The notes beneath the pieces were generated by a model. It did no database searches, was not told the origin of the DNA, and saw only the letters and a list, made by a program, of their open reading frames with translations. A stretch of 40,186 nucleotides of DNA, taken from contig QCWB01000004.1 of assembly GCA_013114715.1 (NCBI GenBank), forward strand, positions 1 to 40,186. The letters run 5' to 3'. Shown piece by piece: positions 1 to 40,186 of the stretch. The stretch comes from Nitrososphaera sp. Its GTDB lineage: Archaea; Thermoproteota; Nitrososphaeria; Nitrososphaerales; Nitrososphaeraceae. The stretch's first letter is position 1, and each line of letters begins with the position of its first letter. The position numbers were made by a program, and so were the translations under genes.

Positions 1-2539
1 TGCTCTTTGGCAGGGTCAGTTGTACTTCGCCTTGGCCATCGAGTTCAAGCTTAACAGCAATGTTTGGTTCAATTGTAAGCGAAGTTAACTTGACTGTTGC
101 TGACCTGCCAGTAACTGTATACTCCGTACCATCAAGCGTTGTCTTGGCTATGATATCCTGTAGTGTTGGCCCGCCAGTAACAAGGATAGTGCTAGTAGAG
201 ATATCCGGGCTGAAGGCATACTTGCTGTTGGCAAATATCTTGAGTTGGTTGGGGCCCGCCGACAGCTTGGAAGTCTCGCTGGATGGTATGTCTATCACGA
301 AGTTGCCCGTCTCGCCGGACGGCGTGGCCTCTCCCTTGATCACCACTTGGTCCTTGCCTGAAATGAAGTAATTGACCAGCGCGTCGTTGCTTGGCTGGCC
401 GTCGACTTCCAATGAGACATTGATTGCGGCCGGCTGGCCTGCAGCAAGCATCCTTGGTGCATCCAGCTTGGTTATTTTAGCCAGTTTTGGATGCTCGTAT
501 TTTGACCAGTGCCCTACTTCAAACGGATACGACTCGTCGCGGAATGCCTTTAATGTTATGGTCCTGCCGGCGATGTTGTAACTGTCAAAGTAGAACGGAC
601 CGTTGCCTATCACCGCATGGTTGTGTTCGTTGATCCACTCGATGCTGGCATCGTAGCGGTTGCTTGCTTCTTCGACGCTGACGATTCCCTGGAGAGGAGC
701 CGGCACAAAGTTCTCATTCTTCATCCTTTGCAGCTCTTCTTTGACCATGTTTGCGTGTTCAGGAACCACCAGGTCCAGCCATCCAACGTTGTTGACCGAG
801 GCCTGGCTTCTAGAGTACGCGATTTTGCCAGAGGTGACGAGCCTCTCCGTTGCGGCCGTTATTTCCCACGGTTCGGTTGCCCACATGGAGCCAAAATCAG
901 CGATTTCTTTGTCCTCATAATGCCAATAGTCCACATACGATTCCAGACTATCTTCATTTATTTTGAAGCCCTTCAGGCGCTCAAGGCCCGGCTCGACCTG
1001 CGGAGTGTACTCTGGATCGACGGTCAGGTCGTTTTCGCCAAGGTTAGAGCCCCATTCAAATGTAAAGTACAGGCTGTAAAGCAGGTCCGATTCGTCCATA
1101 GGTATGCCGTTATGCCAGTTAGAATAGAGCACCTTGTACGTAACCTTGCTTGTCGACATGCCTTCAGATCCAACCTGTTTCCATTGCTGGGATGCAGAAT
1201 CCCAGACCTGTGCATCAGGGTTCACCTGCAATTTGCCGGCAGGGCCCTGCGTCTCAATAGCTGTCCACTGGACGCGCAATGGGATGATTTCCCCTGTATA
1301 AGGATCTCTGAAGGTGCTGCTGTCATCTATCAGTGAATTAATGTAGGTGCTGTAGATATCCCGCAGACCGGCTACTTCGTTCCATGCTCCCTGATGAATC
1401 TGCTTGACGCCCACATCCAGCGAGTTGCCTTCTGTGGGCCTTGCGTTGATCGGCGAATACTTGCTGGTTATTCCTGCACCGAAATCGTTGACAAGACCGG
1501 CCAGATCGGGTGATGCAGCATAAGGATCAGTATTTTGCGAAACAAAGACCCTGACTGATTCCTGAATCCCCACCCTTGTAGCCAAGTTAAGCAGATCGGT
1601 TCTCTCGGCCTGCGATGTAAAATTGGCAAAGAATATCCGTTGGGTAACATCGTCCAGCGTCGCGTTCTGGTAATTCCAGTAGGCCTCGTTCTGAAATCCA
1701 GGCATCCGCCCCAGCCACGGTGCGTACATCTGGGCCGGTATCACCGGATTTTCTTTTACAAACGCCCCGGTACCAGCAAAACCCTCGGTGTAGATTTGCC
1801 ACTGCAGTTCCTGTGGGTCAGAGCCATAAACAATGATGTTGGCTTTGTTAAGGTCCCCGTAATCCTTTTGAACGGTAAAACCAAGACTCTCTAGCTTGGA
1901 GGCAACATCCTCGCCTATCAGTCGGCGGGGCGTATCATCGCTCCTTATCATGATCTTGATGGTGACAGGGTTGCCCTTGTAAGTCCACTTGCCATTCTCC
2001 TTGGCTGCCCCTGCAGCTGTGAGTTGTTCTGAGATCATGCTTTCTGCCAGCTGCGGGTTGTGACGGAAGCCAAACGACTCGACAGTGTCAATGATGTTGA
2101 GGTATTCAGGTGAGTAAATTCCGTACGGATCCGTAAGCGGACTGCCAAAGCCCTTTTGGAATTCGTTGACCACAAGGTCGCGGTCCACCAGGTAATTCAT
2201 GGCAAACCTTACCTCCCCAAACTGGAAGGGGTTTAGCACATTTTCGTCTTTGGAGGGAGCAGGATTTATGAAAAGCACGTTTGAACCACTGCGTCTTTCG
2301 TATATCGCCACGTTCGGATCGTTCTTTGCGTCCGACGCGACTTCAAGAGGAATCTTGAAATAATATGCATCAAGCTCACCGTCCTTTACCTGTTCAAGGG
2401 CTATATTTTCATCTTCATAATGGATGAACCGGACTTGGTCGATGTACGGACCTTTGGCTGGCTGCGCGCTGGCATTAATAAAAACGGAAAGAAGCATCGT
2501 GCCAACCAACAATGAAAGCAGTGTTGCCTTTTTCACCAA
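1..2539 (-). CDS. ABC transporter substrate-binding protein, oligopeptide type (SBP_bac_5), C-terminus beyond window
   Basis: The frame is open on the minus strand from 2539 to the window edge (about 846 residues), so the 3' end is missing. It begins with a signal peptide: KK, a hydrophobic run, then ASAQ. The body reads like the dipeptide/oligopeptide-binding family, including segments such as VRFAMNYLVDRDLV and GNGPFYFDSYNI. After that comes a beta-rich C-terminal extension (roughly the last 200 visible residues) of the kind archaeal extracellular binding proteins carry. The start is TTG at 2539 (GTG at 2536 is next): a TATA-like box at 2561-2570 is centred about 26 nt upstream, and there is no in-frame ATG. 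Inference: it captures peptides or similar solutes outside the cell for the ABC importer whose ATPase gene lies just upstream. No permease gene is visible, so those may follow beyond position 1. Confidence 0.85.
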   Translation of the reverse strand, partial: MVKKATLLSLLVGTMLLSVFINASAQPAKGPYIDQVRFIHYEDENIALEQVKDGELDAYYFKIPLEVASDAKNDPNVAIYERRSGSNVLFINPAPSKDENVLNPFQFGEVRFAMNYLVDRDLVVNEFQKGFGSPLTDPYGIYSPEYLNIIDTVESFGFRHNPQLAESMISEQLTAAGAAKENGKWTYKGNPVTIKIMIRSDDTPRRLIGEDVASKLESLGFTVQKDYGDLNKANIIVYGSDPQELQWQIYTEGFAGTGAFVKENPVIPAQMYAPWLGRMPGFQNEAYWNYQNATLDDVTQRIFFANFTSQAERTDLLNLATRVGIQESVRVFVSQNTDPYAASPDLAGLVNDFGAGITSKYSPINARPTEGNSLDVGVKQIHQGAWNEVAGLRDIYSTYINSLIDDSSTFRDPYTGEIIPLRVQWTAIETQGPAGKLQVNPDAQVWDSASQQWKQVGSEGMSTSKVTYKVLYSNWHNGIPMDESDLLYSLYFTFEWGSNLGENDLTVDPEYTPQVEPGLERLKGFKINEDSLESYVDYWHYEDKEIADFGSMWATEPWEITAATERLVTSGKIAYSRSQASVNNVGWLDLVVPEHANMVKEELQRMKNENFVPAPLQGIVSVEEASNRYDASIEWINEHNHAVIGNGPFYFDSYNIAGRTITLKAFRDESYPFEVGHWSKYEHPKLAKITKLDAPRMLAAGQPAAINVSLEVDGQPSNDALVNYFISGKDQVVIKGEATPSGETGNFVIDIPSSETSKLSAGPNQLKIFANSKYAFSPDISTSTILVTGGPTLQDIIAKTTLDGTEYTVTGRSATVKLTSLTIEPNIAVKLELDGQGEVQLTLPKS

Positions 2540-2560
2540 CCATGAACCATACTTGTATAC

Positions 2561-2570
2561 TAATATATTT
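2561..2570 (-). promoter_or_regulatory. TATA-like box for the substrate-binding protein gene
   Basis: The minus strand reads AAATATATTA here, centred 26 nt upstream of the TTG at 2539. That is the usual archaeal TATA-to-start distance for leaderless mRNA. It lies in the 32-nt gap just after the stop of the ATPase gene (stop 2572-2574), so the binding protein probably has its own promoter as well as read-through. Inferred from position and composition only. Confidence 0.45.
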
Positions 2571-2571
2571 T

Positions 2572-3384
2572 TCAGACCTTGGCAGGGTCTGGTATAGCGT
2601 CTATCAGGGCGCGTGTATATCCATGAGATGGGTTTAGGAGAACCTCGTCTATCGGGCCTATCTCGACTATCTTGCCATCCCTCATCACGGCAAGGTCGTT
2701 GCCAATATACCGCGCCGTCGACAGATCATGGGTGATGTAGATGTATGAGATCCTGAACTTTTCTTTGAGTCTTTGCATCATCTCCAGAATCTCGCCCCTT
2801 ACTGAAACGTCAAGCATGGATACAGGCTCGTCTGCTACGATGAGCGCCGGCTGCATGACTATTGCCCTGGCAAGGGAAACTCGCTGTCTCTGGCCGCCTG
2901 AAAGCATGTGTGGCAGCTTTGCTGCAATCTCCAAAGCTGGCTCTAGCCGGACATCCTGCAGAGCCTTTAGGACCTTCTCTTCCTTTTCTGCCCTTGATGA
3001 TCGCTTGTCGTGTATGTTAAGCGGCTCCATGACAATGTCCATTATCTTCATGCGCGGATTCAGAGAAGCATACGGGTCCTGGTACACCATGTGCACGCGG
3101 GTTCGAAAATTCTTTAGTTGTGAGCCGGCGTAGTGGGCAATATCGCTTCCCTCAAACAGAATGGAGCCAGAATCAGGCTCGATAGCGCGCATGACAAGCC
3201 TTGCCACTGTTGTCTTGCCAGAACCTGACTCGCCGGCCAAGACTAGAACTTTGCCCCGCTCAAGGGTAAAGCTGACCCCGTCCACTGCTTTTACAAACTG
3301 CTCTCTTTTCTGAAACATCTCCCTAAAACCCCTCTTTATCGGGAAATACTTTTTGAGGTCTTGTACTTCAAGCAGCGTATCCAA
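2572..3384 (-). CDS. Oligopeptide/dipeptide ABC transporter ATP-binding protein (OppF/DppF-like)
   Basis: This 270-aa cytoplasmic ABC ATPase powers an oligopeptide-type importer. Walker A is GESGSGKTT (residues 51-59), the ABC signature is LSGGQRQRVSLARA (around 161), and Walker B is LIVADEP, followed by the D-loop SMLDVS. The H-loop appears as YITHDLS. The N-terminal PIKRGF and the C-terminal GYTRALIDAIPDP tail are typical of OppF/DppF, although the end is shorter than in bacterial OppF. The start is TTG at 3384. It precedes the substrate-binding protein by about 32 nt in the same direction. The usual OppB, OppC and OppD partners are not in the window; upstream lies the divergent dph6. The substrate is unknown. 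Confidence 0.88.
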   Translation of the reverse strand: MDTLLEVQDLKKYFPIKRGFREMFQKREQFVKAVDGVSFTLERGKVLVLAGESGSGKTTVARLVMRAIEPDSGSILFEGSDIAHYAGSQLKNFRTRVHMVYQDPYASLNPRMKIMDIVMEPLNIHDKRSSRAEKEEKVLKALQDVRLEPALEIAAKLPHMLSGGQRQRVSLARAIVMQPALIVADEPVSMLDVSVRGEILEMMQRLKEKFRISYIYITHDLSTARYIGNDLAVMRDGKIVEIGPIDEVLLNPSHGYTRALIDAIPDPAKV

Positions 3385-3436
3385 TAATATTTGGTATTGA
3401 TTCTAGTTAATATTAAACAATGTTTCTTCATTCTTC

Positions 3437-4129
3437 ATGAGGCTGGCAGCGCTTTACTCCGGTGGCAAGGACAGCACTTACTGCATACAGCTGGCAAAAG
3501 AGATGGGCCATTCAGTTGAATGTCTGATAACTATGCACCCGTTGGCAGACGACAGCGCGCTGTTCCATTACCCTAACAGCTGGGTGACAGAACACCTTGC
3601 GGATGCCATGCAAATCCCGCTTTTAGGATTTGACGTCAAAGGCACGAGTAAAGAAGACGAAGTAAAAGCTCTGTCAGAGGCCATATCGCAGGCCAAGTCC
3701 CTTTACTCTATTGAAGGCGTTGTCTACGGCGGCATATCAAGCAATTTCCAGAAGCAGGCCTTTGAGCAGACATGCCGTCTGCATTCCCTACAACCGCTGG
3801 CGCCACTGTGGGCAGTAGAGCCGGCAAAATACATGAACGAGCTTGTAGACAGGGGCCTCAAGATAATTATAGTAGGTGTCTCGGCCATGGGACTTGAAAA
3901 GGAGTTGCTAGGCAAAACAATAGACAAAGAACTTGTAGCGGTCCTTGAGAAGCTGAGCAGGAAATACGGCTTTAACCTGACGTTTGAGGGTGGCGAAGCA
4001 GAGACCATGGTTGTAGACTGCCCGCTGTTTAGCAAGCGTCTTGCCATACAAAAATCAAGCACGCACTGGGACGGACAGCGGGGAATATTTGAAATACAGG
4101 AAGCGTCTCTAGTAGACAAGCATGTTTGA
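3437..4129 (+). CDS. dph6: Diphthine--ammonia ligase (Dph6 / MJ0570-like ATP pyrophosphatase)
   Basis: This 230-aa enzyme catalyses the last diphthamide step, the ATP-dependent amidation of diphthine on EF-2. The PP-loop SGGKDS sits at residues 8-13. The family motif EGGEAETMVVDCPLF lies near the C-terminus, with GGISSNFQK in the middle. The length matches archaeal single-domain Dph6. ATG at 3437 lies 26 nt from the centre of an AT-rich TATA-like box (TTAATATTAA, 3407-3416), so the mRNA is probably leaderless. The last 8 nt overlap the start of srp54, suggesting translational coupling. Its protein substrate, EF-2, is encoded in the same window at 14882-17083. Confidence 0.9.
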   Translation: MRLAALYSGGKDSTYCIQLAKEMGHSVECLITMHPLADDSALFHYPNSWVTEHLADAMQIPLLGFDVKGTSKEDEVKALSEAISQAKSLYSIEGVVYGGISSNFQKQAFEQTCRLHSLQPLAPLWAVEPAKYMNELVDRGLKIIIVGVSAMGLEKELLGKTIDKELVAVLEKLSRKYGFNLTFEGGEAETMVVDCPLFSKRLAIQKSSTHWDGQRGIFEIQEASLVDKHV

Positions 4130-5495
4130 TAATCTTCGTGACGGTCTTCGTAGCGCGCTAAAGAAAATTGTCGGCGCATCGGACATTAATGAAGAGCTTA
4201 TAGACTCGCTGTGCAAAGACGTCCAGCGGGCGCTTTTACAGTCAGACGTTAACGTAAGGCTGGTCCTTACAATTACAAAGAACCTAAAGGAACGGGCCAT
4301 GCAAGAGCAGCCGCCAAAAGGCTTGTCAAGAAAAGACCATGTCGTGACTATACTTTACGGCGAGCTGGCAAAGATGCTTGGATACTCTGGCGAGGTTATA
4401 ACCACCATCGACAAGAAGGGTATCGATGACGATCCAGGCGCAACGGCCTTTTTCAAGCCTGGCAAGCAAAACGTCGTCCTGATGCTTGGCATCCAGGGCT
4501 CTGGCAAGACCACGGTAACGGCAAAACTGTCAAGATGGCTGACAAAGCACGGCTACCGCGTTGGCGTGGTAGGCGCAGACACCTGGCGTCCGGGGGCCTT
4601 GACCCAGCTAAAGATGAACTGCTCAAAGATAAACGTCGAGGTCTACGGCGAAGAGAACAGCAAGGACGCAGTGGGCATAGCCAGGCATGGTCTTGAGCAT
4701 TTCAAGCCGCAGAATCTAGACGTCGTGATAATCGACACGGCTGGCAGGCACAAAGAAGAAGCCGGCCTTTTGCAGGAGATGAAGGAAATGTACCAGGTGG
4801 CTACTCCGGAACTAGTCTTGCTTGTAATAGACGGCACGATTGGCCAGCAGGCGTACAACCAGGCAGCCGCATTTCACCAGGCTGCGCCGGTCGGAGGCAT
4901 AATAATAACAAAACTTGACGGCACCGCCAAAGGGGGCGGCGCGCTTGCAGCTTCTGCAGCGACCGGCGCCAAAGTGATGTTCATCGGGACCGGCGAGCGC
5001 ATAGACGACTTGGAGCAGTTCTCTCCAACCAGGTTTGTCGGCAGGCTACTTGGCATGGGCGACATAAAGGCGCTCCTTGAGATGGCCAGCGGTCTGGAAG
5101 GCCAGGCTGACGAGAACCAGGCAAAGCGGCTGTTTTCTGGCAAGATGACTATTGAGGATTTCTACGCCCAGATGGAGCAGGTAAGCAAGATGGGCTTTAG
5201 AAACGTCATAGACAACCTTCCAGGCCTCTCTGGCATGGTAAAAGAAGACCAGCTTGACGCCATGCAAGAGCGCATGGAAAAGTGGCGATTCATAATCCAG
5301 TCCATGACTAACGAGGAGAAAAAAGATCCTGATTTAATCAACGAGTCTCGGCGCAAGAGAATAGCCCGTGGCTCTGGCATGCCGGAAGGAGAGATAAAGC
5401 ACATGATACAGCAGTACAACAACTCAAAGACGATGATGAAACAGTCCAAGGGCCGCCAGATGCAGGGCCTGATGAGGAGGTTTGGCATTGGTTGA
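4122..5495 (+). CDS. srp54: Signal recognition particle 54 kDa protein (SRP54/Ffh GTPase)
   Basis: This is the GTPase subunit of SRP, which binds 7S RNA and signal sequences and docks with FtsY. Its 457 aa are in the normal range. The order is an N domain (1-~100), a G domain with G1 GIQGSGKTT (about 122-130), DTAGRHKEE and TKLDGTAKGGG, and a methionine-rich M domain from about residue 330. The M domain includes the RNA-binding segment SRRKRIARGSGMP and ends in MRRFGIG. ATG 4122 overlaps dph6 by 8 nt, and the 3' end overlaps pus10. The arrangement suggests one polycistronic, translationally coupled transcript of translation-related genes. Confidence 0.97.
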   Translation: MFDNLRDGLRSALKKIVGASDINEELIDSLCKDVQRALLQSDVNVRLVLTITKNLKERAMQEQPPKGLSRKDHVVTILYGELAKMLGYSGEVITTIDKKGIDDDPGATAFFKPGKQNVVLMLGIQGSGKTTVTAKLSRWLTKHGYRVGVVGADTWRPGALTQLKMNCSKINVEVYGEENSKDAVGIARHGLEHFKPQNLDVVIIDTAGRHKEEAGLLQEMKEMYQVATPELVLLVIDGTIGQQAYNQAAAFHQAAPVGGIIITKLDGTAKGGGALAASAATGAKVMFIGTGERIDDLEQFSPTRFVGRLLGMGDIKALLEMASGLEGQADENQAKRLFSGKMTIEDFYAQMEQVSKMGFRNVIDNLPGLSGMVKEDQLDAMQERMEKWRFIIQSMTNEEKKDPDLINESRRKRIARGSGMPEGEIKHMIQQYNNSKTMMKQSKGRQMQGLMRRFGIG

Positions 5496-6579
5496 TGTCA
5501 GCCGCAACATGCTTGTCTTAAAGCAATACCAGCTCTGTGGCCGGTGCCTCGCAAGGCAGGCCGACGTAATCGATGGCAAAAGTGCAGAAAAGTGCTTTAT
5601 CTGCCGCGGCCTGATGGACAGCCTCGATACCATAGTCGACAGGGTTGTCAAGGCCATAAAGCCGTACGAATTTCAGACAATGCTTGTTGGGGCAACCCTG
5701 CCCACGCAGGTCTATGAGCGGGAAGACGCCCTCAGGGCAAGGCTAAAGATCCGAGGCAGGGAGAGCGTGAAAAGCCAGCTAACAAGGGAAGTTGGACTGC
5801 GTCTTGCAAGGAAAACAGGCAAAAAAGTCGACTACCGCCGGCCAGACGTAATAATCAATCTGACCATAGACAAGGAAGGCAACACTGCGGTTTTGGCTAC
5901 TGCCAGGCCTGTGGCGTTTGAGGGAAGGTATGTCAAAAAGGCAAGAGGTCTGCCGCAAAAACAGGATAGATGCCCCATGTGTCAGGGCAAGGGGTGCCCT
6001 CTTTGTGATTATTCCGGAATTTCAGGCTACGACAGCGTCGAGGGAATACTGGTCCAGCAGGCGATGGCCAAGACTGGAGGGCAGACGCCAAGGATTTCAT
6101 GGATTGGAAGCGAGGACCAGAACAGCCTGGTTTTAGGCAGTGGCAGGCTGTTTTACATCAGGATCTCCGACCCAAAGAAAAGACGATTGAAAAGGCTGCC
6201 AGGCAGGGACGGTGTTTCTGCCAGGATAACTCGAATTCTAGACGACATACCGGATTTCCAGCAGCGCTTTGCAGTCAAGACCAGAATCCTGGTAAAATCC
6301 GACAGGCAATTTTCAATACAGGATATCAGGAAGTTAAGAAGCCTGGCAGGGTCAGAAGTAAAATTTGAGAACAAAAAGACAGTCACAAAAAAAATCTACG
6401 CAGTGCACGCAAAAAGAGTATCAAAAGACGAGATAGCACTGACCATAACTGCAGACGGCGGCCTGCCGATAAAGCAGTTTGTTGGCGGCGAAGAGTACAT
6501 GGATCCAAACATATCAAAATTGCTTGAATCCAGATGCCAGTGCGTTTCTTTTGACATACTGGCAGTGGACTTTCAGTAA
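5488..6579 (+). CDS. pus10: tRNA pseudouridine synthase Pus10 (Psi54/Psi55)
   Basis: Pus10 makes pseudouridine 54 and 55 in the T-loop of archaeal tRNA. An N-terminal zinc module has CGRC and CFIC. A THUMP-like middle follows, with a second cysteine cluster CPMCQGKGCPLC. The catalytic region is GSEDQNSLVLGSGRLF, in which the Asp of the SED segment matches the catalytic position of the family's GREDxD motif. TTG at 5488 is preferred because the Shine-Dalgarno-like GAGGAGG at 5474-5480 lies 7 nt before it. TTG 5482 is too close to that site, and ATG 5509 would trim the N-terminus. The 5' end overlaps srp54. About 363 aa. Confidence 0.9.
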   Translation: MVDVSRNMLVLKQYQLCGRCLARQADVIDGKSAEKCFICRGLMDSLDTIVDRVVKAIKPYEFQTMLVGATLPTQVYEREDALRARLKIRGRESVKSQLTREVGLRLARKTGKKVDYRRPDVIINLTIDKEGNTAVLATARPVAFEGRYVKKARGLPQKQDRCPMCQGKGCPLCDYSGISGYDSVEGILVQQAMAKTGGQTPRISWIGSEDQNSLVLGSGRLFYIRISDPKKRRLKRLPGRDGVSARITRILDDIPDFQQRFAVKTRILVKSDRQFSIQDIRKLRSLAGSEVKFENKKTVTKKIYAVHAKRVSKDEIALTITADGGLPIKQFVGGEEYMDPNISKLLESRCQCVSFDILAVDFQ

Positions 6580-6616
6580 CATTTTTGTCCGGCTGTTTCG
6601 TTTTCAATACAAGCAG

Positions 6617-7342
6617 ATGAGTTTTGACCCGCTTTACAAAGTCCATGACGTTGCCAGTGCGGGCAAGCTGCCAGAAAAAATCTACAAGCTGATAACGGAG
6701 CGTTTTTCGCTTGTCACGGAAGGTATAGAGCGCGTTGAAAAGGCCTCCGGCCTGAAATACCCGTATTTTTACGTGGAGCCAAGCATGGTTGTGTCGACCT
6801 CTGCAGCAGAATTCATGCAATTTGGGATATTTTTTGCACGAACGATACCTGTTATTCGCGAGGACAACACGCTGCATGTAGTCGTGCAGATTACTGCGCC
6901 TCTCGTGGCATTTGGTCTAAAGGGCACGATACACGCCATACTGGCGCATGAGTTCATGCACTACCTGGAGCTGGTCGGCAGGATTGTAAAGATGAACGTT
7001 GTCTCCGACGAGATATCCGGGACTCTTTTTGAAGGAAGTTATGCCGATGCAGGCAGGCTTGTTGAAGAGCGCGCCGTGTTCAAGTCCGACCAGACGCTGA
7101 TAAAGCACATCACGACGCGGTTTCCGGAGGGCTTTCGGGACCTGAAACTGGAGGACAAATCAATCAAGAACTGGATGGAAAAAGGGCTGCCGACAATACG
7201 CGTGCCGATAGACGCCAACGTTGTAAAGATACCAGCCGCAGCCATGGCCCGGCTCCAAGTCGAACAGGCCGTAAAAGACAAGATAGTGGATTTTGAAAAC
7301 GCCAGGCTGCGCAAGAAAAAGAGCCTGCCAGGCCATGTCTAG
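6617..7342 (+). CDS. Conserved archaeal protein with HExxH putative metalloprotease motif
   Basis: This 241-aa protein is not a family I can name. It has HEFMH at residues 111-115, a zincin-type HExxH, in a hydrophobic helix context (IHAILAHEFMHYLELVG). A downstream acidic segment RLVEERAVF could supply a third ligand, as in gluzincins. No signal peptide or obvious TM anchor is seen, so a cytoplasmic role is likely. ATG 6617 was chosen because the longer open frame back to 6479 runs through the end of pus10. The 3' end overlaps the next gene by 8 nt, so the two are probably co-translated. Function is inferred from the motif only. Confidence 0.7.
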   Translation: MSFDPLYKVHDVASAGKLPEKIYKLITERFSLVTEGIERVEKASGLKYPYFYVEPSMVVSTSAAEFMQFGIFFARTIPVIREDNTLHVVVQITAPLVAFGLKGTIHAILAHEFMHYLELVGRIVKMNVVSDEISGTLFEGSYADAGRLVEERAVFKSDQTLIKHITTRFPEGFRDLKLEDKSIKNWMEKGLPTIRVPIDANVVKIPAAAMARLQVEQAVKDKIVDFENARLRKKKSLPGHV

Positions 7343-8960
7343 CCTTTCTCAGAAAGAACTGCAAGTGTTAAAAACCGTCGTTCAAAAAGCTGCCAAGCAC
7401 CGACAAATAGTTGCAGCCTGCGTATACGGATCTAGGGCAGCCGGCTACGCAAGGCCGGACAGCGACATAGATGTCATTGTCGTCTTGCAGGATTACCCGT
7501 ATTCTGTAAAGTACGTCTACAAAAATGAACAGAGACTGGAGATTGCCGCGCTCTTGGTCGATAAAAAAGCGCTTGAAAAAGACGCCTTGCAGGCAGGCCT
7601 TGGCGAGTTTGTTGTCGGAAGGCTATTGCACGTCTACGATCCGATAATCAATCCGGATTTCTTTTCGGAAATTGAGCAGTCGTACAAAAAACGGATAATA
7701 CTGGAGGAGATCAGAGAGATGGTCGGTCAGACAAACTTGCTTTGCAGCGAGATCTCTTTTCCGCTGGAATACATACTATTTGAAAAAGTAAGACGCAGGA
7801 CAGCTTTATACCCAAACGCTGCATACAGCTATTACAAGACATATGCAAATGATTCGAATCTGAAATTTGCCCTTGACGGCTACAAGAGAGCTCTTGCAGA
7901 AATAATCTCGGAGGACGGCGAGTTATTTTCAGTCCATGGAGATTGTCTTCGAATATCTGAGCGGCGTGTGCATGAAGACAGCCATGTTGTGTCGCTGAGG
8001 ATGGCCAAGAAACTGCAGGAATTCAGCTCGTATTTTGTCCACACATACGCCGGCAGAAAGACGATGCATCTTGCAATAAGAGAAGCCGAGTCAAAAATAA
8101 AGAGGTATGTCGCGCAGAATATTGATTTTCCAGATTTCATGTCCTGTCCTTCATGCGTATACTGGAAGCTTGACAAAGCCATACTGATAGCAGACAGCAG
8201 GGTCCAGGACTGGACTGACATGCTGGCAGGCAAATCAGGATTCCAGAAATATTCGCTTACCAAGAAAAGGCTTGGAAACCCAAACAGCAGGACTATGCTC
8301 TACGTTTTTAGAAGCAAGGGCAACGAGCGCAAGGTAGCAGTCAAAAAGATGGCAAAGACAAAGGCCATCAAGTGGGCTGCCCTTAGCATGTGGACAGCGC
8401 CGGTAAAAAAATTCAAGATAGACCCGCTGCACCGGCTGGCCACTGCCTACAAGGCTGCAGCGGCAATTCGGAAACTTGGTCTGCTGACGCCAGAGATAGA
8501 AGCAGTGGTGCTTGACGGCAAATTGCTTGTCACAAGTTTTGTTGAGGGACAGACCCTTGCAGGATTAATCAAAAGCCTGCTGGCAGGCAAAGAAGAGACC
8601 GACTTGATAAACGAGGCAGCGAGGCAGATGGCAAAGGTCCATGCGACAGGAGCTAGCTTTGGCGACATAAAGCCCAAGAACGTCATAATCAACGACGGGC
8701 TGTATTTCACGGACCTAGAGCAGTTTGTCTTTGAAAACGGCGATCCGGCCTGGGACGTTGCCCAGTTTCTATGCTGGGGCCTGAAAAACACCAGAAACGT
8801 CAAAATCGCTTCCAAGATAACAAGAGATTTTCTGGCAAGTTACTCCAGCCCGCAGACGGCTAAAAAGCTAGAGTCAGGACAGTACATCGAAATATTTTAT
8901 CCCGTGCTAGCCCCGCAAATAGCACATGCGATCAAAAATGAGTTAAGAAAAGCAGGATGA
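7335..8960 (+). CDS. Nucleotidyltransferase-protein kinase (Bud32/RIO-like) fusion protein
   Basis: The 541-aa protein joins two enzyme modules. The N-terminal one is a minimal nucleotidyltransferase of the Pol-beta type, with GSRAAGYARPDSDIDVIVV: the GS motif at 32-33 and metal-binding D44 and D46. A helical middle region follows, containing CPSCVYWKL. The C-terminal module is a small atypical kinase: VAVKK supplies the ATP-binding lysine, GDIKPKNVII the catalytic loop, and FTDLEQF replaces DFG. That kinase resembles Bud32/piD261 or RIO proteins but is not the Kae1-Bud32 fusion. ATG 7335 overlaps the preceding stop by 8 nt. The end is 1 nt from the convergent S27ae gene. Substrates cannot be read from sequence. 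Confidence 0.8.
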   Translation: MSSLSQKELQVLKTVVQKAAKHRQIVAACVYGSRAAGYARPDSDIDVIVVLQDYPYSVKYVYKNEQRLEIAALLVDKKALEKDALQAGLGEFVVGRLLHVYDPIINPDFFSEIEQSYKKRIILEEIREMVGQTNLLCSEISFPLEYILFEKVRRRTALYPNAAYSYYKTYANDSNLKFALDGYKRALAEIISEDGELFSVHGDCLRISERRVHEDSHVVSLRMAKKLQEFSSYFVHTYAGRKTMHLAIREAESKIKRYVAQNIDFPDFMSCPSCVYWKLDKAILIADSRVQDWTDMLAGKSGFQKYSLTKKRLGNPNSRTMLYVFRSKGNERKVAVKKMAKTKAIKWAALSMWTAPVKKFKIDPLHRLATAYKAAAAIRKLGLLTPEIEAVVLDGKLLVTSFVEGQTLAGLIKSLLAGKEETDLINEAARQMAKVHATGASFGDIKPKNVIINDGLYFTDLEQFVFENGDPAWDVAQFLCWGLKNTRNVKIASKITRDFLASYSSPQTAKKLESGQYIEIFYPVLAPQIAHAIKNELRKAG

Positions 8961-8961
8961 T

Positions 8962-9171
8962 CTACTTTTTGCCCTTCTTGGCGGTTTCTTTGCGGGCAAA
9001 TTCAGTGTAGCCGCATTTGCCACAGGTGAACCTGTCTTTGTGCTCGGCCATGAATACGCCCTTGCCGCACTTTAGGCATTCGCGCTTTAGCCGGGTGACC
9101 TTGCTTCCTTCAACTTTGTAGAATTTGTGAATCGCTACCTCGCCTTTAGCTGCTGCCTTTTTGTCTGCCAT
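8962..9171 (-). CDS. rps27ae: 30S ribosomal protein S27ae
   Basis: This 69-aa small-subunit protein has a C4 zinc ribbon, CLKCGKGVFMAEHKDRFTCGKC, preceded by HKFYKVEGSKVTRLKR and ending in a lysine-rich tail. That is the full archaeal S27ae length without the eukaryotic ubiquitin fusion. ATG 9171 shares one base with the stop of the upstream S24e gene, the standard S24e-S27ae operon. It converges with the kinase fusion gene, leaving 1 nt between stops. Confidence 0.95.
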   Translation of the reverse strand: MADKKAAAKGEVAIHKFYKVEGSKVTRLKRECLKCGKGVFMAEHKDRFTCGKCGYTEFARKETAKKGKK

Positions 9172-9545
9172 TACTTCTTGGCACCTCCCTTTTCAGCGGT
9201 TGCTGCCTGCTTGGCCTTTAGCTTTGCAGCCTTTTCATCGTCCAAAAGCTTTTTTCTGTCAGCCTTTGGCATGGTCCTAAGCATCCGGTATCTTGGCAAC
9301 TGCTTTTTGGCTGCATCCTCGCTGTCGTATACGTAGAACACTGCATGAACATCCGTCATGCCTGTCTCGCAAACAAGGTTTATTGGAATAACTGTTTTTT
9401 TATCAACGTTAAGCTGACCGGCTATCTGTTCCGCCGCTTCGGTCTTTTTCAGCTTGCCGGCTGCGCCCTTGAACAGGGCCTTTACCTCGCGTCTGTTTAG
9501 AAGCGAGTTTTTTCTATCTTCGAGCATTACTAGTTCCTGCGACAA
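9171..9545 (-). CDS. rps24e: 30S ribosomal protein S24e
   Basis: This is ribosomal protein eS24. The diagnostic N-terminal segment is DRKNSLLNRREVKAL, with a lysine/alanine-rich C-terminus. The frame is open to 9626, but family members begin only a few residues before the LLxRxEV strand. I place the start at TTG 9545 (124 aa): the TATA-like stretch TACATATATG at 9571-9580 is about 28 nt upstream, which would make the message leaderless. ATG 9527 is a shorter alternative. It is co-transcribed with S27ae, whose start overlaps its stop. Confidence 0.9.
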   Translation of the reverse strand: MSQELVMLEDRKNSLLNRREVKALFKGAAGKLKKTEAAEQIAGQLNVDKKTVIPINLVCETGMTDVHAVFYVYDSEDAAKKQLPRYRMLRTMPKADRKKLLDDEKAAKLKAKQAATAEKGGAKK

Positions 9546-9748
9546 ACTGGCAATAACGGCCTCTAGAACCCATATATGTATTTGCTTCAGCATCCGCAAT
9601 ATTTTGGCCGTTTTGTATTCGGTCAAAGATTTGCCGGCGAAAATGAAATTATGGTCTTGCGAAACTGCAGTGTTGAAAAGAGATTGGATGTCAAAAGATC
9701 AGTTATTGTGCTTAGATAGGAAAATCAAATATACTGCCTTCTTCAGCA

Positions 9749-10171
9749 ATGGAATGTATGAAATCAATCTACCAAGACGTCTGCGACAAGGTAGTTTCTT
9801 TGGACCCGGTCATTCGTTTTGTTGGCATAACCGATGAGGACGGAACCCTGCTTGCAACCACAGAGAGAAAGGGCCTAAAACCGCTGTTAAGCCCGGAAGA
9901 ACGCGCGCAGTACGCCATTACTGCAGCCACAAGACAGTACACCCGCCTTAGATGGGAGTACTTGCTTGGCAAGGTAGATTACGCTTCATCACATTATGCA
10001 AAACTTATCCGCGCAACAATCCCGATTGCCGACGAGAACAGCCGGCTGTATTACGTGATGCTGCTTTCCTTTGACGTAGAGTCCGGCGACAAGGTCCACA
10101 ACATCATTATGAACAAAGTACTTCCAATAGTCAGAAAGAATACTAGCAAGTTCATGAAGAACAAGAAATAG
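9749..10171 (+). CDS. Conserved hypothetical protein (roadblock/longin-like appearance)
   Basis: The 140-aa soluble protein has alternating strands and helices, including DPVIRFVGITDEDGTLLATTER, LRWEYLLGKVDYASSHY and IRATIPIADENSRLYYVMLLSFD. This order recalls roadblock/profilin-like folds and DUF6659-type archaeal proteins, but I cannot assign it firmly. It ends in a lysine-rich tail. A TATA-like AAATATACT at 9727-9735 lies 26 nt before ATG 9758, so translation may begin there rather than at 9749. It stands alone between divergent rps24e and ubiD. Confidence 0.6.
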   Translation: MECMKSIYQDVCDKVVSLDPVIRFVGITDEDGTLLATTERKGLKPLLSPEERAQYAITAATRQYTRLRWEYLLGKVDYASSHYAKLIRATIPIADENSRLYYVMLLSFDVESGDKVHNIIMNKVLPIVRKNTSKFMKNKK

Positions 10172-10210
10172 CGAACACTTATCTAATATACGCCTGTATT
10201 TCAGCGCAAG

Positions 10211-11665
10211 ATGCCATTTGAAAGCCTCGGCGAGTATGTTGAAGCTCTGGAAAGATCAGGCCAGCTAAAAAAAGTAAGGACAAAAGTAGATCCTAATCTT
10301 GAAGTGGCCGAGATAATGCGCCGGCTGATGTACGCCGGCGACCAGCCGGCGGTCCTGTTTGAAAACGTGCAGGGCTCACAAATGCAGATCCTTGGCAACG
10401 CGTTTGGCACGATGAAGAGGCTGGAGATAGGGCTAGAAACCGAAGATTTTGTCGACATTGGCAGGCGGATAGTAGACCTGACAAAGATGAAGATGCCCTC
10501 CGGCATGCTAAACAAGCTAAAGATGCTTCCAAAGCTTTCCGAGATTGGCGAGTACGGCCCCAAGTACGTCGATGACGGGCCAGTCACCGAAGTCGTGGAA
10601 ACCGACAGGGCGTCTCTAAACTCGATGCCAGTCCTAAAGTCCTTTGCCGGAGACGCCGGAAAATTCATCACTTTTGGTTTTACCGTAACAAAGCACCCGG
10701 AGACAGAGATCCGCAACCTGGGAGTCTACAGAATCCAGATAATAGACGACAAGCATGCAAGCATGCACTGGCAAACGCACAAGCGCGGAGCGCAGCACTA
10801 CAAGATGCTAAAGGAGCAGGGAAAAAAGATAGAAGCAGCCATAGTGATCGGAGCTGACCCGGCAACCGTGTTTAGCGCAGTGGCCCCTGTCCCGGAGGGC
10901 ATGGACAAGTACCTGTTTGCAGGCATCAGCAGAAAGAAGGGAGTAAAGCTGGTCAAGTGCAAAACAGTCGACCTGGAAGTGCCGGCCAACGCCGAGATAG
11001 TTCTGGAAGGATACGTCGATCCAAACGACATGCGCATGGAAGGCCCATTTGGCGACCACACAGGCTATTACACGCCGGCAGAACCGTTTCCAACGTTTAC
11101 GCTTACAGGTATGATGAGAAGAAACAGGCCTATCTACCTGACGACTGTGGTCGGCAAGCCGATACTGGAAGACGCGTATATAGGTAAAGTAATCGAGCGG
11201 TCGTTTCTGCCTCTTATCCAGATGTTCCATCCAGAGGTCGTCGACTATGCTATGCCAGCGGCGGGATGGTTCCAGGGCATGGCAATAATCTCGATAAAGA
11301 AGCAGTACCCAGGCCAAGCCAAGAAGGTGATGATGGGCCTCTGGGGCATGGGGCAGCTTGCACTGACAAAGATGTTCATAGTGGTGGACAGCGAAATCAA
11401 CGTCCACGACATAAACGACGTCATCTGGGCCATTACTACGAGGGCAGACGCGGCCAGAGACACGATAATAATCAACAACACGCCGACAGACACTTTAGAT
11501 CCAGCATCTCCGCTTGTCAACCTTGGATCAAAGCTGGGCATAGACGCCACGACAAAGACCCGCGAGGAAGGATACACGCGCGAAATCCAAGAGCTGGCCG
11601 TAGTAGACGACGAGACAAAGGTGCTGGTAGACAGGAAATGGTCTGGCTACTTTAATAATACTTGA
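10211..11665 (+). CDS. UbiD-family decarboxylase, candidate menaquinone decarboxylase (MqnL-type)
   Basis: This is a 484-aa prenylated-FMN-dependent (de)carboxylase. Seen: LGVYRIQIIDDKHASMHWQ (cofactor region) and DMRMEGPFGDHTGYY, which holds two of the acidic residues of the UbiD E-R-E active site. Length and motif order are normal for UbiD. UbiD proteins act on many aromatic acids. Here the gene meets mqnC with a 14-nt convergent overlap and lies beside mqnE and mqnD, so the likely substrate is prenylated 1,4-dihydroxy-6-naphthoate in the futalosine route. That role is inferred from position. The ATG is about 26 nt from a TATA-like CTAATATACG, suggesting a leaderless message. No UbiX (prFMN maker) is in the window. 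Confidence 0.85.
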   Translation: MPFESLGEYVEALERSGQLKKVRTKVDPNLEVAEIMRRLMYAGDQPAVLFENVQGSQMQILGNAFGTMKRLEIGLETEDFVDIGRRIVDLTKMKMPSGMLNKLKMLPKLSEIGEYGPKYVDDGPVTEVVETDRASLNSMPVLKSFAGDAGKFITFGFTVTKHPETEIRNLGVYRIQIIDDKHASMHWQTHKRGAQHYKMLKEQGKKIEAAIVIGADPATVFSAVAPVPEGMDKYLFAGISRKKGVKLVKCKTVDLEVPANAEIVLEGYVDPNDMRMEGPFGDHTGYYTPAEPFPTFTLTGMMRRNRPIYLTTVVGKPILEDAYIGKVIERSFLPLIQMFHPEVVDYAMPAAGWFQGMAIISIKKQYPGQAKKVMMGLWGMGQLALTKMFIVVDSEINVHDINDVIWAITTRADAARDTIIINNTPTDTLDPASPLVNLGSKLGIDATTKTREEGYTREIQELAVVDDETKVLVDRKWSGYFNNT

Positions 11666-12776
11666 TGATGTTGTAGGCGTTGTCACGTTCTGCTATCCGA
11701 AAGCCGGCCTGCTTTACGGCAGTAATTATCCTGTCTGAAGTCAGCTCTGTTGACCGAGCTCCGGTGGCGCTGACCACCTCTTCTCCGATTAGAGTGCCGC
11801 CAAAATCATCGGCTCCGTAGCTTAGGGCAAGCTGCGCCATGCCTATGCCGTTTGTCAGCCAAGACGACTGCAAGTGATCAATCAAGCCGTTGTACATAAT
11901 CCGGGAAATTGCTATCATTTTCAAAAGTTGCAGACCGCCGGACGGGTATTTTATCAGCCCCTCTTCTTGCATCTCGGTCTTGTTTGGCTCAAAACTCCAC
12001 GGTATGAACGCCATAAAGCCACCGGTCTTTTGCTGCAGGTTGGCGATTTTCATGATGTGGCTGGCCCGGTCTTCATCTGTTTCTACAGTGCCGTACATCA
12101 TGGTGGCAGAAGACTTTATCCCGAGGCTGTGGGCTTCTTCCATTATACGCAGCCACTCGTGGCTTTTTATTTTCAGCGGGCTAATCTGTTCCTTGACGCT
12201 GTCCTCAAGGATTTCTGCTCCGGCCCCGGGAAGCGAGTCAAGGCCAGCTTGCTTTAATCTGGACAATACCTCAAAAGTAGAGCTGTGCTCGACTCTGGCT
12301 ATCATGTCCACCTCGGACGCAGACAGGCCGTGGACGCCTACTTCTGGGCATTTCTGTTTTATTGCCCGGAACGCGTTTTCAAAATACTCGAGTTTCAGGT
12401 TCGGGTTGTGCCCGCCCTGAATCAAGACCTGCGTGATTCCAAACATCTGCCGCGAGGTAACTACGCGCTTTACGATATCTTCCAGCGATAGAGTATAGGA
12501 TTCTTCGTGTCCAGGCGGCCGGTAAAATGCGCAGAACTTGCAGTAGGTGACGCAGACATTGGTATAGTTCAGAATTATGTTATTGACAAAAGTTATGGTG
12601 TCTCCAAACTTGCGCTGCCGCAGTATGTTGGCAACGAGGCCTAGGGAATACGCATCGTCGGATTTTACAAGCCGTATACAATCATTTAGGTTGAGCCGTT
12701 TGCCGGCAAGCGCGTTGTCCAGAATATCGTGTATGTCGGATTTTTTCAGGTATTCCTGGACCAGTTTGCTCTGCAA
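11652..12776 (-). CDS. mqnC: Cyclic dehypoxanthine futalosine synthase (radical SAM)
   Basis: MqnC converts dehypoxanthinyl futalosine to its cyclic form in menaquinone synthesis. The 374-aa protein has the radical SAM CxxxCxxC motif in NYTNVCVTYCKFCAFYR. MqnC-type signatures follow: VLIQGGHNPNLKLEYFE, LDSLPGAGAEIL, TMMYGTVET and GFMAFIPWSFEPNKT. The QGGHNP and FIPW forms separate it from MqnE. The start is TTG 12776, with a TATA-like AAATAACA about 30 nt upstream. The 3' end overlaps the convergent ubiD by 14 nt; the 5' side faces mqnE across 75 nt. Confidence 0.92.
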   Translation of the reverse strand: MQSKLVQEYLKKSDIHDILDNALAGKRLNLNDCIRLVKSDDAYSLGLVANILRQRKFGDTITFVNNIILNYTNVCVTYCKFCAFYRPPGHEESYTLSLEDIVKRVVTSRQMFGITQVLIQGGHNPNLKLEYFENAFRAIKQKCPEVGVHGLSASEVDMIARVEHSSTFEVLSRLKQAGLDSLPGAGAEILEDSVKEQISPLKIKSHEWLRIMEEAHSLGIKSSATMMYGTVETDEDRASHIMKIANLQQKTGGFMAFIPWSFEPNKTEMQEEGLIKYPSGGLQLLKMIAISRIMYNGLIDHLQSSWLTNGIGMAQLALSYGADDFGGTLIGEEVVSATGARSTELTSDRIITAVKQAGFRIAERDNAYNIIKYY

Positions 12777-12851
12777 TTAACAGAAGCAAATGCCCTTCAA
12801 TGTTATTTATTCTATTTGGAGTGCCTAAATTTATAATGGCCTTGCACGATA
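12777..12851. promoter_or_regulatory. Divergent promoter region mqnC / mqnE
   Basis: The 75-nt spacer holds two separate TATA-like boxes. ATAAATAACA (minus strand, 12801-12810) serves mqnC, and TTTATAAT (plus, 12830-12837) serves mqnE. Each is about 26 nt from a non-ATG start: TTG 12776 and GTG 12858/TTG 12852. The pattern predicts leaderless, divergent transcription from a compact core region. Confidence 0.5.
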
Positions 12852-13973
12852 TTGCAGGTGTTGCAGTCCATAGACGCCGTCAGTAAGGTTGGCGGGACCG
12901 CCGCTCTGGAAAAGGCCCTTGCCGGCGAGGAATTAACCTACGACGATGGCGTGCAACTGATAAACGAGGAGAACCTGTTTTTGCTTGGCGCCGCAGCCGA
13001 CCAGATTCGAAAGAAACTGGCCGGAAATGTCGTTACCTTTGTCGGCTCGTACTACCTTAATTACACGAACGTCTGCGCTGCCAGCTGCCCGCTGTGCGCA
13101 TTTTACCGCAAGGGAGACGAGCAGGACGCATATACTCTGTCGACAGACCAGATAGTATCCAGGTCCAAGATGGCCATCGACATGGGCGCGACAGAGCTTC
13201 ACATAGTCGGCGGATTTCACCCAAAGCTGGGCCTTGATTACTACGAGAACATGATGCGCGCAATAAAATCGGCGCACCCCCAAATCACGATAAAGGCGTT
13301 TACACCAGCAGAAATATTCTTCATTGCCCGGCTTACCCGCAATTCGGTCAAGGAGGTGCTGTCCCGGCTCAAAGAGTCAGGGCTTGACGCGCTGCCAGGC
13401 GGCGGGGCGGAAATATTCCATCCAGAGACCAGGAAAAAGATAGTGATAGGCAAGTGCTCTGGCGATGAATGGCTTGACACAGCAAGGCAGGCCCACGAAC
13501 TGGGTCTCAAAAGCAACTGCACCATGCTTTTTGGTCATGTCGAAAAGCCTGAGCACATTGTTGACCACGTGATAAAAATTCGTGAATTGCACAAAAAGAC
13601 CAATGGCTTTACTACTTTTATCCCGCTGAAATTCAGCCTTGAAAATACCGAGTTAGAGCAAAAAGGCCTCATAACTGCGGAAAGCCCGTCAACATACGAC
13701 TTGCGCGTTATTGCAGTGTCGCGGCTTTTGTTAGGCAACGTGCTTCGGAACGTCTCCGTATACTGGGTTGCCCTTGGAAAAAAGATTGCCCAGGTAGCTT
13801 TGTCGTATGGCGGAAACGATATGGTCGGCACCGCCTTTTCTGAAGAAATATTCAAGGCTGCCGGCAAGGCAACCGGCACGTCGATTCAAGAGCTTGCAGG
13901 CATGATAAAAGAGATAAAGCGCGAGCCGGCCCAGCGAGACACATTCTTTAACATCATAAAGAGATTTGACTAG
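12852..13973 (+). CDS. mqnE: Aminofutalosine synthase (radical SAM)
   Basis: MqnE joins SAM and 3-[(1-carboxyvinyl)oxy]benzoate to form aminodeoxyfutalosine. The 373-aa protein carries the radical SAM motif in NYTNVCAASCPLCAFYR. MqnE-type signatures follow: LHIVGGFHPKLGLDYYE, KAFTPAEIFFIAR, LDALPGGGAEIF, TMLFGHVEK and GFTTFIPLKFSLENT. The TTG at 12852 is the first possible start, but a TATA-like box centred at 12833 favours GTG 12858 as a leaderless start. The stop overlaps the stop of convergent mqnD by 4 nt. It is paralogous to mqnC next door. Confidence 0.92.
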   Translation: MQVLQSIDAVSKVGGTAALEKALAGEELTYDDGVQLINEENLFLLGAAADQIRKKLAGNVVTFVGSYYLNYTNVCAASCPLCAFYRKGDEQDAYTLSTDQIVSRSKMAIDMGATELHIVGGFHPKLGLDYYENMMRAIKSAHPQITIKAFTPAEIFFIARLTRNSVKEVLSRLKESGLDALPGGGAEIFHPETRKKIVIGKCSGDEWLDTARQAHELGLKSNCTMLFGHVEKPEHIVDHVIKIRELHKKTNGFTTFIPLKFSLENTELEQKGLITAESPSTYDLRVIAVSRLLLGNVLRNVSVYWVALGKKIAQVALSYGGNDMVGTAFSEEIFKAAGKATGTSIQELAGMIKEIKREPAQRDTFFNIIKRFD

Positions 13974-14794
13974 AGCACGTCAACAATAATCGGGCTTTCG
14001 ATTAGCTTGCGCTGCCGGGCCATCTCAAACATGGTTTCCATGGCCTTCTTGCCTGACGGGCCCATATCCCTAGTTATGTCGTTTACGTACATCAAGACGA
14101 ATTTTTTTATCGTCTCCTTTGGCTGGCCCCGGCCATGCTGCATAGAATAGTCTATCGCAGCGTCAATGTTGTCAAGGCCGTACTGTATAGACTGCACGAA
14201 AAGGTCGCTGAACTGCTTTATTTGCTCCCGAGTCATGGTCTTGCTGCTGGCAACGTTGATGCCAAGCGGGACTGGAAGGTTGCCAGTAGCCGCCGACCAC
14301 CAGCTGCCAAGGTCCAAGATGCCAGAAAATTTTGTCCTGTCAAAGGTTATCTGGGCTTCGTGTATGACTAGGCCAGCGTCGACCCGACCGTCAAGCACTG
14401 CCTGCGGTATGGTCTCAAAGGACATCTCTTTTTCTACAAAGTTGCCCACTGCAAGTTTCAAAAGCAGATTGGCCGAAGTCATCCTGCCAGGAATAGCTAT
14501 CGTGGCGTTCTTTAGATCTACAGTCCTGTCTTTTCTGGCGATTACCACCGGACCGTAGTTTAGGCCAAAGCTTCCGCCGGCGCGCAAAACAACATAGTCC
14601 TTTAGGTAGGCGTAGGCATGCGCGGAAACAGCGGTCACGTCAAGCTCATGCCTCAATGCGCGCTTGTTGAGAGTCTCTATGTCTTCTATTACATGGTTTA
14701 CAGCAAAATTGTCAGACTTGACCTTGCCTGAAGCGATGCCGTAGAACATGAAGGCGTCGTCTGCGTCCGGAGTATGGCCAAGGGTAATCCTCAT
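13970..14794 (-). CDS. mqnD: 1,4-dihydroxy-6-naphthoate synthase
   Basis: MqnD cleaves cyclic dehypoxanthine futalosine to 1,4-dihydroxy-6-naphthoate. The 274-aa protein has a periplasmic-binding-protein-like fold and no signal peptide. Family signatures are LGHTPDADDAFMFYGI at the N-terminus, SAHAYAYLKDYVVLR, NYGPVVIAR and VIHEAQITF, which contains the conserved histidine. It is separated from divergent EF-2 by 87 nt, and its own TATA-like box lies about 28 nt from ATG. MqnA and the futalosine hydrolase, needed for a full pathway, are not in this window. Confidence 0.92.
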   Translation of the reverse strand: MRITLGHTPDADDAFMFYGIASGKVKSDNFAVNHVIEDIETLNKRALRHELDVTAVSAHAYAYLKDYVVLRAGGSFGLNYGPVVIARKDRTVDLKNATIAIPGRMTSANLLLKLAVGNFVEKEMSFETIPQAVLDGRVDAGLVIHEAQITFDRTKFSGILDLGSWWSAATGNLPVPLGINVASSKTMTREQIKQFSDLFVQSIQYGLDNIDAAIDYSMQHGRGQPKETIKKFVLMYVNDITRDMGPSGKKAMETMFEMARQRKLIESPIIVDVL

Positions 14795-14881
14795 CCAAGC
14801 CCTACGGATGTTCTGCCACTATTAAATCTATGAACACTGGCAACATTTATAGTCCTCGAACAAATTTTTTTCAAACTAGGC
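14795..14881. promoter_or_regulatory. Divergent promoter region mqnD / EF-2
   Basis: This AT-rich 87-nt spacer holds a minus-strand GATTTAATAG around 14820-14829 for mqnD. On the plus strand, CATTTATAG around 14844-14852 serves EF-2. The predicted EF-2 transcript would have a leader of only several nucleotides; the mqnD one would be leaderless. Read from composition and spacing only. Confidence 0.45.
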
Positions 14882-17083
14882 ATGCCAAAGTTCAAGTCTA
14901 CCCAGGAAATCCTGAAGATTATCGGTAACAAAGAACAGATTCGTAATTTCGGTGTAATCGCGCACGTTGACCACGGCAAGACAACCATGAGTGACAGCTT
15001 GCTTGCCGCGTCTGGCATCATTGCCCCGTCAGTTGCTGGACAGGCCCTGGCTCTGGACTCTATGAAACTTGAGCAGAACAGGCAGATGACCATCAGGGGC
15101 GCAAACGTCACCTTGCTTTACGAGCACGAGGGCAGGGACTATGTCGTCAACATGATTGACACCCCTGGCCACATTGACTTTACAGGCAGGGTAACCCGTG
15201 CGTTGCGCGCAATTGACGGTGTGGTAGTCGTATCAGACTCTGTCGAAGGCATCATGACCCAGACAGAGACCGTGACAAGACAGGCCCTGGAGGAGCGTGT
15301 CAGGCCAGTTCTGTACATCAACAAGATAGACAGGCTGGTAAAGGAGCTTCGTCTCGACGGGCCGGCCATGCAGAAATGGCTTTCTAACATTATTGCTGAT
15401 TTCAACAGGCTAGTAGACCTGTACGCGGAGCCAGAATACAAGGAAAAATGGAAGGTAAGCATCCAGAGCAACACCGTGGCCTTTGGCTCGGCAAAGGACC
15501 GCTGGGGCTTTAACTTCAAAATCGCCCAGAAAAAGGGAGTCGGCTTCAAGGACGTCTACGAGGCCTATACGGCAGAAGGCGACGCCAAGATAAAGGCTCT
15601 GGCAGAAAAAGCGCCGCTGCACGACGCGGTACTTGGCATGGTAATCGAGCACCACCCGCCGCCCCACATCGCGCAGAAATACAGAATCCCGAAAATCTGG
15701 CCAGGAGACTTGAACTCGGAGATCGGACAGGCGCTGCTAAACTGCGATGAGAAGGGCCCGGCTATGATGATGGTCACAACGATCAACGTCGACCCGCAGG
15801 CAGGCAGGGTGGCAACAGGCCGTCTGTATTCTGGCACGGTAAAAGACGGAGACGAGATCTACCTTATCGACGCAAAGAGGCCAGGCAAAATCCAGTCAGT
15901 CAACATCTACATGGGCAACACAAGAGAAGTTGTCAGCGTTTTGCCGGCAGGAAACATACCTGCGCTGCTTGGGCTTGACTACGCAGTCTCTGGCGAGTCG
16001 ATATCAACGGTCAAGGGCGCAACGGCATTTGAGTCCATCAAATACGTTTCAGAGCCTGTTGTAACAATAGCAGTCGAGCCAAAGCACCCCAAGGACCTGC
16101 CAAAGCTGGTTGAAGGCCTCCGCAGGATTACTGTAGAGGACCCCAACCTGGTAGTCAAGATAAACGAGGAGACCGGCGAGACTCTGATGGCCGGCATGGG
16201 CGTTTTGCACCTTGAAATCGCCACGTCGCTTCTGCAGGAGATGAACCTAGACATCGTGACAACGCAGCCGCTCATCAACTACAGAGAGACCATCAGGCAA
16301 AAGGCCGGCCCGATAATGAGCAAGTCTCCAAACAAGCACAACAAGATATTTCTGCGAGTAGAGCCGCTTGCCGACGACATTGTAGACCTGATAAGGACCG
16401 GCAAGATTAAAGAAGACATGGACAAAAAGGAGATGGCCAAGATCCTGAGGGAGAAGGGCTGGGGCACAGACGAGTCAAGAAGCGTAGTTGCAATCGACTC
16501 ATCTGGCAACATGCTGGTAGACGAGACCAAAGGTGTCCAGTTCATACAGGAATCCATGGACTCTATCCGATCTGGCTTTGACGACGTAATCAGAAACGGC
16601 CCGATAGCAAAAGAGCAGGTAAGAGGCGTCAAGTTTGTCCTGCACCACTTTGTGCCGCACGAGGACCCGGCCCACAGAGGCCTTGCGCAGCTGATGCCGG
16701 CCACGAGAAGGGCAATGCTTGGCTCAATTCTGATAGCTGACCCTGTCCTGCTAGAGCCAATACTTGGCATCGAGATAAAATGCCCTCAGGAGCAGATAGG
16801 CACGGTTGCAGGCATACTCTCAAGCAAGCGGGGTAAACTTTTGAACGTGGAGCAAAAGGGCATCATTGCAATCATACAAGGAGAGGTCCCGGCGTCAGAG
16901 ACGTTTGACCTGTCAGAGACCATGAGGGGCGGAACCGCAGGCAAGGCAATGTGGACCACGTTCTTCAAGTCATGGCAGCCAGTTCCAAACTCTATATTCA
17001 GGACCCTGATTGCAGACGTACGAAAGCGCAAGGGACTCAGCCCAGAGCCGTCAAGCCCAGATGAGTTCATAGACAAGGAGTAG
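14882..17083 (+). CDS. fusA: Translation elongation factor 2 (aEF-2)
   Basis: This GTPase drives ribosomal translocation. Its 733 aa are full length for archaeal EF-2. The G domain has HVDHGKTT, DTPGHIDF and NKIDRL. Later domains follow the standard EF-G/EF-2 order. The diphthamide site is in HEDPAHRGLAQLMP, with the modified histidine at residue 598 in this start frame. It is preceded by a short-leader promoter and followed by T-rich termination tracts. Dph6, which completes the modification of this histidine, is encoded 11 kb upstream in this window. Confidence 0.97.
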   Translation: MPKFKSTQEILKIIGNKEQIRNFGVIAHVDHGKTTMSDSLLAASGIIAPSVAGQALALDSMKLEQNRQMTIRGANVTLLYEHEGRDYVVNMIDTPGHIDFTGRVTRALRAIDGVVVVSDSVEGIMTQTETVTRQALEERVRPVLYINKIDRLVKELRLDGPAMQKWLSNIIADFNRLVDLYAEPEYKEKWKVSIQSNTVAFGSAKDRWGFNFKIAQKKGVGFKDVYEAYTAEGDAKIKALAEKAPLHDAVLGMVIEHHPPPHIAQKYRIPKIWPGDLNSEIGQALLNCDEKGPAMMMVTTINVDPQAGRVATGRLYSGTVKDGDEIYLIDAKRPGKIQSVNIYMGNTREVVSVLPAGNIPALLGLDYAVSGESISTVKGATAFESIKYVSEPVVTIAVEPKHPKDLPKLVEGLRRITVEDPNLVVKINEETGETLMAGMGVLHLEIATSLLQEMNLDIVTTQPLINYRETIRQKAGPIMSKSPNKHNKIFLRVEPLADDIVDLIRTGKIKEDMDKKEMAKILREKGWGTDESRSVVAIDSSGNMLVDETKGVQFIQESMDSIRSGFDDVIRNGPIAKEQVRGVKFVLHHFVPHEDPAHRGLAQLMPATRRAMLGSILIADPVLLEPILGIEIKCPQEQIGTVAGILSSKRGKLLNVEQKGIIAIIQGEVPASETFDLSETMRGGTAGKAMWTTFFKSWQPVPNSIFRTLIADVRKRKGLSPEPSSPDEFIDKE

Positions 17084-17093
17084 AGATACTCTC

Positions 17094-17127
17094 TCCTTTT
17101 CATGCTCATTTTTGTGTTGCTTTTTAG
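17094..17127 (+). terminator. T-tract terminator downstream of EF-2
   Basis: Three oligo-T runs (TTTT, TTTTT, TTTTT) follow the EF-2 stop within about 40 nt with no strong hairpin. This is typical of archaeal T-tract termination. Confidence 0.45.
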
Positions 17128-17170
17128 ATGTTTTGAAATAGATGCAGAGCTATTTTTGCGATTTGCAAAG

Positions 17171-17698
17171 TCAAGTACTCTCTTCTTTTTGATCTTTTCT
17201 AAACGCATAATCTTTCATGCCGTCTTTTGTTATGATTCGGGCAAGCCGTACGGGCACATCCTCTGCATTTAGACGGTTTACAAAATCCGCGAAAGCTTGT
17301 TCAGCAGGAGATGTATCAGTGCTCGCATTGTTATTCTTAGAATCGAGTCCTTCTACAAATATCACAAAAAATGGGCCATTTGCTGGCTTAGATGCTAAGC
17401 TATAGATATTCGGCGTTCTTGTTCGCCCAAACAATCTATTAGCCAAAGTTAGACCCCAAATAAACACGATTGAGCCAGATACTAAATAGATTATATAAGT
17501 CGCAAAAAAGGCATAGTTCTTTCCCTCCCAAGGAAAGAAAGCCCGATCCAATGTTGTATAGAAACCAAGAGAGATTGATATTAGTGTCAGACCTGCACCT
17601 ATTAGAGTAGATATCACTATATGAGAACGACCAACTCGTTTATCAATTTCCGAGAAGTTGAATTTTGTACTCATCCATGCATATTCATAATAGCTCAT
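17171..17698 (-). CDS. Hypothetical two-TM membrane protein
   Basis: This 175-aa protein has no family I can name. A short N-terminal part (to about residue 27) is followed by a hydrophobic segment ISTLIGAGLTLISISLGFYT and a second TM, FFATYIIYLVSGSIVFIWGL. A soluble C-terminal half of about 80 residues includes FFVIFVEGLD and AEQAFADFVNRLN, with a charged tail. Base composition is clearly more AT-rich than the neighbouring EF-2. It is divergent from a trypsin-like protease gene, and their starts lie about 205 nt apart. The pairing hints at a shared function, perhaps a membrane target or effector regulated by the protease; that is speculative. Confidence 0.6.
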   Translation of the reverse strand: MSYYEYAWMSTKFNFSEIDKRVGRSHIVISTLIGAGLTLISISLGFYTTLDRAFFPWEGKNYAFFATYIIYLVSGSIVFIWGLTLANRLFGRTRTPNIYSLASKPANGPFFVIFVEGLDSKNNNASTDTSPAEQAFADFVNRLNAEDVPVRLARIITKDGMKDYAFRKDQKEEST

Positions 17699-17894
17699 TG
17701 TTATTCTTTATGAATAGATCAAGAAATCCAATCTCTACGCACTCGTGTGATATGATTAGGTAATAACGAAAGTAAGAAAAGGTTGAAGCTCTCGGCAGAC
17801 CGCGTGGTATCTATAAAGTTGAATGAAGAAGAACATCAAAAACTTAGATGCTTGCAATGTTAGAGGGATAATGATTAAAATCATGATGGTTCCA

Positions 17895-17909
17895 TGACAT
17901 GCATTGTCA
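17895..17909. promoter_or_regulatory. Inverted repeat over the start of the trypsin-like protease gene
   Basis: TGACA-TGCAT-TGTCA is an inverted repeat with 5-nt arms. It covers the upstream stop and the TTG start at 17904. If the transcript is leaderless, an operator here would overlap the transcription start. It is short and could be chance. Confidence 0.25.
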
Positions 17910-18764
17910 GATAACTCAGCATCCCAAAGAACACTCGATGAACTAATAGCTTATTGCACTGTCAGAATTGAAGCTGTAAATCAGTTTGGAGAAGTGAGTT
18001 ACGGAACTGGATTCATGTATGAATTTTTTGAAGATGAAAGTGGAAGTTATCCTGCTTTAATTTCAAACAAACACGTAATCAAAGACGCAGTTACTGGTCG
18101 AATTTTTGTGAGCTTGGCAGATGATCAAGGAAACTTGACGCGAGATAAAATAATCATCTCGATATCCAATTTTTCTAAAAGATGGCTGCACCATCCGGAT
18201 GATGATGTCGATCTAGCTGTAATGCCTTTAGGCAGTTTTTATAATGAATTTGGAAAGAGAGGAATGCGAATCTTTCACACCTTTGTTACCAAGGAAATAA
18301 TCCCCGACGAACAGGATTGGAAGATGGTTAAGGCTATTGAAGACATTGTGATGGTTGGATATCCAATAGGTGTTTGGGATTCGGTGAATTATTTGCCTAT
18401 TGTAAGAAGAGGTATTACTGCGACTCAGCCCAGAATAGATTATAAAAACAGGAAAGAATTCTTGGTTGATGTGGGAGTATTTCCCGGATCGTCAGGTTCA
18501 CCAATTTTTTCTATCATTCCAACGGGACAAATATGGGTGGGTCCCATGCCTCCAAGAAAACCCGTTTTACTCTTAGGAATAGTTTATGGATATTTCCCTT
18601 TTAGAGTTACAGACGATCCTAAAATTCTACCAATTCCTACAAAAGACGATGCCTTACTTGTAAGGGATGTTCCGATAAATGTAGGTGCTGTTATTAAATC
18701 CAACCTTATCTTCGATTTTGAGAATTTGATGAAAGAGGATATTAAGAATCCTAGTGGGTTATAA
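17904..18764 (+). CDS. Trypsin-like serine peptidase (S1/HtrA-type fold)
   Basis: The 286-aa protein has a recognisable catalytic triad: H57 in SNKHVIKD, D103 in DDDVDLAVMP and S197 in PGSSGSPIF. There is no signal peptide or TM segment, so it is predicted to act in the cytoplasm. A PDZ domain, usual in HtrA/Deg proteins, is absent. The start is TTG 17904, directly after an in-frame TGA. Composition is AT-rich, as in the divergent two-TM gene. Cytoplasmic trypsin-like peptidases of this kind occur in bacterial conflict and signalling modules (established), but nothing here shows the substrate. It ends 140 nt before the convergent pdaD. Confidence 0.8.
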   Translation: MSDNSASQRTLDELIAYCTVRIEAVNQFGEVSYGTGFMYEFFEDESGSYPALISNKHVIKDAVTGRIFVSLADDQGNLTRDKIIISISNFSKRWLHHPDDDVDLAVMPLGSFYNEFGKRGMRIFHTFVTKEIIPDEQDWKMVKAIEDIVMVGYPIGVWDSVNYLPIVRRGITATQPRIDYKNRKEFLVDVGVFPGSSGSPIFSIIPTGQIWVGPMPPRKPVLLLGIVYGYFPFRVTDDPKILPIPTKDDALLVRDVPINVGAVIKSNLIFDFENLMKEDIKNPSGL

Positions 18765-18903
18765 CAAAGAAATTTTCCTAGCTCCTAAAATAGAATTGAA
18801 ATAAGTGACTTACGATTCAGCCTTTGAACATTGCTATCTCCAGCAATCAATTTAGGGGCAGCTCCTACCATCCCAAACACTCTTTCTGACTTCCAGCAAG
18901 TAC
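18765..18903. other. Convergent intergenic spacer, no gene seen
   Basis: This spacer lies between the protease and pdaD stops. The minus-strand open frame through 18785-19015 overlaps pdaD out of phase and has no family resemblance, so I see nothing to annotate. Confidence 0.5.
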
Positions 18904-19521
18904 CTATAATATCAAGACGGCCGAGCTTACGACCGTAGTCCACAGGCCGTCCTTGTTTCCTTCTGCTGATTGCGTAAAGTTTTGCGTCTTGTATATCTTG
19001 CCGGATAATCTCCATTGCTCTTCAATCTGGTTCCAAGTCAGGCTGGGATCCGCGTGCAAGCCCATCGTGGTTGCGAGCATTTCCATAGCCATGTCCTCTG
19101 CATAGTCTCCTGCTTTTTGGGCAGTCTCCCCGGTAGAGTGGTGCTCTGATAAATAACCATGCTGCGTTGCGTCTTCTACCGGCCTTGCAAGGCCTATGGA
19201 CGCGGCTATCAGCCTGTTTGGCTCGTTGGTTGAGGACCTGGCCATGACGGCAAAAGTAACCTGCCCCGGGACAAGGCGCTTTCTTCCTTCTTGAACGCTA
19301 ACTATTTTGCAGCCGGGAGGCTTTATGCTAGAGACCGTGACTATGTTCAAGTCTGCAATCTGTGCGTCACGAAGGGCAAGCTCAAAACTGGTAAGATAGT
19401 CTTTGTGGACTCCTTTTCCCTTTGTAAAGAACATTATTTTTGGAACGTACTTGAAAGGGTCTGTCAATATCGCAGAGTCGATTGCATTTTTCCTAGCTTC
19501 GCTCTTGTCGGTTTCTGACAT
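18904..19521 (-). CDS. pdaD: Pyruvoyl-dependent arginine decarboxylase
   Basis: This enzyme converts arginine to agmatine, used in archaea for polyamines and for agmatidine in tRNA-Ile. The 205-aa proenzyme contains VSSIKPPGCKIV. Self-cleavage between S64 and S65 is expected to create the pyruvoyl group. The segment VTFAVMARSSTNEPNRLIAASIGLA and the EDMAMEMLATTMG helix also fit the family. It is longer than the roughly 165-aa Methanocaldococcus enzyme, mainly at the N-terminus. ATG 19521 has a CTTATCAAG box about 25 nt upstream, suggesting a leaderless message. Confidence 0.92.
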   Translation of the reverse strand: MSETDKSEARKNAIDSAILTDPFKYVPKIMFFTKGKGVHKDYLTSFELALRDAQIADLNIVTVSSIKPPGCKIVSVQEGRKRLVPGQVTFAVMARSSTNEPNRLIAASIGLARPVEDATQHGYLSEHHSTGETAQKAGDYAEDMAMEMLATTMGLHADPSLTWNQIEEQWRLSGKIYKTQNFTQSAEGNKDGLWTTVVSSAVLIL

Positions 19522-19644
19522 GGTCTTTCAAATCTACAATGGCTTGATAAGCATTTGGTAAATAGATCGTGTTTTGTACGATATTCCTGTTTCAACACCA
19601 AGGACGTGATATCAAAAATGTTTTGGGCCGATCACAAGTTTGAA

Positions 19645-20559
19645 CTAGCGGGCAAACTTGGCAAGCTGCACAGTCACGTCCATCATCTTTTTCAGATCGG
19701 AGCCAAGTGGCGAAAACAAATATCCAAATATGATATGCTCTGCGCCCATTTCCCTTATCTGCGCTATGTCGCTTCCAATCTGGTCAATAGTGCCGCTCAT
19801 CGGAGATCGGTTGTCTTTAGAATCTACCAGATAGGGGTATGCTAGCACGAATACTCTTGAAGGGTCTCTGCCTGCCTTTCTGGCAGCCTCCTGCAAACCC
19901 TTTATGGTTTGTGCCAGCTGATCTAGCGGCCCAAAACCGGCTATGGCAATCCAGCCGTCGGCATACTTTACTATTCGCTCAAGCGTACCGGGGGCAAACC
20001 CGCCAAGAAGTATTGGAGGGTGCGGCTTTTGCAAGGGCTTTGGAGCTATCTTTGATGCTGGAATCCTGTAAAAATTGCCGTTGAACTCGACTACTTCATC
20101 AGTCCAGATCTTTCTTAGCGCCGCCACAAATTCGTCTGCTCTTGCCCCTCTCTGGGAGTACGGCGTGTTTGAGGTGTCGTATTCGTCTTTTGACCAGCCG
20201 AGGCCCAGGCCGGCAATTGCACGTCCGCGTGAGAGGATGTCAAGCGTTGTAAACCTTCTTGCCAGATTTACTGGTGTATAATAAGGCATGTCAACTACGC
20301 ATGTGCCTAAAGAAATACGTTCCGTGTGTGCTGCAAGAAATGTAAGCGTCTCAAGCGGGTCAAGTACATGTTGATATTCAGTTGGAAGAGAGCCATCCGG
20401 TGTCACTGGGTAGGGGGTCTGCGGCTTTAACGGCCACAACAGCCTGTCAATGGTCCAGACAGAATCCAGGCCAGATTTCTCGGCCTCTTTGGCGACATAA
20501 AGAATATTTTCTCGCGTTGCATTTTGGCCCACCTGCGGCAAAACTATTCCCACTTTCAT
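19645..20559 (-). CDS. LLM-class flavin/F420-dependent oxidoreductase
   Basis: This 304-aa luciferase-like monooxygenase-family enzyme has a TIM-barrel fold. Segments seen include SGLDSVWTIDRLLWP, LGTCVVDMPYYTPVNLARRFTTLD, AGLGLGWSKDEYD and PILLGGFAPGTLERIVKYADGWI. The N-terminus MKVGIVLPQVG and the glycine-rich GLGLGWSKDE favour the F420-using branch, and F420 is normal in this archaeal group. The substrate cannot be told. The promoter box TTATATCA lies about 26 nt before ATG. Confidence 0.85.
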   Translation of the reverse strand: MKVGIVLPQVGQNATRENILYVAKEAEKSGLDSVWTIDRLLWPLKPQTPYPVTPDGSLPTEYQHVLDPLETLTFLAAHTERISLGTCVVDMPYYTPVNLARRFTTLDILSRGRAIAGLGLGWSKDEYDTSNTPYSQRGARADEFVAALRKIWTDEVVEFNGNFYRIPASKIAPKPLQKPHPPILLGGFAPGTLERIVKYADGWIAIAGFGPLDQLAQTIKGLQEAARKAGRDPSRVFVLAYPYLVDSKDNRSPMSGTIDQIGSDIAQIREMGAEHIIFGYLFSPLGSDLKKMMDVTVQLAKFAR

Positions 20560-20688
20560 ATTTTGGTAATTATCATTGGTTTGATATAAACAATAGATCG
20601 CCAGTTGCTATTCGCTGTCAACAGAGCCAGTTACCCCAAGACTTAAGTATTATGTACCTGTTCTATTTTTAATGAGGTATCAGCTAGC

Positions 20689-20898
20689 ATGACAGAGGAA
20701 TCCAGAATCATGTCTGATAGTGAGTACAACATAACAAAACAACTGACAAAGGAACTGGAATTTCTGTGGAATGTTGATGGCTACATCAAAGATGCGGAAG
20801 AAGAAGGCAATCAGGAATGTGCCAAATTATTCAGAGAAATCAAAGAAGATGAAGAACGCCACGCAAAGAAGCTAAAAGACCTGTTACTAAAGAAATAG
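20689..20898 (+). CDS. Small helical protein, ferritin/rubrerythrin-like half-motif
   Basis: The 69-aa protein is predicted almost all helical and very charged. It holds one EKE-type helix pair ending in REIKEDEERHAKKLKD, which resembles the ExxH half-site of ferritin-like proteins, with an earlier KDAEEEGNQECAK helix. One chain is too short for a four-helix bundle, so a dimer would be needed to form a metal site; this is inference. A GAGGT sequence lies about 10 nt before ATG 20689; ATG 20710 is an alternative start. Confidence 0.55.
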   Translation: MTEESRIMSDSEYNITKQLTKELEFLWNVDGYIKDAEEEGNQECAKLFREIKEDEERHAKKLKDLLLKK

Positions 20899-21144
20899 TC
20901 AGTACAAAACAAGAAAACAAGCGCCTGAAAAGCCCACAGTAGAGTCTTGATCTGCACAAGAGTAGTGATTTTGTCAGTGCCCGAGAATTCTATGATGTTG
21001 TCACAAATAGCCATTTTTGCATCTACAAACCAAAGTCATTACATCCATGCGTAAACATCATTCAGTCAATCAAAAAAGAGTATTTCCTAAATTGGGCAGA
21101 AATAACGATCATTCTTTTAAGGAACTCATAGCTTGACTGATGAT

Positions 21145-21546
21145 ATGTTGGGAGATTTAATTTTTGAAGGAAGAGGAAAAACCACAGGAAAGAGGGTACT
21201 ATCCGCAGAAGGTCCAAAGATCGAGGTATCGTTTGCAACTGAAGGAAAGTATAAAGACATTGAAATCAGAGAGATAGGCACGTTTACGGCAGTTCCGCGT
21301 CAAGGTGATGTGATGTTTGGAGAAGGCAATGGAATTGTAATGACCAAGGATGGAGAAATGGCTTCGTGGTCTGGAAGCGGAATAGGCAGGCACGGACAAG
21401 GTGGCAAGATGTCTTGGCGCGGCGCGATATATTACCAAACAGCATCGCAGGGAAAACTGGCTTCACTTAACAACGCGGTTGTAGTCTTTGAGTTTGATGT
21501 GGATGCAGATGAGAACTCTATTGAGAAAGGATGGGAATGGAAGTAA
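21145..21546 (+). CDS. Conserved hypothetical protein, beta-rich
   Basis: This is a soluble protein of about 133 aa with a run of beta strands and many glycines: GTFTAVPRQGDVMFGEGNGI, SWSGSGIGRHGQGGKMSWRG and NNAVVVFEFDVD. It ends in GWEWK. I do not recognise a named family; the pattern suggests a small beta-barrel. A TTG at 21133 would add four residues, but a TATA-like TTCTTTTAA centred near 21117 fits a leaderless start at ATG 21145. It stands alone with 230 nt upstream in which I see nothing. Confidence 0.6.
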   Translation: MLGDLIFEGRGKTTGKRVLSAEGPKIEVSFATEGKYKDIEIREIGTFTAVPRQGDVMFGEGNGIVMTKDGEMASWSGSGIGRHGQGGKMSWRGAIYYQTASQGKLASLNNAVVVFEFDVDADENSIEKGWEWK

Positions 21547-21675
21547 ATAGTCTCTCATAATTACGTAGACGGCCGTATTATCGTGCTTGTGAGAATTCCT
21601 CTTTACAGACGAGTTCTAAACCGTTTGATACAATATTGGCGGTGTGAGTGCAATCTTTATCAAAGATGTTGTAGT

Positions 21676-21828
21676 ATGTATGGCATGTTCAAAGATCCGG
21701 TTTGCAAGATGATGGTAGATGAAAAAAGCGCAGAACATGTTTCAAAGGTTGGGGGAAGGACCGTATACCTGTGTTCGGCGGAATGCAAAAAAGAATTCGA
21801 AAAGAATCCAAAAAAATATGGATACTAG
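21676..21828 (+). CDS. YHS-domain metal-binding mini-protein
   Basis: The 50-aa protein is essentially one YHS (TRASH-like) domain. It has DPVCKMMVDEKSAEHVSKVG, then YLCSAECKKEFEKNPKKYG, with cysteines in the usual C...C...C places. It closely resembles the N-terminal domain of the copper ATPase encoded at 23147. Inference: it is a copper chaperone or sensor for that pump. The longer frame from 21583 is ignored because a TATA-like CTTTATC near 21657 fits a start at ATG 21685 or 21676. Its stop is 3 nt from the stop of the convergent Met-rich gene. Confidence 0.75.
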   Translation: MYGMFKDPVCKMMVDEKSAEHVSKVGGRTVYLCSAECKKEFEKNPKKYGY

Positions 21829-21831
21829 GCA

Positions 21832-22848
21832 TTATTTCTCCTGCATGAACTGACCATGCCACCAGTGGTAGATTATCTGACCTGTGTAGCCGTTGACGCT
21901 AAGCATGCCTGATATTTTGCCATCCGTCTCTACGTGTATGGTGTAGTAGCCATAGAACTGATCGACGTCTTCCGCGACGGCCCCAGCAAAGTTCTTGTCC
22001 AGATATGTCTGTGCCAGTGATTGCGCCTCATCGCTGGTAATTGTCATCTCCGTTGTGCCGTTAGTTTGCATCATGCCATATTTCGTATTCCACATCATGT
22101 TGGCTCCGGGTTCCGGCATTACAACACCGGCAGGCATCATTGTTTTGGAATCCTTCCAGACAAGCATTTCTAATGCCCCGATTCCCGTATCCTTTTCATA
22201 CATGATAAAGTAAAAGTTGTTTTCAAACTCCATTAGGTCTTTTATGGCCAAGTTCTGATTATCTAAAGTCAGGAATTCCTGCGCTGCCTTTTCCACGTTA
22301 TCGATGTTTAGCGGTTCCTGTACTTGGATGGTATTAGACATCATCATAGAACCCATGCCAAAGCCTTGCATTCCAGAACCCATCATGCTGCCGCCCATCA
22401 TTCCTCCGTTCATCATGTTGTTCATCATCATTCCTTGTCCCATCATTTCTTGCATGAATTGCTGGTTGCTGGCCATGTTCTGCATCATTTGCTTTCTAAG
22501 CTCAGGGTCGTTCATCATACCAGTCATGGTGCTTTGGGCAAACTGCTTGTCCTGACGCATATTTTCCATCATCTGCCTGTTGAATTCAGGGTCGTTCATC
22601 ATCTCGTTCATAAATTGAGGATTCTGCATTATAGACGTCATCATCTGCTGCCGCCCTGTCTGCGTGTTCATCATCTGTTGGTTCCATTGATTCATCATCT
22701 GCGGATTCTGCATCATGTTCCCGATTGTCTGAGGATTCTGAAACATCATGTTAGGTGAAACGGTCGATGAAAAGACTCCATATCCTACGGCCAATCCTAC
22801 GAAAAATAACCCCGCAGCTATCCCTATCCAGAGATATTGGTTTGCCAA
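21832..22848 (-). CDS. Methionine-rich membrane-anchored protein with PepSY-like C-terminus, putative Cu(I) binding
   Basis: The 338-aa protein starts with a single TM helix (about residues 5-28, WIGIAAGLFFVGLAVGYGVF), so the rest is probably outside the cell. Residues 34-170 contain 40 methionines in 137 residues, mostly MM pairs or MMM triplets. They are arranged in imperfect repeats such as MMQNPQ, MMNDPEF and MMNDPELRKQ, rather like STI1/ubiquilin NPxxMxxMM repeats. After about residue 175 a compact domain resembling tandem PepSY units follows (SDEAQSLAQTYLDKNF, ISGMLSVNGYTGQIIYHWWHG). Methionine clusters bind Cu(I) in periplasmic copper proteins (established). The neighbours copA and YHS support copper handling. 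The start is TTG 22848, with a TATA-like box at 22881-22886 and a 19-bp element beyond it. Confidence 0.8.
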   Translation of the reverse strand: MANQYLWIGIAAGLFFVGLAVGYGVFSSTVSPNMMFQNPQTIGNMMQNPQMMNQWNQQMMNTQTGRQQMMTSIMQNPQFMNEMMNDPEFNRQMMENMRQDKQFAQSTMTGMMNDPELRKQMMQNMASNQQFMQEMMGQGMMMNNMMNGGMMGGSMMGSGMQGFGMGSMMMSNTIQVQEPLNIDNVEKAAQEFLTLDNQNLAIKDLMEFENNFYFIMYEKDTGIGALEMLVWKDSKTMMPAGVVMPEPGANMMWNTKYGMMQTNGTTEMTITSDEAQSLAQTYLDKNFAGAVAEDVDQFYGYYTIHVETDGKISGMLSVNGYTGQIIYHWWHGQFMQEK

Positions 22849-22898
22849 TTTTTATCTGCAAACCGATTTGCAGATGTCGGATATATGCAGAAGGACTT

Positions 22899-22917
22899 TT
22901 GTGCACTGCAGTGCAAT
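22899..22917 (-). promoter_or_regulatory. 19-bp candidate operator upstream of the Met-rich gene (copy 1)
   Basis: On the minus strand this reads ATTGCACTGCAGTGCACAA and includes the perfect 14-bp palindrome TGCACTGCAGTGCA (22902-22915). It matches copy 2 at 15 of 19 positions. The near edge is 12 nt upstream of the ATATAT box at 22881-22886. Position upstream of TATA suggests an activator-type site. Confidence 0.6.
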
Positions 22918-23081
22918 TTAGGTTTAGAATGTTGTACCAATAACGATTTATCGGACATATTTGAAAACGCCTGACGTCGGGATAGTGATTGGTTGCCTCC
23001 CGGCATGCGATATGAACAACGTATGTGTGTGCATCGTAAAGTTCAGGAGTGAATTAATTTTATTTTTTGTACAATCCTTGT

Positions 23082-23100
23082 GTTGCAGTGCAATGCACAC
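23082..23100 (+). promoter_or_regulatory. 19-bp candidate operator upstream of copA (copy 2)
   Basis: The sequence is GTTGCAGTGCAATGCACAC. Its near edge is about 9 nt upstream of a TATA-like TTTAGATA (23110-23117), which lies 30-37 nt from the copA ATG. The consensus with copies 1 and 3 is TTGCAnTGCAnTGyACA. Confidence 0.6.
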
Positions 23101-23146
23101 AATACTACATTTAGATATACTATGACGCCAATAATAAGCGACAGGG

Positions 23147-25327
23147 ATGGCCAAGGACCCCGTATGTGGAATGGTGGTCAATGAAAAGACCGCGCTCAGT
23201 TCTGAGATAGGTGGCAGGCAATTCTACTTTTGCAGCTCTAGCTGCCTGAACACTTTTGCCAATCCCGAAAAGGAACTCGGCAAGCTCAAAAAGAGGATGT
23301 ATGTGGCCGTCTCAGGCGCCCTCATCCTTGCCATAATGCGTGGAGCCCTTTATCTTGGGCTGGCCTTTGGAGCCGTGGCAGTTACATGGGCACCAATTCC
23401 AAACATCCCCTACCTAACTTGGGGGCTTTTGTTATTCTTCATTACGACGCCAATACAGTTCATCGGCGGATGGACATTCTATGTTGGCGCTTACGAAGCT
23501 GTCAAGCGTAGGACTGCCAACATGGACCTACTGATATCAATAGGGACGCTAGCGGCCTACATATACAGCACAGTAGTATTGTTTTTCCCCGGAATCTTGC
23601 CAGTAAATGAAAGAGACGTTTACTTTGAAGTCTCTGCAGTAATCATCGCCTTTGTTCTGCTTGGAAAATACATGGAAGAGGCTATCAAAAAGAGAAGCTC
23701 TGCTTCTGTCAGGAAGCTCCTTGACCTCCGGCCTGCAATGGCAAGGGCAGTACGTGATGGTGTTGAAGTTGAAATTCCTGCCAGCGAAGTGGCTGTGGAC
23801 GACATACTCGTAGTTAAGCCAGGAGAAAAGATACCTACTGACGGGGTAGTTATCCATGGAACATCTGCAGTCGATGAGAAGATGATTACCGGTGAAAGCA
23901 TACCGGTGGATAAGCAACCCGGCTCCGAGGTGATCGGAGCCACCCTCAATAAACAAGGATTGCTCAAGATAAGGGCCACAAAAGTTGGAAGAGAGACAGC
24001 ACTTTCACAAATAGTGCACATAGTCGAAGAGGCGCAAGCATCCACAGGCAATATCCAAAGGCTGGTAGATTCAGTCTCTGCAAAATTCGTGCCAGCAGTG
24101 GTGTCAGTATCTGTGGGCGCATTTCTGGTCTGGTATTTTGTCTTTGGTAACTTTGTCACGGGGCTGCTCTCATTCATAGCAGTTCTGATAATTGCATGTC
24201 CATGCGCACTGGGAATTGCAACTCCAGCTGCTTTGATGGTAGGTGTGGGCAAAGGTGCAGAAGCAGGGATCCTGATAAGAGGAGCAGAATACCTGGAACG
24301 CTCGCAAAAGATAAAGACCGTAGTATTTGATAAGACGGGCACATTAACAAAAGGAGAGCCGTCTGTTACAGACATTGTTACCTTCAAGGGCTTTGAAAGG
24401 GATGATGTCTTACAACTTGCAGGTGCGGTGGAAACTGGTTCTGAACATCCTCTAGCCCAGGCCGTGGTAAGAGAGGCAAAACAAAGGCGTCTTCTACTGG
24501 TTCGCCCTGAAGAATTTGAGGCTGTCTCCGGCATGGGTGTCAAGGCAGTGGTGAACAACAGGGACATACTTTTTGGCAACAGAAAACTCATGAATAAATT
24601 CGAGATTTACTCGGATTTCATCGAGGAGAAGATGCAAGAGCTTGAAGCTCATGGGAAGACCGTCATGATCGTTGGTGTAGACAAGGAGATCGCAGGACTG
24701 ATTGCAGTAGCTGACACACTAAAAGCGTCGTCAGCTGCAGCTATAAAGGCACTGAAAGACCTTGACATCGAGACGGTCATGCTCACCGGCGATAACGAAA
24801 AGACGGCCAAGTCAGTCGCAAAGAGCGTTGGCATAGACAAGGTCATTGCCAACGTGCTGCCGGGAGAGAAGGCTGGCGTGATAAAGCAGTTGCAGTCTGA
24901 AGGAAAGGTCGTGGCCATGGTAGGTGATGGGATAAATGATGCTCCAGCATTGGCCCAGGCAGACATTGGAATAGCCATAGGAAGCGGATCGGACATTGCC
25001 AAGGAAACAGGCGGAATAATACTGATCAAAGACGATGTAATGGATGTTGCGAGATCCATCAGACTGAGCAGAGCCACGATGAAGAAGATAAGGCAGAACC
25101 TTTTCTGGGCGCTAATCTACAACGCTGCAGGGATTCCGGTCGCCGCAATTGGATTGCTAAGTCCAATGATCGCAGCGGCTGCAATGGCATTAAGCTCCAT
25201 ATCCGTTATTGCAAACTCTTCTCTGCTCAAGCGACTAAAGATTGTTGACAAGGAAGGCGTTGTGAAGACGGAAAGCATGACGAAGGACGGAAAACAAATA
25301 CAAGAAATGAATCTAAGTCGTATCTAG
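23147..25327 (+). CDS. copA: Copper-exporting P1B-type ATPase with N-terminal YHS domain
   Basis: The 726-aa membrane pump is predicted to expel Cu+ using ATP. It begins with a YHS domain (DPVCGMVVNEKT...FCSSSC, residues 4-~45) in place of the common HMA domain. Eight TM helices are expected. Hallmarks are the CPC metal site at 351-353, phosphorylated D395 in DKTGTLTKGEP, the SEHPLAQAVV histidine-proline motif and GDGINDAPAL. Late TM motifs are LIYNAAGIP and MALSSISVIANSS, matching the YN and MxxSS signature of Cu+ pumps. It lies between the Met-rich gene, divergent across about 300 nt with two operator-like sites, and a lysyl-oxidase-like copper enzyme. Copper-responsive control is likely. 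Confidence 0.93.
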   Translation: MAKDPVCGMVVNEKTALSSEIGGRQFYFCSSSCLNTFANPEKELGKLKKRMYVAVSGALILAIMRGALYLGLAFGAVAVTWAPIPNIPYLTWGLLLFFITTPIQFIGGWTFYVGAYEAVKRRTANMDLLISIGTLAAYIYSTVVLFFPGILPVNERDVYFEVSAVIIAFVLLGKYMEEAIKKRSSASVRKLLDLRPAMARAVRDGVEVEIPASEVAVDDILVVKPGEKIPTDGVVIHGTSAVDEKMITGESIPVDKQPGSEVIGATLNKQGLLKIRATKVGRETALSQIVHIVEEAQASTGNIQRLVDSVSAKFVPAVVSVSVGAFLVWYFVFGNFVTGLLSFIAVLIIACPCALGIATPAALMVGVGKGAEAGILIRGAEYLERSQKIKTVVFDKTGTLTKGEPSVTDIVTFKGFERDDVLQLAGAVETGSEHPLAQAVVREAKQRRLLLVRPEEFEAVSGMGVKAVVNNRDILFGNRKLMNKFEIYSDFIEEKMQELEAHGKTVMIVGVDKEIAGLIAVADTLKASSAAAIKALKDLDIETVMLTGDNEKTAKSVAKSVGIDKVIANVLPGEKAGVIKQLQSEGKVVAMVGDGINDAPALAQADIGIAIGSGSDIAKETGGIILIKDDVMDVARSIRLSRATMKKIRQNLFWALIYNAAGIPVAAIGLLSPMIAAAAMALSSISVIANSSLLKRLKIVDKEGVVKTESMTKDGKQIQEMNLSRI

Positions 25328-25412
25328 GGAAAATCTGGCAGACACCGCGCATTCCAATTTTCTGATCTAGTTTAAGGAAATATTCTTAACATAGCCTTGC
25401 ACATACAACATA

Positions 25413-26189
25413 ATGACCGGCTTTAAGATGCTTGGCGTTGGTGTGGCAGGAATACTTGCAGCAAGTATAGCGACAATATTTGCGCAAAACGTTTCAGCGG
25501 CTTCAGCGTTGTTGCCTGACTTGAAAACAACCATTCCACATCACCTCTCGATACAAAACGACCATCAAAAAGAATTCCTGAGATTCTCAAACGGCGTAGC
25601 CAATACGGGTCAGGGTCCGCTCCAGATAATAGCAGTAATACCGGCATCCGACCCAACTCAGACGCAGGATGCGATACAGCAGATTCTTGACGAAAACGGA
25701 AATATAGTAGAAGAAAAGCTGGTCAGCAAATTCACGTTCCACGAACAACACAACCACTGGCATATTGCAGACGTGGCCCTGTTTGAAGTCAGGCAGGGAA
25801 GTGTAGACGGCCCGGTTGTTGGAACGTCTACCAAGATAACATCATGCCTCATTGACTGGTACAAGATTGATGACAACTCCAAGACCAAAGAAAGGACGTA
25901 CTGGGAATGCAACGGCGAATTACAGGGCATCAGTCCAGGGTGGGTAGACCAGTACCACCACGCGCTTGCAGACATGGAAGTCGAGATCACTGGAGCGGAG
26001 CCAGGCCAGTATTATCTGGTGAGCACTGCAAATCCCAACAAGACGTTTATTGAAACGGATGATGAAAACAATACAGCATGGGTGTCATTTGACCTGAAAA
26101 GAGACAGCAACGGCAATGCCAAGATAAAGGTAACAGGACATTCTGTTTGCGAGCCGGGATTATGCAGTGAAAAGGTGCCAAACAGGTAA
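25413..26189 (+). CDS. Secreted lysyl-oxidase-like copper amine oxidase
   Basis: The 258-aa protein begins with a signal peptide (to about residue 30). It matches the lysyl oxidase catalytic domain: the copper-ligand cluster HEQHNHWHIADVALFEV, then TKITSCLIDWYK, and ELQGISPGWVDQYHHALADM followed by PGQYYLVSTANPNKTFIETD. The lysine in TKITSCL and the tyrosine in DQYHHA fall where the LTQ-cofactor Lys and Tyr sit in animal enzymes. This alignment was made by eye. The likely role is oxidation of protein lysines or amines at the cell surface. It follows copA by 85 nt but has its own TATA-like box about 26 nt before ATG. Confidence 0.82.
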   Translation: MTGFKMLGVGVAGILAASIATIFAQNVSAASALLPDLKTTIPHHLSIQNDHQKEFLRFSNGVANTGQGPLQIIAVIPASDPTQTQDAIQQILDENGNIVEEKLVSKFTFHEQHNHWHIADVALFEVRQGSVDGPVVGTSTKITSCLIDWYKIDDNSKTKERTYWECNGELQGISPGWVDQYHHALADMEVEITGAEPGQYYLVSTANPNKTFIETDDENNTAWVSFDLKRDSNGNAKIKVTGHSVCEPGLCSEKVPNR

Positions 26190-26210
26190 TTCGCATAGAC
26201 GTGTAAGCTG

Positions 26211-26984
26211 ATGGACAAGGCTGCAGGTTTCAGAATTATTTTAATACTTGCAGTCTTTATTGCATGGACAGCCGCTACGTACCTGCTGGAGGGGCGGACC
26301 AACCTTCTGTTGCGTTATGACCCTGCAGGCAGGATAATCTACACTGTTGTAGCGAACATTGCAATCGGCGTGATATTTTCAGCCTGGACTTTACGGTACT
26401 TGCTAAAGACAGGATTTGTAAATCCGGCGCAGCTTGGTCTTGGCAAGCCAAAAACTCGGACCGTATCTATTATTGCGGCAGCCGGGCTTGTAGGGTTTGC
26501 GTTGTTTATAATGCAGGCGCCGCGGGCAGATCCGATTATCATCGTAAACGTGTTTCTTCAGGTACTGCCAGTGTCTGTCGCAGAAGTGATAGTATGCTGG
26601 GTAGTTGTGGGAACTGCCTTTGAATCGCTGTCCCGCAGAAATGGCCGGATAATTTCGATAACGATGGCTGCTGTTGTATCCACGGTGTTGTTTGGTCTGT
26701 ATCACTTTGCCCACAGCCCGCCGTTCAACCAGCCAATCATGGTGTTGTTCCTGATGATCCCCGGAATCGCAACAGCTGTAACCTTCTTTTTAGGCCGCGA
26801 CATCTACGCCACAATTGCAATCCAGAACTTTCTTGGAATGACCGGCATCCTGATAAACGTTGACCCGAATATTTTCAGCCAACCAATGCCGCCTATCTAT
26901 CTTCAGGCCGCCGCGTCTATGGCCGCGCTTGTCGCAAGCAATGTATTTTTGCTCAGGTCAGCACGCCGACACGAGATTTTGTAG
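26211..26984 (+). CDS. Polytopic membrane protein, CPBP/Abi-like
   Basis: The 257-aa protein has about seven or eight hydrophobic segments. The block FGLYHFAHSPPF resembles the FxxxH motif 2 of CPBP intramembrane proteases. The EExxxR motif 1 is not clearly present: the matching region reads AEVIVCWVVVGTAFE. It may therefore be a degenerate or inactive relative. It starts 21 nt after the lysyl-oxidase-like gene and is probably co-transcribed with it. Function is unassigned. Confidence 0.55.
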   Translation: MDKAAGFRIILILAVFIAWTAATYLLEGRTNLLLRYDPAGRIIYTVVANIAIGVIFSAWTLRYLLKTGFVNPAQLGLGKPKTRTVSIIAAAGLVGFALFIMQAPRADPIIIVNVFLQVLPVSVAEVIVCWVVVGTAFESLSRRNGRIISITMAAVVSTVLFGLYHFAHSPPFNQPIMVLFLMIPGIATAVTFFLGRDIYATIAIQNFLGMTGILINVDPNIFSQPMPPIYLQAAASMAALVASNVFLLRSARRHEIL

Positions 26985-27100
26985 TAAAGTTGAGGATCCT
27001 GCTGCGTTACTGCTGATGGCGACGATTGTCTGGCAAGGATAACTGATCTGATTATACTTGATATTCGCCAGTCGATAATGATGAAAAAATGAAGGATGTT

Positions 27101-28375
27101 CTACACATATTCTGACAAAAAGCGCAGAGTTTTCTGCCATGCGTCCTTGGTTTCGTCTGGCGCATGGTTGGCATTTGATGGATTTGCAAATGCGTGGCCT
27201 ACGCCTTTGTAGATGTAAATTTCGTTAGTAATACTGTTGGCGTCAAGAGCTGACTTGAACTGATTAACAGTATCGACAGTAATTGACTGATCCTCTGAAC
27301 CGAAAACTCCAAGCACCGGCCAGTGTATAACTGAGAGCTCTTGCTCATCGGTCACCAGACTTCCGTAGTATATCACCGTGGCTGCAAGCGGTCGCTCTGC
27401 ATTAAGGGCTAGCTGCAGCGAAAAGCCTCCACCAAAGCACCAGCCAATGGATGCTATTCTGGAGCTGTCCACGTTCTCAAGGGACGACAGATACGATACT
27501 GCAGAATTGAGATTGGCTACAGCAACCTCAGGGTTTTCCCTGACCGGAGCAGTAAGTGATTGCGGTGTTATTGATTCTGACGCAACCTCGCCATCAAAAA
27601 GATCGACTGCCAGGACAACATACCCTTCTTTTGCGAGCTGTTCGGCCATATTCTTTATGTGCTCATTTAGTCCTCGATTCTCGTGTATCATTACCACTCC
27701 TGGAAGTTTAGAGTCTTCGCTCCCCTTTGGATACGCAAGGTAACCGTCCACGTTTTCATAATAATTCACCATGTTTGTTTCCAATTCAGACGGGGCAACG
27801 GGCATTTGTCCGGATGCAGGATAGACTATGCCGTGGACAGGATCCGTTCCAAAATGCGAATCAACCATCTCTGGCCCAATCAGCATTTCTATTGCCGAGT
27901 TGTTGACCATTAGGCTGATGGGTACTTTGGACACCGGTCCATCTCTCATGGTAACTGTCGCCGTTCCCATCAAATTATGTGTCATGCCATCGCCTCCTAC
28001 TGTGTAGCTGTCTACGGCAAAGTTGTACACTTTATGGCTGTGCATAGCATTTCCATCAGGCATCACCATCCCAAAGCGCGATATCAGATGGGCTTGTGGC
28101 AGTTCTGGATCCTCTCCCGCGTTGATCCTGAGCACAAAGATCCCCGATTGGAGCCACTCTGCGTTTCCTTCAGCTCCTCTCTGGGTACTGGAAATCTGTC
28201 CTACAAACATCTTGGATGTACCCGAAGTCATTGTAGAAGGTGCTTCCGTTTGAGCGTACGCGGAATTTATTAATACGTTGCCTCCTGTCACCGATGCAAT
28301 TGCGACAAGTATCCAAGATAGAGAGAATACCTTGATGCTAGTTTCATGCGATGGCTTAGAAGGCCCGTTTAACAT
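27101..28375 (-). CDS. Secreted two-domain protein with C-terminal dienelactone hydrolase
   Basis: This protein has 424 aa from ATG 28375. An N-terminal signal or anchor ends in SAYAQ. Residues about 50-180 form a beta-rich domain of unknown family (LISRFGMVMPDGNAMHSHKV...). The C-terminal 240 residues are a dienelactone hydrolase-type alpha/beta hydrolase: VVMIHENRGLNEHIK, nucleophile cysteine in GWCFGGG, aspartate in VFGSEDQ and histidine in GVGHAFANPSN. The ATG at 28390 is also in frame, but a TATA-like GTTAAAAA (28397-28404) fits a leaderless start at 28375. The substrate is unknown; it converges with the CPBP-like gene. Confidence 0.8.
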   Translation of the reverse strand: MLNGPSKPSHETSIKVFSLSWILVAIASVTGGNVLINSAYAQTEAPSTMTSGTSKMFVGQISSTQRGAEGNAEWLQSGIFVLRINAGEDPELPQAHLISRFGMVMPDGNAMHSHKVYNFAVDSYTVGGDGMTHNLMGTATVTMRDGPVSKVPISLMVNNSAIEMLIGPEMVDSHFGTDPVHGIVYPASGQMPVAPSELETNMVNYYENVDGYLAYPKGSEDSKLPGVVMIHENRGLNEHIKNMAEQLAKEGYVVLAVDLFDGEVASESITPQSLTAPVRENPEVAVANLNSAVSYLSSLENVDSSRIASIGWCFGGGFSLQLALNAERPLAATVIYYGSLVTDEQELSVIHWPVLGVFGSEDQSITVDTVNQFKSALDANSITNEIYIYKGVGHAFANPSNANHAPDETKDAWQKTLRFLSEYV

Positions 28376-28656
28376 CAAAGTATATATCATATGATCGTTA
28401 AAAACAGTTTTGCCGGCTAAAGTTTCTGATTTTAGGCGGATTCAAAATATAAGCATTGATAAGCTTTTGTTGGCCTGAACTTATGAACAGGCTTTACACA
28501 TGTAGCTGACTATTTTGTTTTCATGTACAAATATTGATCATTATTTTTGCTGCTTCTTAATAGACACCATTCTACGTACAGAGTTGCACCGTGCAACGTG
28601 ATAATCGTACAAGAAGTTGATGAAAAACGGAAAGCGATTTTAAGCCAAATTTATTG
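28376..28656. other. Intergenic region with an isolated palindrome
   Basis: No coding frame of note is seen. At 28583-28597 lies GTTGCAC-C-GTGCAAC, 7-nt arms around one base. It resembles but does not align in phase with the 19-bp element near copA. It is about 190 nt from the nearest gene start, so its target is unclear. Confidence 0.4.
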
Positions 28657-29307
28657 TCAGGTAATTCTAAAGTTATATCGTAATAGCTTATTTTTCAAGG
28701 CCGTCTGAATATCATAAACCCTCACATTGCTAGTCGTGTCATTCCACAGCTCTTCAAAATTCCTGATCTTTGTTTCAGTTCTGGACTTTTCTTTCCAAGA
28801 GGTGAAAACATCGATAGATTCAAAATTTTTGTTATTGGAAAATGTTTCATTTGACATGCCTCTGAATACAACCGAGTTGCCTTCCAAATCTTTGAATATA
28901 CCTACATTTTCAGCAAAGAATCCACCACTATTGTCAGACCTTGGAATTGCGATCTTGATTTGAAGTTTTTCCGTCTGGATAATTTTTTTCAAAACATCAT
29001 ACGTTTCAAAGTCAGCCGAATTTTCCTTGTACGACTGTCTATTCTTTTTTATGTCGTCTAGTATTTTGGTAAGAAGACCAAGGTCTTCAGAGTTGAATCT
29101 ATGTCCTGTAACGATTCTGATTTTAACTTCTTTATCCACGATATTCTGAAATCCGTCCAAGATTGCTGTAACGCTTTTAGCTGTTACAAATTCTATGGAT
29201 CTGTCGAATTGACTGCAGTTACTAAGGCAAGGAGCCAAAAATTCTAAGATTAGGTCGTCTCTATCCGATCTGTATTCGTCTTTCAGAACCAGATTTCTCA
29301 GAGTCAC
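28657..29307 (-). CDS. PLD-like domain protein, apparently lacking HKD residues (orphan or truncated helicase N-terminus)
   Basis: The 216-aa protein resembles the phospholipase-D-like domain found at the N-terminus of restriction- or defence-linked DEAD/SNF2 helicases. Examples are DLILEFLAPCLSNCSQFDRS, IRIVTGHRFNSEDLGLL and VGIFKDLEGNSVVFRGMSNE, then a Vf-sW segment and FEELWND. The catalytic His and Lys of HxK appear changed (the stretch reads FFAENVGIFKD). No helicase follows after the stop. It is AT-rich relative to its neighbours. It could be a remnant of a transferred defence gene or a stand-alone nucleic-acid-binding domain. Confidence 0.6.
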   Translation of the reverse strand: MTLRNLVLKDEYRSDRDDLILEFLAPCLSNCSQFDRSIEFVTAKSVTAILDGFQNIVDKEVKIRIVTGHRFNSEDLGLLTKILDDIKKNRQSYKENSADFETYDVLKKIIQTEKLQIKIAIPRSDNSGGFFAENVGIFKDLEGNSVVFRGMSNETFSNNKNFESIDVFTSWKEKSRTETKIRNFEELWNDTTSNVRVYDIQTALKNKLLRYNFRIT

Positions 29308-29411
29308 GCCAATGATTATCCTGCAAGTATCAACTATTAGAATATTTTTTAGATGCTGGAAATTTTCCTTGTCGCGAGTCTTTTTATTGCTAAACTGTAT
29401 ATAATATTCAC

Positions 29412-30995
29412 TTGAGAAAGATTTCCCTGCTTGTAGCAGCCTTGCTCTTAATAATTATCCCGGCCCAGTATGCTTTTTCTGACGAGCCGACAATAAAGTC
29501 GTCTGCAGACAGGCACGACGGCAAATTCTTTGGAGAGGCGGCAGTCCAGGTTATAATTACAAACCCCAATACATCAGATAGCAGCGATGATTCTATCAAC
29601 ATTGAAATCGAGGCTGACGGCGCATCGGATAATTTCGAGATCCCAGACACAAGCTCCGGCTCGCAGAGATTCGAGTTCTTTTTGGTCCATGCAGACTCGC
29701 AATTTGCTGACGGTATTGGCAACGACAGCACGCTGGATCCAAACAACACTGCCGGCTTTGACGACCCGGCGGACGGATATGACGGAATTGGCGCGCCCAT
29801 AATCACGTTTGGCGCCGGAGGCGAACTGGACACCGGCGATCCACTGTATGAAGACACGGAATTTACAATATTTCATGACGACTTGCAGTATTCAATAAAC
29901 TATGAGCAGACTTTTGGAAGCCTGAGCCTTGACAGGGACTCTTATGGCTCAAATAGCTTTGTGTATATCACCATCAATGACCAGGACGCGAACCTGAACC
30001 CGTTTGCTCGAGACCGGCTGGAATTTGACCCTGATTCCGGTCCAAACTCAGATCTTTTTGAACTGGACGGAGGAAATTTCATGTCTCCTGCCGTCTTTGA
30101 GGAAACAGGAAGCAACACTGCAGCCTTTGAAGCAAGGTACCAGTTTGGCTCGTCGATAGAGGTAGAAAGCAAGTCGCTCTCACTCATACTGTTTGAAAAA
30201 TCAAACTATGAAGTAGATCTTGATGCAGATGAAAACAATTCCAATTCTACTGATGAAGCAAGTTTCACTGTCGAAAACTCTTCTGGTACGGTAACAGTCA
30301 ACGAAGGCCCAGCAAAGACTTGGGATCCAGTATTTTCAGCCGACAAGACAGACTACTCTAAAGGACAGACAGCCATTATCACGATAACTGATCCAGATGC
30401 AAACCTAGATGCTAGCAAAATCGATTCCATCGTAGTAAATGCAGCCTCCAGCATAGAGAGCAAAAAGTTTTCGGCGTTTGAAAAACAGGAAAATTCCGGA
30501 ATATTTGAATTGAAACTCGGCCTGTCAGAATCTCTGCCTGATTCGATAATTGTTTCTGATAAGGACAGAGTATCGATACAATACACAGACAGGTACCCTG
30601 CGGATTATCTGGCAAGAAAAGACAGTGGCATTGACCCGGCAAAGACGTTTGCTTTTGAGTTTACAGTATTGACCCCAAAAACCGGCATTGAAACGATCGC
30701 TGTCACACCCGCAAGCAAGGAGAATGCCGATGCTAGCATCACCATTACCGTTTCTCTTGTCAACAACAACAATTCCAAGCAGCCGTACGTGGCTCTAGTC
30801 GAGATAAGGGACACAAGCAACACTACAGTCTACCTGCAATATGAAAAAGGCACACTTGGTCAGAATGCAGAAATAGAATTTTACTGGACGCCTGAGCAGC
30901 CAGGCAAATACATGGTCAGGACTTTTGCAATTTCAACCCTAGTTGGCGGCGAAGCACTATCGCCAGTCTCTACCTTACCCATAACGATAGCATAA
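29412..30995 (+). CDS. Secreted surface protein with repeated beta-sandwich domains
   Basis: The 527-aa protein starts with a signal peptide (KISLLVAALLLIIIPAQYAFS) and is rich in Asp, Ser and Asn. Two related domains carry YITINDQDANLNP (about residue 185) and IITITDPDANLDA (about 323), so internal duplication is likely. The C-terminal domain (TPASKENADASITITVSLV ... FYWTPEQPGKYMVRTF) is seen in thaumarchaeal cell-surface proteins. No C-terminal TM is present. It may be an S-layer-related or loosely attached envelope protein. TTG 29412 lies 26 nt from a TTTTTATTG box, so it is probably leaderless. Confidence 0.75.
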   Translation: MRKISLLVAALLLIIIPAQYAFSDEPTIKSSADRHDGKFFGEAAVQVIITNPNTSDSSDDSINIEIEADGASDNFEIPDTSSGSQRFEFFLVHADSQFADGIGNDSTLDPNNTAGFDDPADGYDGIGAPIITFGAGGELDTGDPLYEDTEFTIFHDDLQYSINYEQTFGSLSLDRDSYGSNSFVYITINDQDANLNPFARDRLEFDPDSGPNSDLFELDGGNFMSPAVFEETGSNTAAFEARYQFGSSIEVESKSLSLILFEKSNYEVDLDADENNSNSTDEASFTVENSSGTVTVNEGPAKTWDPVFSADKTDYSKGQTAIITITDPDANLDASKIDSIVVNAASSIESKKFSAFEKQENSGIFELKLGLSESLPDSIIVSDKDRVSIQYTDRYPADYLARKDSGIDPAKTFAFEFTVLTPKTGIETIAVTPASKENADASITITVSLVNNNNSKQPYVALVEIRDTSNTTVYLQYEKGTLGQNAEIEFYWTPEQPGKYMVRTFAISTLVGGEALSPVSTLPITIA

Positions 30996-31023
30996 CGAAT
31001 TTTTACAATACGAAGCGAATTAA

Positions 31024-31058
31024 CATCCTTAGAAGGATGGGAAGGTATCTGCCTTTTT
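31024..31058 (+). terminator. Hairpin plus T-run between convergent genes
   Basis: CATCCTT-AG-AAGGATG (31024-31039) is a perfect inverted repeat. It is followed by a T6 run at 31053-31058, just after the surface-protein stop. It may terminate the surface-protein transcript. Confidence 0.4.
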
Positions 31059-31080
31059 TACTGCTCTGGCCCATTATCGC

Positions 31081-31605
31081 TTAGTTTCTAAAACTGATTG
31101 TCAGTGAATTCTCTGAAACCACAGCCTCACAAGGTCTCCCCAAAGCTGATTGTACTGCAGCCTCAATGAACGACTTTAGGAACACAGATCCTTTCCTTCC
31201 AAGGTCGTGTCGTATGCTGTACGAGCTTGTGGTTTCAGTCACTTCGATGTCTGACCGGCCGTAGCCACAGTGGTCAAAGTACACCTTGATGAACTGCGAA
31301 AAATTATCTATTGTGATGTTCTTCCATCTAAACAGGATAAACTCTTTTGGAACCTTTTCGCCAATGCTTGCGCCTATCTTGGCAAGCTCTTTTTCGTCGA
31401 GCGCTGCCAGCATGGTCTGAAATCCCTCCTTGCTAATCACGACCGTGCCGAACTTTTCCATGTACCTATGCAATTCCACATAGTCGCCGATTATCTGGTT
31501 TGCTAGTGTGTTCAGAGTTACCTTTTGTTCACCGGCTAGCTTGCGCAACGCTTTCTCGTAATCCTGGTTTATCCTGAACGTGACTACCGAAGTCTTGCTG
31601 GCCAT
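31081..31605 (-). CDS. Ribbon-helix-helix-like regulator with C-terminal ligand-type domain
   Basis: This protein has 174 aa from ATG 31605. The N-terminus VVTFRINQDYEKALRKLAGE followed by KVTLNTLANQII has the strand-helix-helix pattern of RHH repressors. The remaining 110 residues form an alpha/beta domain I cannot name (KNITIDNFSQFIKVYFDH, SYSIRHDLGRKGS). The longer frame to 31866 runs antisense into the sulfur gene and is rejected. It is divergent from the rhodanese/beta-lactamase gene across 61 nt. Two TGTATAC repeats lie in the spacer, so it may control itself and the sulfur operon; this is inferred. Confidence 0.65.
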   Translation of the reverse strand: MASKTSVVTFRINQDYEKALRKLAGEQKVTLNTLANQIIGDYVELHRYMEKFGTVVISKEGFQTMLAALDEKELAKIGASIGEKVPKEFILFRWKNITIDNFSQFIKVYFDHCGYGRSDIEVTETTSSYSIRHDLGRKGSVFLKSFIEAAVQSALGRPCEAVVSENSLTISFRN

Positions 31606-31666
31606 GTATACAATCGAATACGGTGTATACTTTCCCGTTAAATACAATTCTGTTATCCATTTGGTT
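31605..31666. promoter_or_regulatory. Divergent promoter with paired TGTATAC repeats
   Basis: TGTATAC occurs at 31605-31611 and 31624-31630, 19 nt apart start to start. A GTTAAATAC element at 31637-31645 reads as a TATA box in both directions: about 26 nt from ATG 31667 and about 35 nt from ATG 31605. The repeats would overlap the start of the regulator transcript. Confidence 0.45.
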
Positions 31667-33076
31667 ATGAATACAACGTTGGAAAAGATCTCGATAAGTG
31701 CAGACGACCTGTCTAAATTTCTGCAGAACAAGACAGAGCCGTTGCTGGTCTTTGACCTGCGACCAAGGGAAGATTTTGTTGAAGGACACATCAACGGATC
31801 GGTCCATGCTGTCTGCGATGCAAGGGCCAAGGAAACGATAATGCCCAAGATACCAAAGGACGCCAAAATAGTCCTTGTTTGTGATGACGGTTCAGTTTCA
31901 GGCCCGACGGCAGAGATGATGCAGTCCTACGGATTTAATGCGTATTTCCTTCAAGGCGGTGTCAGAGGCTGGGACAAAGGACTAGCTAAAAAGAATGTTG
32001 AATCTATCGTCTCGGCAGAAGAACTCTGGCAGGACATGCAGAAAAAGAGGGAGATAATGCTAGTCGACGTCAGAGAGCCAGATGAATTCTCGGACTTTAG
32101 GATTCCAGGAAGCATGAATATCCCGCTTGTAAACCTGTTCAAGCCGGATGTGGTGGCAACCTTGCCCAAAGACAAAAAGATAGTCACCGTTTGCCCGCAT
32201 GGAAACAGAAGTATGGTGGCAGCATTTGCCCTTGCAAGAAACGGGATCGAAGCCAGAGGGTTGTTTGGTGGCCTCGCTGCATGGGGTCAATTGCTTAGTG
32301 CAAAAGAGATTGCAGGGGACAGAGCCAAGATAATTCAGATAAGAAAGGTAGGCAAGGGATGTCTTTCGTATCTGATTGGATCTGACGGCGAGGCATTGGT
32401 GATAGACCCCGTACACCCGGCAGAAAAATATGTCGAGTTGGCAAGAGAAAATGGCCTGAAAATTGCCAAGGTGATGGACACGCATCAGCATGCAGACCAT
32501 GTCTCTGCAGCAAAAGAGCTTGCAAGGATAGCTGGTGCAGAACTGTTCATGAGCGGCTATGAAAATTATGATTTTCAAAGCAGCAGACTGGTGGACGGCG
32601 ACGCAATTACGATAGGCAGGTCGGAGGTCAGGGCAATACACACCCCAGGCCACACGTCTGGAAGCCTGTCATATCTGCTTGACGGCAGGTATCTTTTCAG
32701 TGGAGACATATTGTTTGCCGATGGCATTGGAAGGCCAGACTTGAGGGACAAGGCCAAAGAATTTGCTGGCGAGCTCTACAACACTCTTCAGAGCTTGCTA
32801 AGGTTACCCGCACATGTAACGGTGCTGCCTGCGCATCATGCCGAGGAGACAGACGCCTCAAAAGGCGTATCAACGACCATCGACAAAGCAAAGAGATTCC
32901 CCATCCTTCAGATGCAGCAAAACGAATTCATAAACAAGGTTGTCGGAACTGTCATGCCCCGGCCTATGAACTACGAGAAAATAATCCAGCTGAACAAGGC
33001 TGGTGGGCCGCTCAAAAACAGCGAGATCCCGGATCTGGAAATGGGTCCAAACAGGTGCGCCATCAATGCTTCCTGA
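31667..33076 (+). CDS. Rhodanese-rhodanese-metallo-beta-lactamase fusion (persulfide dioxygenase/sulfurtransferase type)
   Basis: The 469-aa protein has two rhodanese domains followed by a metallo-beta-lactamase domain. Rhodanese 1 has cysteine in VLVCDDGSVSG. Rhodanese 2 has cysteine in VTVCPHGNRS. The MBL part has THQHADH, IHTPGHTSGS and FSGDILFADGIGRPDL, as in ETHE1-type persulfide dioxygenases. The order is the reverse of the usual MBL-then-rhodanese fusion. Its likely role is oxidising or transferring sulfane sulfur, producing sulfite or thiosulfate. The TSUP exporter downstream overlaps it by 11 nt, supporting sulfite disposal. ATG 31667 is about 26 nt from a shared TATA-like box. Confidence 0.85.
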   Translation: MNTTLEKISISADDLSKFLQNKTEPLLVFDLRPREDFVEGHINGSVHAVCDARAKETIMPKIPKDAKIVLVCDDGSVSGPTAEMMQSYGFNAYFLQGGVRGWDKGLAKKNVESIVSAEELWQDMQKKREIMLVDVREPDEFSDFRIPGSMNIPLVNLFKPDVVATLPKDKKIVTVCPHGNRSMVAAFALARNGIEARGLFGGLAAWGQLLSAKEIAGDRAKIIQIRKVGKGCLSYLIGSDGEALVIDPVHPAEKYVELARENGLKIAKVMDTHQHADHVSAAKELARIAGAELFMSGYENYDFQSSRLVDGDAITIGRSEVRAIHTPGHTSGSLSYLLDGRYLFSGDILFADGIGRPDLRDKAKEFAGELYNTLQSLLRLPAHVTVLPAHHAEETDASKGVSTTIDKAKRFPILQMQQNEFINKVVGTVMPRPMNYEKIIQLNKAGGPLKNSEIPDLEMGPNRCAINAS

Positions 33077-33845
33077 TCTTACCACCATTTTTTTGGTGGT
33101 ATTATCTGGTTTAACCACAGGCACTGTTCTTGGTCTTACTGGCGGCGGAGGCTCTGTACTTGCCGTGCCGCTCTTGATTTACGTTGCCGGATTACGAGAT
33201 CCTCATATTGCAATAGGCACGTCAGCTCTGGCCGTGGGAGCTACTGCTATTACCAGCATGGCAAGCCATTGGAAGCGAGGAAACGTCAGGTTAAAAGAAG
33301 GCTTGATTTTTGGTGTGCCAGGAGTTGCCGGCACTGTGATAGGCGCGCAGCTTGGATTGCTGACACCTGCAAGCAGCCTTATTCTGGCGTTTGCCGGCTT
33401 CATGGTAATAATGGGCGTCAGGATGTTTAGGAAAAAACAGACAGGCAACCATCAGAACAAGGATGATGGCAGAATCATTGTCCAGAAGAAAAAGGTAACC
33501 ACCTATGGATTTCTGGTCGGCATGGCAGCCGGCTATTTTGGGATAGGCGGTGGTTTTCTAATAGTGCCAGTACTGATGCATGCCGCAGGCCTCAACATCA
33601 TACAGGCAGTGGGGACTTCGCTGCTGTCTGTCAGTATGTTTGGCCTCTCTACTGCTGGCAGGTATTTTGCCTCGGGTAACGTCGATCTGTTTATCGCGCT
33701 TTTGTTTATCGCCGGGGGTATTCCAGGCTCGGTGATTGGAGCCAGACTGGCAATCAGAATTCCAAAAGAAAACCTGGCAAAGGCCTTTGGACTTTTGATA
33801 ATTGCTGTGGCCGCGTACATCATCGCAAGGTCAGTTTTTCAGTAA
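33066..33845 (+). CDS. TauE/SafE-family (TSUP) anion exporter
   Basis: This is a 259-aa polytopic inner-membrane protein with about eight TM helices. It has the duplicated glycine-rich motifs of the family: LGLTGGGGSVLAVPLLIYV near the N-terminus and YFGIGGGFLIVPVLMHAAG in the second half. The family exports sulfite, organosulfonates or related anions. ATG 33066 lies inside the end of the rhodanese-MBL gene (11-nt overlap). The two genes therefore probably form a coupled sulfur-oxidation and export unit. Confidence 0.87.
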   Translation: MLPDLTTIFLVVLSGLTTGTVLGLTGGGGSVLAVPLLIYVAGLRDPHIAIGTSALAVGATAITSMASHWKRGNVRLKEGLIFGVPGVAGTVIGAQLGLLTPASSLILAFAGFMVIMGVRMFRKKQTGNHQNKDDGRIIVQKKKVTTYGFLVGMAAGYFGIGGGFLIVPVLMHAAGLNIIQAVGTSLLSVSMFGLSTAGRYFASGNVDLFIALLFIAGGIPGSVIGARLAIRIPKENLAKAFGLLIIAVAAYIIARSVFQ

Positions 33846-33885
33846 GCCAGATTAGTTATTATACCATTAAGCCGTCGTCCTGTAC

Positions 33886-34551
33886 GTGAAACCTATCATA
33901 CTTATCGCAGCCATAGCGGCAGGCGTTGCTATTGTAGGCGGCGTTGTTGCTTTCCAATTCATGCAGAAACCCCCAGCAGCAAACCAGCCGGTAGATTCCA
34001 AGCCAGAGACAACGGCCGACATGACTCCAGGCAATGAAATTGCCGAGATAAGCACAGCTCAGGGAACGATAAAAGTAGAGTTCTTTCCAAAAACTGCGCC
34101 AAAGCATGTAGAGAGTTTCATAAAACTATCAAAGGATGGCTTTTACGACGGCGTGCTGTTCCACCGCCTAGTCACAGGTTTTGTCATACAGGGTGGCGAT
34201 CCTCTTTCAAAGGACATCTCTAACAAAGACATCTGGGGCACAGGCGGGCCAGGCTATACCATTCCAGCAGAGTTCAGCGACATACCGCATACCCGGGGCA
34301 TCTTGTCCATGGCCAGGTCAAACGATCCAGACAGCGCCGGCTCGCAGTTCTTTATCGTACTTGAGGACAGCGACCTTGTCAGGGCAAGCCTGGACGGCAA
34401 GTACACCGCGTTTGGCCGGGTGATAGAGGGCATGGACGTGGTAGACAAGATTGCAGCGTTGAGAAAGGTCGGCGGCACAGGCATGGAAGCTCAGCAGCCG
34501 CTAAACCCGGATGACGCGCGGATAATCTCAATAAGGATTCTTGAGAGATAA
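33886..34551 (+). CDS. Membrane-anchored cyclophilin-type peptidyl-prolyl isomerase
   Basis: The 221-aa protein has an N-terminal TM anchor (about residues 3-24) and a Pro-rich linker. A cyclophilin domain starts near residue 50: VEFFPKTAPKHVESFIKL, FHRLVTGFVIQGGDP, GILSMARSNDPDSAGSQFFI and KYTAFGRVIEGMDVVDKI. Most catalytic residues (R in FHR, F/Q in SQFF) are present. It probably helps fold exported proteins on the outer side of the membrane. The start is GTG 33886, about 26 nt after a TTATTATACC box. Confidence 0.9.
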   Translation: MKPIILIAAIAAGVAIVGGVVAFQFMQKPPAANQPVDSKPETTADMTPGNEIAEISTAQGTIKVEFFPKTAPKHVESFIKLSKDGFYDGVLFHRLVTGFVIQGGDPLSKDISNKDIWGTGGPGYTIPAEFSDIPHTRGILSMARSNDPDSAGSQFFIVLEDSDLVRASLDGKYTAFGRVIEGMDVVDKIAALRKVGGTGMEAQQPLNPDDARIISIRILER

Positions 34552-34644
34552 AACTGGGCAAATTATTTTAGCTTGTTGCTCAGCTTGTCATTTCTTTGAC
34601 GATTATTAGAACTGGCCGGGATTGACCTTGGAGGCGAGCTGCTG

Positions 34645-35412
34645 GTGACCCTGAGTCCAGAGACTGTAGAATCAAACCCGATTGTGCCAGAGATTGCCAA
34701 GGACACTACAACCTTGGTAAAGAGGCAGTCAAGGGTGTTCAAATCGCTTCGCTACGGCAGGATATTTGAGGCGGCAACCGGGCCGGCGGAATCTTTTCTG
34801 CGCGCACACGTCTACCACAAGGTGCCGATGGTGATACTGTACGCAGACATCGTTGGCTCTACTAACATGAGCCTGACTATTCCGGTAGACACGCTGTCAA
34901 CCATAATTCAGATATTTTTCCAGGAAACGTCCATGACCATTACCGAGCGTGGCGGCTATGTCCTGAAATACGCCGGCGACTCAGTCCTGGCGTTCTTTCC
35001 GCTTATAGGCTCGCACTCTTCAAGGGAAGACGACGAAGCGGTAATCCAGCAGGCAGTTGAATGCGGCCGGGAGATAGTTAGCGTTGTTCAGCATGTCATT
35101 AACCCGATACTAAACGAGTATTATTATCCAGAGCTTGCAGTGCGGATTGGAATCGACCGTGGCCAGTGCGCAGTAGTACTGTATGGAAAAGACAGAAAGA
35201 AATCCTATGTCGACGTGCTTGGACCGTGCATAAGCCTTGCCGCAAAGATGAAGTCGCTTGCAAAGCCAGACAACGTGATAATAGGCCAGACCGTCTATGA
35301 CCAGCTGCCAGTCGGTAAGGACAGATTTTCTGCTCTAAAGACAGACATCGACAAGTGGAATTACGTTGACGATGTCACCGGTGGCATATACAGGCTTTAC
35401 CAAGTAGAGTAA
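34645..35412 (+). CDS. Class III adenylate/guanylate cyclase-like protein with altered catalytic residues
   Basis: The 255-aa protein has a class III cyclase catalytic domain from about residue 55. ILYADIVGST and LKYAGDSVLAFFP supply the two metal-binding aspartates, and RIGIDRGQC and YVDVLGPCISLAAKMKSLA follow. In the last motif the usual transition-state Asn and Arg positions (GxxVNxAARL) read Ser and Lys, so activity may be weak, different or lost. No TM or sensor domain is apparent. The start is GTG 34645 with a GGAGGCG Shine-Dalgarno 8-9 nt upstream, unusual here where most genes look leaderless. It might belong to an operon with the cyclophilin. Confidence 0.8.
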   Translation: MTLSPETVESNPIVPEIAKDTTTLVKRQSRVFKSLRYGRIFEAATGPAESFLRAHVYHKVPMVILYADIVGSTNMSLTIPVDTLSTIIQIFFQETSMTITERGGYVLKYAGDSVLAFFPLIGSHSSREDDEAVIQQAVECGREIVSVVQHVINPILNEYYYPELAVRIGIDRGQCAVVLYGKDRKKSYVDVLGPCISLAAKMKSLAKPDNVIIGQTVYDQLPVGKDRFSALKTDIDKWNYVDDVTGGIYRLYQVE

Positions 35413-35518
35413 AAGAGCCCGCCCCGGCGGACTCCAGGTTGCGGAGTGCCGGAGCAAGGCCAAGTATGGCTGACTGGTGACCACCATTCAAAGAAGAAAA
35501 GTACGCTATAACCAGTTC
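35413..35518. other. Spacer after the cyclase with GC-rich hairpin
   Basis: A bulged stem of about 8 pairs forms at 35428-35451: CGG-ACTCC paired with GGAGT-g-CCG, with a 7-nt loop. It sits just past the cyclase stop. At 35474-35485 TGGTG-AC-CACCA is a second small inverted repeat. These could be a terminator or RNA structure; no gene is seen. Confidence 0.3.
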
Positions 35519-35537
35519 GTGTACAGTGCATTGCAAC
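35519..35537 (-). promoter_or_regulatory. 19-bp candidate operator upstream of the zinc-ribbon mini-gene (copy 3)
   Basis: On the minus strand this reads GTTGCAATGCACTGTACAC, matching copy 2 near copA at 16 of 19 positions. A plus-strand TATA-like CTTTTATC (35550-35557) follows 12 nt later, the same layout as the other copies. The orientation is reversed relative to the gene, which matters little for a near-palindrome. Confidence 0.55.
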
Positions 35538-35600
35538 TATTAGATTAGGCTTTTATCACCATGCAGAGTAAGCATCAACGGGGATGCTAAAATAGCATCG

Positions 35601-35756
35601 TTGTGCAGCATTTGCAAAAGGGAGATCATCGATGATGCCGTCTGCCCGCTGTGCGACGCAAACAGCCTTTGCCAGTGGTGTATCTATATCCATTTTCTCA
35701 GGTGCCCCAAGAGGATGGAGATAAAAGACAGGTCCACAGACGAGGAACAAAAATAA
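35601..35756 (+). CDS. Small cysteine-rich zinc-ribbon protein
   Basis: This 51-aa frame was found by reading past the usual length limits. It holds three CxxC pairs and an extra Cys: CSIC (2-5), CPLC (15-18), CQWC (24-27) and C35, followed by a charged tail. This spacing is far from random and fits one or two zinc or other metal sites. The start is uncertain. TTG 35601 is the first standard start in frame; the frame is open further upstream (INGDAKIAS precedes it). A TATA-like box near 35553 and the 19-bp element precede it, so it may respond to the same signal as copA. Confidence 0.5.
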   Translation: MCSICKREIIDDAVCPLCDANSLCQWCIYIHFLRCPKRMEIKDRSTDEEQK

Positions 35757-35846
35757 AAGGTTGACACGATTTTATTAGGAAACAACGAATTAGAAATGCA
35801 AATTTAACATCAAAATCCTCAAATAGTTGAGAAACGATACAAAATC

Positions 35847-38120
35847 GTGCAGGTATCCGATCGTCTGCCATTAAGTGAACGTTTTGAATTGGCAAGGGCT
35901 GTAATCGGCATCAGAGATCTTTTCAACCCAAAAATATCTGGAATAGAAGTAACTCAGGGCATTCAATATTACAAGGCAAGCCGCCATTTGACCGATCCTA
36001 ACGACCGGGGCAACGACAATTCAGTAAGATTAGTTGCAGCCAAGCCCGCGTGGGCTCGCGTCTATGTTCGAAGCGGCATTTTAGGTGGCAGCTATGAATT
36101 AGCCGGAGAATTAATAATTGACCGAAATATTTCGGCGATTGGCGCGATATGGAGCAATATTGCCACGCTATTGCCGCAGCCACCAGGAACTGCAACAGCA
36201 CAAAGCAATCCGGACTATGCCACGGAACGCTCTACTCTTTCTTCGTCGCTTAACTTTATCATTCCATCTGACATCATGTCAGGGAAACTTCGTATCCGCG
36301 CAAGGATATGGCAGCAGGGAAGTGTTGCTGACGCCATAATTGACACGTATGAAATTATGCTCGATGTTACGCTTTTGCAGACATTGCGGTTGCGCGGAAT
36401 AATGATAAGCTACAACGGCCAGGATCCGACGGTCAACCCGAATAACCCGCCAACCATCAATCTGCCAGCTCCAACTCTGGCGGACTTACAGGCCACGGCA
36501 GCATGGACTCTTACCACGAATCCCGTTCAATCTCAGGGTATATTTTCCAGCGCCGGTACAATGCAATGGAGCACACCTCTGACTGGAATGGCCACGAACC
36601 CCGGCGGCTGTTCAACGCAATGGCTCAGCCTAAACGCGGCTGTGGCGCAAATAAAGGCCAACGACGGTAACCGCAGCGATGTGATTTATTACGGCTTATT
36701 GCCTGCTGGAACGCCCATCCAGAATGTTGGTGGATGTGAATCAAGCGGAGTGAGCACCGGTCCAAACGGCAGGCAGGTTACTATGGCCCACGAAGTAGGT
36801 CATGGCGCCGGGCTGGCCCATGGCCCCTGTGGAACGCCCGGTGATCCTAATTATCCAGCCTACGAACCATACGACCCGGCAAATTCGCCGACAGCTTCTC
36901 TTGGGGAATACGGGCTTGATATCAATAACGGGACTATTCATCCTCCGGCGGAAAAAGACTACATGTCTTATTGTTCCCCTAGATGGATCTCGCTTTATCA
37001 TCATGCGCGGCTTATCAACAATGCCAAGTTTGATCCACAATATGTCGGCCCCAAGTGGAGAATACCGGAATGGGTTGATCCATTCTTATGGCCATGGGAG
37101 TACATACCGGATCCCCCTCACTGGGAAATTGGCCCAGGAGACCTGCGAATGAAAGCTCAGAAGGTAATATCCATCATTGGCGTGATAAATGAAGAACGTC
37201 AGATACAGGTGCAAAGCGTCATGCGCGTCATGGCCATCCCCACGGTAGGCGATTCCACCGGGACAGAATTGGTAGCGCAGCTGGTTGGAAGAGAAGGAAA
37301 AGTTGTTGCCAGCGCACCGGTAATGCGACTGGAGTCGCATGGCTGCAATTGTTGCCATGACAAGGATCCGCATAAAACAGGCCGCGAACCTTATTCATTT
37401 CAGGCCCTTGTTCCGGATCTGGAGCCAGGAATCGCGCTGCGCATAGTGCAGAGACAGGAAAAGGAGTCTGACAGGCCAATTTGGACGCGTAGCGCCCCGG
37501 ACAGAGAACCAAAAATTGTCGAATTCAACGTAAAAGTCGCGCGTTCCTTTGGCTATGCTTCATGGACGGCAGAATGCAGTACTGAAACTCTAGAATTTTC
37601 CTTGCAGTTTTCCAAAGATGAGGGAAGATCATGGAACAGCCTGGCAGTGGGCATAAGGGAAAATGAATGCAAGTTCAGCCTTTCTGACCTGCCCTCAGGG
37701 CCAGTTATTTTTAGGCTGTTGGTACATGACGGGTTCTTTACCAGTACCATGGATTCTAGGTCCGTCAGGCTGCCAAGACGCGCTCCTACAATCAGCATTC
37801 TTCATCCAGCGGATGGATCGGAATTGATTTCTGGCTCTCCGCTGAGACTGTGGGCCGCGGTTAGCAGCTCCACTGGCAACTTAATTGAATCTGAATCCTG
37901 TGTTTGGATAGTGGACGGCAAAGAAGCAGCGCGTGGTCCTGATGTATGGATAGTTGCACCAAGTAGAGGCAGGCATGAATGCAAGCTGATAGTAGAGGAC
38001 AGCAACGGGCGCAGCGAAACTAGTGTTTCATTCTCTACTGTCAGTCCAGACGTGGCAGGCAGCACTGCAGATACTACCTCAAAAAGAAAGCCGACGCGTC
38101 GAAAACCTAGGAGCAAATAG
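35847..38120 (+). CDS. Large metzincin-type zinc metalloprotease with C-terminal Ig-like domains
   Basis: The 757-aa protein has the complete metzincin motif HEVGHGAGLAH at residues 315-325 and a Met-turn-like DYMSYCSP near 371. The N-terminal 300 residues are beta-rich (GIEVTQGIQYYKASRHL, ARVYVRSGILGGSY). A cysteine-rich HGCNCCHDKDPH block lies near 495. The C-terminus has two Ig/FN3-like domains (TAECSTETLEFSLQFSKDEG; PTISILHPADGSELISGSP) and a basic tail KRKPTRRKPRSK. No signal peptide is visible from GTG 35847, which is odd for this class; an unseen upstream start or other export route is possible. The architecture looks bacterial, so transfer is plausible. Confidence 0.8.
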   Translation: MQVSDRLPLSERFELARAVIGIRDLFNPKISGIEVTQGIQYYKASRHLTDPNDRGNDNSVRLVAAKPAWARVYVRSGILGGSYELAGELIIDRNISAIGAIWSNIATLLPQPPGTATAQSNPDYATERSTLSSSLNFIIPSDIMSGKLRIRARIWQQGSVADAIIDTYEIMLDVTLLQTLRLRGIMISYNGQDPTVNPNNPPTINLPAPTLADLQATAAWTLTTNPVQSQGIFSSAGTMQWSTPLTGMATNPGGCSTQWLSLNAAVAQIKANDGNRSDVIYYGLLPAGTPIQNVGGCESSGVSTGPNGRQVTMAHEVGHGAGLAHGPCGTPGDPNYPAYEPYDPANSPTASLGEYGLDINNGTIHPPAEKDYMSYCSPRWISLYHHARLINNAKFDPQYVGPKWRIPEWVDPFLWPWEYIPDPPHWEIGPGDLRMKAQKVISIIGVINEERQIQVQSVMRVMAIPTVGDSTGTELVAQLVGREGKVVASAPVMRLESHGCNCCHDKDPHKTGREPYSFQALVPDLEPGIALRIVQRQEKESDRPIWTRSAPDREPKIVEFNVKVARSFGYASWTAECSTETLEFSLQFSKDEGRSWNSLAVGIRENECKFSLSDLPSGPVIFRLLVHDGFFTSTMDSRSVRLPRRAPTISILHPADGSELISGSPLRLWAAVSSSTGNLIESESCVWIVDGKEAARGPDVWIVAPSRGRHECKLIVEDSNGRSETSVSFSTVSPDVAGSTADTTSKRKPTRRKPRSK

Positions 38121-38145
38121 TTCCTAGGTTTATGACGGATTATGA

Positions 38146-38300
38146 GTCGGCGGTTCAGAGAAGGGCATCAGGAAGGCAGGACAAGCAGTCCCATGCGTTA
38201 TCTTTGATGAGATAGATTCCATCGCGCCCAGAAGAGGAATGGACGGCAGGAGGCGCGCCACAGGTAGTAACTCATCGTCACGGGTCAGCAGTGGGAAAAT
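38146..38300 (+). pseudogene. Fragment of a CDC48/VCP-type AAA ATPase
   Basis: The plus frame starting at 38146 reads VGGSEKGIRKAGQAVPCV and then [14 protein letters not shown]. This matches the highly conserved Walker B region of archaeal CDC48 (GESEKGIR...[23 protein letters not shown]), with a short internal deletion after GIR and one lost Phe. A stop (TGA) lies directly before it. After RRGM the similarity fades into the frame antisense to the next gene. Only about 35-40 codons survive, so it is a gene relic. Confidence 0.6.
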
Positions 38301-38321
38301 TGTACCCCACGTGATGACCGT

Positions 38322-38525
38322 TCATTCAATTTCCTTGAATGACGGCGAAGCCCCGATGAATTTGGCGGTCTTGTACTTTAGGAAAACCTCGTGTTCTTTG
38401 CCACAGTCATTGCAGCGAAGCCGGAGACGTCCCGAGATGCTCCTGTATCTTGGCTTTGTTACTTCGTCTTCCTCTATGCATTGCATTACGTTGCCGCATT
38501 CGCAAGAAAATAGCTGTCGGGCCAT
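38322..38525 (-). CDS. Small zinc-ribbon protein
   Basis: This protein has 67 aa from ATG 38525. CECG near residue 9 and CNDCG near 41 form a two-knuckle zinc ribbon with a basic strand between (RYRSISGRLRLRC). The C-terminus is FLKYKTAKFIGASPSFKEIE. The in-frame ATG at 38609 is less likely, since a TATA-like GTTTTTATCC near 38554 lies about 28 nt before 38525. No function can be read beyond metal and possible nucleic-acid binding. Confidence 0.55.
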   Translation of the reverse strand: MARQLFSCECGNVMQCIEEDEVTKPRYRSISGRLRLRCNDCGKEHEVFLKYKTAKFIGASPSFKEIE

Positions 38526-38654
38526 TGCATATGACAAGTATGCATCCAAAGGATAAAAACCACGTTGTTGTACTTGCAACCCCTTCAACGTGCTGGCAGT
38601 TGGCGTCATATGCGCGTGCAGATATCATTATGTCGTGCAGTCTTTATGGGCATA

Positions 38655-39584
38655 CTATCGAATAACAACATCACATGAATTTCCTAATGGTAAAGTTTGA
38701 CATATTGAAATTGATTTGTTGACGTGTTTGGTACTCACATATTTTATTCCAAACTTGATTATGCCTTCAATTATTTTTTCAGCAATACTTCCAATTACGT
38801 TGTTTGGAAAAATTATTGTTTTGCAATGTGGGCATATTGCTAATACCAGTGAAGAAACTATCTGAGCCTTGTCATGTTGAGTTAAATGGCACTGACCGCA
38901 TTTAGCCATCGCATTTGCACGCAGGCAATCTTCCATATCAGACATGTAATTAATCAGAAAATCAAAGAGTGCCCATAAACTAAGTCTTGTAGTCTTTTCG
39001 GACATGGAATTTTTTGATTGAAATTCTGCCATTAGATCAAGAATACGACTTTTTGATTGATTTTGTATGTCGTCAGCCATTTCTTGAATAAAACATGCTG
39101 TTATACATGCAACAAAATATGGTTCTTCGAATCGATTATTTTTTAATCGTTCTAATATCACGCCTTGGATATCTTCTATTATATCGAAATAAATTGAAAA
39201 TAGCGGCCGAGGAATATTTGGAGTAGATCGTTTCAAAGATCTAGTAATAGAGAGTATATTTCTAGTGTCTACCACCTTACATTCTATTGAACAACATTTT
39301 AATTCATTTGATGTATCAATTAAGCTAATAATATAGCATCCAGATTCTACATAAGAATTAGATTTTGATTTTAGATCCCAAGTAAATGAAGTTTCAAGAA
39401 GGGTATTTGACTCGTCTGATCTTAAAGATTTTCGGAGTATTTCATTTGAATTTTTATCTAAAATTAGAATTTCATAAGAATTGAGTTTGTTTTTTAATTC
39501 TATATTTACAGTCACAGATATTGGTGTGATCGAAGATGAGAAGATTAGCCCATGATTATTATCAATTTTTAGTGGGCAGTACAT
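38655..39584 (-). CDS. AT-rich hypothetical protein with C-terminal zinc-ribbon motif
   Basis: The 309-aa protein has no family I recognise. Residues 1-~110 look like a beta-sandwich (SITPISVTVNIELKNKL, TSFTWDLKSKSN, SGCYIISLIDTSN). A helical middle follows (ACFIQEMADDIQNQSKSRIL, LSLWALFDFLINYM). The C-terminal part has CGQC...CPHC, a possible zinc site. Composition is far more AT-rich than the core genes and codon use differs (many Lys/Asn/Ile AAA, AAT and ATA codons). It sits next to tRNA-Arg, suggesting acquired DNA. The ATG lies about 28 nt from a TTTATTAG box, and the frame is closed by TAA just upstream. Confidence 0.6.
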   Translation of the reverse strand: MYCPLKIDNNHGLIFSSSITPISVTVNIELKNKLNSYEILILDKNSNEILRKSLRSDESNTLLETSFTWDLKSKSNSYVESGCYIISLIDTSNELKCCSIECKVVDTRNILSITRSLKRSTPNIPRPLFSIYFDIIEDIQGVILERLKNNRFEEPYFVACITACFIQEMADDIQNQSKSRILDLMAEFQSKNSMSEKTTRLSLWALFDFLINYMSDMEDCLRANAMAKCGQCHLTQHDKAQIVSSLVLAICPHCKTIIFPNNVIGSIAEKIIEGIIKFGIKYVSTKHVNKSISICQTLPLGNSCDVVIR

Positions 39585-39779
39585 ATTCTGTTTTTGGTTT
39601 TACTTTTACTAATAAATTTCCACTTGGACTCGCAATAAGTAACTGTCCACCTGCTCGACAGCCTTTTTCTGCTTTTCGTTCCTTACAGCCATAACCAGAC
39701 TTGGATTGTGTTTATTGAAGGAATATTGCCTGCAAGATGCATCTAACAAAAGGTTTGCGAGTCCGTATCAAAATTATAG
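39585..39779. other. Spacer downstream of tRNA-Arg, no gene assigned
   Basis: A minus-strand frame here reads SGYGCKERKAEKGCRAGGQL and then ASPSGNLLVKVKPK, ending in a stop inside the next gene's start region. It has no start codon after its upstream TAA. It could be the relic of a small cysteine-containing gene, but I do not call it. Confidence 0.3.
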
Positions 39780-39854
39780 CGGGCCCGGAGGGATTCGAAC
39801 CCTCGACCTAACGCTTAGGAGGCGTTCGCTCTGTCCAAGCTGAGCTACGAGCCC
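39780..39854 (-). tRNA. tRNA-Arg (CCT anticodon)
   Basis: The 75-nt minus-strand sequence folds as a normal cloverleaf. The acceptor stem is GGGCTCG/CGGGCCC (one T-G wobble) and the D arm is GCTC/GAGC. The anticodon stem AACGC/GCGTT has loop CTCCTAA, giving anticodon CCT. The T arm is GAGGG-TTCGAAT-CCCTC and the discriminator is G. No intron is present and CCA is not encoded. It decodes AGG. The promoter may be the AT-rich CTTAAATTGG about 32 nt upstream. Confidence 0.93.
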
Positions 39855-39930
39855 ACGATTTATTTCTCAACTTCGGAAGCGCCAATTTAAGCATTGACAT
39901 ATTCCAGAGATGAGGCAACACAATAAAAGA

Positions 39931-40186
39931 TCAGCTGCTTGTCAGGTCTTTTTGCCGTAATTGCTTGTCGGCTACTGACAGGACCAGCGAAATAGTATGC
40001 GGCTGCTTGGCCGGGCTAAAATCCTGATCCTTCCAGTTCTTTGGGAAATAAGTCTTGGTTGTATTGACTTCCAAAGCCAATCCTGCACCGTCTGCTATAG
40101 CAAGAAACTCATTGTAGTTTGAACTGTCTAAATCCATATCGGTCAGGACTTTAACAGACCCTGTACTGTTTATTTTCCTGGCCGTG
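39931..40186 (-). CDS. Unidentified protein, C-terminal fragment (5' end beyond window)
   Basis: The minus frame is open from the window edge through TARKINSTGSVKVLTDMDLD to a stop at 39931-39933, giving about 84 visible residues. Segments include NYNEFLAIADGAGLALEVN, TYFPKNWKDQDFSP and HTISLVLSVADKQLRQKDL. No family is recognised. The internal ATG at 40137 is probably not the true start, since the frame continues upstream without a stop. Confidence 0.55.
   Translation of the reverse strand, partial: TARKINSTGSVKVLTDMDLDSSNYNEFLAIADGAGLALEVNTTKTYFPKNWKDQDFSPAKQPHTISLVLSVADKQLRQKDLTSS

What the first reader, a model, noticed from the sequence alone, without database searches (positions are those of the whole stretch)
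21832..22848. Extreme methionine-rich extracellular protein with STI1-like repeats
Residues 34-170 carry 40 methionines in 137 positions, in imperfect NPQ/DPE-MM repeats, between a TM anchor and a PepSY-like domain. The repeats resemble ubiquilin/STI1 Met-rich helices more than the loose Met motifs of bacterial CopK/PcoE-type proteins. Its neighbours are copper genes. It could be a Cu(I) sponge or a copper-delivery protein supplying copper enzymes such as ammonia monooxygenase.
Basis: partly seen in the sequence, partly recalled or inferred. Interest (0 to 1): 0.68.

Follow-up and report, generated by a model that had tools for sequence, protein, structure and literature searches.

The report
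Archaeal methionine-rich copper-handling envelope protein
This gene belongs to an apparently undescribed family of membrane-anchored, methionine-packed proteins of ammonia-oxidizing archaea that are repeatedly fused to copper-binding domains, sit near copper pumps and share control sequences with copper enzymes, so they probably hold or deliver copper(I) outside the cell membrane, although no one has tested this.

Summary
The 338-aa frame (TTG start, 22848 to 21832, minus strand) has 40 Met in residues 34-170, behind an N-terminal TM helix and before a tandem-PepSY domain. The repeats (39-137) are predicted with good confidence as eight short amphipathic helices; a disordered Met/Gly tail follows. 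Similarity to ubiquilin/STI1 is sub-threshold, and the spore protein GerD matches as well or better. The module is a distinct family of ammonia-oxidizing archaea: 82 of 136 near-complete genomes of one AOA family and about 5 of 70 of the window's own. In 68 proteins the module averages 24% Met with almost no Cys. At least 18 carry a C-terminal cupredoxin; only the window's carries PepSY. The gene sits divergently beside an orthologous YHS-type Cu(I) ATPase in three genomes, and P-type ATPases are about 20-fold enriched near family members. Members share operator-like motifs at a fixed distance upstream, also found beside NirK, cupredoxin, CBS and UspA genes. Best reading: an extracytoplasmic Cu(I) buffer or carrier (0.58). 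A chaperone-like hydrophobic groove and a stress-related Met sink remain open. The PepSY fusion itself was found in no other member.

The parts
21835..22848 (-). Met-rich TM-anchored protein, 338 aa, TTG start
22768..22839 (-). N-terminal transmembrane helix, residues 4-27
   Evidence: helix 4-27; F15, G18, G22, Y23 invariant
22438..22734 (-). helical Met repeat, residues 39-137: eight short helices broken at NP/DP, Met period 10/14/24
   Evidence: pLDDT about 81-90; amphipathicity p=0.0006; lags 10, 14, 24, 28, 38
22339..22437 (-). disordered Met/Gly-rich tail, residues 138-170, 14 Met in 33
21835..22347 (-). tandem PepSY domain, residues 168-338; family-invariant N250-M251-M252-W253-N254, M315, W330-H331-G332; nearly invariant H328
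22902..22915 (-). operator-like TGCANTGCANTGCA, 53 bp upstream of the Met-gene start
23084..23097 (+). operator-like TGCANTGCANTGCA, 49 bp upstream of the ATPase start
23147..25327 (+). YHS-domain P1B (CPC) heavy-metal ATPase, CopA-like, divergent from the Met gene
   Evidence: orthologous pairing in G029 and G040
21583..21828 (+). small YHS-domain protein, converging on the Met gene
   Evidence: PF04945 E 2.3e-9
25413..26189 (+). lysyl-oxidase-family protein downstream of the ATPase
   Evidence: PF01186 E 1.2e-12

Best explanation
A membrane-anchored, extracytoplasmic Cu(I)-binding protein of an ammonia-oxidizing archaeon. The N-terminal helix holds it in the membrane. The Met-lined helical repeats and the flexible Met/Gly tail bind Cu(I) through thioethers and act as an exchangeable copper buffer beside the Cu(I) ATPase made from the divergent gene. 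In the family the module is attached to a partner domain that uses or hands on copper: mostly nothing or a cupredoxin, and here a tandem PepSY domain with invariant Met and His residues that could be a second metal site or a docking surface. Shown: the Met content and its conservation, domain layout, cupredoxin fusions, linkage to Cu(I)-type ATPases, shared promoter elements. Inferred: outward topology, Cu(I) binding, buffering or delivery, and any role of the PepSY part.
For: (1) The same TM+Met module is fused to cupredoxins in at least 18 of 68 family members (Pfam Cupredoxin_1 in 15 and Copper-bind in 11); three of these are in the window's genus, one of them in its own genome (C86). (2) In G029 and G040 a standalone Met-module gene is divergent from the orthologous YHS-ATPase, as here. 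Over 67 loci, 12 P-type ATPases lie within 5 kb, nearly all with a CPC motif, against about 0.5 expected from 33 in 20 genomes. (3) Operator TGCANTGCANTGCA stands 43-58 bp upstream of five Nitrososphaera-type members (0-1 mismatch) and 47-52 bp upstream of the three ATPases. In the other AOA family TGANNNTCA stands 20-80 bp upstream in 30 of 60 members, peaking at 50-52 bp, background 3.7% per 69 bp. Both motifs also occur beside NirK-like, cupredoxin and CBS genes. (4) Met replaces Leu/Ile/Val; Cys is almost absent and His low, as in thioether Cu(I) sites. (5) The PepSY relatives elsewhere have MMGG-rich linkers and some lie beside CPC/YHS ATPases. (6) The genome is an AOA, with two amoA copies.
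Against: No metal-binding measurement exists. Most members are not next to a copper gene, and several AOA genomes with the family have no P-type ATPase at all. The Nitrososphaera motif also precedes UspA, Hsp20 and CBS genes, so it looks like a stress regulon rather than a copper-specific one. Met-rich amphipathic helices are also how STI1 and SRP bind hydrophobic helices (PMC13083928, PMC8010706). The genome that by size is probably N. viennensis (G042; inference), the species studied under copper limitation, lacks the family.
Confidence: 0.58

Rival explanations
1. An extracytoplasmic STI1-like holdase: the repeats form a Met-lined groove that shields hydrophobic segments of envelope proteins (for example AMO subunits or anchored cupredoxins) during assembly; the C-terminal domains are cargo or targeting parts.
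For: Predicted string of short amphipathic helices broken at NP/DP, as in STI1 helical hands whose groove is Met-rich (PMC13083928; PMC8010706); weak UBQLN1 and STI1-HOP_DP hits; co-regulation with Hsp20 and UspA.
Against: No STI1 model reaches its cut-off; PDB profile search finds no STI1 structure; Foldseek gave no STI1 match (inconclusive because the model's C-term was poor). STI1 groove contacts include Leu and Ala as well as Met (list in PMC13083928), whereas here Met dominates. Does not explain repeated fusion to cupredoxins or the ATPase linkage.
Confidence: 0.2
2. A sacrificial methionine shield: surface Met residues absorb reactive oxygen or nitrogen species, as part of a stress regulon.
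For: Motif shared with UspA, CBS, Hsp20 and NirK-like genes; very high Met.
Against: No MsrA or MsrB motif in any neighbourhood; conserved helical repeat and copper-domain fusions are not needed for a sink.
Confidence: 0.08
3. A structural or signalling rod similar to GerD, with the PepSY part acting as an inhibitor or sensor module as in YpeB; metal binding is incidental.
For: GerD is the best curated model for the repeats (12 of 68 members, best E 2.6e-8; 4o8w) and YpeB the best fold match of the PepSY part.
Against: The window protein is below the GerD cut-off; archaea make no spores; GerD has far fewer Met in the aligned region; copper linkage unexplained.
Confidence: 0.08

Closest known systems
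GerD (PF17898, PDB 4o8w)
   Same: Short helices with repeated DPE/Met motifs; best curated sequence match to the repeats across the family
   Different: Much lower Met content in the aligned region, bacterial spore germination, no copper domains; window protein matches PF17898 at 18.8 against 29.5 bits
Ubiquilin/STI1 (DP) domains
   Same: NP/DP-broken short amphipathic helices with a Met-rich hydrophobic face
   Different: Below every curated cut-off; eight rather than five or six helices; extracytoplasmic (inferred); Met replaces nearly all Leu/Ile/Val
YpeB / PepSY family (PF03413, PF14620, PDB 5boi)
   Same: Tandem helix plus three-strand units; one relative above the Pfam cut-off; Foldseek best hit
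   Different: Carries invariant NMMWN and WHG motifs and Met-rich linkers; in part found near metal ATPases rather than sporulation genes
Cupredoxin-fused Met-module proteins of AOA (unnamed)
   Same: Same TM and Met repeat; in two of three Nitrososphaera-type cases the same operator
   Different: C-terminal cupredoxin instead of PepSY
CopK/PcoE/Ctr1-type Met-motif copper proteins (from general knowledge, not compared here)
   Same: Extracytoplasmic Met clusters that bind Cu(I)
   Different: No sequence kinship tested; those are short or disordered, this is largely a predicted helical repeat

Membership tests
STI1 / ubiquilin-type domain | Match to a curated STI1-family profile | tested here: not met
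   PF23195 19.2 against 27 bits; PF17830 E 0.003-0.95 in other members, all below cut-off
STI1 / ubiquilin-type domain | Helical-hand fold with hydrophobic groove | tested here: inconclusive
   Eight short amphipathic helices predicted; Foldseek of the whole model uninformative
GerD | PF17898 above curated cut-off | tested here: not met
   18.8 against 29.5 bits for the window protein; some other members E down to 2.6e-8
PepSY | PF03413 or PF14620 match above cut-off | tested here: inconclusive
   Not by the window protein; by relatives, one above cut-off
PepSY | PepSY fold (helix and antiparallel sheet, tandem) | tested here: met
   Model pLDDT 92.6; best PDB match YpeB 5boi E 1.2e-3, probability 1.00
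AOA Met-module family (defined here) | TM plus Met repeat matching profile A1, Met at least 12% | tested here: met
Copper chaperone or buffer | Binds Cu(I) and exchanges it with a partner | not testable with these tools
   no experiment available
Copper chaperone or buffer | Genetic linkage to copper export or copper enzymes | tested here: met
   12 P-type ATPases within 5 kb of 67 loci against about 0.5 expected; window gene divergent from YHS-ATPase, as in two other genomes; most loci unlinked

The most novel reading that the evidence does not exclude
Ammonia-oxidizing archaea have a dedicated extracytoplasmic Cu(I)-handling module, a Met-dominated helical repeat unrelated to bacterial copper chaperones, which is shuffled onto cupredoxins, PepSY and other domains and expressed together with NirK, cupredoxins and sometimes amoB/C: it supplies or buffers copper for the copper-based ammonia-oxidation chain.
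Probability: 0.35. Interest if true: 0.82.

Novelty: new variant of a known kind. Interest (0 to 1): 0.62.

Why it matters
AOA are abundant nitrifiers that depend on copper for AMO and their cupredoxin electron carriers, yet how copper is supplied to these enzymes outside the membrane is not established; the N. viennensis copper-limitation study leaves uptake and insertion open (PMC7785015). A widespread AOA family that couples a Met-rich module to cupredoxins gives concrete candidates, and a testable pair of operators, for that gap.

Tried and rejected
Plain STI1 membership: below every cut-off. The Foldseek search of the whole-protein model was dominated by its unmodelled C-terminus and says nothing about the repeats. 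A strictly copper-specific regulon: rejected, because the TGCA motif also precedes UspA, CBS and Hsp20 genes. The published N. viennensis copper-limitation motif (TTCSGSMTTTGWACYANT, PMC7785015) was only compared by eye with the intergenic region; just its 3' half resembles a stretch there, so it was not used. Literature searches for Met-rich proteins in Nitrososphaera or Nitrosopumilus found no description of the family. The AYLENYEY helical partner domain looked FTR1-like by eye, but Pfam does not confirm it (one E 1e-3 FTR1 hit; none). The plasmid search found only the PepSY half, mostly in Streptomyces. The tree of the PepSY part places it weakly with an unclassified archaeon and a Bathyarchaeota row (94/63), not with other Nitrososphaerota, so a horizontal origin is possible but not shown.

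Full report
Observation. The frame at 21832-22848 (minus) is real and its start is supported by homologues. The 40 Met in 137 residues are exact, and no other 137-aa stretch in any frame of the window exceeds 14. The 144-aa His-rich frame on the opposite strand (22324-22758) is simply the complement of ATG codons and is not a gene candidate.

Anatomy. A model built from 68 family members predicts helix 4-27 (membrane anchor), then eight short helices between 39 and 137 (block means about 81-90 pLDDT) broken at NP/DP, then a disordered tail to about 172. Hydrophobic residues, mostly Met, lie on one face (combined permutation p=0.0006), and Met recurs at lags of 10, 14, 24, 28 and 38. The C-terminal 171 residues, modelled with 59 relatives, form two helix-plus-three-strand units (pLDDT 92.6, pTM 0.88), best matched by the YpeB C-terminal domain, with invariant NMMWN, M315 and WHG and a nearly invariant H328.

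Two separate histories. The PepSY part belongs to a widespread family in Bathyarchaeota, Methanoperedens, Caldarchaeum, Chloroflexi and others, often with MMGG-rich linkers; some lie beside CPC- or YHS-type ATPases. The Met part belongs to another family that was found only in AOA: 119 of 400 genomes of the class, every one in two families; 82 of 136 in the f2 family at 90% completeness or more; about 5 of 70 in the window's own family. AmoA was found in all 10 genomes checked, including the window's. Only the window copy joins the two. In G029 and G040 the gene at the same place next to the same ATPase has no PepSY part, so PepSY was gained here or lost there.

Copper evidence. Of 68 members, 18 have a cupredoxin C-terminus by motif, 9 a helical AYLENYEY domain, 29 are short; Pfam gives Cupredoxin_1 in 15, Copper-bind in 11, SoxE in 4. 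P-type ATPases: 12 within 5 kb of 67 loci (595 kb; sorted by motif, where two of 14 raw hits are too short to count), against 33 in about 37 Mb of 20 genomes, i.e. about 0.5 expected. The loci are not independent samples, so the ratio is indicative. Six of those 20 genomes have no P-type ATPase although they carry the Met module, so the module cannot depend on one.

Regulation. Three TGCA units at 5-bp spacing stand 53 bp upstream of the Met gene and 49 bp upstream of the ATPase; 0.31 matches with up to one mismatch are expected in the window, 3 found. The genome has 13 exact sites, with 0 for the reversed pattern. The same element, with 0-1 mismatch, precedes five of the genus's members and also UspA, CBS, Hsp20, cupredoxin and a NirK-like gene. 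In the f2 family a different palindrome, TGANNNTCA, precedes 30 of 60 members, mostly 50-52 bp from the start. A longer version of it also flanks CBS pairs, a cupredoxin, NirK, PII-like genes and one amoC/amoB pair (several sites lie inside frames and may be chance). I read this as co-regulation with copper enzymes and stress proteins; the naming of NirK, AmoB/C, PII, CBS, UspA and Hsp20 in those lists is by reading the sequences, not by a profile search.

Interpretation. Copper handling explains the fusions, the linkage and the choice of Met; a chaperone-like groove explains the helix pattern; they are not exclusive. I put 0.58 on a Cu(I) buffer or carrier.

Noticed in passing
window 22902-22915 and 23084-23097; G000 C60, C86, C97, C118, C154, C185, C191; L124, L125: TGCANTGCANTGCA marks a probable Nitrososphaera regulon (UspA, CBS, Hsp20, cupredoxin, NirK-like), 4-22 sites in each genome at least 90% complete, often just upstream of genes; in G027 all 13 lie within 29 kb.
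   Followed up: partly
L221-L246, L242: TGANNATCANNNNTGANNATC in Nitrosopumilaceae-type genomes lies beside CBS pairs, PII-like, NirK, cupredoxin and Met-module genes, and once between amoC and amoB.
   Followed up: partly
L164, L176, L185, L193, L196, L198: Nine Met-module proteins end in a conserved helical AYLENYEYVEGAIAxKD-type domain that Pfam does not name; it resembles the FTR1 periplasmic part by eye.
   Followed up: partly
L033, L039 and other PepSY loci: A small Trp/Met-rich membrane protein sits close to the PepSY gene, often directly adjoining it, in 24 of 80 loci, a candidate partner.
   Followed up: no
window 25413-26189: A lysyl-oxidase-family gene (copper amine oxidase family) lies 86 bp downstream of the ATPase.
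   Followed up: no
G000:C152:1026-3872: A second amoA copy lies about 1.8 kb from another P-type ATPase in the same genome.
   Followed up: no
L007 / L098 9666-10106: The G027 Met-module protein (147 aa) lies upstream of a virginiamycin-B-lyase-like and a sortilin-like propeller protein rather than copper genes.
   Followed up: no
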